Shown: piece by piece, positions 1 to 64,000 of the stretch
How the letters are laid out: every line of letters begins with the position of its first letter
How positions within the stretch are numbered: the first letter of the stretch is position 1
From: Schizochytrium sp. TIO01
Lineage: Eukaryota; Sar; Bigyra; Thraustochytrida; Thraustochytriidae
Length of the DNA stretch: 64,000 nt
Assembly: GCA_004764695.1 (NCBI GenBank)
Contig: SMSO01000014.1
Coordinates: 6,624,029-6,688,028 of the forward strand
Direction of reading: 5' to 3'
The notes under the pieces: model-generated
Seen by the model: only the letters and a program-made list of their open reading frames with translations
Database searches by the model: none
What the model was told of the DNA's origin: nothing
Program-made: the position numbers and the translations under genes

Positions 1-3000
1 TGCACGTGCAGCTGCAGCAACAATTTCAGCAGAAACGCCGATCAAAGAGCGCAAGCACAAGTGATGCTGCTACGCACGCATTTGCACCTGAACGCATTGA
101 GAAACTTGAAGCGTTGGGCCCTCACGGAGCAATGGCATTGGATGTATTGCGAGCCGAAGCCGAAACTGAGTTAGACGAGGGTCTTTCAAAACTTGTGCAA
201 CGAGAATTGCAAGTGGAAACCCTAGCCCGCCATCGCCATGCAGCAGCATTAGCATTGGCAGATAAACATGAATTGCGCCATGGATCATGGCGCAAATACT
301 GGGCAATTAGCGACCAAGATGACAATAACAACATTAGCGAAACTGATGAAGATCTAGAGGTAGCTGCAGTGGCAGAAGAGGAGGAGGAAGAAGAAGATGA
401 TACCTTTGATAAAGCTGGCAAGTCTAGCAAGCCAAAGCAAACGCCACGCAAACGAGGTTCTACCAAAACTGTCTCGAAAGAAAGTGACAATGAGTCTGAA
501 CAGGCCATGGAAGTTGATGGGTCCGACGAAGAGGACAAGAATAGCGACGAAGACGGAGACGAGGAAGCGGATGATGACAGTGAGGAAGAGGTTACACAGG
601 CAGAGCAGAACCTGCTGAAACTCATGTCTAATGATGATGATGATGACGATGATGAAACCTACTCATTGGAGGAAGAAGCCCAAGAGCTTTTGGACCTTGA
701 CGAAGAGGAGGTTGCCGAACACCGACGCCTTTTTCCTGAGGGTGAATACCAGGGAACCACAGAGCGGATGATATTGACTCAAGATATGGAGCGTTCTGTC
801 GAAGAAGTTGTACAAGAGATGCTAAGCCGACCTGCAAATCGATCAAGTCAAAATATGCGTCACCGTCTTGGCACCGAACAAGTGGACGCTGCTGACGAGG
901 AGCAAGATGATGAGGAGGAAGAAGAGAAGAAAAAGGTCGAGGATAAGAAGAAGGCAACAGAAGACGAGGAACAAGAAGAAGAAGAGGAGCAAGAAGAAAT
1001 TGAAACCAAACGGCCCAGGGTAAGCGCACGAACTCGTGCTCGTAAGGGAAACACCAGGGATAAGGAAAAAGAAAAGGTGAAGGAGAAGGAGAAAGAGAAG
1101 GAGAAGGAGAAGGAGAAGGAGCGCGAGGAAGTTGTGGAGGACATAGAGCCTGATGAGGATGAGGAAAACATGAAGCTTTTGACCTCAAATCTGCCAGTGA
1201 TTCCACAAAAGGATCTCACTGCTCGAGTTAAAGCATATGCTACCCTTGCTCGCACTGTGCGCGCCGCTTGTGATGCACGCAGTGGGGAGTCTCTTGCAAG
1301 GGTTCCACCACGCCTAGTACCAGCTTCCGCTCTACAATCATTCTATCCTCATCAAGAAACCGCCCTGGATTGGTTAGCATCAATGCATAAGCGGCACTTG
1401 AGCGCAGTTCTTGCTGACGAACGTGGCTTGGGCAAGGAAGTTGTAGTTGCTCACTTCCTTGCTTTGCTTGCAGGTGAAGCCGGCCAATGGGGTCCTCATC
1501 TTATTGTCACAACTCCACAACGCGCGTTCCAATGGCGTCTGCTTCTTTTACAAAATTGTCCTGCGCTTCGGGTCTCACGCAAACTCCCGAATAAGTCTGA
1601 CTTTGCGTCTGTGCCCAATGTCCTTATTCTAACGCAAGAAGAGACGGCTACGCAAGAGGAGGTTCTTCGCCGTCAAACGTGGTATACCATTGTGTGGGAT
1701 CTAGTAGACACCTCGAAGTTACAAGTTGCGAGTTCACAAGACAACAATAGCAATGGGCAACCGGAGGACGATGACGACGACGAAGAAGAAGATGCGATTG
1801 GAGAGCCTGAACCCGAAGTTGTTGTGCGCAGCCTTCCGCTATTGCGCTGTAAGTCGCGCATTGTTGTAAGTGCAAGTGAGGCAGACACGAAGGCCAACGC
1901 AACGAATATTGCCTTTTTCCTCATACCATTTGTTTTTCTTGGCAGCTCAAGTAAAGTTCGACAATGGGCTTCAAAGAAATCTGCAAACTCATGGCGGGAT
2001 TGCGTGCAGGCGTTTACGTTATCCCGTACAGCAGAGGATATTTCTGGGATTGACGATATAGACGTTGACCGGGAGACAAAGAACTTTGCACCTACTTCGT
2101 ACCAGGCCCTTTGTCGTGACACCTTATTATCAGCTTACAACCAACACATTCAAAAGTTGACTCCTCGGGGTAATCGTGATGTTAAGACTCGGTACCAAAG
2201 TATTTATAGCATGTGCCTTTTCACCGTGGGTTGTCATCCCGATGCATTGTTTGCGCATCCCAAATTAAGCTGTTTTGCGATGCCGTCGATAGCGGCAGCT
2301 TATAGGAAGTGCATTTATCCTATCACCGACATTGTTCAGGTACCAAGTCAGAAACTCATAGGATACTTTGGGTTGTGCGAAGCCTTTCCTCTATCAGACT
2401 ATACGCTAGAGAACTTAAGGAAGGCCGGTCTAAGTTTAGATAGACTACGTGCTGTTTTTCCAAATGTTTCCGCTGAGCCTGGATTTGAAGTGGCATTTGA
2501 CATTAATGGTGATGTACAGGGCGGAAATGATAACAAGTCTGAAATACAGCACTCCCGTTCCAAACAACGCAAAAATCTCACTTTCCTGTTCCCGTCGATT
2601 GTATCATCACGTACTTTGCCTCTATCTTCTCGCCTAAAAACTTCGTTGGCTGCAAGAACACAAATTCCCATTTTGGACCGATCAATGGCTGCAGCACTCA
2701 ATGTTAAGCCATCCTCCAAGACCCCACTCGCAGTCATGGAAGAGGATCTTAAGAAAAGGTTCGTGGACAATGTTCTTTCTGATGTTGCAGCTCTACCTCT
2801 GCTGGAGCGTTTGAATGTAGCGCCATGTGTCTCCATTATGGGTGATGCTTTTGCCGAGTCAAGTATGCAAGCCTTATTACAGTCTCCCGAAGACTTTCGT
2901 CCAAAGCTTTCAGGGATGATCAAATCACTCCCGGATATTCTTGAGCGCCTGCTCTCTCTTGATTACGGAACTCGAAAAATACTCTTGGTTGCTCATAACG

Positions 3001-6000
3001 AAATTCTCCTTGAGCCGGCGTCCGCAATTCTTACTGCCTCTTCAATTCGTTACATTCGAGTGGAGGGATCTAGTTCTTCTGATTCTATTACGGTTTCTAT
3101 TCGAAAATTTGCAACCTCACCTGAATTGCGAGTTCTTATATCTTCCGTTCGGGATATGGATGCGTTGTTGAATGCCGAGATGGACATTGAACATGGTCTG
3201 GGAACCCTGAGTGCAGTAGTGGTATTAGACGAACCGGGGGTTGGATCAACAGAAGACCCTTTAACTGACCGCATCGATGCTATAGCCTTGGCTCATGCGC
3301 GCTGTAGAACTCTACGGGGTGACCCAGAACAGGTTTTTTATGTTGAAGATTTGCAAGTTGATTTTGATTTGCCACCCGAAGGGCCTGAAGTTGTACTGCA
3401 AGAAATTGCTGAATCTAAGATGGACAACAACAAAGTAGATAGCAAATCAGATAATGGGAAAGCGCCAGTGAAGTCTCGCCAACCAAAGGTGATGGATTTG
3501 AGTGGTGTGACGGCTGCTCTGGAAAGGGTCCGAAAACGTGTAAACGAAGAGGAGCCTATCAATTCACTAATCAAACGTTCCATCGATGAGTTTCTTGGAC
3601 GTGCACCTGATCCTCCTGAATTTGGGGTGCCAGGGAAGTATTTCTGCTGCTCTCATGGGGTGGTTCTGGAAGAGCGTGATGTGAGCGTTGAAGAGGTATT
3701 GGAACGTACGGCACAGGCCGTTGTAAACAATGAAATCGAGGTAGTGGTGGACGAAGAGGAGATTTTGTCTTCCCGAGTTCTGTTCCGAACGTCTGATTTA
3801 GGGTTTGACGAGGACGAGGAAGAAGAGGAGGACGAGGACGAGGAAGAGGATGAAGAGGAGGATAGCGATCAAGTCACATCAACAAAGAATAAGACTTCAG
3901 ACACTTTAACTACCATACCTACTTCTCACTCTACTTCAACCATTCCAGCTGCCACGGGCCCCACTGAAGCTAGCGAATCATCATCGTCTTCCTCTTCCAA
4001 GCATGGTGCAGATGTATCTTCTGCAGCCACTACTACAGGTAATGCGAATAAGAATAACAAAGAAAATGAAGGAGGTAGCAATTCAGATCTTCTTCGTCAA
4101 CAGGTTGAAACATTTCTTGCGGAAAGTTTGCGACCTCGAAAACTTACAAGCGATGAACTGCTTGAAATTGTGCGTGAGCCAGATACTCTGTCAGCATATG
4201 TTCAGCAATTTCGCGATGCTTCGCAGGGTGCAAGGCTGCTCATTGCTGACACGCGACGCTTAAATCGAGAGCTCTTTGTCCCAAGTGTGATCGAGGACGC
4301 TATGGTGGATGATAGTATATCTGCTGCTTCACATGTTAGTATTGCGACGTCACAGCCTGCAGATGCCTTGATGTCTGAAATCCGTTGGCTAAAGGAGATT
4401 GAATCAGAAGAGGCCCTCTTTTACGACATCGACCCGAAATTGTCCAAAGAATCAAACATTGAGCGTCTGTTAGTTCAGTTCGAGAATGATGAAAGAGTTG
4501 TTGGTGCATCTTCACATGTCTATGGGCCTCCAAGTGACTTTGCCAACTCCAACCAAATAGAGGAGCCCTTGCCAAGCGCCCCTCCAATGCTGGGTGTTTA
4601 TCCAACTCAAATATCTTCCATGAGTAACGGGTTCCAGGGCAATGCGCACACAACACCTGGTGTACCTCAACGCCCAAAGTTTGCAGTCAGCTTCATGAAG
4701 CAGCGCATTGTAGCTATGTCTACTGATATTTCGACTGTAGAAATTGAGCCACTTAAGCGTCGTAGCGCAAGTATTGATAGTGATAGTACGGTGTCGAAGA
4801 AACGCAAGGTAGACAAGAAGGCCGTTCAAGCTAACGGGAGTATCGGCGACTCTCGCATTGCTAATGCTGCCAGTACTGCTGCCAACGCAGCTAGTGCCGC
4901 TGCTAGTGTAAACACTGCTGCTATTAATAGTGCTTCCGTTGCTAATGCTGTACGTTTAGGTTCCTCTGTTGAGTCTGAACTCTTGCTGGACGAGGATGAA
5001 GAAAACATTGTTGTGGTGCCTGTTCCTGTGGTAGCTTCGTCCAGCAAGGAGGTTGACTGGAATATCCAGGTGCCAAAAATTAAAAGTCGTCTCAAGGGTT
5101 CACAGAAGAAATCTGGCAAGGCTGCAAACACAACTGAAGATGATAACATTACTGATTCATCATGGAGTTCCTGGGAAGAATCTGCTCTGCTTCGTGCTGT
5201 TGAGGTGTTTGGGCCTAACTGGAACCTGGTTCACAATCTTCTATCTTCCCCTCTGTCACCAGTCCACTCTGTTCAGCAAATTATTGATCATTACCACACC
5301 GTGCGCTCTAGGTATAAGACGGCTTCGCTATCACCGTGGGTGTTAAAGCATGAACGAACCGTTCGAGATATTGCCCCCTGGGCAAGCCACCCTCTACACA
5401 AGACTGACTTGCTGTTGTACGCCCCTAGCCCATTCAAGGCTTTTGAAGCATCAAGCGAGGGTAGCATTTCTCATAGGCTTGACACAAGTGACCTGGAAAT
5501 GCGTCGCAAAGCAGGTTTGCCCTCTTCGCTTGGTCAGCACGGGCTCAGCAGCTATCCGCATTCCTTAGCGTTACCTGATGCAAAGAAAAGTGAGCGTGAG
5601 AAGCTGTCCAAGTTATCTTCAATTATTATATCTTCAGCACCAACTACTCAGCCTCGAAACAGTATTGCTTCTGGGAGCTCAATCGATCCTGCAAGCAATG
5701 CACCAACTGGAACTGGAACAACGACAGCTGCATCGTCTTCCTCTTCTTCTGCTTTGCTATCATCTTCAAGTAACTTTACTCCATTGCCGATGGAAGACCC
5801 AGTACCTTTACACTCACGTCGCGAAAATCTGTCACAAGCACTGCCAAGCTCTATAACCCACTTCCAGGGTCCCTTTGGCAGCCTTGTGCAGCAACTGATC
5901 AAGCGCCAGGCTGAGCAATCTCATGCGAAGACCGGCAGTAATAATAGTAGCAGCGGCAGTTTGCATCATCCCCACGTGCACCAACGTAGCATGAGTATCA

Positions 6001-6779
6001 GCAGCAATTCAAGTAGTACATATAGCGGCCGTCATTCTAATGCTTCTAGACACCATTCACAATCTCCAAGCCAGTATTCTCAACATGCCAAATCGTCTTC
6101 CGTGTCAAGTAGTTCTCACCCGGTCGCATACACTCAGCCCCACAATCAGCACCCTTCTCCTCATCAACAGCCACAAATGACAGGTCATCAGCACCAACAA
6201 CAGCAACAGCAACCACATCATTCACCCGTGCAACAGCAGTCTCAGCAGTCTCAACAGCACATGCATCACCAACGACAAACTCACTCATCTGTCCCTCCGA
6301 GCGGACGACCAATGCCACATCCTCCATCCCCTACGATGTCAGGCGCTAATAGGCAAATGACTGGTAATCCCGGTATGCGGAGTCCCCATGGAGGTCATAC
6401 TATGGGAAATATGAGCCCCACAAGGGGTATGTCTCGTACACCATCTCAAACTCTGAGCCACCAACCTCAACATATGCACCGACAAGTGTCTCCCGGTCAG
6501 TATTCTGCCCACCATCCGGGTACGCCAGGGCGAAGTGCGAACTACTCTCAGCGCCCGATGCATGCACAACAGCATCCACAACAACCACCCGCTCAGCACC
6601 AACGCCATCCTGGACAGCCTCAACCGCCTCAACATCCACAACAACAGGCTTATATCCAGCAGCAGCAACAACAACCTCATCATCATCAGCAACAGCAGCA
6701 GCAGCAACAACAACAAATGCATCCTCAGCAACAGCAGCAACAAAGAAGGTCTCCTTCAAGTGGAAGCGGCTATCACTAA
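1..6779 (+). CDS. SWR1/EP400-class SNF2-family protein with eroded ATPase and SANT domain (5' partial)
   Basis: The reading frame is open to the left edge and its first possible initiator here (position 6) is GTG, so the true start lies upstream. About 2,257 codons are visible, without introns. After acidic, Lys/Glu-rich linkers (residues ~110-400), residues ~445-600 align with the SNF2 N-lobe. The stretch around GQWGPHLIV is typical of SWR1/SRCAP/EP400 proteins. Motif I reads DERGLGKE (~471-478) where active enzymes have DEMGLGKT, and the DEAH position reads WDLVD (~564-568). A C-lobe-like segment (~975-1130) lacks the usual arginine-finger motif. A SANT/Myb domain follows at ~1718-1770, then a Ser/His/Gln-rich tail with polyglutamine runs (~2030-2257). 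This order (SNF2, SANT, polyQ) recalls EP400/Domino. Inference: a non-catalytic scaffold of a NuA4/SWR1-type complex in the nucleus. The family call is good; the loss of catalysis is inferred from motifs. Confidence 0.8.
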   Translation, partial: HVQLQQQFQQKRRSKSASTSDAATHAFAPERIEKLEALGPHGAMALDVLRAEAETELDEGLSKLVQRELQVETLARHRHAAALALADKHELRHGSWRKYWAISDQDDNNNISETDEDLEVAAVAEEEEEEEDDTFDKAGKSSKPKQTPRKRGSTKTVSKESDNESEQAMEVDGSDEEDKNSDEDGDEEADDDSEEEVTQAEQNLLKLMSNDDDDDDDETYSLEEEAQELLDLDEEEVAEHRRLFPEGEYQGTTERMILTQDMERSVEEVVQEMLSRPANRSSQNMRHRLGTEQVDAADEEQDDEEEEEKKKVEDKKKATEDEEQEEEEEQEEIETKRPRVSARTRARKGNTRDKEKEKVKEKEKEKEKEKEKEREEVVEDIEPDEDEENMKLLTSNLPVIPQKDLTARVKAYATLARTVRAACDARSGESLARVPPRLVPASALQSFYPHQETALDWLASMHKRHLSAVLADERGLGKEVVVAHFLALLAGEAGQWGPHLIVTTPQRAFQWRLLLLQNCPALRVSRKLPNKSDFASVPNVLILTQEETATQEEVLRRQTWYTIVWDLVDTSKLQVASSQDNNSNGQPEDDDDDEEEDAIGEPEPEVVVRSLPLLRCKSRIVVSASEADTKANATNIAFFLIPFVFLGSSSKVRQWASKKSANSWRDCVQAFTLSRTAEDISGIDDIDVDRETKNFAPTSYQALCRDTLLSAYNQHIQKLTPRGNRDVKTRYQSIYSMCLFTVGCHPDALFAHPKLSCFAMPSIAAAYRKCIYPITDIVQVPSQKLIGYFGLCEAFPLSDYTLENLRKAGLSLDRLRAVFPNVSAEPGFEVAFDINGDVQGGNDNKSEIQHSRSKQRKNLTFLFPSIVSSRTLPLSSRLKTSLAARTQIPILDRSMAAALNVKPSSKTPLAVMEEDLKKRFVDNVLSDVAALPLLERLNVAPCVSIMGDAFAESSMQALLQSPEDFRPKLSGMIKSLPDILERLLSLDYGTRKILLVAHNEILLEPASAILTASSIRYIRVEGSSSSDSITVSIRKFATSPELRVLISSVRDMDALLNAEMDIEHGLGTLSAVVVLDEPGVGSTEDPLTDRIDAIALAHARCRTLRGDPEQVFYVEDLQVDFDLPPEGPEVVLQEIAESKMDNNKVDSKSDNGKAPVKSRQPKVMDLSGVTAALERVRKRVNEEEPINSLIKRSIDEFLGRAPDPPEFGVPGKYFCCSHGVVLEERDVSVEEVLERTAQAVVNNEIEVVVDEEEILSSRVLFRTSDLGFDEDEEEEEDEDEEEDEEEDSDQVTSTKNKTSDTLTTIPTSHSTSTIPAATGPTEASESSSSSSSKHGADVSSAATTTGNANKNNKENEGGSNSDLLRQQVETFLAESLRPRKLTSDELLEIVREPDTLSAYVQQFRDASQGARLLIADTRRLNRELFVPSVIEDAMVDDSISAASHVSIATSQPADALMSEIRWLKEIESEEALFYDIDPKLSKESNIERLLVQFENDERVVGASSHVYGPPSDFANSNQIEEPLPSAPPMLGVYPTQISSMSNGFQGNAHTTPGVPQRPKFAVSFMKQRIVAMSTDISTVEIEPLKRRSASIDSDSTVSKKRKVDKKAVQANGSIGDSRIANAASTAANAASAAASVNTAAINSASVANAVRLGSSVESELLLDEDEENIVVVPVPVVASSSKEVDWNIQVPKIKSRLKGSQKKSGKAANTTEDDNITDSSWSSWEESALLRAVEVFGPNWNLVHNLLSSPLSPVHSVQQIIDHYHTVRSRYKTASLSPWVLKHERTVRDIAPWASHPLHKTDLLLYAPSPFKAFEASSEGSISHRLDTSDLEMRRKAGLPSSLGQHGLSSYPHSLALPDAKKSEREKLSKLSSIIISSAPTTQPRNSIASGSSIDPASNAPTGTGTTTAASSSSSSALLSSSSNFTPLPMEDPVPLHSRRENLSQALPSSITHFQGPFGSLVQQLIKRQAEQSHAKTGSNNSSSGSLHHPHVHQRSMSISSNSSSTYSGRHSNASRHHSQSPSQYSQHAKSSSVSSSSHPVAYTQPHNQHPSPHQQPQMTGHQHQQQQQQPHHSPVQQQSQQSQQHMHHQRQTHSSVPPSGRPMPHPPSPTMSGANRQMTGNPGMRSPHGGHTMGNMSPTRGMSRTPSQTLSHQPQHMHRQVSPGQYSAHHPGTPGRSANYSQRPMHAQQHPQQPPAQHQRHPGQPQPPQHPQQQAYIQQQQQQPHHHQQQQQQQQQQMHPQQQQQQRRSPSSGSGYH

Positions 6780-7122
6780 TGATGATAGGATAGGTACAAT
6801 GGCGTGATAATAATCAGAATCCTCCCGATTTGGGTTTGTCTGATGGGTGAATGACTGAATAATTGAAATATGAAACGAACAACCTTGCATTTTTATTCAA
6901 ATGAGTTGTAGCTCGTTAGGTGATTTCAAGCAAATTTGGACTGTAATTAGTTGGGTAGCTAGCATGTTAAAGTAAAAGCTACAGACTAGCTAGGTGTCAA
7001 CTACTTTTTTTTGTGTACTACCTCGACTTCGTAATATTAAAAAGCATGAATACTTTTTGAGATTAAATTAATAATTTTTGAATACCCAATTGTAATGCAG
7101 AATGTAGTGAAGATCTTTGTTC
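6780..7122. other. Convergent 3' intergenic region
   Basis: AT-rich spacer between the SWR1/EP400-like stop and the stop of the oppositely oriented oxidase gene. It presumably carries both 3' UTRs. I see no ORF, RNA gene or repeat of note. Confidence 0.5.
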
Positions 7123-9035
7123 TTAGTTTTTATTGGTAACGCCTCCTTGTCGGTCAGGTTTAAATGCTAAAAGAACTTCTTGGACAAGACCTTGATCTAA
7201 TTTGTTCTCATCTTTGTTTGCTGAAGCGTCGCCAACAACTTCGTGGGCCAGGATCTTGCTGAGCATTGGTCCTTCCATGATTCCGTGAGGTCCCAGACCC
7301 TAATGATTGAAAGAAATGTGGTTTTGGTGAAACATCGCGTGTAAGTAATCTGTACTATCTGCAATATTTGTTGCAAGTTGCATGATGCATGCTTGCGAAA
7401 AAACAAAACAAAAAGAGATTCAACGATACTGGAAGATGAGAAATAGAAAAAACTTACTGTAAAAAGCCATACATTTTCAAGACCAAAATTCCCAAGCTCG
7501 CCAACTAGGGGAAGCCCATCTTTACTGAATGGCACTGTTTCGTAAAGAATAGTATTAAAAGTGAATGAGTTAAGTACACATATTCCCATCAGAAGTCGTT
7601 AGTCCAAGTGAAACCTGGTGCACATTGAAGAAATCTTCTAGCAAGAAATGCAGCGAGCGCTCAATTAAGAACTCTTCAAACAGTAAAGAAAAAGAAACTT
7701 ACTTGGTCCACTCCACATACCATCGACTTTGTAGTCCTTCAATTTAGGACAAAACTCATAGACGTGCTCCTGGTTTCGTCTGGCGCCCGCTACATCAGTC
7801 GCATAGATGCGTTGGTGGTCGTCAGAATCATGGCATGGAATGCGATCACCTCCAAACATCACTCGGCCGTCGTGAAGACGTCGACCATATGCATGACGAA
7901 CAAATTGATGTCCATCGAAATCATGTGTTGTAAACTTGGGTAAGTCGCTGCGGCTGCCTTCACGAAATTCGTGTTGAAAAGCGAGATGGGACTCCTCAAT
8001 GAAGATGACGTGATTCATGAAGTGCGGCGGGGTTTCCTCAGTTACCCAAATTTGACCCTTCACAGGTGTAACAGGAATGTCGATATTTAACAATTGACCT
8101 ACTTTGGCAGACCACGCGCCGGGACAAAGAACCAACTTTTTGCAGCGCAGTACAAGACCATTGCGTGTCTTAATCTCATATCGACCGTCGTCAGAAATTA
8201 GCTTGGCGATGCTGACTACTTCAGCACCCTCGTGTATCATAACGTCCACCTTGTTTGCAGAAGCTGCATCTGCAAAAGCGTGTGTGCAAGATGCAGCATC
8301 AACATATCCGCTTTTACGTGTCAGGATTGCAGCGCAAGCTTTGCCTCCTGCAAGACTTGGCTCCTGAGCTATAATTTCTTCGTGGGAGCCCAAAAACTCC
8401 ATTTCACTGTTGGTGCCTGCGTTTTCAACTTGGTGACGGAGACTAGTAGCTTCTGCAGCATTTAGAGCCAACGTGAGAGCTCCGCTTTGTACGTATTTGC
8501 AATTGAAGCCCTCCGCCTCAAGTTTCTTGATGACAGCTGTAGTTCCACGACGAAGTTCCGGAAAGAGTCCTCGTCCACCATCATATATCGTGCCAGCCGA
8601 GAGGCCAGATGCCTCGGCACCAACAAAACCACGATCTAAAAGTACGACGGAGCTTGAATTCTCTTTGTACAAATGAGTTTTGGAATTTGAAGATGTGTTC
8701 AAAAGCTTCCCTAGGTGATAGGCTGTTGCTGTCCCAGCAATACCAGCGCCAACTACGACGACCTCTGCATTCACATAACTTTGTTCGGAAGCACTCTGTC
8801 TAGAGTTAGACGTCGTCCCTGATGATGCGACAGACTTTAGTCTTGGTGCTGAATTGGGAGCACCAGTGCTGCCAGAGTCTGTGCTCTGAGCGTCATCTTC
8901 AGGAGCTCCATTTCTGGAGCGTGCTATGACATCGTCCCAATCAATATCTGGGGCAGGGTGCGTCTTCCAAAACAGCGCTGCTCCGCCAACAAGCGCCAGA
9001 GTGAGCCCTCCAGCAGCCGCGAGACGGCCCTTCAT
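7123..9035 (-). CDS. FAD-dependent amine/D-amino-acid oxidase family protein, three exons
   Basis: The minus-strand gene is reconstructed as exon 1 9035-7703, exon 2 7534-7458 and exon 3 7299-7123, giving about 528 residues. Both introns have GTAAGT donors and AG acceptors. Joining them restores the family's C-terminal pattern: WSGPM, PFSKDGLPLVGEL, then TGLGPHGIMEGPM. Left unspliced, exon 1 runs into an intronic stop at 7665. The ATG at 9035 begins a protein with a hydrophobic segment (~residues 8-24), so a membrane anchor or signal is likely. A Rossmann FAD motif, VVVGAGIAGTATAYHLG, starts at about residue 93. Members of this DAO-fold family oxidise amines or amino acids, giving an imino product and H2O2 (or pass electrons to another acceptor). 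The substrate cannot be read from sequence. It diverges from the WDR81-like gene, with ~890 bp between them. Confidence 0.82.
7459..7533 (-). other. Exon 2 of the FAD oxidase (core of the exon)
   Basis: This 77-nt exon (7534-7458 on the minus strand) enters after a CAG acceptor, completes a split Met codon, encodes 25 further residues centred on DGLPLVGELG, and ends before GTAAGT. It is a micro-exon that automated ORF calling would miss. Confidence 0.75.
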
Positions 9036-9149
9036 CGTCTTCCTAAGCTTGGAAATAGTTCTGCGCCTCGGTCAATCTTCGTTCGATCTCTTACTTATAG
9101 AGTAGAGAATTCCAACTTGAATTCTTACAGACACTAATAACAAGCTTTT

Positions 9150-9344
9150 TCATGAAGCCAGAAGAAAGTGGATATCACATCCACATCGCAGAGTGACAGG
9201 CTTATTTTCAGTTCCACAGTGATCACCCATCTCGACTGAAATCCCTTCAAATCCCATTCGGATCATGACAGCATGGTCTGCGTCAGCATCCAGAAGTAGT
9301 TGGGCTGTCTGGATTCCAAGGTGCCTTGTGCTTTGAGCAAGCAT
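9150..9344 (-). CDS. Short unassigned ORF between divergent genes
   Basis: A 64-codon ATG-initiated frame upstream of the oxidase gene and on the same strand. The predicted peptide is Cys/Asp/His-containing with no recognised motif. It may be chance, or an exon of an unannotated small gene. No splice partner was found with confidence. Confidence 0.2.
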   Translation of the reverse strand: MLAQSTRHLGIQTAQLLLDADADHAVMIRMGFEGISVEMGDHCGTENKPVTLRCGCDIHFLLAS

Positions 9345-9735
9345 CTCGAAAGGTCCACTTCGTTCCTTGTATGAAAATCACAAATACAATAAACCAAAAT
9401 AAAGTTAAAAAATTACTATCTGCTAGCATCTGCTAGCATATGTTGCTATGGCAAACCATAGTACTCCGATCGCGTTTTCTATTGTTTCTAATTTTGTTCA
9501 ATCTGTCAACGATTGGATTTCTTTATTATTTTCATTTTATCTTTTTTCACGGAAACAAACACGAACGAAGAAAAGCGCATTCTCGCAATGTAAAGATTCA
9601 AAGCAAAGATATCTTTCGAGACAACCGGTATCTTGAACGGTCAGGTTTGCGCTCGAGTGCCAACGCGAAGCTGGGCTTTCATTTCAAATTCGGTTTAGTA
9701 GCGTGTTTGGACTCTTGAGTTCGAATTGCGGATTG

Positions 9736-9846
9736 GTATTGATTGACTGATTGATTGACTGTTGATTGATTGATTATGATGGATTGATTGATTGAATTTG
9801 ATGGATTGAATTGAATTTGAATTGAATTTGAATTGAATTTGAATTT
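9736..9846. repeat. GATT / GAATTT microsatellite tract
   Basis: An imperfect array of TGAT units passes into repeated TTGAATTGAATT-type units, ending about 80 bases before the ATG of the WDR81-like gene. It is therefore likely promoter or 5' UTR sequence. Confidence 0.8.
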
Positions 9847-9928
9847 TTGAAGTCTGAAGGAAGGAAAACAGAGGTTCGAGGCGAGGGAATTCAAAACTTG
9901 AACCAAGCTTTCTCTGGCCCCTGCCGCT

Positions 9929-12900
9929 ATGGGCCTGAAGGCGTTCGCGCAGGCGCAGCTGGGTCTCGCGGGCGCCGTCTTCCCGCATGACCTGCAGCAG
10001 AGCGGGCGCAGCGGCGATGGCGCTGATGCTGTTGACAGGGGTGCCTCGGATGGCGTCGCATCGGCACGACTCGGGGAGTTGCAGTGCCTTGTGGCGGGCG
10101 TAGATCAGCGAGCAGAAAGCACGAATTCGTTGGTGGACGCCACCACTCAGTGTGCCGTTGTGACTATCGTAGTGCTCCCGAAAAAGGCCCTCGCAGAGAC
10201 CTTGGCTGTTGTGCCGGCAGACAATGAGGCTAAGAAAACAGAGTCTGGGAATGCCAAAGCAAGCGCCGGGGCAGATGACCTCTCAACACCCAAAGAAGCT
10301 GCGAACGGAGATCCGAAAAATGGTGTCTCAATACCAAGTACTCCATCGAGCGGGAGACTGGAATCACAATTATTGACTGAGCAATCTGATATGTCCCTGG
10401 GAGGCCTAAGAGCATTTCTTGATGAAGTGGTGGACCTGAACATATGGTACAGTGATAGTGATAGTGAAGAGGACACAGAATGTAAGACCTCCCCTCAGGA
10501 TGTGTCGCTAGGAGCATTAGCGGAGAAAGAGTCCCAAAAAGGTTCTTCAAAAACTTCTCAGAGAGGGACTGCTCAAAAGTACCTGTTGCACGTGCTTAAA
10601 ACTCTTTATCAAAACCCCGAGGTCGTTAAGATTGATAATCCTAAGGGAATCCGCGAATTCTTAGGGCATGATGCTTTACCACAGGCACATCAAAACTGGT
10701 TGCCTGTGTGGAAGGTCTTAGAGGCAAAAGATGCCTATTTCGTGCTGTGTGGTTGGACTCCCTATACATTGGAGTCCATGGTAAAGTTCAATTATCATAC
10801 ATTGCGTCCTGCGATGCTCCCTTCAAAAAGACCTGCACGCCTCGGTGAACTGGCACTGTCTGCAATTGATTCAGCATCTGATGAACCTCTTCGCTTTGTA
10901 CTCTTCCAGCTTGTAAGAACTATCGCCTTCATGCATGAAAAGGGCCTTTACCATGGCAATCTACGTCCACAGAGCATTTATATCACCAATGATTTCTGGG
11001 TCTGGGTTATGCCTCCTTTGCTTGCTCATGAGAAAGCAAATGCAGCAAAACTTCAAGCACTTTCACCACACGTTTCTCTGCTACCTCGCCGAAGTGTGAA
11101 CGATATAATGCCTTTCTCGCTAGGTTTGACTGAGGCATGGCGCAGGGGCCATGTCAGTAATTTAGACTACCTCATGGCCATCAATGCGGCTGCGGGACGA
11201 CATATGGCAGACGCAAATTTTCATCCTGTCATTCCATGGGTCACAGATTTCTCATCAAGCGACTTGGAGGACGGCGAGCGCCCACACTGGCGCGACCTCA
11301 CGCGTAGTAAATACCGTCTTGTCAAAGGTGATGATCAGCTCGATATAACTTTTCGAAACTCACCGACTCCACATCACATTACAGAATCACTTTCAGAAAT
11401 TACCTTTTATATATACATGGCACGTATCACACCTCTTGCAACCCTCAGGAGTGTGGTGCGAAGTAATTTTGAAGCCAAGGAGTATCCAGCATCCATGGCA
11501 CGAATGTACGAGTGGACTCCTGACGAATGTATTCCTGAGTTTTTCTGTGATGCTTCAGTATTTTCATCAATGCATACCGATATAGATTTGCCAGACTTGC
11601 AGTTTCCGGAGTGGTGCAAAAGTGCCCAAGAATTTGTAGACTGGCATCGTAGCGCATTAGAGTCTCCGCATGTTTCTCAGCAACTTCATCACTGGATTGA
11701 TCTTAACTTTGGTTATAAACTCTCGGGCAGAGCTGCTGAAGAGAGCAAAAATGTTACTCTTCCACTTTCTTCTTTGCCACAGCATCGTCTTCGTAAGAGT
11801 CCAGGCTTTGTTCAGGTTTTTACGGAACCACATCCACCTCGCCAGTTTGAGAATCAAGATCGTTTGGGATCAGCCATGGATGCTTTTGAGCAAGGCGCCC
11901 GCTTTGAAAGGGCGTTTGGTCCAATGCTGGCGCCAACGTATGAACTTACTAGAACGGAAGGTGACGAGGATCTTGAGGCAAACTCTTTGCTACGAGCGAA
12001 ACAAGCAGATGACTACTTTTCGCTAGCTTGCATTGCTGCAGAAATGTATCTACGTCAGCCACTACTCACTGATGCTCGTGAGAAGGCTCTTCGAGAAAGC
12101 CCGGAGGATGCTATGCATCAGGTTTTACCTGAAATTAACAAATTACCATTGCGTGTAAGGAGCTTTGTCAGCGAAGGTCTTCGAGCAAAACATTGTGACG
12201 ATTTCCTTCTACAAAATGATATTAAACATTCTGTATTTCCTACTTGGTTTGACCAAGTTTACCAATTTTTAGCAGAGTACCAAGCTCGTAAGACATGGCA
12301 TGCACGATTAGAATGGATGCAGAACAATCTCGGCGATCTTTTAATATGCCTTTCTAGTGACCCTGCGGAAAGGCGACAAGCGCTGAACCTTATATTGCCT
12401 TCTATTCTAGCGATCATGCATGACGCAGACGATCCTGTGCGTGCCATAATGCCTATTCAGTTCATTTTGATCGTTGGTCGGGTGCTCGACGTTCGGGAGT
12501 TCTTACCTACAGTTGTCGACGTTTATGAAGCTATGCAAGCAAAGAGTCGCTGGGAGCTCCTTCATCTCGCTCTTGACGCTGAAATCTGCTTACGTGTTCT
12601 TGGTCTGGTAGGATGTATGGCTTTTGCAGCTACATACGTGCCATTCCTTGTTGAAACCCTTCGCAGTACCTCAGCACCTTATGCTGTACAAAACACAGCT
12701 GCCGAAACTCTAATTGCCATTGCAAGGTCTCCAGACTTTGGAATTGGACAATCTGTGCGTACTGTGTTACCTTTGCTCCTTAGACGTTTTCAAATCGCAC
12801 GTGGTGTAGGTACATGGACTGATCGGGACATATGCGTCCATCTAAAACAATTTGGTCCCAGTGAGCTCTCGCCTATCAAGCTCACTGCACTACTGGATAA

Positions 12901-15900
12901 GTATAGCTCTATAATTGATTCAACTAAAATCGGCAGCGGCGGCAGTAGTAGTGGAGACAGGGGCCAGGTAGGGCCGTCCTCAATAAATGGAGCTTCCACT
13001 TCAAATATCTTTGAACGAAGTCCAACCACAGGGAACACGAATAGTAGCAACCACGGTACTCTGGGTAACGAGTATAGTACAAGTGTGTTTGGGAATCTTG
13101 CTAGCTCTATGTTTGGTGTGGGCGGTCCTGCTAGACCTCGAAGTGATCTCTTTCTACCGGTAGAGATTCCCACTGTCAAGGTTATTCGTTATATTGCTGC
13201 ACGATCAGGTAGGGCTGTCGTGATGGAACTAGTTTTCCCAGCTGCTTTTCGTGCTCTAGAAAAGACATGCGACCATGGAGACGATGTATCCGATAAGCAG
13301 CGTGCGTGGATCCGTCGAATGGACATTCTCTCACTTCTTTCTTGCGTAGTGTCTCTTCTTGAAGAAGAGGATCTCTACAAGTGGTTTCTTGAAAGATCTG
13401 ACTTGCGTGAATTGCTAGGTAAGCTTCCTGGCCCAGTCCTTGAGGAGCAACTTTCGTTCATCTACGTTGCTGTTCTTCTAGGCCTTGTTGTTAACCGTAT
13501 AGGGCATCATGAAATCGCACCAGTTTTGGAGGCAAGTGCGGACTCTCTACGTGCTGCAGCAGTGCCTCGCTGTGCATTACCGCAGCTTTGGGTTGCCCGC
13601 TTCATCTTTGCTGCATTTGAAACTCGATGGGGCGAAGAAAGAATTCGAGCGTACTATCCATCCCTTGCACCATCAAATCTGCGTCGCCTTCTCGCAATTC
13701 CAGATGCATATCGCCGGCCGGACCGCGACAAAACTATTGGGGATGCAAGTATGGCCCCGACCCCTCCTCTCGGAAGGCAATTTGGATCTGATAGTCAACC
13801 TGCGGGAGGGTTGCACATCACTACCTCTCTTGACAACGGAGATGGATCTCAGGTTGAACTAGACGAGGAAGAAGATGAGTTTGACTCAGAGGAAATTTTG
13901 CTTGTGGATGCTAATCTCCCTCGTACTGGTGATCGGAATCTTGAAAGCTCTCCACCTTCTGCATCACATTCGGCAATTCCGGAGCTCCAACGTGACCCAT
14001 CTGTAAGTATAATTGCAAATAGTAAGACACTACTACATGCGGCAACATCAGAAAAGGCTGATGATTTGGAGGCCATGCCTTCAACGTCATCAATGTCGTC
14101 ATCTCTGTATAAGTGGGGTCGACCAGCCAGCTTTAGGAGGACCCTATCTGCTGCTGTAGGTAGCGATGAGGTAGGAGTACGGGAGGAAAATGAAGATTCG
14201 CAAAATAGCTTGCTGCACTCGGAAAGAAGTCGTGCTCAAGATGATCTGGAGTCACAAACACATAGGGAGGAAACATGGCTCATAGGACCTGAGCAAGCAA
14301 GTGCGAGTGAGTCATCTGATATATTTATGAAACGAAAAAAGCGCGGGACTCTGCTTGGAGCTGTTAGCGATTCCTTTGAAGCCCATCAATCACCCTTGAT
14401 TACTTTGGAAGCGAATGAAGACGAAACATTGCTAGCAACATCATCACGTAGTAGTTCACTTAAACTGTTTTCTATTACTGGAACTCCTCGAGAGCTTGCG
14501 CACTTTCGGAATGTTCGGCCAGTGAGCAGTATTCGATTTTTGGATCTCGGCCGGAAGTGCTTGTTATTAGATGGAGCTGTGCGGCTCTGGGATACTGAAT
14601 ACGGGCACGAGCGCACTAGGGAGGTTGGGTCTCCGCCAAAACTAAGGACGGTACCTATAGGCATGTCTCACCGTCCAGTCCTCACTGCAGAAACACCAGG
14701 ACAGCAATCACGTGTGCATGAGAACATTATTTGGATTTCGACAATAGCTGGAACGATTGATTGTCTAGACTTCAGGGTTCCGGGTTACCTTGTTAGCTCC
14801 CATATGCTTCCTATGGGTGACTATGGTTCTGGAACTAGTCACCCTGGGGAGTACTGTGCTGGGTCAGTCGTATGCGGTGGCAACTTTGCAGGGGGGTGGG
14901 TTGCTGCTGGGCGTGCATCTGGCCATGTGTCGGTCCTTGATGCTCGGACTGGTGGAGTTCTTGCACACTGGAAAGCTCATGAAGCAGGGGTAGTATCGCT
15001 CAAAGCATTGCACTTATCTTCCTCGAGTTCTCAAGAGGGTCTAGTACATGAATCTGCAGCTTATCAGCTACTTTCTTTAAGCTCCGAAGGTTCTGCTCGT
15101 GTTTGGGATGTTTCCCTTCACGGGGGTTTTGAAAACGCCGGTGAGTTTCCTTGGAGCTCTCAGCGCCGCCCTGCATGTCGTATTCGCGTAGGTGGGCTGC
15201 CTCGTACGGCACGATTTTCTCGAGTGCTTGCTCCTCAACTGAAGTCCTCCGTAGCGCCTTTTCAGGCATCCAACCCGTTAAACAATACCCACAGCCTTTC
15301 GCATTCGTCATCAAATTCATCATTGAATGATAGTCATCCAGTTCCAAAAATTTCTTCACTTTTAGGTACACAGCCAGGAATCCTCAGTAGTCGATTCTTA
15401 AGTACAGCGACATCTACTTCTCAGTCATCGAATGCCCGCGTGCGCTCTGCATCGGATGATGATGTCCCGGTAAATGTCTCACCTGTACGCGCTGACAACG
15501 ACCATGAAAGTGTTATACGCGCAAATCAAATTCATAAAGAGCTTGGAACTTCACATGAAGGGGCCGTGAAGGGGCTTCATCGACGAAGCGAAAGTGTTGG
15601 ACTGACTATGACTCGAAGCCTTCCAGGGGGTCACGGCCTAGAAGCAAGTCAACATGGGAATTCTTCTACACGCTACTCCGTATTAGATGCCTCTTCCTCA
15701 ACTTCGTCTGCGAATGCCTACGGATCGTCTCTTTCTCCTGATAGTACAGCTCAACAAGAAGGGTTCGGGGTCTCTACATCAAACGAATACTCTTCTACAC
15801 AGTCACCCACGTCTGGAATGGGAGTTTCTCCATCAGTTATGCGTAATCAACAAGGTCAGCTAGGAAATGCGAATGCAAGGCGTGGAACTCGGGTATATGT

Positions 15901-16183
15901 CTCCCTGCCTCAGTGCGACACTGCAAATGTATGGCGCGACACGTCGCCAGCAGCGCATGGAAACACTCGTTTCGTAATAGGATCGGATAACCGTTTGTCA
16001 GTCGTATCCTTAGAGCTGAGGCCTCGTGCTGTTGAGGTAACTGCTAAGCCAATTAGCCTTCGTGATGCCACTGGTGAACTAATTCCTCGTGGTACAATGA
16101 GGATTACAACCCTTCGGGTTTTACCTATGCATGGCACAATTCTGGCCGGGGGTGATACTGGACATATTCACACGATAATCTGA
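9929..16183 (+). CDS. WDR81: WDR81/GFS12-like protein: pseudokinase, BEACH domain, WD40 repeats
   Basis: An intronless 2,084-residue protein with a real ATG. A kinase-like segment spans residues ~240-375. Its catalytic-loop equivalent reads YHGNLRPQS (~341) instead of HRDLKPxN, so it is a pseudokinase. A BEACH domain follows at ~390-610, recognisable from the NLDYLMAINAAAGR and YPVIPWVT-like (here HPVIPWVTDF) segments. A long helical region comes next (~720-1260), then acidic/Ser-rich linkers, and WD40 repeats from ~1485 to the C-terminus. The order pseudokinase-BEACH-WD40 and the size match animal WDR81 (about 1,940 residues) and plant GFS12. WDR81 acts with WDR91 on endosomes to restrain class III PI3-kinase and promote maturation. 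That role is transferred from the family. No WDR91 gene is in the window. Confidence 0.85.
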   Translation: MGLKAFAQAQLGLAGAVFPHDLQQSGRSGDGADAVDRGASDGVASARLGELQCLVAGVDQRAESTNSLVDATTQCAVVTIVVLPKKALAETLAVVPADNEAKKTESGNAKASAGADDLSTPKEAANGDPKNGVSIPSTPSSGRLESQLLTEQSDMSLGGLRAFLDEVVDLNIWYSDSDSEEDTECKTSPQDVSLGALAEKESQKGSSKTSQRGTAQKYLLHVLKTLYQNPEVVKIDNPKGIREFLGHDALPQAHQNWLPVWKVLEAKDAYFVLCGWTPYTLESMVKFNYHTLRPAMLPSKRPARLGELALSAIDSASDEPLRFVLFQLVRTIAFMHEKGLYHGNLRPQSIYITNDFWVWVMPPLLAHEKANAAKLQALSPHVSLLPRRSVNDIMPFSLGLTEAWRRGHVSNLDYLMAINAAAGRHMADANFHPVIPWVTDFSSSDLEDGERPHWRDLTRSKYRLVKGDDQLDITFRNSPTPHHITESLSEITFYIYMARITPLATLRSVVRSNFEAKEYPASMARMYEWTPDECIPEFFCDASVFSSMHTDIDLPDLQFPEWCKSAQEFVDWHRSALESPHVSQQLHHWIDLNFGYKLSGRAAEESKNVTLPLSSLPQHRLRKSPGFVQVFTEPHPPRQFENQDRLGSAMDAFEQGARFERAFGPMLAPTYELTRTEGDEDLEANSLLRAKQADDYFSLACIAAEMYLRQPLLTDAREKALRESPEDAMHQVLPEINKLPLRVRSFVSEGLRAKHCDDFLLQNDIKHSVFPTWFDQVYQFLAEYQARKTWHARLEWMQNNLGDLLICLSSDPAERRQALNLILPSILAIMHDADDPVRAIMPIQFILIVGRVLDVREFLPTVVDVYEAMQAKSRWELLHLALDAEICLRVLGLVGCMAFAATYVPFLVETLRSTSAPYAVQNTAAETLIAIARSPDFGIGQSVRTVLPLLLRRFQIARGVGTWTDRDICVHLKQFGPSELSPIKLTALLDKYSSIIDSTKIGSGGSSSGDRGQVGPSSINGASTSNIFERSPTTGNTNSSNHGTLGNEYSTSVFGNLASSMFGVGGPARPRSDLFLPVEIPTVKVIRYIAARSGRAVVMELVFPAAFRALEKTCDHGDDVSDKQRAWIRRMDILSLLSCVVSLLEEEDLYKWFLERSDLRELLGKLPGPVLEEQLSFIYVAVLLGLVVNRIGHHEIAPVLEASADSLRAAAVPRCALPQLWVARFIFAAFETRWGEERIRAYYPSLAPSNLRRLLAIPDAYRRPDRDKTIGDASMAPTPPLGRQFGSDSQPAGGLHITTSLDNGDGSQVELDEEEDEFDSEEILLVDANLPRTGDRNLESSPPSASHSAIPELQRDPSVSIIANSKTLLHAATSEKADDLEAMPSTSSMSSSLYKWGRPASFRRTLSAAVGSDEVGVREENEDSQNSLLHSERSRAQDDLESQTHREETWLIGPEQASASESSDIFMKRKKRGTLLGAVSDSFEAHQSPLITLEANEDETLLATSSRSSSLKLFSITGTPRELAHFRNVRPVSSIRFLDLGRKCLLLDGAVRLWDTEYGHERTREVGSPPKLRTVPIGMSHRPVLTAETPGQQSRVHENIIWISTIAGTIDCLDFRVPGYLVSSHMLPMGDYGSGTSHPGEYCAGSVVCGGNFAGGWVAAGRASGHVSVLDARTGGVLAHWKAHEAGVVSLKALHLSSSSSQEGLVHESAAYQLLSLSSEGSARVWDVSLHGGFENAGEFPWSSQRRPACRIRVGGLPRTARFSRVLAPQLKSSVAPFQASNPLNNTHSLSHSSSNSSLNDSHPVPKISSLLGTQPGILSSRFLSTATSTSQSSNARVRSASDDDVPVNVSPVRADNDHESVIRANQIHKELGTSHEGAVKGLHRRSESVGLTMTRSLPGGHGLEASQHGNSSTRYSVLDASSSTSSANAYGSSLSPDSTAQQEGFGVSTSNEYSSTQSPTSGMGVSPSVMRNQQGQLGNANARRGTRVYVSLPQCDTANVWRDTSPAAHGNTRFVIGSDNRLSVVSLELRPRAVEVTAKPISLRDATGELIPRGTMRITTLRVLPMHGTILAGGDTGHIHTII

Positions 16184-16272
16184 GTCGAGGTTTGAGGACC
16201 TGCTGATCGCTATGTTTCTATTGTTGAATGCGGACCCTGGAATTGATAAGTTCTGTTTGTGATACTTTATTT

Positions 16273-17082
16273 TTACCTTTTTAAACTCGATCTGGCTTGT
16301 TTGTGAAGTTCAAGAATGCGGAGTTCCTCTTGCAAACGCCCTAGTTTAGATTTTAGAGCTGTTATCTCCTTTTCCTCACGATCTGCTTGATCTACGACCT
16401 CTTTTTTATGCCGAGTATTAAGCTCCTGGTAAAGGTCAAGAATCTGTACTGCCCGGCCAAGTGTTTTGACTGGTTTTTCCTGCAGCCTGGGTCGGCTAAG
16501 AAACTCAAGGAATTTCTTTCTTGCCTGCACGGCGCCAGCTTTCCAATGTTTAGAATTGAAAACCTCTTCGAGAGGAACTATTGTAGCTTGCTCAAATGAG
16601 GTCTTGTGTCTTTCGACACTTTCTTGGTAGTAAGTAGAAATTTCTCCATAGTCAATAAATTCATGAAACTTGAGTTCGTCTTCATCCTCCTTTGGGACCT
16701 CTCCAGTTTCTTTACTGCTCTTAATCTCAGGTTCCTGATTTAAGCTTTCAATCCTAAACCCATTTGCAAGCTTTTCTTGCTCCTGCACGGCTTGAATAAT
16801 AGCATCCGGTTTGAGGACAATTCCTTGTTTTGCTAGCTCCTTCTTCTTTGCTTTTAGCCAAGCCCTTTTCCGATCAGCTAGATTCCGATCTTTGACACCG
16901 TCCATAAATTTGTTAAGATACTCCTCATGCAAATCGTGGATCTCAATAGCTGCTAGCATAGCAAATTTAAGCTCTCGATTTCTTCGTTCTAAGGATTTAT
17001 TTGGCTCTCGATTAGCATCAACATCCTCTGGGTCATATGGATCAGTGTACAATTGCGCCTTGGCGCGGTTCCAGAACCCCAT
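16273..17082 (-). CDS. Unrecognised charged coiled-coil protein
   Basis: A 269-residue protein from the ATG at 17082; the TTG just upstream is not a likely start. It opens with GFWNRAKAQLY and a Pro/Asp-rich stretch, then long Lys/Glu-rich helices. The last ~70 residues are a heptad-like coiled coil (EEKEITALKSKLGRLQEEL). No catalytic motif, signal peptide or membrane segment is visible. The frame stays open for about 18 codons upstream of the ATG until a TGA, so a spliced upstream exon is possible. It converges on the WDR81-like gene with only ~90 bp between the stops. Function unknown; a structural or organellar role would be a guess. Confidence 0.6.
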   Translation of the reverse strand: MGFWNRAKAQLYTDPYDPEDVDANREPNKSLERRNRELKFAMLAAIEIHDLHEEYLNKFMDGVKDRNLADRKRAWLKAKKKELAKQGIVLKPDAIIQAVQEQEKLANGFRIESLNQEPEIKSSKETGEVPKEDEDELKFHEFIDYGEISTYYQESVERHKTSFEQATIVPLEEVFNSKHWKAGAVQARKKFLEFLSRPRLQEKPVKTLGRAVQILDLYQELNTRHKKEVVDQADREEKEITALKSKLGRLQEELRILELHKQARSSLKR

Positions 17083-17524
17083 CAATGCAGGCCCTTCTGT
17101 TTGGCGACTATCTCGTTCTGGTTCACGAATGCGTCGCTCTCATTTGTTGGTCTTTCTTTCTGGTTAGCTCTAAGCTTTGGCACCATCTCATAGTTGGGTG
17201 TCCGTTGAGGTCATTGGTGACGTCGGTCAAGATAATAAAAGAACAAGTTGATATATTACATGAGGCTCGGAGAGATCAACGTGAAAATCTTACAATCGAT
17301 GTCGATGTTGTATGGAAGGTAGAGAAAGAAAGAAACATAGACTGGTTGGAAAATTTTAAATTCTGGACAAGTTCAGATATATATCATTTTTGAAGATTAG
17401 GGAGACCACTGAATACATAAGAAGACATTTAAAAAAAGTACGGAGTTTTGCAATTATGTCTCATGTTTTTCAACATATACCCAAAGCACGATGTAGAGCA
17501 GAAATTCGGGGGGGCAGGCTAGAC
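17083..17524. other. Intergenic region with possible upstream exon of the coiled-coil gene
   Basis: It holds the 5' flank of the coiled-coil gene and the 3' flank of the phosphoesterase gene, both minus strand. The first ~50 bases continue the coiled-coil frame, and another minus-strand frame at about 17090-17190 also looks coding (Lys/Asn-rich). No confident exon can be placed. Confidence 0.3.
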
Positions 17525-19120
17525 TTAGTCAGAGATGAGAAATTGGTCAACAACTTCTCCATTAATGGTTTTGAAGTAACAGTATGCAGGGTTTCCGATT
17601 TCTTGCGGCCCAACTGGAAGCTCACAAAAAAGCGCGCCAAATGGATAACCATGCTTGTGTGCTGAAGAGTCTTTCTCAACATGAATAACTTCAGATGATG
17701 TTTCAGGGGATCCAGAAACATCTTTATAAAAAATCTTACCACCAGGATCTGTGTCTGAAAGCATATGCCGGGGGTGAACTGCAGCTAAGTGCGAACGCTT
17801 CAAATAAGCATCGCGGGAGGGTACACTGACTGAGTGACCGCCAAGGCCGGAGACTATAGCGAAAGTCTTACCAGGTTTGGCATGCAGCAGAGGCAAGCCT
17901 TCTTTTGCCAATTGCGGTTTGTTAAACGCGTAAGGTTGTTGAAATGATGTGATCTCATGAGAACGTAAATAATAGTGCTCATGACCAGTTAAAACAACCG
18001 CGCCTGCTTTACGGCATTCCTCATACGCGCTTTCCAAATGTTCAGAATGCATGACTGGGGGAGGATCCCGAAAGCCGACTTGCATAAGATGAAAGGGTGC
18101 ATGCCACATACAAAATGTCCAACGGGTAGAAGGATAATGCTGTTTAAGTGCTAGAAGAGCTCTACGAACAAACTGACTGTTTTGCTCCATACGGTTTTCA
18201 AAATCACTTAAGTTTGAAAGAATGAAGGAGACGCCTTTGTAGTGACAGGCGAGCTGACTTCTCGAGGGACTTGCAAGCGGGCAATCCACACCAAGTGCGT
18301 TGAGGATTGCGTCGCGTTTATGCACATATTCAATCCATTGCTCTCCAGCAAAAGCCTCCGGGTTGTTGCGTCTCGCCTTTGGAATCTTCATTTCATAGTT
18401 TCCAGCAGAATAGAAATAAGGAAAGTTGGGTCCGAGAATGGAAATCATTTGATTCTCCCAGCGTTCAACATCCCCAGCATAGTCAATGTCACCCGGGTGA
18501 AGTACCATATCGACGTTCTCGTCAGCAACAAGTTGGAGCACACGCTCCGTAGCTTCGTTAATCGCAGCATCGGCAAAAATAGCGACGCGTGTCGTGTTAC
18601 GCAGCGAGTCCGGATATTCGTCTCCAAACTTGACAAAAACCTCAGAAAATCCAGCAAACTCTCTGCCACGGACCCTCTTGTGACGAGCAGCCGCACTTTG
18701 GTCATTTGCCATCATCATTGCCCGTAAAATAAGGCAGCTAAGAATTACGTAGAACACCATAATCACGCAGTTGCTTTGCAGCCAAATCATAATTTGATAG
18801 GTGTAGCTCCAAGAAGGGCCGCTAGAGCTGCTGGTCTTATGTTTTGGGCAGTATGGTTTAGGAGAAACAAAGGCGTCTGCTTCTGGGTCGTCGGATACAA
18901 ACACAGTAACGCACCGCAATTTGCTTTTCTTCCATGATGGTTGCCTGGTGAGTTCCTTAGAAGCCTCAGGTAAGGACGTTTCTGAGCTAGATTTAGTATT
19001 ATTTAATAAGCTCTGTTCGAGGCCAGAGCTGTCCTGATGTCCTGTACGTCCTTCTTCCGACAGTGAACCCCCCAAGTTCTCTGCTGCCGTTGTTGGCCAG
19101 CCCAGAAACTGCGAGCGCAT
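17525..19120 (-). CDS. Membrane-anchored calcineurin-like (purple-acid-phosphatase-type) metallophosphoesterase
   Basis: A 531-residue ATG-initiated ORF. A polar N-terminal region (~1-108) precedes one hydrophobic segment (~110-134), then the catalytic domain, suggesting a type II membrane protein with a lumenal or extracellular enzyme. Metal-ligand motifs appear in order: FADAA (~175), PGDIDYAGD (~207), GNYEM (~239), WHAPF (~341) and GHEHYY (~380). The usual third motif is GNH-D/E, so its histidine is tyrosine here; the asparagine ligand remains. The family uses a dinuclear metal centre to hydrolyse phosphomonoesters or diesters. The substrate is unknown. GDxxYAG and GHxHYY favour the purple-acid-phosphatase branch over calcineurin proper. 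Confidence 0.78.
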   Translation of the reverse strand: MRSQFLGWPTTAAENLGGSLSEEGRTGHQDSSGLEQSLLNNTKSSSETSLPEASKELTRQPSWKKSKLRCVTVFVSDDPEADAFVSPKPYCPKHKTSSSSGPSWSYTYQIMIWLQSNCVIMVFYVILSCLILRAMMMANDQSAAARHKRVRGREFAGFSEVFVKFGDEYPDSLRNTTRVAIFADAAINEATERVLQLVADENVDMVLHPGDIDYAGDVERWENQMISILGPNFPYFYSAGNYEMKIPKARRNNPEAFAGEQWIEYVHKRDAILNALGVDCPLASPSRSQLACHYKGVSFILSNLSDFENRMEQNSQFVRRALLALKQHYPSTRWTFCMWHAPFHLMQVGFRDPPPVMHSEHLESAYEECRKAGAVVLTGHEHYYLRSHEITSFQQPYAFNKPQLAKEGLPLLHAKPGKTFAIVSGLGGHSVSVPSRDAYLKRSHLAAVHPRHMLSDTDPGGKIFYKDVSGSPETSSEVIHVEKDSSAHKHGYPFGALFCELPVGPQEIGNPAYCYFKTINGEVVDQFLISD

Positions 19121-21945
19121 AATTGATTATAAATGTCTGCAGTCAGCACCGGCTGATTATTAGGGATGAGTCTGTTCTTCGTTGTTTGCAATGAATGAAC
19201 AACAACGCGACAAAGCTTTCTGAGATCCGAAACCAGTCTATAGAAAGAAGCAACTCCAGACTAGAGATTTACCAGGATGTATGTATGCTTATAATATGTA
19301 TGTGAAAATACAGTGCGTGTGCACACCTGTTCTTTCTCCTCGTTATACCTTTTTAGTCAACATCAACAGGAGAAGACGGTCTGTGGAGGGCAGGAGACCT
19401 CGAGGCGCGCAAGTCTGCGTGAACTGGCGGGTTCTCTTTTATTGATGTTTTCTGGCAAAACTGGTCCTGACGCGCTACGCCAGTAAGCGAGAGCGTTACG
19501 GCGGGCCCTGGGAGCTGTGAAGGGAGACGAGGACGGAAGAGTCAACAAACAGAGCTATGGCTGCCAATCCCACTTGTCATTCCTAGCGCGACGGAAGAGT
19601 AGGAAAAGGAATATCAGGAATTAGCTCCCAGGCACGACGTGACGAGGAGACCAGGGCAGCTCTCAGCCGGAAGCGTTTGTGCAGAAGTAAGAGGCGCAGT
19701 TCTGTGATTGCTGTTGACACAGCCTTGATCAACCGGGTACTCGAAAAATACTTAAGAAAAAACAAAAAAGAGGAAAACTTTTAAGACCTAAGCTTTGTCG
19801 ACATCCTATATGTGAAAAACACTAATACTCTTACGGAAAAGAGAAAAAGGAATTATCACGGGCATCACAAACTTGAATACCCCTTCTCAATTCTGTCTCA
19901 TGTTTGTTTCCTCTGATACTCATCATGGAAAGGTACTATCCTAACAAGCACCAGCAGGAGCGGGCTTGCTCACATTCTAAGGTTTAAGAGCAAAGGGCAA
20001 TCAGCGCTGAGAGAAGCCTCTTCAATTTGCGCGAGAGACTCACAAACGCTACCAAACATAGCTGAGCTTGAGGAACCCAAAATCAGCGCGTTTGGGTTGC
20101 GCCATAACCTCCGTTCTGTTTGAGATGGCAACTCCGAGGTCTGCAATGTTACTTGCTTGCTGTGTCGTAATCTGTTTTCATTTCAACCCTGATAGGATGT
20201 TGGGCATGATGGCAATCTCACGGATTCTGCTTAGCTTCGCGTAGAGTCTGAACAACTGAATTCTGGGTTGCCAAAGAAGATCTAGCTGACTATTATGCAG
20301 TACGTTGAACCAAAAGTTAGCAGTTTCTGCAGTGGAAAATAATTCCTTTTGATAATACTACTAACTAATAATAATTATTATGATAAGTTTAGAAATTAAA
20401 ATAAAAGAAAGGTTTGGCGAAGATGGTGTAAACCAGAATGAACTGCGCTTCTTTGAGTGGAGATTTGCAAGGACAGGGGTCGCCTCGAGTCGCGTCCGCT
20501 AAATGCCTTCACGAACGTGGAGAGCAGTTGGTGGAGAGCAGTTGTTGGAGGCCCTGGGCAAACGGAGATGGAGGCACTACTCTGTGGACGGTTATAAGGA
20601 GGCAGGATAAGCTCACCAAAGTGACCAAGTGCAAGTAAAAGGGGGGTTAGTTTGACTCCGCTTGCAAAACAGCGTTGCAAAAGGGCTGCGCATGCTACTG
20701 GTTTCCAGAGAGACTTCGTGAGGCGTGAGGACTCATTGTGGATGAAGCATGGCTTTTTTCAGCAACGGAGGAATCTTGAAGTGGTGCACCTCATATGCAC
20801 ATACATCATCCTTTTGCAGAGCTTACTTTGTAAATGCCTTTTAGCATGTCGCTGACACGAGCGTCCACGAGTCGAGGCCGAAAAGTAGGCAGTAATTGTG
20901 CACATGTGCCCATGCACATCTCACCTCAGTGTCTTGCCTATTCTATTTCTTGTTAGCCGCCTTTCCCAACTTGGACATAGAAGTACAAAGGTAGTTTGCT
21001 TGAGAGGGCCTCTAATTTGGCCAAGAGATCTTTACTGTACAGAGGATGTCGCAGGATTAAAGTGCTCAAGTCTGACATTGCCGTAGCAAGAAATCCAGCG
21101 CCTCCGTCTCTGCCTTGAACAGAAGCGATCTGAGAAGAGTAGAAAGAGCACAGGTTTATAAAGTACACCACGACCTTTAATAGTTCAAGTGCTTTTGACG
21201 CGACCCACTGAGAGGACCATGCGTAGCGCCCGCGATGAGCTGACCACACGCCCCTCCCCAGCAGTTGACTGCAAAAAGCGAACTTCCTTCCACATTACTG
21301 GAACCAGCTTTTAAGTAACGGCCATTTTTCTTTAAACTAAGTAATACTAGAACCCTCACTGAGGCTAAACATCTTCAAAATCTTGGCATCGGGCCTCTCT
21401 TTACCTTTGAAAGTGCATTGTTTTAGTAACTCTTGCTGCCAACTGCTCTTCCAGCTCCCCACGTCGGTGCGCCGAGCTGCTCCACGCGCACCCTTTCCAC
21501 CTTCAAAAGCAAGTGTAGATGCGCTGTAGCAGACTTCGGATATCGAAGCATTTCAATGATGCAATCTGTGCGAAAGTCCGTTCTATCATGCGACGCCAAG
21601 ACATAGCTTGCTGCACAGCTTAGGCGTAGACCACCATTCGTGGTCCTGCACAATTCCGTCATTGACAACAAGAATGTCCCATCCCCTTTTTATGCAGATT
21701 AGCGTATCGCTGGGTCCACTGTTATTCGCTAGGGACCATGTAAACATGTATTAGTAATTCAATGGTGTGGAGGAGCGATCGAAGTTTTCTAGATTTGGCT
21801 AGCTGATAAAAGTAAATGAAAGAGCTGCATGGATAAAGAGTGACAGACATATCCTGTGATTTATCGATGATTGAAGTGGTCAAATAAAAGAAAGAAACAT
21901 CCTTCTTTTCCTTTAGGTTTTTCCTTATCCCAAAGGTTGGCTACA
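19121..21945. other. Gene-poor intergenic region
   Basis: Only short overlapping frames of about 60-98 codons are present on both strands, none with a recognisable motif or consistent codon use. Base composition is mixed, with AT-rich runs near 20340-20405. No tRNA, rRNA or clear repeat is seen. Confidence 0.5.
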
Positions 21946-22224
21946 ATGAATTCTTTCTTTCGATTTTTATTGATAAAGAATACATATCTTTTAGGTAGTC
22001 ACTTCGGATATTCTCAGTTGGCATGGGGAGATAGCAATACTCTTTCAAGCTCTGTTGGAGGAGTGACGATAATTTTGCCTGATTTCAATTTTAATCTTCA
22101 TCAATTCAGAATTCTTAAGTTATTGACTTCTGGCAGGAAATTAATGTATACTACCTTTGTGAAACGTGATAAGAGAATGCTAAACGAGATGTCTGGGCAT
22201 AAAGATGTATGTACACCCAAATAA
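21946..22224 (+). CDS. AT-rich ORF resembling mitochondrial ribosomal protein S2 N-terminus; NUMT or decayed gene candidate
   Basis: The frame is open from 21871, with an internal ATG at 21946 giving 92 residues. The segment after LLIKNTYLLGSH, followed by a Gly-Gly-Val-Thr-Ile-Ile core and a helix ending in GRKLMYTTF, resembles the start of uS2 (HLG, GIHIIDL, helix, GKILFV). It stops well short of a full uS2, and a GTATGT donor-like site follows the Asp codon near 22206. Base composition is visibly more AT-rich than in neighbouring genes, as in mitochondrial DNA. TTA codons are used, so it reads under the standard code and not under the Thraustochytrium mitochondrial code, where TTA is a stop. 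Similarity was judged by eye only. Confidence 0.35.
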   Translation: MNSFFRFLLIKNTYLLGSHFGYSQLAWGDSNTLSSSVGGVTIILPDFNFNLHQFRILKLLTSGRKLMYTTFVKRDKRMLNEMSGHKDVCTPK

Positions 22225-23031
22225 GTTAGGTTAATCATTAGTACGTACTTATGGTCCAGTACGCTACTATTAATAGTTGTTTGGAAGAGCAGTACTTGGG
22301 TTCCGTCACCATTATTTCTCTGGACCGACCCGACTCAAGTGTTTCGCGCACACAATTCTCCTTGCTAGATCCGAAAAATGCCATTTAGAAAAGTAAGACT
22401 ATTCATGAAGTTTCTCTAGGATTTGAAGATCATGTAATCGAACAAAACCCATGCTATACTGCATATACGGTAAGGAAAGTATTGGTACTCATATAAACAT
22501 CCCGAGTGCGCAACCCTTTTTGGCATGGAAGATCGAGGCAGAGATGATCTATGGATTAACCTATATAGTCCTTACCTCTTCGGACTGCTGAGAGTCCTTG
22601 AAACCAGGACATGGACCGAACCAAGCCTAACGACGACGTGGAGAACAGCAACACAAGATAAGCAAAGCGCTATACCCGAGGTACTCAACACTTGACGTGG
22701 CCTGCAGCGTAGAGCTGACGCTTGCGAGGCTACGGTCTGGCACACGTGTGAGCTCTGGTATATCTTCTAACTGTGCAATTACTCTTTTTGCAGTCTCAAG
22801 AAAATATCTGAAAGGTTCATCGACCAACATTAAGCATCGCCAAATCAGGACGCTGGTCAACAAGGAGCCTTCTTTCGGGGCAATTAAGCATAGGCCACTC
22901 TCCTTTGCTTACTGAGAATTCGCCTTTGCAGAGTCCTCCCTCCATAATTAGAAGCGAGAACCTGACTTTGTGCTTTGCTACATTGCCGCATACGGAATTA
23001 ATTGATCGTGAAAAACTGATTAAACACAACC
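22225..23031. other. Intergenic region upstream of ASF1
   Basis: It contains the ASF1 promoter and 5' UTR. A minus-strand frame (22627-22830) encodes about 67 residues from an internal ATG and looks moderately protein-like, but has no recognised motif. Confidence 0.4.
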
Positions 23032-24030
23032 ATGTCTTCTGTGAACGTGACAAACATCTCGGTCCTGAACAACCCCGGCAAGTTTACGGATCCTTTCCGG
23101 TTCGAGGTAACCTTTGAGTGTGTGAAGGAGCTCAGTGCTGACCTTGAGTGGAGGCTGACTTATGTAGGATCTCCAGATAGTGAGGCCTGTGATCAGGAGC
23201 TGGAGTCTGTTCTCGTAGGTCCTGTTCCATTGGGCGTGAACCGCTTTGAGCTGGTAACTCCGCCCCCTGACCACACAAAGATCCCACGAGATGACCTTTT
23301 GGGTGTTACTGTATGCCTTCTGGCCTGCCTTTACAAGGATAAGGAATTCATCCGCATTGGATACTATGTGAACAATGAATATGACGACCCGGACGCAGAG
23401 AAACTCAAGCCAAGCGAAGACTCCCTTGGTATGGCCATCGATGACAGTGACAATGAGGAGGAAGAAGAGGAAGAAGATGATGATGATGAAGAGGAGGAAA
23501 ACGACGATGATGACGAAGATGGTGAGGGAGACGAAAACACCAAGGACGCTCTCAATAACGAAGGCTCTGCAAAGGAGTCTTCCTCTGCCCGCAAGAAAAA
23601 GTCTTCATCATCCTCGAAAGAACAGGATGAGGATGAAGAGGACGAAGCTTCAGGAGAAGCAGCAGATAAAGAATCCGCCTCGGCTGCTAATGATGAGGAT
23701 GGTGAGCAAGACACATCTGGAACACAGGATCAAGCTGATGCCCCAGAAGAGGATGAAGGACCTCCGACAAAGCGTGTGAAGCACGCCGAGGACAACAATG
23801 TCGAGGATAATGACGAAGAAGAGCAGGACGCTGAAGACGATGACCAGCAAGAGGAAGAGGAGGATGACGAAGACGACGAAGATGGTGGTTCGAAAAAGGA
23901 AGACGATAAGGAAATGACAACCAAGCCCGAGAGCCTTCAGCTGCCTGCAAAATTTTCTGTTGACAAGATCAAGCGCTCTATTCTTGCGGATAAGCCTCGC
24001 ATTACACGTATCATGATTGACTGGGAGTAA
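23032..24030 (+). CDS. ASF1: Histone H3-H4 chaperone ASF1 with internal acidic insertion
   Basis: A 332-residue ATG-initiated protein. Residues 1-~122 are the canonical ASF1 immunoglobulin-like core (VNVTNISVLNNPGKFTDPF at the N-terminus; GYYVNNEY near residue 115). ASF1 normally continues within about 20 residues into its last conserved strand and carries any acidic tail after it. Here ~170 residues of Asp/Glu with Lys/Ser intervene (~130-300), and the last strand (IKRSILADKPRITRIMIDWE) forms the extreme C-terminus. ASF1 hands H3-H4 to CAF-1 and HIRA during replication-coupled and replication-independent assembly. The acidic insert probably still binds histones, but its placement is unusual. 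The frame has no break, so a simple indel artefact is unlikely. Confidence 0.93.
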   Translation: MSSVNVTNISVLNNPGKFTDPFRFEVTFECVKELSADLEWRLTYVGSPDSEACDQELESVLVGPVPLGVNRFELVTPPPDHTKIPRDDLLGVTVCLLACLYKDKEFIRIGYYVNNEYDDPDAEKLKPSEDSLGMAIDDSDNEEEEEEEDDDDEEEENDDDDEDGEGDENTKDALNNEGSAKESSSARKKKSSSSSKEQDEDEEDEASGEAADKESASAANDEDGEQDTSGTQDQADAPEEDEGPPTKRVKHAEDNNVEDNDEEEQDAEDDDQQEEEEDDEDDEDGGSKKEDDKEMTTKPESLQLPAKFSVDKIKRSILADKPRITRIMIDWE

Positions 24031-24586
24031 GTGTAGCGCGCTATGTGTTTAGTTGATGATGATGATGATGATGATAGATTAATAAATAAATGCAACAGAA
24101 AAATGTTTAAATTAAAACATATGGTGACAAATTAATTCATTATTACAAAGGAGCAAGCCGAGGAAAATAAACCCTAGAACAATTAACAGACTTGACCTCG
24201 TAAACATTGTTGAACGAGGCTATCGATGCATTTGTTACAAACGACACAGTTGATACATGTTGAAAAAATATCTACATATCTACAACGGATTCGAATTAAA
24301 GAAGACCTTTGTCCCTAGGCATTCTGCAAATAGATCTCGCAATTTGCTAGGCTATTATGTTAGCGGAGCCCGAAGGCTCGAGCAAGAGGAACAAAAAAGA
24401 CCATAGCGATATTTATGGACGATTTAATGTCATCAAGGCGTCAACTTTACTTGGGAAGTTGGCCATTGATGAACTAACCAATACATAGCAAGCCCTGAGC
24501 TGTCTCATATAATAGCCCAGCTTTTAGCGCATTGACATTTCTCACACTGAGGAAATGTCATCAGCAACGCGTATCGATGTGGCCTG
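24031..24586. other. Convergent 3' intergenic region with GAT repeat
   Basis: A (GAT)n run at about 24053-24075 follows the ASF1 stop. The remainder is AT-rich 3' flank for ASF1 and the XRCC3-like gene. Confidence 0.6.
24053..24075. repeat. (GAT)n microsatellite after ASF1
   Basis: About eight GAT units begin ~23 bases after the ASF1 stop, in the presumed 3' UTR. Confidence 0.85.
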
Positions 24587-25618
24587 TCAACAAGCACAAA
24601 GACCGCACGACTTGATTTGATACGTTACTCGCGTCTCTGGGATAGCAGGAGAAAAGACTACCGAAAAATGTCGAGAACCATTTTCTCGAGATAGCATGAA
24701 GCGCGAATTTATACAGTTCGCCCAAGTGAGCCCGAGGGCCGCATGCACATCCTTTGACCCAGCAGAGACCTGATTCACAATAATAAAACAACAATTATAA
24801 CGATCGCTGAGATCCCTAAGAATATAGCTTATTCGAAGAAACCATTTACTACGATCTGCAAGAGTTATCATGCCTGTATTGAGCCGGAGAATCGCTGCCA
24901 GAGAGTCAATAACTACAAGTTTGATCTGGGATTGCTTGCCTTTTGCTGTAACCAAAGAATTTCTGAGCAATTCAGGAATGCCCTTTTCAATTGTCTGAGC
25001 TAGACGTGCAAAGTCGTGAACCTCTTTAATCAGTACACGGTCAAGTACCTCCTTTACAGCGCCATCTCTTCCCAATTTTGATGCGAGGCCACCCAAAGCT
25101 GTGGATTCCTCTTCGTGAGAGCACAAGATTGATCCTGAAGCATATTCATTTACAATCGAAGCCAGTCGCGTAGTGGGAGCGCGACCTTCAGTACAAATAT
25201 ACACGCTACGACCTAACACGCCGTCTTTACTGGAGAGCACTGCTGATGCCAACAATCGCAACACAAATTGAGTTTTACCACATCCAGCTTCGCCGCAGAT
25301 CTCCGTTATCCCGTGCCTCAAAATGCCACCAGAGAGAGCCTTATCGAGACCTGCACAGCCGGTCTTGAGACGAAATCGTTCGGGACTTTCACGTTCTCTA
25401 CGGGCCATGTCCAGTGCAGAACAGATTCTTGGAACTGGCGGAAGGTGTCCATCCTGTCCAGGTCTGCGGCGCTTGAACCCAGATTTCGAGGGCTCCGTTG
25501 ATGCCTTCAAGGCCGTCATGGTTATTGGAACGCTCCATGAGGAGCTCGTGCCGCTGGATGAACCGCTGCTGACACCGCTAGATCCACCGTGGGCTGAGCT
25601 GAGACCGCCACTGTGCAT
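24587..25618 (-). CDS. XRCC3: RAD51 paralogue, XRCC3-like recombinase
   Basis: A 343-residue ATG-initiated protein, close to human XRCC3 (346). A Ser/Gly-rich N-terminal region leads to the RecA core. Walker A is GEAGCGKTQ (~109). VYICTEG, as in XRCC3 (VYICTED), follows. Walker B is IKLVVIDSLAAI (~230). Then come IIVNQVSAG and GLTWANCINSRFML, corresponding to XRCC3's INQV and LGITWAN segments. XRCC3 works with RAD51C in homologous recombination, promoting RAD51 filament function and junction processing. The helical N-terminal domain expected before the core is missing or replaced by low complexity. The frame is open for ~33 codons upstream of the ATG and reads as protein, so a spliced 5' exon may supply it. 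RAD51C or another paralogue is a less likely alternative. Confidence 0.82.
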   Translation of the reverse strand: MHSGGLSSAHGGSSGVSSGSSSGTSSSWSVPITMTALKASTEPSKSGFKRRRPGQDGHLPPVPRICSALDMARRERESPERFRLKTGCAGLDKALSGGILRHGITEICGEAGCGKTQFVLRLLASAVLSSKDGVLGRSVYICTEGRAPTTRLASIVNEYASGSILCSHEEESTALGGLASKLGRDGAVKEVLDRVLIKEVHDFARLAQTIEKGIPELLRNSLVTAKGKQSQIKLVVIDSLAAILRLNTGMITLADRSKWFLRISYILRDLSDRYNCCFIIVNQVSAGSKDVHAALGLTWANCINSRFMLSRENGSRHFSVVFSPAIPETRVTYQIKSCGLCAC

Positions 25619-27627
25619 TTCTGATGCCTCTACGTGCGGAGTTTGGGCTTTGCGGAGGCCATTGATTAAAAAGGTTTCAAAGTTATCGAGTAGAGAGTGG
25701 AGAGGAAAATTTCATGTTTCCTCCAAAGTCAAAGCAAAATTGTTTTCTAAAGTAAATATATTTATCATTAAAATCGAAATCATAAAGAGCTAACAATATA
25801 GCCGTATAAGCCTTAGGAACTCTGGTCGTTAAGTCAAATAGCAATTTTAATATTCTTTTTCTCGAAAAAAACATGATTTGATGAGTAAGAAAGAAAGAAA
25901 GAAAGAAAAAGGTAGCTACTGAGAATGGTATATTCAAAGTTGCGGAACCCAGGTCTCTTGACGAGGGCATTGTCGGTATTGAGTTGGAATTGTTGTTCAA
26001 GAGATAGCGTGCGACAGCATAAATTTGGTATGCTAAGAAATGGCATGGAGAAGATGTAGATTTCGAAGATGTAGGTTCTGAAGTGATGATGGTGAAAGCT
26101 GATCAATGCTGTTGGTGTTCAAGGTGATAGAGATGACAAATCCAGCTTCATTTACAAACTAGAGACCAGCAAAAGTGAGATTTTAATATTCTTCAGGGAG
26201 ATACAACGTCCTCATGATAGTGATTCGAATTACTGAAAGAAGGTGACTCTTTACATTTGCCAAGAATAGTCTCACTGTTACATGTGTCGATTTTAACTGA
26301 GTTGTTTTAATAGGTACGTACTTCACTAGCCAATAGTGCAACTAGAACAGCTCCGGTCAAGAATTGTAACTTTATGAATATATAGAAAGGATCTCTGGCA
26401 ATTCATAGCAAATGAGGCTTTGCTGGTTGACGAGCATAATCGACGCTCGGCAAAAAAAGAAACGAAGAATAGAGTCTTTGATAATTCTTGAAGATGATCT
26501 TTTTGCAACAGTGGATTAACGTCGACATTTAAGCTAATTCAGTTGCTATTGCCAAATTAGATATAAACTAGAGTTGGCATCGGGAGCTCTCTAAGTACCT
26601 CACTTAATCAGGCTTGGTTTTATACATATATACATATATTAAAATATTTATAATCTTTATTTGATGTTTTTATTTTTTAAAGGAGAGGTGACAATTATAG
26701 CCATGTAACCTCCGGCTGGCCTTGATTGTCATGAGTCTAGCATGACCCAAACGTAGTAGATTGTAGGTTCTTCAGGTAAGATTGTTTGTATTATTCGATA
26801 TTGACCACCCTGGTGTTTTCTTGTCATCCACAACACTAATCGTGCATTCAAGACGAAAGAGATACACGCTCTGACAATATAATCCCCATGTGATGATAAC
26901 ACAAGAAATAATTATTGCACGTCGTGACTCTCTCTTGGAGCACTAGGAGGTCTGATATTACCTCCACAATCTAGAAGACAAGAAAATTAAAGAATGCATT
27001 CCCCCCTCTAAAAATGAGGAAAGAAGAGTGAAATGAATCGAAAGTCTTATAAAACCTTAGCACAAAGAGTGAAACTTGTTCAGGATTCAAATGTGTTTCG
27101 CTCTTGTCGCGATGTCGCTGTCAGCCTTGTACCAGACGTTGACTACATTGCTTTCAAAATGTCTCCTATTCTTGGCAAGCCGAGGCATGCAATAGCCCAG
27201 AGGCGCGCTCAAACATATTGCACAAAACCACACCAGCAATTTGCATTGTTTAGAACAACGCATTTACCAACAACCAGTGAGTGCCTACTCTGGACCTTAT
27301 TACCGCTCGACAAGCTTAGATTAGTCCTTTAATCGATCCATCTTATTTTAGTAGCATACATCGATGGGAAGGTCTTTGTTTTAAAATGTTAATAATTATA
27401 CTAGAGTACCAAAGAATTGGATGACTGTAGATGTCCAACGGATTTATTGCACGTGCACATAAATATATACGTAGGGAGGTAGTACAATCAATTCTGTGCT
27501 GTGCATCAATTGATGCTTCAAGGCTGCTCGATATTTGGAGCTGTCTAGCGCAGTTTTGGCACTGCATGCCGTCGTCAGACAGCGTGCTGGCAGTTGCCAA
27601 GGTCCTTGAGTTTCGGGTTGGCTCAAA
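25619..27627. other. AT-rich intergenic region
   Basis: It separates the divergent XRCC3-like and ODA docking-complex genes. It contains an (AAAG)n tract at 25887-25910 and AT-rich runs near 26620-26680. A 99-codon plus-strand frame at 27033-27332 has no recognisable motif and is probably chance. Confidence 0.5.
25887..25910. repeat. (AAAG)n microsatellite
   Basis: A perfect AAAG array in the spacer upstream of the XRCC3-like gene. Confidence 0.85.
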
Positions 27628-30138
27628 ATGAGGCCCGGCACAGCGCCCAGTGTTGGTGGGGGCGGGCGTGGAGATCGAGATCGAGATGAGATGGAAGCAA
27701 CAATGCTAGCGCTCATGGACAACAATGAGCTGCACAGACGCCCAAAGACGTCCTCAAATAGTTTACGTGATGGTCGAGGGCAAAGCGCTGGAGCTGCATC
27801 GCCCAACTCAAAGGCCGGTAGCGCCAGTAGCGGTCCGAACATATTTTTTGAGCAGCTTGGAGCAAGTGCGGCCATGAAAGATGATTTTGTCAAGAGCAAG
27901 TTAAACTCGAAGAGCAAGAAGAAAAACAGGAAAAGCAGTTTGAGTCTAATTGAGGATGGAGTACGTAAGACAAAATCTAAGAACGACCTCGGGCCAGTAC
28001 TTGTACCTGTGGATAACAAAGAGGCTCTTGCCAATGAACGAAAACTTCGGAAGCAAGAAAAACGTGAACGTGATTTTGCTAAGATGATGCTTATCAATCC
28101 GCAGCAATTAGCCATCATGATGGGCGCTATGGGTGGCGCCTCCATGATGCGTTCAGCAAGTCGTGATAAGGGTAACTCAACAGGTAAAGCCGGTGGCAGA
28201 AAATCTGCAGGAAATGGTAATAACGGGACAAGGCCAAACACTAGTGACAATTCCAAAGCCTTGGCGCAAAAACAGGCTTTGGTAGACAAGCTCGCTTCGA
28301 AAGCAGACATTCTTGAGGTTAAAATAATTAAGCATGAACGCGCAATTGAAGCTATCAGACAACAGATGATCGAGGAAAAGCGCCAGCGTCGGGAGATGGG
28401 AGGCATAAAGGCTTACAGAATGTTACAGGCCACCAAAGCAAAACAACGACAAATCCTCGAAGATCGTCTCAATAGCCTCAATGTTCGAAGTAGCGAGATT
28501 GAGTCAAAGAACATGGAGCTTGTGAGCGCAATAAATGCAAGACGTCTCGAGCGACAGACCTTTGAGCGCAGCTACAAAAAGTTAAAGCGAGAGTTCAAGC
28601 TGAAACAAAAGGAAATGGCAGTAATGCTTGAACAAAGTAATGAAGCCTATGAAGGCAGGCAAGAGGCCCTCAGCAAGCTTGAAGAAGTGCAAACACGAGC
28701 TCAACAAGAGCGTGATGATTTTGAGAAGGAGTACGACGAGCTTGGGCATATTGTTAAACATCAGTCAGAAGTAAAAACCTACGTTCAGCAAACTGCAATT
28801 AAAAGAAAAGAGAAACAAATAGTTGAGCGTATTGCCGCAGGTAATCTCGATGCAGAAGAGGAGGCGCTACTTAAGAGCAAATTGTCTTTACTAAGTCGAG
28901 AGTTAAAAAAACAAGAGGAATCCATCAACGTCTCCAAAGAGAGTATACATTCATATGAAGAGGCATTTGAAAAACTTTACTCGTCTTCAGGAATCAGAGA
29001 TATGAACGCTATTGTTGATCAGTTTGTGCGAAATGAAGATGAAAACTTCACCTTGTATAATCATGTTCAGCATCTGACGAGGGAAACAGAACGCGAAGAA
29101 GATCAGTTACGTCATTTGATGAGTGACATGGAAAAGTATAAGAAGGAGCTTAGTCAGAACGAAGGCCATCGAGAAAAAATCGTGCTTGATCTTGAGGAAA
29201 AGCTCGTTCGGTACCATACGCAGCTTGATCAGGTCAAAAGCTTGATCAATCACAATGAGCAGAGCCTGGAAGCGATTTGTCAAGCCACAGAAAATCTATT
29301 CTTTCGTATTGGGTGTCCAAGTATGCGTGGTCTTGAAAATTTCCGATCACCCGAGATTGTTGGTCTTTCCCTTGACAGAACTATGACATTAAAGCGAGGA
29401 CAAGGAACAGGACGACAAACAGCATTTGGACTTCGACGAAGTACAACAAGACGTGGGAGTAGCTTGGGTTCAACCAGTGAAGAGCCAAGGTCCCCAGCGT
29501 CGCCCAAATCTCCAGAATCTGAAACTAAAAGTGCAACAGAGAAAGCAACTTTGCAGAGTGGGCCAACTAGCACGCCGACGCCCGTACCACCAGAAGACGT
29601 GAAGAAAACTACACCTCCAACTGCAATATTGTCGCCCATATTACCGGGTGAAGGGGCAACGACATTCAAGATCACTGGACCAGATGTAGTAGCAGGCTCG
29701 GCATTTGAGAATGACAAAGCTCTTATTCTTCGTCTAGGCAGCAAAGTGACTGAGAAGAACATAATGTTGTATTTAGGCACTGTGGAGCAGCGGACAACTG
29801 AGATCATGCAGCTTTATCGCCGATTCTGCCTTAAATCTCAGCAGCCATCCGGTTTCAAAGGCGCCGATCGGTTCTCGGCGTCTGGAGTAGTTGTACCTGC
29901 TATTCCTCGCGAAACAATCCGTCTAAACGTGCATGTTCCATCTTGTCATCGCCACCAAGCTAGGGGTGAGGACCGGATTGGACTTGGTGACGTTGGCTCA
30001 AGAAGTATCATGGACCGCCAAGATGGATATATGCACGAGGAAGACGAGGATGAAATTGAGGACGTTCGCCCCCTTTCATCAGAACAACTTCGGGAAATGA
30101 CAGTGCGTGAGAATATGCCGATTGAATCTACTTATTAA
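27628..30138 (+). CDS. ODA1: Outer dynein arm docking-complex coiled-coil protein (ODA1/CCDC114/CCDC63 family)
   Basis: An intronless 836-residue protein with a good ATG. The N-terminal ~200 residues are basic, Gly/Ser-rich low complexity. Coiled coil extends over ~205-565. It includes SYKKLKREFKLKQKEM, EQSNEAYEGRQEAL and FEKEYDELGHIVKHQ, which match the family's KKL, SN-AYEARDEA and FEKEWxxLG segments. The C-terminus is Pro/Thr-rich with an acidic end. ODA1-type proteins form the docking complex that fixes outer dynein arms to doublet microtubules in motile flagella. ODAD1 (CCDC114), CCDC63 and ODAD3 (CCDC151) cannot be separated securely by eye. A dynein intermediate chain gene lies ~5 kb downstream. 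Confidence 0.78.
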   Translation: MRPGTAPSVGGGGRGDRDRDEMEATMLALMDNNELHRRPKTSSNSLRDGRGQSAGAASPNSKAGSASSGPNIFFEQLGASAAMKDDFVKSKLNSKSKKKNRKSSLSLIEDGVRKTKSKNDLGPVLVPVDNKEALANERKLRKQEKRERDFAKMMLINPQQLAIMMGAMGGASMMRSASRDKGNSTGKAGGRKSAGNGNNGTRPNTSDNSKALAQKQALVDKLASKADILEVKIIKHERAIEAIRQQMIEEKRQRREMGGIKAYRMLQATKAKQRQILEDRLNSLNVRSSEIESKNMELVSAINARRLERQTFERSYKKLKREFKLKQKEMAVMLEQSNEAYEGRQEALSKLEEVQTRAQQERDDFEKEYDELGHIVKHQSEVKTYVQQTAIKRKEKQIVERIAAGNLDAEEEALLKSKLSLLSRELKKQEESINVSKESIHSYEEAFEKLYSSSGIRDMNAIVDQFVRNEDENFTLYNHVQHLTRETEREEDQLRHLMSDMEKYKKELSQNEGHREKIVLDLEEKLVRYHTQLDQVKSLINHNEQSLEAICQATENLFFRIGCPSMRGLENFRSPEIVGLSLDRTMTLKRGQGTGRQTAFGLRRSTTRRGSSLGSTSEEPRSPASPKSPESETKSATEKATLQSGPTSTPTPVPPEDVKKTTPPTAILSPILPGEGATTFKITGPDVVAGSAFENDKALILRLGSKVTEKNIMLYLGTVEQRTTEIMQLYRRFCLKSQQPSGFKGADRFSASGVVVPAIPRETIRLNVHVPSCHRHQARGEDRIGLGDVGSRSIMDRQDGYMHEEDEDEIEDVRPLSSEQLREMTVRENMPIESTY

Positions 30139-31821
30139 TTTAGGAAGTTGAACACAGCTGTGTTTTGCGAGTGATTTCAACTTGCGCTCAGCGACTTTAA
30201 TTCATCAAGAAAATCCTGCGGTGTAGCTTTGGTCATTTGCAGAAACAAACACTGTCATGATTTCCAAGCCAGAAATTCTCTGACTTTAAGTTTGCTCCAG
30301 AGGTTTCTTTACCTCTATCTCGTTGCACTACCTAGGTAGCCATAGAGTAAAATAGAAGCAAACTTATATTTGTAGCTTATACCCAACCTTCTCTATTCGA
30401 TCATGCCACGCTAGTAGCACCTCATCTTATTCGCACTGAGAAGTAAAGTCGCGTAGCGCCGGTTCAGTAGTATGATAGGGGACTGCATGCGAAGCCCCGG
30501 TGTTGAATGTTCTTCAATCCTTTTATTTTTTACTTTAACGCAAGAAGAAAACAACTCGTTTATATCACAATATTATACACTTCAAAGATTTATTTAATGA
30601 AAATGTACCTGCCTGAAGAGGATTAAAACAACTATGAGAAAGGCAGTTGGGGGTTTTCTCTAGGTAGAGAATTCCCATCTTTTTGACACTTCCCTCCCTT
30701 CTTTCTTTCTGGCACATATTTGGTGATTCTCTCGCAGCCTCCGGTAGCTCCGATGTTTGAAAGCCTCTCTGTTTTCACCACGTTGACGGCGTAAAGCAAA
30801 CATCCATCAACTCGACACATCTTTAAAATCCGAAAATCGTCGACTTGTTCTCCATTCTCTCCCAAGCTTTAGTCATATCCAGATGAGTTTTCCACGGATC
30901 CCATCGCAAGCATATTTTGTCATCCGAAATAAAAACCTACTCCTGACAAATAATTATTTTCTTGGACGCTCCACAAAAACACAGTTGCGAGTTTGTGTCG
31001 CTCCAAGACTTCATCTAAGGCAACAAAAGGATTCCATAAGTTCCCATCTGTTATCTCAAATAGACCTCGATAAAAGGATCTTTTCTTGCCTGCTCTTCAT
31101 ACGCCTCAGCAACAAAATCTCAGCATCCTTCTTTTGCTTTACACAACAACTTAATTTCTTATAACTATTTTTTGTAAAAAGCGAAAAAAATCCTTGAAGA
31201 GTAGTTCTTTGCGTTAGCTATCTTCTTCATCTGCACGACCAAAAAGGGATGGTGGCCTCCCTCCTGTCGCTTTCTGCCTTGTTTTTGACCTGGTCAAAGC
31301 ACGAGGCCTCCTCGTCTTTCTTCAAGACCAGACTCCTTTTTAGCGCTCCCAGGATAAATTAGAAACGAAGTGAAAGCACCTTAAACAAAAGAGCAAAACA
31401 CCTTAACACAGGAAAGGAACGAAAGGGAATACCTTCGCCAAAGCCAGCAATCCTTGCAAACCCGCAACACGAGGCAGCGCGCGCGCACGATATCCACGGC
31501 CCCGCGACCTCTTGCGCGCCACACCCTCAACGCATTCGTTGCTTGTGGGCGAGGCTTAGTCTGCAGAGGCACTTGCGAGGCATCGCGAGGAGTCCTCCCA
31601 TTCCTCAGATAGATAGATAGCTGAAGTTACCGTTCCTGATCAGCAGCGCGAGCGAAGACTCAAACTACTCTCTCTCTCTCTCTCTCTCTCTCTTGCTCGA
31701 GTACAAAAGCAAAGCGAAGACGAAGACAAAGACAAAGACAAAGTCAAAGCAAAGGCAATCAACGCGATTGATCAATTCGTGTGCTCCATCCATCAAAGGA
31801 TACACTCACTACTGCAACAGG
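30139..31821. other. Intergenic region ending in a CT microsatellite
   Basis: No gene is recognised. It contains mixed short frames, a (CT)n tract at 31669-31693 and a GACAAA-rich stretch at ~31715-31755, just before the first exon of the LRR relic. The pyrimidine tract may mark that gene's promoter. Confidence 0.45.
31669..31693. repeat. (CT)n microsatellite
   Basis: An uninterrupted CT dinucleotide run upstream of the LRR-relic first exon. A similar CT run occurs at 48315-48334, ahead of the armadillo gene. Confidence 0.9.
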
Positions 31822-32568
31822 ATGACTGAGGTGGCCCAAGAGAATTGAGGACATCAGAGAAGACACGACGGAGATAGAGTAAGTGCACGATGGAGAGGAG
31901 GAGACAGAAGAAGGAGGCATCGCGTGATCGATGTGTTGTAAAAGTTAGCTTTGTAGAAGCAGAATAGTTGTGTAGTGGCACGAATGAAAGAAGCTGGAAA
32001 TGGCGTATACTTACTCTCACTTGTTCACCAACAAATAAACAAACAAACACAGTCTTTTTGAGACCGAGATTGACTCAGAGGATGCAAAGGCCGTCGCAAA
32101 GGCACTCGAGGGATGCAAGAACCTTCAAAGTTTAACGTACGTTTGTGGAATCACCCACGGAAAGCTATGTGTAGCCTCGTAATAGATAGTATCTTTTCAG
32201 TGGTGTTTTTAGTAAGAATCTAAACGAAAGCACTGCTCGCACTACCTACGTAGTGGGTAATTTAGAAAGGAAAAGAACTCTTTCCTTTAAAAAAGAAGAA
32301 GAAGGAGATCTAACCAGCAGTATCTATATAGAATAAGATAGGCAGGAGAAGGTGATTATCTTTTTATGAGGCAGAGGTTTTGAAAAAGAAAAGAAAAGCA
32401 ACCGAATCACTGACTGGAGCTGTCTTTCCCGACAACGAATGAAAAAACAAACTTATTCATTTATACTCACAGTCTCTATTACAGCGGCGTTGATGTTGAG
32501 GGCGCAAAGGCCGTCGCAAAGGCCGTCGCAAAGACACTCGAGGGATGCCAGAACCTTCAAACTTTAGA
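31822..32568 (+). pseudogene. Leucine-rich-repeat gene relic: one LRR per exon, tandemly duplicated
   Basis: Exon 1 (31822-31878) starts MTEVAQE. One extra base then forces a stop, after which the next frame reads IEDIREDTTEIE up to a GTAAGT donor. Exon A (32053-32136) and exon B (32485-32568) are both exactly 84 nt, begin after CAG, end before GTACGT, and each encodes 28 residues. They share the GAKAVAKALEGCxNLQTL type (A: EDAKAVAKALEGCKNLQSL), a ribonuclease-inhibitor-type LRR. The exon phases match, so removal of each intron fuses consecutive repeats in frame. No further exon is found after B. RI-type LRRs are protein-binding scaffolds, and the partner is unknown. I call it a relic because of the shift in exon 1 and the missing 3' end, but base errors or undetected exons could mislead. 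Confidence 0.6.
32053..32330 (+). repeat. LRR exon-intron tandem repeat, copy A
   Basis: The 84-nt exon and its downstream intron share high similarity with 32485-32770: GTACGTTTGTGGAATCA just after the exon, then GAAAGCACTGCT and CTACCTACGTAGT further on. Similarity extends into the intron, showing recent segmental duplication with a period of ~430 bp. Confidence 0.8.
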
Positions 32569-32770
32569 GTACGTTTGTGGAATCATCCACGAGGGAAAGC
32601 TGTCGTAATAGGCAGGACCAACCTTTTTCTTTCTTTCTTTTCAGTGCTTGGTGTTTGTAATAGGGGAAAGGAATCAAATCGAAAGCACTGCTGGTACACT
32701 ACCTACGTAGTTTACTTTATTGGGTACTTTAGAAAGGCAAAAAACTCTTTTCTTTTTTAGAAAGAGAAGA
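32485..32770 (+). repeat. LRR exon-intron tandem repeat, copy B
   Basis: The second copy of the ~430-bp unit. Its exon has an extra internal AVAK duplication compared with copy A, but keeps the 84-nt length because its start differs. Confidence 0.8.
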
Positions 32771-33099
32771 AGGAAGGGCAAAAGGAAATCTATATAATTT
32801 GATAGGCAGCAGCAGCAGAAGAAGAGGCCTTTTGGAAGGGTGCTTTCTCCCTGCAATTCGTTCTTTTGGGGTTAAACAATACCAAACATCCCAAACTAGT
32901 TGCAGCCAACTTTGCCGCCGTCGGGTAAATTATCCGCTAACCCTACAAGTTTTGCGAACCTTCGCAACTATCCTGTATCGCCCATGCGAGTGAGAACGAT
33001 GTCTATCGATCACTACTTGAGTTTTTGCAGCCGTTGAGGCTACACTAAAACTCTGCGTGAACTATCTACTAGAATTGACTTCACGCGTTTACTTCGAGC
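32571..33099. other. Region between LRR relic and kinase-like relic
   Basis: It holds the duplicated intron sequence and about 330 bases without a recognisable exon. No further 84-nt LRR unit is seen. Confidence 0.4.
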
Positions 33100-34410
33100 A
33101 TGGCTGATGTGAATAGGTTAAGTACTGAGGCTTCAGTCGAAAATTCTTTTGAAGCTTTAATGTTTGACGTAGTGTTGGCCATGCAAGAAACTCGCAATAA
33201 AAAGGTACCTGTATTAAAGAGTCTGTACACCTCATCTGTAAGGCAGCCTGCGCTACAAGGCCAGATGGGCTTTGTGATTAGTTATGTTCCCCAAGGAAAT
33301 GATACGCAGTTTAGTTCGTCGCTCATAGAACCTCGGGAACCGTTGATCGCGGGCGAATTCAAAGGTCCTGGCTTTCCAACCATTGATCTCGGTAGTGAAT
33401 ATTGTGACTACGATTGTGACGATGTGCTTGACAACGACACAAAGATCATTCGGTCATTCGTCAACTTTATAAGTATATGTACTTGAATGGTCTTTTTTGG
33501 TTTGCATTTACACGAACTACATGCATACTCATGTTTTCATTTGGGATTGTGCTGCCAATCTACTTATTACTGATCCCGTTACATATAATAGTGTAGGAGA
33601 CATAGAGAATGGAAGAATCAGCATGATGCAGCTTGTTTCACTTGCTATTCTTCTATTCTTAGAACGCAGATCGATATTGGACCTATTGAAGATTTGGTTA
33701 TGGTTCCCTGTGGTGATGAAAAAGAAGGACACAGAGACCGAAGTCGTCGAGAACTACCAGGTGAATGTAGGAGTGATCGGGACGTCAAGCATGATGATAA
33801 ATCAGACGATAAATCAGAACTGCAAGAGATTACACAAAGGATGGTAAAGCGGTTGACCTCTCGAGGTAATACGTTGTAAGGAGTATAGTGAGCTCGCAGA
33901 AGGCTGCACAGGACCATTATCTCGCTTTCATTTCCCCCCACTAGGAAAAGAAAAGATCGACAATATCGTGAAGGTACTGGACATGTTTAAACAAGAAGAT
34001 CGGATTCCTGAATTTACACATAAAGCTGAAATTTATGAGCAATTAGAATCGCTACAAGGAGAAGATATCCCCGACTTCATCGATCATGGTAGATTTGATG
34101 ATCATGTTCTGTACGGTTTAGGAAGCAATGTATTCTGGTGAGTCATTGTCACCTGAAGTCATCACTGAGGACTTTGTGGAAAAGGCAATGGTGGAATGCT
34201 CTCGGTAAAATCCACCCCTTGGTGTGTTGCACGGTGATGTGGTGGCTCGCAATGGGCTATGCAATAAGGAAATTTAGAGGCCTGTCATTATCGACTTTGG
34301 CATGGCTAAGCGCAAGACAGACATGAGTGAGGAAGCCCTCGGTTGATCTGCAGATACGGAGATTGCTGAACTTCGACATAAGTTGAAGACAGTAAGAACA
34401 AATCAGTCTT
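33100..34410 (+). pseudogene. Degenerate protein-kinase-like gene
   Basis: An ATG ORF of ~124 codons (33100-33472) ends at a GTATATGT donor-like site. An acceptor after TATTCTTAG (~33661) leads into TQIDIGPIEDLVMVPCGDE. Later pieces in shifting frames read GKEKIDNIVKVLDMFKQ, EIYEQLESLQGEDIPDFIDH, SGESLSPEVITEDFVEKAM, GVLHGDVVARN (~34218-34250) and RPVIIDFGMAKRKTDM (~34280-34325). HGDxxxRN and IIDFGMA are the catalytic-loop and DFG motifs of the atypical kinase-like family common in fungi and oomycetes. In-frame TAA and TAG stops and at least two shifts break the frame, so it is a pseudogene. It lies directly downstream of the LRR relic on the same strand, and the two may once have been one gene. 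Confidence 0.6.
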
Positions 34411-34976
34411 AAAAAGAGCCTGTGATACGCAACTTCTTCTTGTACGCTCCCATCAATGATTGGATACTATGATACTAAGATTGAGAAGTTTTCTGCATTT
34501 TGATTTTGCACAAGGACTACATGTAAAGCAGGAGCAGGAGTAGTATTACAGATAATCCATTCTCCACACCTATGACCTGGTAATAGGATATTAACTCTGT
34601 CGTGGCCACTATCTACTATTACATAGTAGATCAATTGTAAAATGAGACTCCGAACATAAGCTGTTGCACTCCAAACAACTTTTGAAAGCTAGAATGATAC
34701 CATCAAATAAATGTAATCAGTAATCACATAGCAACCAGCTGCATACCTTCATTGTAGCTTGCAACCAAAAGTGCTCCCAAAAATCAAAGCAGAAATATTA
34801 CATGTGTAATATATAAGCGACAAAGGCTGGCATATTCCTATTTCTGAAGAGTCTAGCTCATGTTTGGTTAATATTTGTCTACACATGTCATATATGTAAA
34901 CACTTCAATTTAATCAATTCATTCGGGGTCATTTAGAAAGAAAACATATAAATTTAAAATCAACACGTAAGACTTA
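34411..34976. other. AT-rich 3' flank of the dynein intermediate chain gene
   Basis: No ORF or motif is recognised. It presumably holds the 3' UTR of the minus-strand dynein intermediate chain gene. Confidence 0.4.
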
Positions 34977-36914
34977 TTATTCCTTGTGCTCTGTACTGCT
35001 ACCATCTTCGCCATCATAGCCGGAGGCAAGCAGTTCGGAAGCATCCTCTGCAGAGCCTCCAGGTGCATCGACAGATTTAGGAGATGCTGCAGCGGGCGAA
35101 CTGCTGTTCTTTGATGCGTCAGAAGTAACGCCAGGTTGGGCAGCACTCATTTGTGCCGCGGCTGCGGAGGCAAGGTTGGCGGCTTCAATTGGGTCCTCAT
35201 CAGACTGTACAATCTTCAAAAAATCTTCATCAATTTTTTGCAAGAGCTTGGTCATTTCTGCCTGTGCTTCATCATCGTCATTAAGACCTGTTTGGACCTG
35301 CTGTTGGGTTGCTTGCTGTGAGATTTTTTGCTGCTTTCGTGCAATTTCACGCGAGCGAATTTCCAGATTTTTCTCGCGCTTGGTCTCACGTTCAAACATT
35401 CCTGAAATTGCAAGTTTCTCGTTTGACTGCTGAAGAGCCAGGGAATCACAAACTTGTAAAAGTGAAACTGTACCATTTCGATCTCCAACGCCCATGAGTT
35501 TACCCTGTGCGTGTACCGAGATAGAGGAGAGTGGGGCGTCACTGACTTTGTGACTGTATGCGACCTCGTTCTGTCGATAAAAGTAATCCCAAAAATCAAC
35601 AACACCATCTTCACGGGTAACATAGAACACACCGGGTCGTGTAGGGCTCCAACATCCACCTGTGAGGTACGCCGGGTGGTACTTGGTCGTAAGAATAGGT
35701 GTTTTGAGATCCTCCATCCAGATACGTGCAGTCCAATCGCCCACAGTAAGAAAGAACTTGGAGTGCACTGGGTTTCGTTGGATAGAGTAAATTGGCCCAT
35801 GATGACGACCTGCCATAGTGTCATACACGGTAATGCCGTTGTTGACCTTTTTATTGCGCAAATTCACCGACATAACCACACCTTGCTCTGTACCAACAAG
35901 ATACTTGGAGGGCCCGGCTTCTTGGTTGTATTCCATGGATGTGGCTCCTAGCGTAGTATTTGGTAGGTGCGGGTGTTTTCCAGTATTGAGCTCGATACGC
36001 TCTAATGGCTCACGCAAGCGACGTGTATCCCACCAAAGCATTGTTCCATCACTCGAACAACTTGCGCAGAGGTTGCCGGTCTTTGATGAGGTCCAGAAAA
36101 CGTCATAGACTGGGTCATGATGAGAGTTCTCAATAACAGAAGTTTCACAAGGCTTAGAGCCGCTTTTACGAGAATCAAAAAATGTGATGAGACCATTGTA
36201 AGAGCCACCAACCAACTGTTCGGGCTGCTTAGGATTATAACGCAAACAGCACAGCGGTGAGCTAGGTAAGAGCTCCATCTCTGGGGTGTTCGGGTTTGTA
36301 ACATCCCAAATATAGCTTTGCATGGGAAGGGCTGCGGAGTCGCCAAGGAATCTAGGGTCCTGGAAACGAAGAACACTATACGTGACTGCAAGGCGGTTGC
36401 TGTCAGGTTGCCAATCAATGCTAGTTGCTGTGCGTCGTACCTCGCTAGGGTCGCGAAATACAGCTAGACCTTTAGCAGAGGGCGGTTCGCTGCTATGATC
36501 AATCCAGGTACCCTCAAAGTACTCCTCGTAGATATCAATTGTATTGTTTTGCATTGCGGCTCGCTCAATGACCGGCCCAAGACCTTTGACCGTTTGCTTA
36601 AAATCTTCAGTCTTTTCAACCTTTTTGCGGTAGCGTAATACATCTCCTTTCTCTGAAGGATCGATGTCCTTCGGCCAGCCACCTTCGCGATGCGTCATAT
36701 TCATTGTCTGTGTCTTAGATACCAGAGTGGACACAGAGCTGAGACTCATCTCTGATGTCGTATCCAGCTCAATGCTACAAGGGTTCTCCTCAATATAGTT
36801 ATCCTCCAGCGGTCGGTCGCTGCCGAAGTACTCGAGCTCGTTCACATAGGTCTCTCGCAAGTAACTTGTGTCCCGACCAAATTTCTTGCGCAACTCTACA
36901 ATAGAGCTCTCCAT
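34977..36914 (-). CDS. DNAI2: Axonemal outer-arm dynein intermediate chain 2 (DNAI2/IC69/ODA6)
   Basis: A 645-residue intronless protein from the ATG at 36914. The N-terminus carries MNMTHREGGWPKDID, typical of DNAI2/IC69. A second conserved segment, IYEEYFEGTWIDHS, follows near residue 130. WD40 repeats span ~160-510, with units such as GNLCASCSSDGTMLWWDTR and KFFLTVGDWTARIWMEDL. The C-terminus is a Lys/Gln-rich helix, then an Ala/Ser-rich acidic tail. This chain pairs with DNAI1/IC78 at the base of the outer dynein arm and is required for ciliary beating. Its presence, with the ODA1-like gene ~5 kb away, shows the organism makes motile flagella. It is divergent from the TPR gene at 37528. 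Confidence 0.93.
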   Translation of the reverse strand: MESSIVELRKKFGRDTSYLRETYVNELEYFGSDRPLEDNYIEENPCSIELDTTSEMSLSSVSTLVSKTQTMNMTHREGGWPKDIDPSEKGDVLRYRKKVEKTEDFKQTVKGLGPVIERAAMQNNTIDIYEEYFEGTWIDHSSEPPSAKGLAVFRDPSEVRRTATSIDWQPDSNRLAVTYSVLRFQDPRFLGDSAALPMQSYIWDVTNPNTPEMELLPSSPLCCLRYNPKQPEQLVGGSYNGLITFFDSRKSGSKPCETSVIENSHHDPVYDVFWTSSKTGNLCASCSSDGTMLWWDTRRLREPLERIELNTGKHPHLPNTTLGATSMEYNQEAGPSKYLVGTEQGVVMSVNLRNKKVNNGITVYDTMAGRHHGPIYSIQRNPVHSKFFLTVGDWTARIWMEDLKTPILTTKYHPAYLTGGCWSPTRPGVFYVTREDGVVDFWDYFYRQNEVAYSHKVSDAPLSSISVHAQGKLMGVGDRNGTVSLLQVCDSLALQQSNEKLAISGMFERETKREKNLEIRSREIARKQQKISQQATQQQVQTGLNDDDEAQAEMTKLLQKIDEDFLKIVQSDEDPIEAANLASAAAAQMSAAQPGVTSDASKNSSSPAAASPKSVDAPGGSAEDASELLASGYDGEDGSSTEHKE

Positions 36915-37527
36915 GGTGCTGTCAACGGGTTGATTTGAGTAAAGGAAGGATTTTCGTCAATTTCCGACGCCCAGCCGTCAGCTGAAAACTCCTGAAGGTT
37001 CTGCGCACCGTATGCCAGTCTCCTCGCTAAGCGCTGCAACAGTTCCGAGGAAACTAAAAGTCTCAGTGCAGCGTCAAGGAACTGCCAAGCTCTTAGACCT
37101 CACAAACGATGGTCTTTGACGGCCACTGGGCCTCTGTAAGTGCCTCCGCGCGTTGTCCTTGAGCGCAGAGCGGTGATTTGCCACAGCAAATCGAGGTCTG
37201 CCGAAGTAGTAGTCCCAGCACCTCGCCCACTCGTAACATTGTATATTGTAAACTACTAAGACTCCAACGTCAGAACCTTGGGCCACAACGGTTCTCAGCA
37301 GCTAAGAATTAATAACTTTAGTTACTCAGTGAGTACTTAGGTCCCTAGGTACATACTGTATATAAACAACATGAAAGAAGTAAGGGAGCTTTCCATTGCG
37401 TCGATGCAGAATCGCAAGTAATCTGGCTTGACGGTTCGAGGCAACTCAGAGCGAGGTTTCGAGGTGCCCTGGGGTGCGGTGAAGTTCTGGTTTATAAAAG
37501 AAGCTTCGGGCCGTTGCTGCGAGCACC
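36915..37527. promoter_or_regulatory. Divergent promoter region between DNAI2 and a TPR gene
   Basis: A 613-bp spacer separates two divergent ATGs, so it must carry both 5' ends. No TATA box or named element is assigned. Shared regulation of the two genes is inference from the geometry. Confidence 0.4.
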
Positions 37528-37869
37528 ATGGCACCACCTGGAGCTCCAGGATCAGCAACGACTGTGAAAGATGTACTCATGCAGCGCGTGGGGTTTTATC
37601 CGACGAATCCGGTTGCGTGGATGTATGCGGCTCGAGGCTTGTACAAACTTGGTGATTATCATCTATGCATCGAGGCGCTTTCGCACTGTTTGAGGAATCC
37701 GAAAACGCTCAAGGAAGCACAACATTTACTCGGTTTCTCGTTGATGCACACGAAGCAGTATGAAGCGGCAGCAGCAGCTTTTAACAAATCGGTAAAGATG
37801 GGCAATGAGACAGATTGGCAACCGCTCATCGAGCTCTACCTCGAGCACCCAAACCTAGAGCAGCGATGA
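37528..37869 (+). CDS. Short TPR-repeat protein
   Basis: A 113-residue protein starting at an ATG in good context (CACCATGG). Residues ~28-100 form about two tetratricopeptide repeats (WMYAARGLYKLGDYHLCIEAL; HLLGFSLMHTKQYEAAAAAF) and a capping helix. There is no signal peptide or enzyme motif. TPRs mediate protein-protein contacts. The divergent arrangement with DNAI2 hints at a flagellar or dynein-assembly role, but nothing in the sequence proves it. Confidence 0.7.
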   Translation: MAPPGAPGSATTVKDVLMQRVGFYPTNPVAWMYAARGLYKLGDYHLCIEALSHCLRNPKTLKEAQHLLGFSLMHTKQYEAAAAAFNKSVKMGNETDWQPLIELYLEHPNLEQR

Positions 37870-38926
37870 TGATTGAGCTGTCCATTTTTAAAACTTTTCG
37901 CTTTTCTTAATAATGACGGATGAAGTTTGAAGCATATTGGGCTTGAACTGGGCATATCCATGTGTAAACGTTGAGAGCTGGTTTTTATTCAGAGATTATG
38001 CTGAGTAGAAATATTTTTTTGGTAACAATTCTTGTATTTGTTCGAATACGCATATACATCTACATAGATTTACCCACTCACAGGTTATGTAGGAAAGAAG
38101 AAACGACCAAGTGACTCAACACTGCGTGTCTTTGGGACAGGTTTGTTGCTTTGCTAAAACCTATCAACTTATTGTCTGATGACCTGAAGATCTTTTTCAT
38201 TTAAAAGTAAACCTCCATTGCGCCTGTGCGAGAAGAGTTAGGTTGGCATTGGTATTTTCGGTGGATCATGGTACATCTAAAACGTTGAAAGGGGTCCAAT
38301 CAGCCTAATTAAGGATGGTAGAAACTATCTGACCACCGTTAAGGGCCGAGTGGTTTGAATAAAGCTTATTGCCTGCGCCAATTCATCAGTAATCCTGGCA
38401 ACTAAAAGTGACAAGTACATCTTTATGACCATTAAAAGCAATTTGTATAGTCTCATTAGCATCTGGTCTTTATTTTTCAAAGTATGTTCACCGTTGATGA
38501 TTTAGTGAAGTGCCTTTCTGCTTATCTTCTGTTTTAAAATATTCATCACATCTTAGCTTGTTTTGGGGTGTCCACAAAATTCCCGTCATACAGGTATACA
38601 AGTGGTGTATAAATGCATATGATCATTAACCTCTTTATCGATTGTGCTTTTCCTTGAAAGCGTTGTGACCGCTACACATATATCTCTTCTCCATCCCAGG
38701 AGAAAAGAACTGAATAGAGTTCCTGAGATCTAAAAAATACAAAAATGATTCCTTTTTAAGTTTATATTCAAGATTAAAGTTCCAGTGTAGTGACCGATCA
38801 ATCGGTATACATGACAAAAGGAACCGTGACGAGAGGGGAGGAATCGAAAACAGAATGTAGAAAGAGCATCCTCTGAATGGAATAAACGGCTGATCTGGCG
38901 AGAGGTTGAAAATCAAGCAGGCTTGG
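37870..38926. other. Convergent intergenic region
   Basis: About 1 kb of AT-rich sequence between the TPR gene and the lipase stop. Only short frames without motifs are present. Confidence 0.5.
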
Positions 38927-39799
38927 CTATAACTGAAGGGCAAATCTTTCAGCTTTATGAACCTCCTCCAGTATTTTGGAGGTTAGCCAAGCTTGATATG
39001 ATGCGAGGTAATGTTCAGTCATCTCGTAAACATTGTAGGCCATCTTTGGTGCGTCGCGTTCAGGGGGATATCCGCACTCACGGCAATAAACTGTACCAAA
39101 GTGTTCAAAACGGAGCCACCATGGCGGCATACTGGGAACTGTATCTGCGCCATTTATGAGTCGAATTTGCTTAAACTTATCATGCACGAGATCACTTAAG
39201 CTAGTCTCCAGTGTACGAGGGCTGCCAAACGTGATAAGAGTAAGCTGGGAAGCAGGCACGATCTCATCAAGGTAAAGAGCTGCAGCTATTATCTGTGCAA
39301 TAGCGCCACCCCGGGAGTGTCCAACAACAATGACATCATCACGTGCGAGGTCGCACTTTCTTTGCATGCGGCGGAGGACTTCAAAACGCATTTCGTTAAA
39401 AGATTCTACAAATTCGCGCAGCCCAAGACCAATTCGTTTCCACGAAAGGCACCCGTGCTCTGGCAGGCCCACTCTGTTCCCGATGCGGCACTTAAACCCT
39501 GCAATGGATCCCTTGACAAAGGACATTCCAGCTGCCCATTTGTTGATGTCTTCTGAATCCTTCGCCATGATGTAGCACTTATACTGCGACCTGTGAACCT
39601 CCACAATATCCCCATTCGCAATAATAGGTTTATAAAACTTGGACATTTCTTTTGCAGCTGCCGCAGCGAGAGCCTCGTCTGCCAGACTTTCATCCAAGGT
39701 ATATTCTTCAGACCCAGCTTGAGCGATTGTGACGGCCAGTAGCACCACAAGTAACAGCAGTACACCTCTCAAAGTTCGTTTTCCACGGGATTCCCTCAT
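38927..39799 (-). CDS. Secreted class-3 (fungal-type) lipase
   Basis: A 290-residue ATG-initiated protein. An N-terminal Arg-rich start and hydrophobic stretch ending near AQA (~residues 1-30) form a likely signal peptide. The nucleophile elbow VVGHSRGGA (~residue 157-165, serine as nucleophile) is the class-3 lipase motif. FGSPRT follows ~30 residues later, as in the family. NGADTVPSMPP holds the probable catalytic aspartate. EHYLASY near the C-terminus holds a candidate histidine. Four or more cysteines suit an extracellular protein. The family hydrolyses acylglycerols or phospholipids, and the exact substrate is unknown. Secretion would suit osmotrophic feeding. Confidence 0.83.
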   Translation of the reverse strand: MRESRGKRTLRGVLLLLVVLLAVTIAQAGSEEYTLDESLADEALAAAAAKEMSKFYKPIIANGDIVEVHRSQYKCYIMAKDSEDINKWAAGMSFVKGSIAGFKCRIGNRVGLPEHGCLSWKRIGLGLREFVESFNEMRFEVLRRMQRKCDLARDDVIVVGHSRGGAIAQIIAAALYLDEIVPASQLTLITFGSPRTLETSLSDLVHDKFKQIRLINGADTVPSMPPWWLRFEHFGTVYCRECGYPPERDAPKMAYNVYEMTEHYLASYQAWLTSKILEEVHKAERFALQL

Positions 39800-40580
39800 C
39801 GGTCCTGTTCCGACTTCAAGCGCCTTTGGGCTATCACAAGTTCAGAATAACGTCTGATTTAGCGCCGTCGACACTATCTCCAACCTGTCCTTCGAGCACG
39901 CCCTCCTCGCAGCCCTTCTCGAGTGTCCTTGACTCAAAGTACAGTGCCCTCAAAATCGACTAATCCCAAATCCTCAAAAGCTAGTTTCTATAACCCTTGA
40001 GAACCTTCGCAACAGGTCTGAGGGGTATCCAACGGCGGTCTGTGGGCCAAAGCAGACGCCGTCGCTGCTGTCGCAGCCCAAAGGTTGAATCCGACGGTTC
40101 GGGTTTAGTAGTTGATTGATTGATTGTTTGTTTGTTTGTTTGTTTAGTGGCCTGTACCTCCTGTACATGTACAGCTCTCGTTTTTCAGGTATTTCCTTTC
40201 TTTTTCTTTCAGAGCAAAAATGTTAAAAAACTTGAAATAAATGAGTGTGAAACCATACAAATCAGAGTCACCCCAAACAGCCCAAACAAAGCAATCACCT
40301 CAATCTTCTGCGTTCAATAAGAAGGCCAGAAGTTCGTCAGGGATACTTGTAGCGTCTGCTTACACGACGGCTGTTTTGCAGATCACTCGGGTCGGCCGTA
40401 CTTTCGATGGAGCTCATGGATGCATGCGGAAAGAATGCCGTTCATTCGTTCATGCTGATCTATCGAACGATGAAAAGCTTTTACTCGTACATAATTTAAT
40501 TTGGAAACTAAAAATAAATAAATAATTCGTTACTCAATGAAACAAAAATTATAGAATTATAGGGTAGCAATCGAATCATG
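39800..40580. other. Upstream region of the lipase gene
   Basis: It contains the lipase 5' flank and a tetranucleotide tract of GATT then GTTT units at about 40112-40145. No gene is recognised. Confidence 0.45.
40112..40145. repeat. (TTGA)n-(TTTG)n tetranucleotide repeat
   Basis: Perfect TTGA units are followed by TTTG units, ~310 bases upstream of the lipase ATG. Related arrays occur near 9740, 48100 and 61060-61180, also upstream of genes. Confidence 0.85.
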
Positions 40581-41345
40581 CACGAACTCTTTGGGCGCCG
40601 CCACGAGATCCAGGGGGTTCACAGGCAGTCACAATAGCCGTGCAGGCGTCTCGGGTAAGAATCGAAATCTTGTAGGCATGCATCCTTGGCCCTTTTCGAC
40701 AGAAACGCCTCGTTACTCGACTTTGGCGACATCAGTCACATTCCCTCAGAGGAGGTGTGCGCAGGGAAACCAACCAACCTTGAGCAGCTAAAGCTTCCCA
40801 AGACGCTGGTGCCGTGGCTTTCTTGAGCTACTCGGCAGCCACGCTCGAAGAGGCACCGGCAGAGTCAGGCAGTCCTGCTCAAGCAATGCGAGCGACCGCA
40901 CCGCGTCTTGAGCTCGAGTTGGCTCTGATTTCAGGACCTTGAAGCCCACATACATGGCAGAATCCTGACTGTCACAAGTGAGCTTCGGTTCAACCTGTCA
41001 CAGGTTCCATCGAAGTCAAGACCGCCATCGCGCACGAGATCTTGCGCCTGCCGTTGATGTGACCTCGCTCAAATGCCGCCTCCCGCACGCTCCTGTCCAC
41101 CTGCGATATGCTGTCACTACGATCACGACCGTGATATAGCAAACCTAAGGGCGTCAAATGCGCAGCATTGCTCATCAGAGATTCTACACCTGCCTCGAGA
41201 GCGGTAGGCGCTGGGTAGTTAAAGATCACCGTCACAGCGGTGCCATTCAGCCACTGCCGGTAGGTGGCCCAGTCGCCTGGCCTTCAGACCAAATCGCTCC
41301 TCGGCTCCAAGCCTGATGATGGCCTTCCGGTTCTTCTTGGTGTTC
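40581..41345. other. GC-richer relic-like region
   Basis: Base composition is richer in GC than the flanks, and two adjoining minus-strand frames (41219-41345 and 40990-41230) look coding, as if one exon broken by a shift near 41240. The second contains TVIFNYPAPTALEAGVESL. I cannot assign a family. It may be a decayed gene. Confidence 0.25.
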
Positions 41346-43186
41346 ACATCACCGATAATCATCGTCGAAGAAAGAAGAGTAATATGAGATATTGCACAAT
41401 CAGAAAAGATGAGTACCTCGCTAGCACCTCTTAGGCATTCTACTACAGGACTTCTTTTAAAGTAGGTAATTAAGTATATGTTCATTATCACACATTTTAA
41501 GTAAAGTTAATTTCTTAAAATTGTAGTTCACTTTTTAGTTTTTTTTTAGGGATCTCGAACGCCGCGAGAAGAAGACCGCAGAGCCCTTCTTCGGGCCGGC
41601 TCGCTTGACAGTTTAGGGGCGATGGAAACCAAAGCTCGGCCGCAGTACAGGCAGGGGAGAACATAATAATTGAGTTGCGTGGATCGGTTGAAGCTTTGTT
41701 TGGTCAACCATGCCACGGCTTTATCCCTTGCTTTACTTTCCGGGTTGAAATGTTAACTCATTATTTATTCTTAAAAGTAAAATAAAATGTTTTTTTGTCT
41801 GTTTTTTGTTAACTCGAAAGTTAATCGGAAAACTGTTCGATACCAGGTTGCGTTTGAAGGTTTGATACAAGAGTAATATGAGAGGACAGGCCCATGATGC
41901 GATTCATTGCGCTGACTATTACTCCTATTGTAAAGTAGTCCTGCCTAGGCACTTTCCTACCAGTCCTGAGGCTCAAAGACAAGTGCGAAACCCCAATTTG
42001 GGATAAATGGGTTGCTCAGATTGAGTTCAGACTCGAAGGTGACGTACGAGATCTCGAGGTGAGAACTTGAAGTGTCAGGTTGGTCGCAAGTTAGAGATGT
42101 AGGAATGTTTGCATCGCGCGAGGTCGAGCTAGCTCGCTTGTGGAGATACTCTAGGGGAAGAGCGTGATGAGATCTGGTTTTGACCAAGTATGGAAAGCTG
42201 AAAGAAGTCTTTAGCACACGATGAATGACGAATGTAAGCATGGGTATGGGTTGATTGGCATTCTGCTGGAAGATGAGGTGACACATTTAGCACTTGTAGT
42301 TTGTAGGGACCTAATTGCTGTTATGAGAAGATAAATGATCTTGCGCTGGGTGATATGGGTTGGCCTCCTGATAGTGCAGGGCTTAATTTGTTTTGAGGTA
42401 TTACTCTATCAAAACTTCACGGTTATTACGGAAATGGATGACAGAATAAGAGAATGTGCAAATCATACTTCCGGGCCCAGGACGAAATTTATCATATTAG
42501 AGATATCAAGCGCAGAGTATAAATTGCAACAGCAACAACAAGAAATCTGATAAATCAAACTCAAAGTCACTGCTGCGTTCTAGACCATGGGAAAATAAAA
42601 CAGGAACCATCAACAACAAGCTTAATGTTATTTCAGGTGCATCTCAGGGTAGGTTTCTCTGTCCACACCATCTTTCATCAGGTATTCTGTGATGACACCT
42701 GAATCAAAGCTTCCAGCGTAAGAAGGGGAAACACGATCTCTTGTGCAACATACCTAAGCTCGCAAGTGTAATTGATGAAAGAATGTGTCCGAAAGGTTGC
42801 CAGTGTATTTAAAAAAGGAAAGGAAGGCCAGACAATGAAAGTAAATGAAAGCTCGAGCATCATCAACATTTTTGATAGGCAGTTGACTCATCAGGGTTTG
42901 CGATTTTCGAAAGTATCTAAACAAGAATTATCAAGATTAACGGTCTATATTTGCACATATATGATAAACTAATAGTAGTAGGTAGCTTCTACTGGGAATG
43001 CTTGTGGAGTTTATTTAGACCATAAACTAAACGCGAGAAGACTGACAGAGTCGTCTCCAAGTCTGGAAACACAGGTAGAACCACTGCAGCTTTCCTGCAC
43101 AAGGTCGTGCGATACACAAGCCTATCGGGCTGTCAAGAATTAAAGGTGGATTTCTATTAGGAAGGCAAAACGGCTTAAGAATCGAG
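41346..43186. other. Intergenic region with one orphan ORF
   Basis: Mostly AT-rich. The only frame of interest is minus strand 41957-42286 (109 codons, ATG start, TAG stop), ending in a Phe/Trp-rich segment. No motif is recognised and it may be chance. Confidence 0.35.
41957..42286 (-). CDS. Orphan ORF, unassigned
   Basis: A 109-residue ATG-initiated frame with balanced amino-acid composition and a C-terminus rich in Asn, Pro, Phe and Trp (NPFIPNWGFALVFEPQDW). There is no signal peptide, membrane segment or known motif. It could be a small gene or the last exon of one. Confidence 0.25.
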   Translation of the reverse strand: MCHLIFQQNANQPIPMLTFVIHRVLKTSFSFPYLVKTRSHHALPLEYLHKRASSTSRDANIPTSLTCDQPDTSSSHLEISYVTFESELNLSNPFIPNWGFALVFEPQDW

Positions 43187-44392
43187 ATGACGGATCGAAA
43201 ACTCCAAGCTGAAGATGTTCGTGTTGGTCAACTTGTCCGTGTGGTAGCTCTCTCAGAGGAGGGTACTGTTGGTAAGGAAGAACAGCGAGTAGGCATGATT
43301 ACAATGTTTAATTGTGACGTCCAAGATGCAGACTTTAGTGTGGACGTGGAGTTCGATGATCCGCGATTAATTGCAATTGCACCAGAGGCACCTGGAGCGA
43401 TGACAATGGAGCCTCTCGAGATCCACAAGATCCCAGTCGATCGCCTGCGGCAGCTTGAAGCTTGGGAGCAGCAACAAAAATCGCAATATGATCAGGCCAG
43501 CCAAGCAACAAGTGATGGGAAAGACTCCACTGATCAACCTGACCAGGATAAGCTTTTGAGACGTGCACAGTTTCTTGCAGGGCGAGTGCGCGACTTTCGT
43601 AGCGCACGGGCGATTCTGCGTACAATGTTCCAAAATCTATCAGGCAAAGCATGTTCTGTTGGAGGAAATGTCGTTGTCTTCGAGCCAACTTACAGCGATA
43701 GAGGCTTGCTAAAGCCTGCAAAACTTGGTATGGTTGCAACTGCGGATGACGAAAGCGCTGAGGTCATGTCAACTGATGATGACGGTGCAGATATCGAGTT
43801 TATTGTTCCAGTCGCAAATTTAATTCCAGTACCAACCAAGCTAGACGACGCCTTATCCTACATAAAACTTGCATTAATGGCGGCTAAATTTGCATTGCAG
43901 CAAAAACCTGAGGCTACAACTGAGACAGTATGTCTATGTGCAGTAGTGATAACGATGTGCCAAAGCCTCATTGGTGGTGACGCACCTTTTGATGGAGAAT
44001 ATTCATCACTAGAAACCAAGAAAGCTGTTTCTGATTGGATTTTGGACGCACTTTTACTCAAATGTCGCGCGCATGTCCTTCAAAATAAGCTGACCGCAGC
44101 CGCAGTTGATGTCAAGCTTGCTGTGCAACGCGCCCCAAGCAACAAACAGGCACGGAAGCTCGTTGAAATCGTCAAACAGCGTCGAGTTCATGCGCAAAAA
44201 CAAGATAGAGCTTTAGCGAGAAGCATTTCCTCCTGGGTTCAAACGTCCGTGCTCGATAAGGAAGAGAGTCAAGACACAGAGTCGAGTGTAAACGCCGCTG
44301 GTCAGGCGCAAGCCGCATCGACATCACAGGCACCCAATGAAGACGGCAACGAATCATGGTCATCGTGGGCTAAGAACCGTTTCTTTTCTTAA
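43187..44392 (+). CDS. Unassigned protein with TPR-like C-terminal helices
   Basis: A 401-residue ATG-initiated ORF. Residues ~8-90 are beta-rich, opening with VRVGQLVRVVALSEEGTVG, and could be an SH3/KOW-like barrel. A Gln-rich linker follows. Residues ~225-350 are helical and end in RAHVLQNKLTAAAVDVKLAVQ, APSNKQARKLVEIVKQRR and KQDRALARSISSW. That pattern is like the final TPR and extended helix of FKBP- or CNS1-type co-chaperones. The C-terminal tail is acidic, ending WSSWAKNRFFS. No peptidyl-prolyl isomerase domain is evident. A scaffold or chaperone-adaptor role is possible but unproven. Confidence 0.6.
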   Translation: MTDRKLQAEDVRVGQLVRVVALSEEGTVGKEEQRVGMITMFNCDVQDADFSVDVEFDDPRLIAIAPEAPGAMTMEPLEIHKIPVDRLRQLEAWEQQQKSQYDQASQATSDGKDSTDQPDQDKLLRRAQFLAGRVRDFRSARAILRTMFQNLSGKACSVGGNVVVFEPTYSDRGLLKPAKLGMVATADDESAEVMSTDDDGADIEFIVPVANLIPVPTKLDDALSYIKLALMAAKFALQQKPEATTETVCLCAVVITMCQSLIGGDAPFDGEYSSLETKKAVSDWILDALLLKCRAHVLQNKLTAAAVDVKLAVQRAPSNKQARKLVEIVKQRRVHAQKQDRALARSISSWVQTSVLDKEESQDTESSVNAAGQAQAASTSQAPNEDGNESWSSWAKNRFFS

Positions 44393-47300
44393 TTCACATG
44401 TCATATTCTTGACTAATGATGAACTACTATTGTAGCAAATTTCTCCTCATGATCAAGCTCTTGGACTTTTGAAGAGAAGATCTAACTATAGGTAAAAGAA
44501 CAAGACATTTCCGAAATATCAATGCTGTTACTGGTCAGATGCACTCCTATCAATCAACTCACCGGGACTAAATTCTACGTTAATACAGATCAGTTCGTGT
44601 GACGGGGAAGGGAGCCTGCCTTCACTTTTCCAGCACTTAAATTATTACCAGATATTAATTACTTGGCAGTAAAATTCCACTCCCTTTGCGTGGCGACTTT
44701 TTGCTTCCAGGGAACGACATACCAATACACAACTGGGCTGCTTCGGGCTACCCAGGGCCTATCTCAGACCGCTCGCATCAAAGGCTACTCCTATCGATCC
44801 TTCGACCTAAGTTTCTACGCAAGTCAAAGCAACTATGCATGGGTCTGAGAAAGAATGGATGTTGACGCTTTTTCTTCTCTAAGTTTTCAGCTTCGCGCCC
44901 CAGCTTCAAGAAGAATCTCGATTTCGTCACAACCAGCAGAATGTTCGATAATTAGCTGGAAGCAGTATTTGCCAGAGTTTGTCTAGATTGCCTTTCACGA
45001 CGAACTCGAAAAAATAAATGATAAATAGCTGCCCAACACTGATAAGTCTACTGATCACCTGTCGATTTGCAGCCTGGAGCTGAACGGGACTGATCAAGCT
45101 GTAGCGATCGAGAATGTCTTTTTTCCGAACTGGGCACACGCCACATTCATTTATCAATCCTACTACTTCGACATCTTGAAGTTCTAGGTCCAAGCCACCC
45201 ATGTGGGCAGCTTTGAAGGTAGCTAGCTTTCTCTGACTTACTTTGCGGCAATGCAATAGGTGAGCGGGCTGTGCAAAGAAGTCAAGCTATTCACTCGCTC
45301 ATAGTCGGCGCGCGTGCATTCATCCACATACACACGCTCGCTCTTACGCACGCACGCACGCACATAAAGAACGTACCTATACCTTCAAGCAAGTTCGAAT
45401 TCGGAAGTGACTCTCCTAAATTTACAAAAGCTCTCCTTCTTCAAAGTGGTGATTGCGAAAGAGGAGGGAGTGTTTTTATATGAAACTCGCTTCTACATCA
45501 TTCTCTCCAAGATAGTTAATTTTGCAGATCGGGCCACGCATCAAAACCGTGTTTTGCATCCTTTGTACCGTCATTCTCTCTCCACCCTCAAAAGACATTC
45601 ACTGAGCATTGTGAATTGCAGCATTGCGGCCGCTCTCAAAGAATTATTATCTCGAGAAATGCAATTTACCCCAGTATGCACAAATCGAGGCCTAACCTCA
45701 CAAAATGGAAGCCAATCAAAGATTCTAATTCGTGAGCCTGAGGCAGTTCTATCGAACTTAAAGACAAGATTCGTCAATGTCTCCTAGATTGACACGGGCG
45801 CTGCTTCCAAAGGGTGCAATCTAAAGCGCTTGGTCAATCAATACACGAAAGAAGAAAGACCTATCTACCTTCCGTTTCTTCAAAAGAATAAGCCTGATAT
45901 GTTTGCTACTTTAAAACATCTTTTTTGATGGAGCATTTATTTAATTATGAAAATTATTATTAGTAGTAACTTGCTACATATGAATATATCTCGTAATAAA
46001 ATATATGTAATGTTTTTATTTTTATTTTTAAATTTAAAAGTAAAAGTAAAAGTGTTTACTTATTTGCACGCGCGTGCACATTGACATTAATTCACCCGTC
46101 GATCAAATCCTAAATCCCTACAAGCACGTACTCCTATCTTGTTGGGTAGATCAGAACCCAGTTCTATTTGAAGAAAATTATTCATTGGCCGCTTACTATT
46201 AAAATCAATAACCAGAAGCTCAGCTCTTCACTCCTAACGGGGGATTTCAAGGTAGGTGGTACCTACGCAGAATCAATTTTACTATGTGACTTGCAGGATC
46301 TGCCTCGATTTTGTTTGGCACTTATGTCATGCCAAAAGTTGTACACGGCCACAGGCGCGAACTGTGGAATAATGAGGGATATATTGGCGGGCACGTTCAT
46401 GGCATTATAGATAATAGCCCTGTTCGAAGAGACATTGTGTTGTTCTCTGACCAATATCTTAGACGATGGATTGAATCGGTTAGCCGCTAATAAGTGCCAA
46501 CCTTTCGAAATGGACGTCGCTCTCATGAGGTAGGTACATAGGTAGGTATCCATCTACGTGAATAGTCAGAGTCTACTCCAATCAATCAGTCTGCTTCGCA
46601 CTAAGCACCCATATCACTCATATCAATCATAGCTTGGGAACCTGTTTGGCCTTTTAGCACGTTACGGAGAATCTCTAGACAGCAGTTCAACTTCAAGTTC
46701 TGCGGAGACCGTGCCGTTCTGCGTACCGGATGAACTGTATGTAGAAAATTGGACGCCCAACAATATCCTGCAAGTTCTAACGCCGTACAGCTCAGCCCGT
46801 ATTTGATACGTTCGTCGCCGCTGCCTTGAACTTGCATTGAATAACATCATAGAATGCCATGCACGCGGCTAAGGCTCGGAACCCCAAAATGGCAAAGAAG
46901 CGTTATGATCAACAAAAAAAATATAGAAAAAAACAAACAAAAAAGCCTGAAAACTGTGAATGTCTAAACTGAAGTTGGTCTGTGCTAGCTGGCTAAAATG
47001 CATCACAAAGTGTGCAAAAGGTGATCTTCGAAGTGCTCAAGGCCGCACGAAAATGAATGACTTCAACTTGAACTTGAAGGAGGGAGGCCAAGCATTAATT
47101 TTACTATTCGTTTCTCCCTACTGTGTAAGACGACAGGTGTGTACGCGCAGCATCGTGCACGAAATCTCTGCGGAGCGTGTGCATGTGCTGGAGGTACAAT
47201 GTACCCCCCTTCGAGCAAGCCGCGGCTTTCACGCCTTATCAATATCTATTATGTGGCGCACGCCGGGCATTAGAGGGGGTACCGGGGGAGTAGTTACCCC

Positions 47301-48267
47301 GCGCTGGGAAAAGAATCCAGTCCATCAAAAGACACACAGACAGACTAAGAAGAAAATAAAAAGATTTTCAATGTTTCTGGTAGATCATCGAAATAAGAAA
47401 CAAAGAATTGAAAAGAGTAAATAGTAAACAGTAGCGCCAGTTTGATGGAAACCAAAGACTCACGGGGGAATTTGGCCGCAGCGTGTCTGCAGGGCCGCGC
47501 TGCGTGCAGCGATGCGGGGACGAAGGAAGGAGGTGGCAGCTCCGGGATAATTGATTTGGTTGGAGGCAGATCAATCGCTCCACTGCAAACCCTCGACGCA
47601 AGAAACTTTGGCTGCAATTCGCCGCTTCGAAGTACCTAGTATTGCAAAAAAGGACTTTTAAAGTGAAAGAAATGTAAGAGAAAAACACGTGCCGAGGCAG
47701 AGTCATAGCAGTCCTAAAGACAGCCGGCCATAGGGCAGACCAAAGGCACAGAAAGACGCCAGAGGCGACTGGAATCTGCCCAGAGGCTCCTCGTTGAGGC
47801 CAAAACCCCTGGGGTTCTGAACTGTCATGCCATTCAAGGTACCTTCTTCGAAGTTGCTGCGTTTACTGCGATTCTTTTTACTGTATAAATTTACTAATTT
47901 CTTTTTAATGCAATTTAAACAACAACTTGAAAGTAAAAAGGTGAATGAGTGAGTGAATGCATAGCGAATGAATAGGAGTAACAGTAGATGGCGTGACTAA
48001 AAATAAATGCCAAAGAAGATAGAAGGAGATAAAAGAAACATTGTGTATTGGAAAGGAAGTGAAACAAAGACACAAAGAGTCATCCACGTCTCAAACCCCG
48101 ATTGATTGATCGATTGAGCGAGCGAGCGAGCGATTGAGCGAGCGAGGCCAGCGGGCGGCGAACCAGCGAACAAGAGCACGGTGTCTGGCAGCTGAGCCGA
48201 CGCAGAAGAAGGAGGCCAACCAGGCAAGGTCTAAGCCCTCCTGCAAGAAACGGCCTCGAGCGCGGAT
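44393..48267. other. Gene-poor intergenic region with microsatellites
   Basis: It contains an ACGC-repeat tract (45346-45363), an AT-rich block (45900-46060) and GATT/GCGA repeats (48100-48147). Frames of 60-154 codons occur on both strands (for example 46960-47424 plus, 46263-46553 minus, 44927-45256 minus). None has a recognised motif, and several lack an ATG. No RNA gene is seen. Confidence 0.45.
48100..48147. repeat. GATT / GAGC tetranucleotide repeat
   Basis: GATT units pass into GAGC units in a short imperfect array, ~700 bases upstream of the armadillo gene start. Confidence 0.8.
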
Positions 48268-48575
48268 CCGGTGAGGACTGGAATCGATTGCTTGGCTTTA
48301 CAATATTTTATTTCCTCTCTCTCTCTCTCTCTCTTTCCTTTGTGTAGTGTCATTGTTCACTCTTTCTGCGTGTGGGCAGATAAATAAATAAACAAACCAA
48401 CAAACAAACACCAAAGTCCGCGTGGAAGAGCGCCTGGATAAGTGGCGTGCTACGGAGTGCTTGACGCATTGGCACTGAGCCGCGTCTAGATTCTCGTTGT
48501 CAACTTCATCAGGCGATTACTGGGGCCTGTTGTTGTTGGTGGTGGCGGTGTTGTGATTTTTAGCTCTGTTGTTGC

Positions 48576-48612
<37 letters not shown>

Positions 48613-48852
48613 TCCTGTTGTTATATTTTGTCTGTTCTAAAAGCAGGCACGTCTCATTTCTACTTTTGCTGGGATTTCACGAGGATAGTAAATAGATACG
48701 TCGAGGATTTCGTGGGAGATTCTGGCGGCGTGCTGATTACTAACCCGTTGAACTTTTGTTTTGCATCCCTCTAATTTTGTTGTTTTCTTTTATTTTGTCG
48801 TTGTAGGCACGTGCAGGGAGTAACAGTTTATCATTCCACACGCGTTGCAACC
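48268..48852 (+). promoter_or_regulatory. Probable 5' UTR intron region of the armadillo gene
   Basis: A donor-like GTGAGG lies near 48270 and a strong acceptor (pyrimidine-rich, TTGTAG) ends at 48806, 46 bases before the ATG. Between them are a CT run (48315-48334) and a (TTG)n run (48568-48610). The acceptor is convincing; the donor is a guess. Confidence 0.45.
48568..48610. repeat. (TTG)n microsatellite
   Basis: A nearly perfect TTG array inside the presumed 5' UTR intron of the armadillo gene. Confidence 0.9.
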
Positions 48853-51800
48853 ATGGGTGCAGGAGATCCCGCGCAGGTGAAGTCCATTGTGACATCGCTC
48901 AAGCAATATGCGAACTTTGGTCAGATGGCCAAATACAACTGCTCGTGTCTGATGAGTCACATCCTCCCACCTAACCCTGGCTGGAGAGAGAACGTCGACA
49001 CCTGTATCAAAGCTGGTGGCTTCGAAGCCATCGTCGATCTTCTTCACAAACACCCTAAGGACCTTGAGCTCCTCAAAACTGCCACAGACAGTCTTGCAGG
49101 ACTCACAACAAGCCCGGAAAATGCCGGCAGACTGGCCAGATGTGGTGGTGTCGAGGCTGCTCTTAAAGCAATGCTTGGCCTCGAGGGAATGGCAGAGACC
49201 CAGGACGGCGCCGAAGTTGCTGAAGCAGGCTCTGCTCTCCTCGAGAAGATGTCGCGATTCAACCCCAAGGCCATCATTGACTCTCCCGGCAGCATCGAGG
49301 CCCTTCTGGACGGTCTCCAGCACACCAAGAATGACCGTGTCAAGGCCGCATGTGCAACCGTTGCCGACCGTATCGGTATGTCGGAAGCTGGCCTGAAAGG
49401 CTCTTTTGGACAAGGGCGCTCTCGAAGCTTTCGTCAATGCCATCGCACCTGGTGTTGAGACTACTGAGGAAGTTCCTGAAACCCACATTCCGCCTTCTCG
49501 AGCGATTCGCAATGGACCCCGAAATCCTTGCTCTGATGAAGGAAATGGGCATTGTGGAGGCCCTCGTGGCGCAACTCGAAGCTCACTCTTCCAATGAAGC
49601 TCTCCTTCGCGCTGGTGGCCGTCTTTTGGCCCGTGTGGCTGGTGATGACCTTGAAGCTGCGATTGAGCGTCTTCGCCGCGGCGGTCTTAGTGAAGAAGCT
49701 CGCGAGTTTGCCACTGCGTTGTTATCCAATCTCGCCTTATCTCCTGAAAATGTTGAGCGTATCATCGCCAACGGTGGTGTTTCTGTATTGCTTGGTAACT
49801 TCTCACAGTTTAGCCCCAAAAGTCAGATTGCTGCAGCCAGAGCCCTTGGTCGTCTGGCGCACATGAACAAAGCTAACGCTGCTGAGATCATTTCGGCAAT
49901 GGGCGTTGAGGTTCTCGTGGATGCGATGCAAACAGATCCTCACAATGAAGAACTCGTGGCAGCTTGTACGCAAGCAATTTCGAACCTTGCAACTTCCAGC
50001 CTTGATAACGCAAATATTGTTGACGCCAAGGGTGGCATTCGTGCGGTCCTGGACTCTGTGCAACAGCAACCTGAGAATGAGGCTAACAGCCAAGCGGCGC
50101 TTGCAATGATCAGCCAGCTTGCCACACTTGGGTTTGACCCGAGCAAACTTGTGCAAATGGGCGCCGTCGAGAGCATTCTCACTGCAATGGCAGCAAACCT
50201 GGGTTCTGTGGAAGTTCAGAGATCCGGATTCCTTGGCCTTACGTCGCTCATGCGTGCAGAAAACTCATTTGCATCTAGTGGCCGTAAGAACGGCGGCGTC
50301 AAGACTGCATCTTTGGCAATTTTATCGTTCAGAAATGGTGTCAGTACGCTAAACAGTAGCCTCGAAACTCACCGCTCGAGGGACCAGGTCGTCGTACCTG
50401 CTGTTGAGTGTTTGGCCATTCTCTTGAGTCAAGAAAAATCCGCGGCAGATAAACTCGGACGCAGCAACACTATTGAGCCCGTGGTTTCTGCTGTCTACAC
50501 GCAAATCTACAATGCAGCTCTTGGTAGCGTTCAGTCGCACGGTGCATTGTCTCGCAGCTTTGAGACGAATGTACGTACAATCCTTTCCGCACTTGTAGCC
50601 AAACGCGATGCCTCAACTCAGGTTCGGGCGATTGGAACCGATTCCTCGGGTGTGTGCGCTGGGAAACAAGCAAGTGCCGAGACCCTCGAGGCCGGCATTA
50701 TGGCTGTCACCGTGTATTCATGGGAGCCGAGTTTGGCGAAGCAAATGTCAGCCGCTGGCTTTGCAGGCACTCTGGTGTCGAGCTTTAAGTCAATTGCGGA
50801 CAAGAGCGGACTTCCGATGCAGAACGACCTCATGGCTGGTTTTGCACTTGCGGCCTCCACATACGCGCGTGCTGGCACTGAGCACGTTGAGGCTCTTGAT
50901 GCAGCTGGTCTGCCAAGAGTTCTCATCGATACCGTTAAAAAGCACGTCAAGGCTATTGAGACCACAATCTGCTCCATTCGTAGTCTTCGTGCGTTCGCGC
51001 TCAGCACTCGCCTTCGTGAAAAGCTTACGTCGGAAGGTGCTATTGAAGCGAGTGTGGGTGCAATGCGTGCTAACTCCGAGCTCCCGAGTGTGGCACTCGC
51101 CGCCCTCGACTTCTTCTTGACACTTGCCAGCTCTGACGACCTTTGCAGAGATGTCGCGTTCAAGGGTGCCACACGACAGGGAATCAAGATGATTCAAGAT
51201 AACTCAGCGTCGGAGGACTTCGAACGCCCTGCAGAGCGCGCTTTGATGGTTATGGAGCGCGTTGCAGGAAGCCGAGAAGGCACCGAGGAGATCCGCAGCA
51301 ACCTTGTAAAGCAAGGTGCCGTGGACGCCACCACTTTGGCAATGGACGCGTACCCTTGGTCAGAGACTATCGAAAGCATCGGTGCCCGTCTCTTGAGTCG
51401 CTTGCTCGACTCCAACAGTGTTGAAGCTGAGATCGATAAGATGGAACACCTTGTAGCGGAGCTCAAAAAATCATCTCGTCCGGACTCCGTTCTTCCCAAG
51501 CTTGCGCGCTCTATGGCGACGGTTGGTGCTTTGGCACTATCTGCTGGTAACACGGAGGTCATGGTGCGAAAGAACGCTGCAGGAATTGTGGTAGATGCTT
51601 TGCAGACGATTGACGGTTTAACGTTGACAAAGGAGCGCGAGTACGCTCGCCGAGCAGGATTCCGTGCACTCGGACAACTCGCTGCTACGTGCGGACCGCT
51701 TGACTCAAGCCTTGGAGTAGAAGATCTCATTGTCAACGCGTTATCTGCACCAAACTCGCAAGTCACTCTTACAGAGAAGATTGGCGCTCTCAATTGCATC

Positions 51801-54800
51801 AAGAGTATGGCTTCGCTGGAGCCTGCTGCAAACGCGCTTGTGAGCGCTGGTGTTGTAGACCTGATTGTCAACCTCATCGAGGAGAACTCCAACGATGAGC
51901 CACTCCTTACGGCTGCATTTGGAGCTCTTGCATCACTTGCACAGCATGAATCCGGAGCACAAGCATGCACAAGCTTGGGGGTCAACAAGCAGGCCATGAT
52001 AATCATGCGTAACTTTCAAGACTCATGCTCACCACGTTTTGCTGAGGAAGGCCTCTCTCTCTTGGCCAACCTTGCTCTTGTTGATTCCAACATCAACGAA
52101 CAGCTCTCTGGAGGAGTCATTGACCTTGTCACCTCGTACCTTGACCAGCATTGCAGTGACCCAGCTGCACCCGAGCCACGCGTGCTCACTGCTGCAGTCT
52201 CAGAATTGCAACGCCTGTGCGTTACAGAGGACAATATTCGGTCAATTGTTCGCAAGGGTGCAGTGACCAAAGTCATTGACATCGCCAAGTCGAGTGTTGT
52301 TTACCAGAACGACCCAGAGTGCATGGAGGCAGTTCTCTTCTTGATTGAAACTTGTGCCATGCTTCCAGACACTCACGATGCCCTTGTTAAGGCTGGTGCT
52401 GTAGACTTGGTCATGTCTGCCATGAGCCAGAACGCCACCAACGAGCACGTTGCTGTGGTTGGATCTAAGGCTCTGCAATCTCTCCTGGGATCTAGCGGAG
52501 ACACTGTGCGTGCTCTTCTTAATGATATCACGAAGCTTGCATCACAGCTGAAGAAGAAGCCTACAGATCGTGATATCCAAAATGCGCTTTCAATTGCTCT
52601 GCGCAACCTTGCTAACTTGACCCTAGTTGACGGTGTCGTGACGCCCAAGACTGCCGGTGAGATGTCCAAGGTTGCTGTTGACACCATGGAGGCTGTGCAG
52701 ACGAGCATGCCCAGTGGCCCTGCTCGCAGTGAGTTGCTTGCGGCAGCGATTCAGATGCTCGGTCGCACAGCACTGATCCCGGGCGCGTCTTCAAAGATCG
52801 ATGCTGAACGGGCTGTGAAAAAGCTTCTAGCCATCATTCAGGAGAACCAGGAGTGACGATATGGTTCTGGAGTCTGCCATGTTTGCGTTGGGTAACCTCG
52901 CTGCCACAAACCCTGCGGCTGTTCGTGCAATGGCAGCAAACGGTGGTATTGCTCTTCTTGAGCAGACAATTAAGGGATCTGCTGAAAACGAACGTCTTCG
53001 AGATGCAGCTGCTCGTGCTCTTGACAAGGTGCGTGCTGCTGCGGCTGGTTCTGCAGGGGTTCTAGCTCGCGACGCTGTTGGCGCTAACGCCCTTGCTGAT
53101 GTTCTCAAGGCTGAGACCAACGATACTGCTGCAATGCAAGCCTTCTTGAATGAAATTGCCTCTGGTCAAACCGGAGGAGCTGACTTGCTTGCAATCCTTG
53201 GAGCTGATTCTTTTGCGGATGCTTCTCCGCGTGTCCGTGGTGCACTGTTGAAGGCTCTTCAGGAGCGTCTGGATGCTGGGGATGATTTGCAGATTACTTC
53301 TCCAGGTGAGATGGCTGCTCTCCTGAAGAGTCTTGAAACGCACCCGAAGGAGGCTCTCAGTATTCTTGGTGATATCAACCCTTCTTCTGCATCAGGGCCA
53401 TTCGTCGCACAGGGTGGTGTAGACAAGCTTCTTCAGTTGGTGCGCGACAACACCGGCAAGGATCCTGACGCAGTCACCCGTGCCTTGCGTGCTCTCAACC
53501 GTCTTGCGGCAAACAATAAGAATGGCGTGAGCAAGCTGATTGAAGGCAACGCAGCACCAACCATCACAGCCGCTATGAAGGCCCATCCTGATGATGAAGG
53601 ACTTGAATAAGGAGGCTGTTAGTTTACTCTCGCAGATGGCGGCACTTCGTGGCGTCGAGAAGACTGGTATGGATGCCGAGACCATGCGCCTTGTTAACAG
53701 GGCGCTTGACAGATGGGGTGCTGGTGATCATGACTTCAACGTAGATGCGAACAAGCTCATGGACGGCCTTTCGAACCTGTTCAAGGAGGACTCTGCTGAC
53801 ATGGTTGGCGCGCGACTTGACAATGCTCTGGCTGCTATGGGCGGTGCATCACACATTAAGGAGTTGTACGATGAGAACGGCAAGCCTTATTACTTCAACA
53901 CCAAGACTGGAGAAACCACATGGGACCCCCCTCAGGAGTACTTGGATGCTATGAGTGCTTTGGCTGCCGCAGCCAAGCTTACACAGGCTCACAAGGATAA
54001 CGTTCAAGAGGTTGATCCTTCAGTTCTTGCTGGTGCTGTGGCGAGATTCAAGCAACACGCGGACGAGCCTCAATTGTTGAAAAATCTTGCCGATGTCTTA
54101 AGTGTGTTGGCCACCAATGAGGCAAACCGTCAAGAACTTGTTCGCGCAGGCGGTCTAGAGGCAATCATTGCTGCACTTAATGGTGACAACGTTGACCCGG
54201 AGTTCCTTGCTGCTGCTCTTCACTTGCTTAACCAGTTTGCTCGTAATGACTTCTTTAAGAAGCAAATCGCAGAACTTGGTGGTATTGAGGCTATCATCTT
54301 AATTATGCTCAAGTTCATAGATCACATTAAGGTGGTTGAGAAGTGTGTGGCCCTTTTGGCGAACTTGTGTTACCAGGCCCCTGCCAATGTCGATCAGGTA
54401 ATCAAGTATGACGGTATTTCTGCTTTGTCAAAGGCCATGAATCGTTACCCGAGAGAGAACACTATGCTATATTCATCCATGGTTCTCTTGTCGAACTTGA
54501 TGTTCGGTAATGACGATAACAAGGTACAGATCTGCCATGACGTGGGCCTTCAGGTCATCCAGGTGCTTCGTCTTCACTTTTCAGATCCAAAGCTCTTCAA
54601 GGCCGCTCTCCGTGCCGTTGGTAACATGACCTTCATTGACGAAAACATTTACTTTGTTGTCACAAATGGAGCAACAAAGTGTATTGTTGCTGGTATGACG
54701 GCAAATGAGGATAACTTGGAGCTGCAACAGGTGGCTATCGAGGTCATTGGTAACATGGGCTCCTACAGTGAGGACGACCCAGGTCTTCGTGGTCGCATTC

Positions 54801-56158
54801 AACGTGGTGAGCAAGCTTCGGTATATGACATCATCGTTGTGGAAGGTGGCGCCAAGCGTATCTTGGATACTATCCAAAACTCCGATGAAGCTTCTCTCAT
54901 GATGAGTGGTCTTGAGGCACTGTCAAATTTGTCGTCAAGCGCTGTGGTTGTAGACAAACTCGTACACATGGGTATTGTTCCTGTGGTCTTTGAGGCCATG
55001 ACAAAGTACGATTGGGACGAGGACCTTGTTGAAAAGGCTATGCGTCTCGTGGCGATTCTCACCTACTCTTCAGATGCCGTCAAGGTAATTGAAGAGTGTG
55101 ATGGTGTCCAAGTAATCTTGGCCGCTATGGAGGCTCATGAAGACCAGGCTGAGTTCTTGGCCAATGGTGCTGCTGCCCTTAAGAACTTGGCTGCTGTAGA
55201 ATCCTTGCGCGAGGAGATTGGCAAGCTTGGTGGTGTTCCAACAATGCTTCAGCTGTGGGAGAAGAACTTACGTTCGTTGCTCTTTTTGCAGGAGGCCACT
55301 ACGCTGTTCATCCGCCTCTCGCGCTCAGAGCACTTGTCTGAGGAAATTACCACCAAGGGTATGAACTTGATTCTCGAGGCTCTCGAGGTCTACAAGGACG
55401 ATGTTAGCTTCTTGGTGCCTGCATTTACGTTGATTGGTCACCTCGCCTTTGCTCCGGCCAACCTCAAGTCTATCATTCAGTATGGTGGTGTAACTGTGAT
55501 TATTGACAGTATTCTTGAGCACCCGGAGTCAAAGGCTCTGGTGATTCGCGGTATTCAGAGTTTGGACAACTTGGCTTCGACTTCTGCCGAACACTCCAAG
55601 ATTGTCAAGGATGCCGGTGGCCAGGAAATGATCAAGGAGGTTTCTGCTGCTTACGCCAACGACAACGAGGTTGTTCAAGTTTGCAAGTCTGCGCTCTTGT
55701 CTATGCAACCCACTGTGCAGCGGCGTAAGGCCCGTCCTCGGTACGTCTTTGGCGACCGCAACGACGATTACAAGCCCAGTGGTGAGGACCCGCTTCGGGA
55801 GTACCGTAATATGCTTAAGACCGGTGCCGTGTTCACTATGTATGTAAATGGTTCGCCTCAGAAGCGTCATCTTATGGTTAAACCTGACTGGAAGTCTATT
55901 TCATGGAAGGATCCTAAGAAGGGCGCACGTTCCGAACAGTCCCTGTATCTGCGTGATATTCGTAATGTGCGTTCAGGTCTTCATGATGGACACAAAAATC
56001 GTCGCCGCCATGTTGACGAGAAATGTGCATTTAGTATCATTGCTCGTGCCACAAGTCTTGACCTCGAGGCAGGTACTGAAGAGGACCGTCGCCGCTGGGT
56101 CGCGGCGCTGTCGGCACTCATTATGACGTACCGTAATGAGCCGCAATGGCTTCGTTAA
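48853..56158 (+). CDS. Giant armadillo-repeat protein with WW and C-terminal PH-like domain; frame interrupted four times
   Basis: ATG at 48853 in CAACCATGG context. The product would be about 2,433 residues if four single extra bases are bypassed: the AAA run at 49396-49398, CC at 49490-49491, CC at 52847-52848 (or the T of TGA at 52854), and GG at 53599-53600. Either side of each break the protein is plainly continuous. Nearly the whole length is armadillo/HEAT-type repeats with recurring G-x-x-x-x-I/L and N-L-A patterns. A WW domain (DENGKPYYFNTKTGETTWDP) sits at ~53855-53945, within the array. A PH-like domain (~55795-56150) ends the protein. Armadillo arrays are binding scaffolds, WW domains bind Pro-rich ligands and PH domains bind lipids or proteins, so a cortical or membrane-linked scaffold is inferred. 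It could be a pseudogene, mis-sequenced, or frameshifted during translation. Confidence 0.75.
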
Positions 56159-56274
56159 ATTATCTTAGAGCGGTGCTCATGATCAAGATATTAGGGTTAC
56201 TCCACGCAACACAAAGTTAAAAAAGAGATGCTGTCAAGGCATTCAATTGTTCTCATTTTTAGTTCTCAATTTAC
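56159..56274. other. Short intergenic spacer
   Basis: AT-rich 3' flank of the armadillo gene. No features are seen. Confidence 0.4.
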
Positions 56275-56652
56275 ATGCTATTCAATCTAACTAGAAAATA
56301 TCTTTGTTTTTGTAGTTTTTGTACTGCAGGTTTCCCTCTCTTTTATATTCGCAAGCGGTATGCCGAGAGAGCATATGTGGCCCAAACAACATCGGACTAC
56401 TTATCCTGGATTGAAGAAAAGAAAGGTATCAATTTTGCGAATGCACCTGGAAAACATACTTGAGTGTTGAATACTGATTATTACAGAGTCTATCAACAAT
56501 ATTTGCAGCATCCACCGGACATCGGCATCATGGGATTCCTTCTCAGCGACTTTATTCAAGAAGAAACCTCATTTCAATATGTATTTGCTGCGAATAAATA
56601 TTGTCCTGAAATGAAAGCAGCTCTGGCGAGGGCACGTGCTTTGCTTGAATAA
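56275..56652 (+). CDS. Small spliced gene, unassigned (two exons)
   Basis: Exon 1 56275-56425 ends before GTATCA, and exon 2 56489-56652 begins after ACAGAG. Splicing joins EEKK to VYQQYLQHPPDIG in frame for a 104-residue product ending at TAA. Both halves read as natural protein: helical with Tyr/Trp, then a segment ending AALARARALLE. Unspliced, exon 1 stops at 56461. The N-terminal ~22 residues are Phe/Cys-rich and could be intronic, because a CTGCAG acceptor-like site lies near 56326. That would make this the 3' end of a longer gene. No family is recognised. Confidence 0.4.
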
Positions 56653-57905
56653 TCGACAGTGTGGAGGTAGGTAGTACCAGTCCCAGTACCAGTAGAAGTG
56701 ACGCTGCAAGCAAGATCTTTCATTATCCTACCTCCAAGACATAGCCGATTGCGATACCCACGCTGTCAGAGGCATCATTTCGCTCTACCTAGCCAAGGTC
56801 ATGCCTTATGAATTGTCTTTGAGTTGGGCCTTGTCAACCCCACGTTTTCCCCATAAGAAATGCAAGTTTAGTTTTGCAATCTGTGCAGGTTAAACACAAG
56901 GTGGTACACACCTACCTGCATATAACATCCTGCGCTGATAAATACTCTACTGTATAAAGTTAGAGGAAAATGGTGGGAAAAAGAGGAACATTGAAAGAAA
57001 AAGATCACATAATGGCACCTGTGATGAAAGAACCAACGTCAACTTCATCCGGTCACAGTCGCAGATGATGATCTCGATGCCTCGCTCCGCGCAAGTTCAA
57101 GGACGAGAACCGCCTTCCATCGCGTCGCTCTGGGCCCTCGCTGCACCGTAGGTTTCGCACGACCTCGAACCAGGCCTCCCTGCACCTCGAGCGTGCCACG
57201 TGGAATGCGCTTTGGTTCTTTCACAAGGCTTACAGGACGATGGTGATCCGCACATTTACCTACTCGCAATGATTGATTCTCCACCTGCAGCTTCACTCGC
57301 CAGGCGTGATTTTCGTGCCAGCAGCCAAGCATTTCGACCAGCCGCCCAGCAAATGCCTGGCATCTGCACGGCCCCAGCCGCGACGTTCCGCTCAATTTAT
57401 TCGACGCCATCGCAGCTCCTGTTGAGACTATCTGACACCATTTCATTTGCCACAGACGGCATGCCTGTTTCCGAGGTTTCTCAGGAGCGGCGCTCTCGAG
57501 CTCTCGAGGTGGTCTGCGCCGCAGCTGGCCGCGAGCCTGCGGCGGCGGCAGCGGTGGCGGTGGCTTGCAGGCGAGGTCCTCCCCGTTTCGCCAAGCTCAG
57601 CCGTCCTGGCGAGGGCCGGGTGCCAGCGGGCGTGCAGGCATGCAAGCTAAGCCTGCGGGATGAACGAATGCGAGAACGATGATGCTACTTCAGGGCCCAC
57701 TCATGCTGAGAAGGCTGTGCGACGCTGCGAGCTGCGAGGGGGGGGAGGAGGAGGAGGCGAGCGCCGGGCGCGGTTAGAGGTCCTGCAGGCGCGGCGTCGT
57801 CTTCGATGCGGCTCAGAGGCGCAATGTCTCTCGCGGACCTCGGCGTTGCAAGCGCAGACGAAAAGAGAGAAAATTGACGAACAATGATCAACAAAGAATA
57901 AAGAA
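56653..57905. other. Intergenic region with GC-rich stretch
   Basis: 57045-57860 is GC-rich and open on both strands (for example 57045-57446 minus, 133 codons, Arg-rich C-terminal half; 57200-57682 plus, 160 codons). GC-rich DNA leaves long frames open by chance, and neither product is recognisable. Confidence 0.35.
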
Positions 57906-59965
57906 AGAAATTGTAAATCACAGTTTTAAAGTCAAATTTAAAGTATAAAATCGTAGTTTAGAAAAGGAAAAAGAAAAGGAAAAAGAAAAAGAAAAAGAAG
58001 ATAGCGGAGAGTAAAAACTTTGGAGAAGAAGGGAAAGAAAGAACATCGAAGAACATCGAAGAGCGAACTTCAATTTCGTTTCTCTCTCTTACTATGACGG
58101 GAAATATCATTATATCTATCTATTTGTGTGTGTATATGTATATGTATATGTATATGTACATAACAAAAAACAAAACAAACAAAACAAACAAAACAAACAA
58201 AACAAACAAAAAAGATGCAATTTCATCGCGGCGAGCATCTTCAAGGAGAAGATAAGAACCGCACGAACTTCAGAGTTTCAGGGCGCTCTTTTCCTGTGCT
58301 GCTGTGAACATCAACGGCGCCTTTGGGCTGCTTTTCCCGTCCAACTTTCTTCGCAAGTGCCGCTCTTTACGTCCGTTCTGAAGAGCACTTCACTACTTTG
58401 CGAACTCGTGAAAAACCAAACCAAACCAAACCAAAGAAAACCAAACCAAACAAAAGAAAAGAAAACAAAAGAAAAGAAAACAAAAGAAAAGAAAAGAAAA
58501 CAAAAGAAAAGCGAGCAAGCAAGCCTGTTCCAGTTCTGCCCGTTCTCCAGGTGGAATCACTCACTATTAGAACACCTACTATGGTTGTCGCTAACAACGT
58601 CAATAGCACACGAGGGAGCAAGAAGAAAAGGAAAAGAAAACGGGATAGAAAGAAAAAGAAAAGAAAAGAAGACGGGCTTCATGGGCAGAACCACCTTAAT
58701 CCGCGTCCTTGTGATATGCCAGTATTACCAAGCCCTCCAGCATTTAAGGTCGTAGTGGCCCTGAATTGCAATGCAATTAACTCTAAAAATTAAAATTAAA
58801 ATTGTTTTTGTAGAAATTAAAAACAATTTATGCTAAGAGAAGAAAAATTACAATGAATTGGTAAAATGTAATGTAATGTAATGTAATACAATGCAATGCA
58901 ATGCAATGCAATGCGATACAGTGTTCTGTTCCGTTCTGTTCTCTGTGAAGGTATTGTGATGCTCTGTTACGAAAAAGGTTATAATGTCCAAAATGTAATG
59001 GATAAATTGCAATGTAATGCCTTCAACCAAATCCGGAGCGAGCGAGTTTAGGCGAAGCGAACTGAGACATTCTCTGCATACGCTCAGACAGCATAGACCC
59101 GGGGAGCTCACGCACGGGACCAGCGGCTGCAGCGACGTGTATCCCAGCGGCGACGGCTCCTTCGCGAAGTTTGCTTGTGTAGGCGCAGAGCGGAACCAAG
59201 AAGAATTAGGCTGTTCTCTGTGTGCTATCGAGTTTGCACAATCCATGGGAGTTGGGAATACATTGCGTTGTGCTTCGATCTTCAAGCCACGGCAAAGGCG
59301 GATATTGAGGAAAGACGTTGACCGCGATGGTGAGGTTCTCGATCAATCACGACATGGTCCAGGAGGCCGGTTCCTGACGATTCGTGCGGTTTTGTCAAGC
59401 TCGTTTTCGAGGTGCGGGTTTACAGATCGTTCTCGAGGATAGACATTGACTGTCGATTGACAGATTGTTGACTCGATGCTGGAATGAATATCCTCATCTC
59501 ATCTTCTGCTCATGTCATTTGCAAAGCTCAACTCATCGATCAGAGGATCACTCTTTGACCCAAAGAATCGGAGTGAATTCATTCCAAAGCACGGTTTACA
59601 TTCTTCATGAAGCCGTGGCACAAAGCACAGCCTCGCATCATTGACATCCACGCGACGGCCACAGCAATGTTCTTATACTATTTACAACATTTGCGCTATC
59701 CTCGAAAGCTTCGACTTCAATCCGCTTTAATTTGGTTTGATTTGGTTTGATTTGGTTTGGTTTTGGTTTGGTTTTGGTTTGCTCTGCACTGCTTTCACAA
59801 CCCAACTTTACAAACAAAGTTGATAAGCACGTTTTAACGCCCTTTTTCCACAGAGAAGAAAGAGAAAGAACGGCCTCATTTACTCCTAAGGTATATGTTA
59901 TGTGCAGCCTTACTTGGAGGAAGATGAGAAAAATATCTTTCGATAAGTAACCAATGCGTAACATT

Positions 59966-60227
59966 TCATTCATTCATTCATTCATTCATTGATTCATTGA
60001 TTCATTGATTCATTCACACAGACGTACAGACATAAATACACGAATAGAACATGGATTTATTCTGCTGTTCTAAACTATATCTTGGAATGAATATCGCTAT
60101 GCAAATCAGCGACGCGAGTGCATCGATGCCTAAATCAGCGCGTAATCAACGGTGTTCTGAATGTAAAGTTGGCAAACTTGAGCCTTTGCAAATGAATGAA
60201 TGAATGAATGAATGAATGAATGAATGA
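59966..60227. repeat. Complementary ATTC / GAAT arrays (inverted)
   Basis: A (CATT)n array at 59966-60015 is followed ~175 bases later by a (GAAT)n array at 60191-60227. They are reverse complements and could pair as a long imperfect hairpin. Confidence 0.7.
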
Positions 60228-60708
60228 TGATTATGAATGAATAAATGGGTAACTTGAAATAAACAATGCGACTTTGAAAAGAAACTGAAAGAAGAAGAAA
60301 GAAGAAAAAGGAAAAAGAAGAACTGCGCTGCAGAAAGGAATATCTTTCGCGCTCGAAGCGCGAAGAGGCGGAGGCGGCGCTCCTCGCGGGCCCCCCGAGG
60401 GCTCGTGGCGGCCCACAAGAGCCCTTGGAAGCCCGCGGACGAGGCCAGGGGCGCAGGAGAGGTCAGCGGCAGCAGCTGGCGCCACCGCGGCTGCGTGAGG
60501 CAATGCAGGAATGAGCGATGGCGTCGCTGCTTTCACTCACGATTGTGCGTGTCTCTCTCTCTGCTCTTATGGCCTACCGACCCCTAGAGATACCGCTAAG
60601 TGGGAGAAAGAGCTTTTCCTTTCTTTCTCTCTTTCTTTCTCTCTTTTTCTGTATATGTTTCTTTCTTTCTTTCTGTGTATGTTCTTTCTTTGTTTCTTTC
60701 TCTCTTTC

Positions 60709-60830
60709 TTTCTGTATATGTTTCTGTATTTCTTTGTTATTGTATATGCTTTTCTTTCTGTATATGTTTCTGTATTTCTTTGTTATTGTATATGTTTCTT
60801 TCGTTGTTTCTGTATATGTTTCTGTATTTC
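60709..60830. repeat. Tandem ~40-bp unit rich in TTTCTGTATATG
   Basis: A unit containing TTTCTGTATATG, then TTTCTGTATTTC and TTTGTTATTGTATATG, occurs twice in tandem, with a partial third copy. Confidence 0.7.
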
Positions 60831-61200
60831 TCTCTTTCGCTTGGAAAGAAAGAGGAAAAGATAGGTTATAGGATATCTATTGGAGTAAGTAATTGCAGAG
60901 AGGGCGAAGCAATGTTGAAGGCACATACATGTCAGAGGCTTTGGGAGATCGTTGAGGTCGTTGCGGATCAACCCGCATCGCTGGGAAAGATGAGGTGTGT
61001 GTAATATGGAAAGGGAACTGACTATACAAGTTGTTGATGGCTTAGTTGGGTTCGTTCGTTTGTTTGTTTGTTTAATTGATTTCTTTCCTTTTTCATGCTG
61101 TTTGTTTATTTGTTTGTTTAATTGATTGATTGATTTCTTTCTTTCTTCGCTCATATGTTTGTTTATATGTTTGTTTGTTTAACTAATTTGTTTCTTTTTT

Positions 61201-61442
61201 AATGTTATTATTATTAATTGCATGTTTGCATGTTTGCTTTTCTTTCTCTCTTTCTCCTTTTCTGCAGATCGGGAACGCGGCGACGGCGGCGCTCTCCCTT
61301 GCGGTCTTCAGGATCCTCCAGGTTCTCACGCAGCTGCACTCGGCCAGCTGCAGCAGTCTTTCCCACGCTCTTCTGTACGCGTTCTGCTTCGACTTCGTGG
61401 CCTCCGGAACGTGTTGGATTGATCGTTCATTCGAAGAAGACC
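61201..61442 (+). promoter_or_regulatory. 5' UTR and splice acceptor of hslU
   Basis: A long pyrimidine tract (61239-61263) ends in CTGCAG at 61267, a strong 3' splice site. About 175 bases of GC-rich 5' UTR follow to the ATG at 61443. The open frame continues upstream through the acceptor, so starts before 61443 are not credible. Confidence 0.55.
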
Positions 61443-63269
61443 ATGATGTTGGGCGCTCTGCGGCGCGCCATGGCGCAAGCCCCTTCCGCTCTGGCAGCTG
61501 GCGCTGCGAGATCAGGACAGGCAGCTCGCCTGTCCTCTGTTTCAACTGTCTCCCGCCAGGCCACTAACCTGGCGCCGGCCCTCAGGCTTCGCGAGGCTGC
61601 CGCCGGAGACACAAGCGCCGCCGAGGCGCTCCTCGCTATGCTCAGTAACCGCGCGGACAGCGATGATAAAAAGGACGGTGTCGCAAAGGAGCCTGTCAAG
61701 GACGAGGAAAAGAAGGTCCAGGAGGCCAAGGATTCAAAAGAGACCGAGTCCAAGACCGGAGGCGACGGCGGAGATGATGACGATGATGATGACGATGATG
61801 AAGAGGAGCTGATGGAGGCAGCCAAGGCACTCCTGGGCGAGGACAAGATGGCCGGACTGCTTGACCAGACCCCAATGAAGCCTAGCGAGATTGTTTCCGA
61901 GCTGGACAAGCACATCGTTGGCCAGAGGGAGGCCAAGAGGTCTGTAGCGATCGCGCTCAGAAACAGATGGCGAAGACTGCAGCTTGGAGATGATCTGCGC
62001 GATGAAGTGCAGCCAAAGAACATCCTGATGATTGGACCCACCGGATGCGGAAAAACTGAGATTGCACGCCGACTTGCAAAGCTCTCCCAGGCACCGTTTG
62101 TCAAGGTGGAAGCAACCAAGTTCACTGAGGTCGGTTTCCATGGTCGCGATGTGGATAAGATCATCCAAGACCTCGTAGAGGCCAGTATCCAGATCACCAA
62201 GCAGATCAAGACAGAGGCACAGGCCCGCGAGGTTGAGCGCGCTGTAGAGGCACAGATCCTTGACATCTTGACCGGCAAGAGCAGCAAGGCCACGCGCAAG
62301 TCGTTTAGGGACCTCCTGCGTAAGGGCGAGCTTGACAAGCACAGCATCACCATTGATGCCCCCGTGCAGGGCGGACCTGGTGGCAGCGGACCCTTCCCGC
62401 TCGCCATTGAGGGCTCTGCTGCCAACCCTGTGCAGATGAACCAGCTTTTTGCTCAACTCGGCAAGATGATGGGCGGCCAGAAGAAGGAGCGCCGTAAGAT
62501 GACCATCGCTGAGGCCAAGCGTATTCTCGCCGACATGGAGATGGAGCAGCGCCTGGAGAACGTGGATCTCACCAAGGAGGCTATCCACCTTGCCGAGCAG
62601 AACGGTATTGTCTTCATCGATGAGATCGATAAGATCGTTAGTGGCGACTCGCGCAGCTCTGCTGATGCATCTGCCGAGGGTGTGCAGCGCGATTTGCTCC
62701 CGCTCATTGAGGGATCCGTCGTCAACACCAAGCACGGAAACGTGGACACCAACCACATCCTCTTTATCACCTCGGGTGCCTTCCACGTGAGTTCCCCTTC
62801 GGATCTCCTTCCCGAGCTTCAGGGCCGTCTGCCCATCCGCGTTGAGCTCCAGGGCCTCACGGAGAAGGACCTGTACCGTATCCTCACTGTGCCCCAGGCC
62901 AACCTCGTTACCCAGCAGATCAGCTTGCTCCGCACTGAGGGCGTCGACGTAGAGTTCGATGCTGAGGCCATCAAGGAGATGGCACACATTGCCGCCGAGG
63001 TCAACAACACCATTGAGAACATTGGCGCTCGTCGCTTGCACACCATCATGGAGCGCGTCGTTGAGGAGATCTCCTTCTACGCCCCGGAGCTCATTGATAA
63101 CTTCAAAGACGGAAAGCCATTAGCTGACCCTGAGCTTGCCAAGGTTTACAAGGTTGAGCCGGGCAAGGCCGATGGCGACCTGCCCCGCATTATCATCACC
63201 AAGGATATTGTTTCTAGCAAGATTGGTGACTTGCTCCAGAAGTCTGACTTTGACCGCTTCATCCTTTAG
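61443..63269 (+). CDS. hslU: Mitochondrial HslU (ClpY), ATPase subunit of the HslUV protease
   Basis: A 608-residue protein from ATG 61443. The first ~50 residues are Ala/Arg/Ser-rich without acids, a typical mitochondrial presequence. An acidic Lys/Asp/Glu linker covers ~75-130. The AAA+ core begins at TPMKPSEIVSELDKHIVGQ. Walker A is GPTGCGKTE (~197), with Walker B VFIDEIDKI (~388), sensor-1 ILFITSGAF and arginine-finger region LPELQGRLPIRVEL. Sensor-2 NIGARRLHTIMERV follows. The C-terminus SDFDRFIL matches the HslU tail (DLSRFIL type) that inserts into HslV and activates it, so a functional HslV partner is expected elsewhere in the genome. The I-domain is shorter or divergent. Bacterial HslU is ~443 residues, so the excess is presequence, linker and insertions. 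Role: ATP-driven unfolding for matrix proteolysis. Confidence 0.95.
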   Translation: MMLGALRRAMAQAPSALAAGAARSGQAARLSSVSTVSRQATNLAPALRLREAAAGDTSAAEALLAMLSNRADSDDKKDGVAKEPVKDEEKKVQEAKDSKETESKTGGDGGDDDDDDDDDEEELMEAAKALLGEDKMAGLLDQTPMKPSEIVSELDKHIVGQREAKRSVAIALRNRWRRLQLGDDLRDEVQPKNILMIGPTGCGKTEIARRLAKLSQAPFVKVEATKFTEVGFHGRDVDKIIQDLVEASIQITKQIKTEAQAREVERAVEAQILDILTGKSSKATRKSFRDLLRKGELDKHSITIDAPVQGGPGGSGPFPLAIEGSAANPVQMNQLFAQLGKMMGGQKKERRKMTIAEAKRILADMEMEQRLENVDLTKEAIHLAEQNGIVFIDEIDKIVSGDSRSSADASAEGVQRDLLPLIEGSVVNTKHGNVDTNHILFITSGAFHVSSPSDLLPELQGRLPIRVELQGLTEKDLYRILTVPQANLVTQQISLLRTEGVDVEFDAEAIKEMAHIAAEVNNTIENIGARRLHTIMERVVEEISFYAPELIDNFKDGKPLADPELAKVYKVEPGKADGDLPRIIITKDIVSSKIGDLLQKSDFDRFIL

Positions 63270-64000
63270 ACACACACCACTCAAACAGGTTAATTACATT
63301 TTGGCACTCGGATAATATCCCAAATTTACTACTACTACTACTATTACTTCTACTACTACTTCTACTACTACTACATCATTTTGCTTGTCTTTACTGTTAA
63401 CGGGGCCAGTTGTCTTCTTCTCCGGAATCACCTACAAACTCAGCTTTGCCTGTTGTTACCATACGCGCACTGTTGAAGCATAAACACCTCTACCTATTTT
63501 TGGAATTGCATTCACTTCGGTACTCTTGAAAAGAACTCTGAGGTATCCCTAGTGCTTGTTTTCCTGTGGTTTATCACTGTTTAATGGGGCTATTAATAGG
63601 ACCTGGAAACACTCATGTTCTTGCACACCAAATGGATTTATCTTTTCCGTTGTGCAGGATAAGCCCCAAACTAGGTATTCTGCTTTTTTTTTTTTTCTTT
63701 CCTTTTTTTAAAGTATAAGAGCGCATTCATGTCAACCTGAGTTATTGTCAGCGTAGAACCTTGCTTACCTCATTGAACATCTTATTCTGAATCATCAAAT
63801 GAGTGCAGCCCTTTTGATGTTTCTGCATTGAGTGTGGTGAGCATTGTCATTATTCTCCCCTGGGAACTGAGGAACTTCCCTCCAAATGCGAACATAGGCT
63901 TTTACTAAATTTCAACAAGGAGATAAACCGTATATTCTAAAAGAAAAGCTCAAGACGATTCACCATCAAATAATTACTATCCAAGTGCATCACCATCATC
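63270..64000. other. 3' flank of hslU with CTA repeat and poly-T
   Basis: A (CTA)n array lies at 63327-63373 and a poly-T/C run near 63684-63710. No coding feature is seen to the window end. Confidence 0.6.
63327..63373. repeat. (CTA)n microsatellite
   Basis: An array of CTA units with a few T or TTC interruptions in the hslU 3' flank. Confidence 0.9.

Follow-up and report, generated by a model that had tools for sequence, protein, structure and literature searches.

The gene at the upstream end of the window (the whole 64,000-nucleotide stretch analysed here) raises the question of what a remodeller of the SWR1/EP400 class would do if its motor domain were retained and its ATPase lost. Its product, P0001, is a 2539-residue protein encoded by a single forward-strand open frame that begins with an ATG at contig position 6623188 and runs into the window from upstream (Table 1). 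The domain order is HSA, acidic stretch, SNF2-like N-lobe, inter-lobe region, C-lobe, SANT/Myb and Q/H/P-rich tail. The HSA domain, N-terminal to the motor, was detected by Pfam at 4.9e-10 on P0001 and at 2.6e-9 in a genome-wide search; lying outside the window, it was invisible to the initial annotation and adds to the original observation. The SANT and polyQ domains that this annotation named are indeed present, the former as a Myb/SANT Pfam match (1.9e-6 on the fragment scanned) and the latter as a tail composed of 29% Q, 15% P and 13% H.

Table 1. Features of P0001; positions are those of the window unless the contig is named.
Feature	Position	P0001 residues	Strand	Remarks and basis
P0001, part inside the window	1..6779		+	Stop codon 6777-6779; ATG 841 bases ahead of the window
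HSA domain	contig 6623725-6623922, just upstream of the window	180-245	+	Pfam
Low-complexity acidic/charged stretch	477..1259	about 440-700	+	Between HSA and motor; by reading
SNF2 N-lobe, motifs Q to II	1302..1739	715-860	+	SWR1-class context DWLASMHKRHLSAVLADERGLGKE and QWGPHLIV
Motif I (Walker A), ADERGLGKE	1413..1439		+	T to E (T760E)
Motif II position, DLVD for DEAH/DEAQ	1698..1709 (WDLVD 1695-1709)		+	Alignment
Acidic insert	1725..1838	856-893	+	Soon after motif II; reading and alignment
Motif III position, SASEAD for TGTPLQ	1869..1886		+	Alignment; region unrecognised by profile
Inter-lobe region	2340..2804	1061-1215	+	Position of the insertion in SWR1-class proteins
SNF2 C-lobe	2805..3434	1216-1425	+	Recognisable to start of motif V; profile and model
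Motif V position, SSVRDMDALLN for STRSGGLGINL	3141..3173		+	Erased; alignment
Motif VI region, RIDAIALAHARCR for QDRAHRIGQ	3270..3308 (LAHARCR 3288-3308)		+	At most one of two arginines aligned
SANT/Myb domain (Pfam PF00249)	5160..5303	2001-2048	+	C-terminal to motor; Pfam
Q/H/P-rich C-terminal tail	6129..6776	2324-2539	+	Composition

The motor had been described as degenerate with its fold still discernible, and both parts of that description hold. Pfam recognizes an SNF2 domain in P0001 (E=1.8e-7), and each lobe outscored all 1000 of its shuffled versions: with a profile built from 94 SNF2 proteins the N-lobe reached 46.7 bits (best shuffle 2.4), and the C-lobe had 15.7 bits against the SNF2 profile (best shuffle 1.0). 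Residues 861-1060, which cover motif III and the brace, scored -2.9 against this profile, below their best shuffles (5.9), and the inter-lobe region did not score at all. At 56 columns that are nearly invariant among SNF2 proteins, P0001 has the conserved residue in 18; the other 61 alignment rows have it in at least 80% (median 98%). The replacement of GKT by GKE at motif I was confirmed, in a position where GxGK[TS] is found in all 88 comparison SNF2 proteins, as was the reading of the DEAH box as WDLVD. The Walker A lysine, Q732 and the motif II aspartate (D847) are retained, and the catalytic glutamate of motif II is gone. The initial annotation also saw no arginine finger in the C-lobe; the two motif VI arginines are kept together in neither of two alignments, but R1371 aligns to the first of them in one (alignment A3). 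Neither the catalytic residues GKT, DE and the motif VI arginine pair nor the intact SNF2 motifs expected of SWR1/SRCAP remodellers are found in P0001, and from the lost catalytic residues we infer that its motor would be without ATPase activity.

In human EP400, too, motifs III, V and VI deviate from the consensus, and motif II does so slightly. The earlier statement that known EP400 keeps its ATPase therefore needs qualifying: it is right for GKT and the DE pair, but not for motifs III, V and VI. The shared departure at these three motifs suggests that constraint on the EP400-type motor is relaxed.

A structure prediction had been proposed as a check, and the AF2 model built with the 62-row alignment (lobe cores near pLDDT 90, mean 65.8, pTM 0.59) appears compatible with an SNF2 fold, which is partly imposed because the alignment consisted of other SNF2 proteins; the single P0001 sequence yielded no usable model (pLDDT 34.8). 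The first Foldseek match of the model was the EP400 chain of TIP60 (9cac_A), with a poor overall superposition (TM 0.39, rmsd 40.9).

The assignment to the SWR1/EP400 class, suggested at first by the N-lobe context, was upheld by a tree in which the P0001 motor falls in a clade with SWR1, SRCAP and EP400 (support 98/99); the P0001 row is flagged for its long branch (6.67) and odd composition. In searches of the PDB the whole protein matched EP400 best (3.7e-26), followed by SRCAP (3.1e-21) and SWR1 (6.8e-11), and the HSA domain alone gave 53.2 bits with EP400, 44.7 with SRCAP and 25.5 with EAF1. The SANT domain alone found five weak PDB matches, none of them an EP400 or EAF1 chain. The bit scores favour EP400 as the closest relative, and within the SWR1 class the tree fits either EP400 or the intact SWR1 of the same genome (the host SWR1). 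Neither the viral contigs (364 pattern matches for the motor region and 20 for the HSA alignment) nor the genome contigs (58 matches for the HSA alignment) contained a relative among these matches, and the source genome has no relatives in the genome collection compared.

A second, intact SWR1 ATPase, for which a search of the same genome had been advised, was found as a separate gene. Its best match is SRCAP (831.7 bits), ahead of SWR1 (707.8) and EP400 (481.3), it has intact GKT, DEAH, TGTP and RAHRIGQ motifs, and a scan covering 3,167 of its 3,370 residues yielded no SANT match. This gene and that of P0001 were the two matches of the genome-wide Pfam HSA search, a non-exhaustive one that missed all INO80- and SNF2-type genes, which usually carry HSA. 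The genome also encodes the NuA4 subunits MYST (2 loci), Tra1, DMAP1, Eaf6 and MRG; Pfam searches for EPL1 and Eaf7 were blank, and so were the controls, all prokaryotes, hence these blanks are no proof of absence. The suggested split of SWR1 and NuA4 functions would fit the presence of a separate intact SWR1.

We propose, at a probability of about 0.76, that P0001 is an EP400/Eaf1-like NuA4-type platform with a catalytically dead SWR1-class motor, in a cell that leaves H2A.Z exchange to SWR1. The HSA helix would bind the actin/Arp4/DMAP1 module and the SANT domain would hold Tra1; the SNF2 domain between them would hydrolyze no ATP and may survive as a spacer or docking surface made of the two lobes, with H2A.Z exchange carried out by the separate host SWR1. 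Both the membership of P0001 in a NuA4 complex and this use of its motor fold are inferred.

A different origin would make P0001 a host-lineage duplicate of SWR1 that bears a SANT domain and whose motor has been lost, and not an ortholog of EP400 or Eaf1, perhaps still serving as a scaffold. The placement of the motor within the SWR1 class agrees with this, a clade with the host SWR1 and the unconstrained tree fit the data equally well (p-AU 0.5; 0.207 for kinship with EP400), and among the sequences of the tree the host SWR1 has the highest pairwise identity with P0001 (28%). Similarity to that protein is not significant either for the long inter-lobe region when compared with the SWR1 insertion, where 113 of 500 shuffles did equally well, or for the middle of P0001 (45 of 500). 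The HSA domain, however, is nearer to EP400 (37% identity) than to SRCAP (31%) or the host SWR1 (30%), the order with SANT and a Q/P-rich tail is that of EP400, with no SANT match in the scanned part of the host SWR1, and the HSA search, non-exhaustive as it is, brought up no other HSA-bearing platform. Such a duplicate is considered unlikely.

Much less credit is given to a living motor, that is, a divergent SNF2 domain binding or hydrolyzing ATP with unusual residues. The retained lysine, aspartate and Q732 would permit it, and human EP400 is reported, in the part of PMC7239659 available, to be active in H2A.Z incorporation despite its off-consensus motifs III, V and VI; against it stand the combination of T760E with the loss of the motif II glutamate, of motifs III and V and of one or both motif VI arginines, and the universal GxGK[TS] of the comparison proteins. 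Least probable of all, to the point of being nearly negligible, is that a frameshift, an assembly error, an in-frame intron or a decaying pseudogene accounts for the missing motifs. One would then understand the unrecognisable motif III and brace region, the very long end branch and a shifted frame that is slightly better in codon usage over the inter-lobe stretch (0.741 versus 0.696). But the frame is open over 2539 codons, with no stop in the 711 codons of the motor region where composition predicts 36; the codon usage of P0001 (0.757) is near that of the host SWR1 (0.768, itself in the reference set); HSA and SANT are well preserved; and the substitutions are many and independent. A six-frame profile search gave a positive SNF2 score in none of the other frames, and the missing motifs are absent from those frames too. 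Pseudogene, frameshift and in-frame intron were rejected on the open frame, the codon usage and this search.

The preferred reading, a NuA4-type platform with a dead motor, can be set beside several known systems. Among the open-access literature matches listed, there was neither a dead-motor EP400 or Eaf1 nor a stramenopile survey of NuA4/SWR1, and the excerpts of PMC9236257 contain nothing on Eaf1 or EP400 of its parasite. The usual account of EP400 is that Swr1 and Eaf1 fused or merged to form it (PMC11995519, PMC6089883, PMC4358907, in the passages available), an idea that the latter two credit to Auger 2008. P0001 may represent a halfway stage between animal EP400, with its motor kept, and yeast/plant Eaf1, with its motor gone. 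It is tentatively suggested that the NuA4 platform ancestrally carried an SWR1-type motor and that Eaf1 arose by motor decay, not EP400 by fusion, with P0001 as a surviving intermediate and human EP400 at an earlier stage of drift. A dead-motor HSA-SANT platform in an organism probably far from animals and fungi makes this opposite route testable in public genomes; it also prompts one to ask whether the fold of the motor has a structural role in NuA4/TIP60 with no ATP hydrolysed, a question relevant to the retention of a motor by DOM-A and EP400.

Human EP400 (p400), the NuA4/TIP60 scaffold, has HSA, SWR1-class motor, post-motor region, SANT and Q/P-rich tail in the same order as P0001 (domain list in the part of PMC11995519 available). 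It has GKT and the DE pair where P0001 has GKE and DLVD, and at motifs III, V and VI P0001 has departed much further. SWR1 and SRCAP share motor class and HSA with P0001, but their motor is intact. Yeast and plant Eaf1/VID21/AtEAF1 resemble P0001 in combining HSA and SANT in one protein with presumably no working ATPase, beside a separate SWR1-type remodeller. Eaf1 is described without an ATPase domain (PMC4358907, in part), whereas P0001 keeps both lobes recognisable, an SNF2 domain thus lying between its HSA and SANT. PfEAF1 of P. falciparum is reported to be 4.7 times larger than its counterpart in yeast (PMC11036802), which makes it a candidate for comparison at the sequence level. Plant MOM1 is likewise a remodeller relative with decayed SNF2 motifs, dispensable in MOM1 according to the accessible text of PMC2507757; unlike P0001 it is of the CHD3 class, Arabidopsis keeps second-lobe motifs only, and no HSA/SANT platform is described in that text. 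Drosophila DOM-A is an HSA-motor-SANT platform of a NuA4-type complex, as proposed for P0001, although its ATPase domain is identical to that of the ATP-using DOM-B whereas the motor of P0001 is degenerate. The acetyltransferase function of DOM-A is independent of its ATPase, and a Domino motor inserted into yeast Eaf1 between its HSA and SANT domains left function unaffected (PMC7239659, in part, citing Auger 2008 for the latter; PMC4358907, in part, citing the same work, gives the SWR1 motor as the donor).

The gene of P0001, the EP400-like protein under study, is a single open frame that starts 841 bases 5' of the window and ends at window position 6779, encoding 2,539 residues counted from the first ATG, in a eukaryotic genome of 64.06 Mb in 37 contigs, where the window occupies G000:C13:6624029-6688028. 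The HSA domain, which lies upstream of the window, is detected by Pfam at 4.9e-10 in a protein fragment and at 2.6e-9 in a genome-wide search, and the SANT and Q-rich parts proposed in the initial annotation are both present. The neighbouring genes (window 7665-63269; eight of the 14 listed ORFs scanned with Pfam) are ordinary: an FAD oxidoreductase, a BEACH protein, a calcineurin-like phosphoesterase, an ODAD1 coiled coil, a WD40 protein, two ARM-repeat proteins and an AAA protein.

Domain layout of P0001
Feature	Residues	Position or basis
HSA	180-245	Pfam
Acidic stretch		between HSA and N-lobe
SNF2 N-lobe	715-860	SNF2 profile
Acidic insert		after N-lobe
Unrecognised middle	861-1060	without profile signal
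Inter-lobe region		between middle and C-lobe
SNF2 C-lobe	1216-1425	SNF2 profile
SANT/Myb	2001-2048	
Q/H/P-rich tail	2324-2539	

Compared with the PDB, the whole protein matches EP400 best (3.7e-26), followed by SRCAP (3.1e-21) and SWR1 (6.8e-11); the HSA alone matches EP400 (53.2 bits), SRCAP (44.7) and EAF1 (25.5), and the SANT alone matched no EP400 or EAF1 chain in the PDB. In a 13-row kinship tree of both motor lobes, P0001 groups with SWR1, SRCAP and EP400 with support 98/99, in agreement with the SWR1/EP400 class assigned to it initially. Its end branch, at 6.67 changes per column, carries flags for both its length and an odd composition, and inside the class P0001 may belong either with EP400 (p-AU 0.207) or with the genome's own SWR1 (p-AU 0.5).

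Alignment of P0001 with 61 SNF2 proteins yielded 56 columns at least 90% identical, of which P0001 retains 18, as against a minimum of 80% and a median of 98% in the other rows. ADE.GLGK, Q732, W792 and the motif II aspartate D847 are kept; the Walker A threonine is replaced by E760, as the GKE reading had it, and the remainder of DEAx, the motif III GTP, the motif V glycines and most of motif VI are gone. Among 88 comparison SNF2 proteins, GxGK[TS] occurs in 88, DE[AGCS][HQ] in 81 and R..R[IL]GQ in 73; because loci were picked with patterns including ADEMGLG or LADEMGL, this set is biased at the opening of motif I but not at the threonine. The claimed loss of the C-lobe arginine finger stands in part: neither of two alignments preserves both motif VI arginines together, but R1371 lies opposite the first in the 61-protein alignment and elsewhere in the 13-row tree alignment. 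It is established in SF2 enzymology that a domain with such losses cannot hydrolyse ATP, from which the motor of P0001 is predicted to be catalytically dead.

Both lobes are still recognisable by a SNF2 profile built from 94 proteins (88 from public contigs and six from the same genome), the N-lobe scoring 46.7 bits (best of 1000 shuffles, 2.4) and the C-lobe 15.7 (1.0); a second C-lobe profile from eight proteins of the same genome is concordant (17.3; best of 1000 shuffles, 6.8). Statistical recognition fails for motif III and for the brace: against the 94-protein profile the unrecognised middle scores -2.9, less than the best of its shuffled versions, and no score is obtained for the inter-lobe stretch. 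The fold in our structure model of the motor was partly imposed.

A frameshift or pseudogene was considered as an alternative, and codon usage in one shifted frame of the inter-lobe stretch is slightly above that of the P0001 frame (0.741 vs 0.696). This explanation was rejected: the 711 motor codons contain no stop where 36 would be expected from composition, overall codon usage (0.757) is close to the 0.768 of the own SWR1, a gene included in the reference set, and the HSA and SANT are well preserved. When all six frames of window 1-7200 were searched with the profile, the P0001 frame gave 39.0 and 10.1 bits and, among the matches listed, those in other frames all scored negative, with no sign there of the missing motifs.

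The second, intact SWR1 ATPase that the initial annotation suggested seeking was found at L013 (G000:C4:1074000-1083500). A genome-wide Pfam HSA search (four candidates scored) returned the P0001 gene and this one, a search that is not exhaustive because INO80- and SNF2-type HSAs are unmatched. Since L013 has intact motor motifs and matches SRCAP (831.7 bits) and SWR1 (707.8) above EP400 (481.3), an intact SWR1 coexists with the P0001 gene; a scan covering 3,167 of the 3,370 residues of L013 found no SANT. Between its HSA and motor (residues about 495-1031, + frame) an acidic module built around [ML]S.EELxxxYG occurs eight times, possibly as multiplied binding units, against one similar stretch in SRCAP (EGELSMEELLQQYAG). 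C-terminal to the motor, in the same frame (about 2081-2226), a WW domain (8.3e-7) is accompanied by weak matches to F-box-like (6e-4) and Agenet (0.036) domains, a combination that appears unusual for a SWR1. Two more weak SNF2 N-lobe matches (profile 1-166), at G000:C6:1022683-1023153 (E 2.7e-6) and G000:C30:3641320-3641796 (4.1e-6), lie in open frames 838 and 828 aa long, which may represent a duplicated gene. NuA4 parts in the genome include MYST (two loci), Tra1, DMAP1, Eaf6 and MRG, and YL1/Swc2 is present on the SWR1 side; EPL1 and Eaf7 were not found by Pfam search, in which prokaryote controls were likewise blank. A 2172-aa frame holds ten carrier-protein domains in tandem (G000:C4:611495-614707), most of them spaced by about 330 bases. 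They resemble the thraustochytrid polyunsaturated fatty acid synthase, suggesting a synthase of that type and, with it, that the genome probably belongs to a labyrinthulomycete.

In yeast NuA4, Eaf1 binds across Arp4/Act1 through its HSA helix and contacts the FAT domain of Tra1 through its SANT (PMC9643008); EP400 is the TIP60 scaffold, with its motor and insertion within the RUVBL-containing base module and its SANT on TRRAP (PMC11995519). The ATPase is reported as dispensable for DOM-A acetylation, and Eaf1 function as unharmed by a Domino motor inserted between HSA and SANT (PMC7239659, citing Auger 2008; PMC4358907 names the donor as SWR1). From these two results it follows that a motor domain can ride unused in a NuA4 platform. 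We propose that P0001 would join the actin/Arp4/DMAP1 module, Tra1 and the MYST module, with H2A.Z exchange carried out by the own SWR1; its dead motor may be a spacer or docking surface in use, or a relic eroding slowly.

Human EP400 (9cae_A) is itself non-canonical, with DEMQ, IDSPLHN, STHSRTTGINL and EWCDRIGR at motifs II, III, V and VI, where SRCAP has DEAQ, TGTPLQN, STRSGGVGVNL and DRCHRIGQ. It is thus off the SNF2 consensus at III, V and VI, plus A to M in motif II, though described as an active ATPase and reported to act in H2A.Z incorporation (PMC7239659); the initial statement that EP400 keeps its ATPase thus needs a proviso on these motifs. A plant study describes three architectures of HSA, ATPase and SANT, and gives coexisting EAF1 and PIE1 families for plants only (PMC4358907); p400-like proteins are reported from an amoeba and fungus-like moulds (PMC6089883). 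The open-access literature searched showed no EP400/Eaf1-type platform whose motor is dead but retained. The predicted dead yet retained motor of P0001 is described here from one genome. Plant MOM1 offers a precedent for a degenerate SNF2 within a chromatin factor (PMC2507757).
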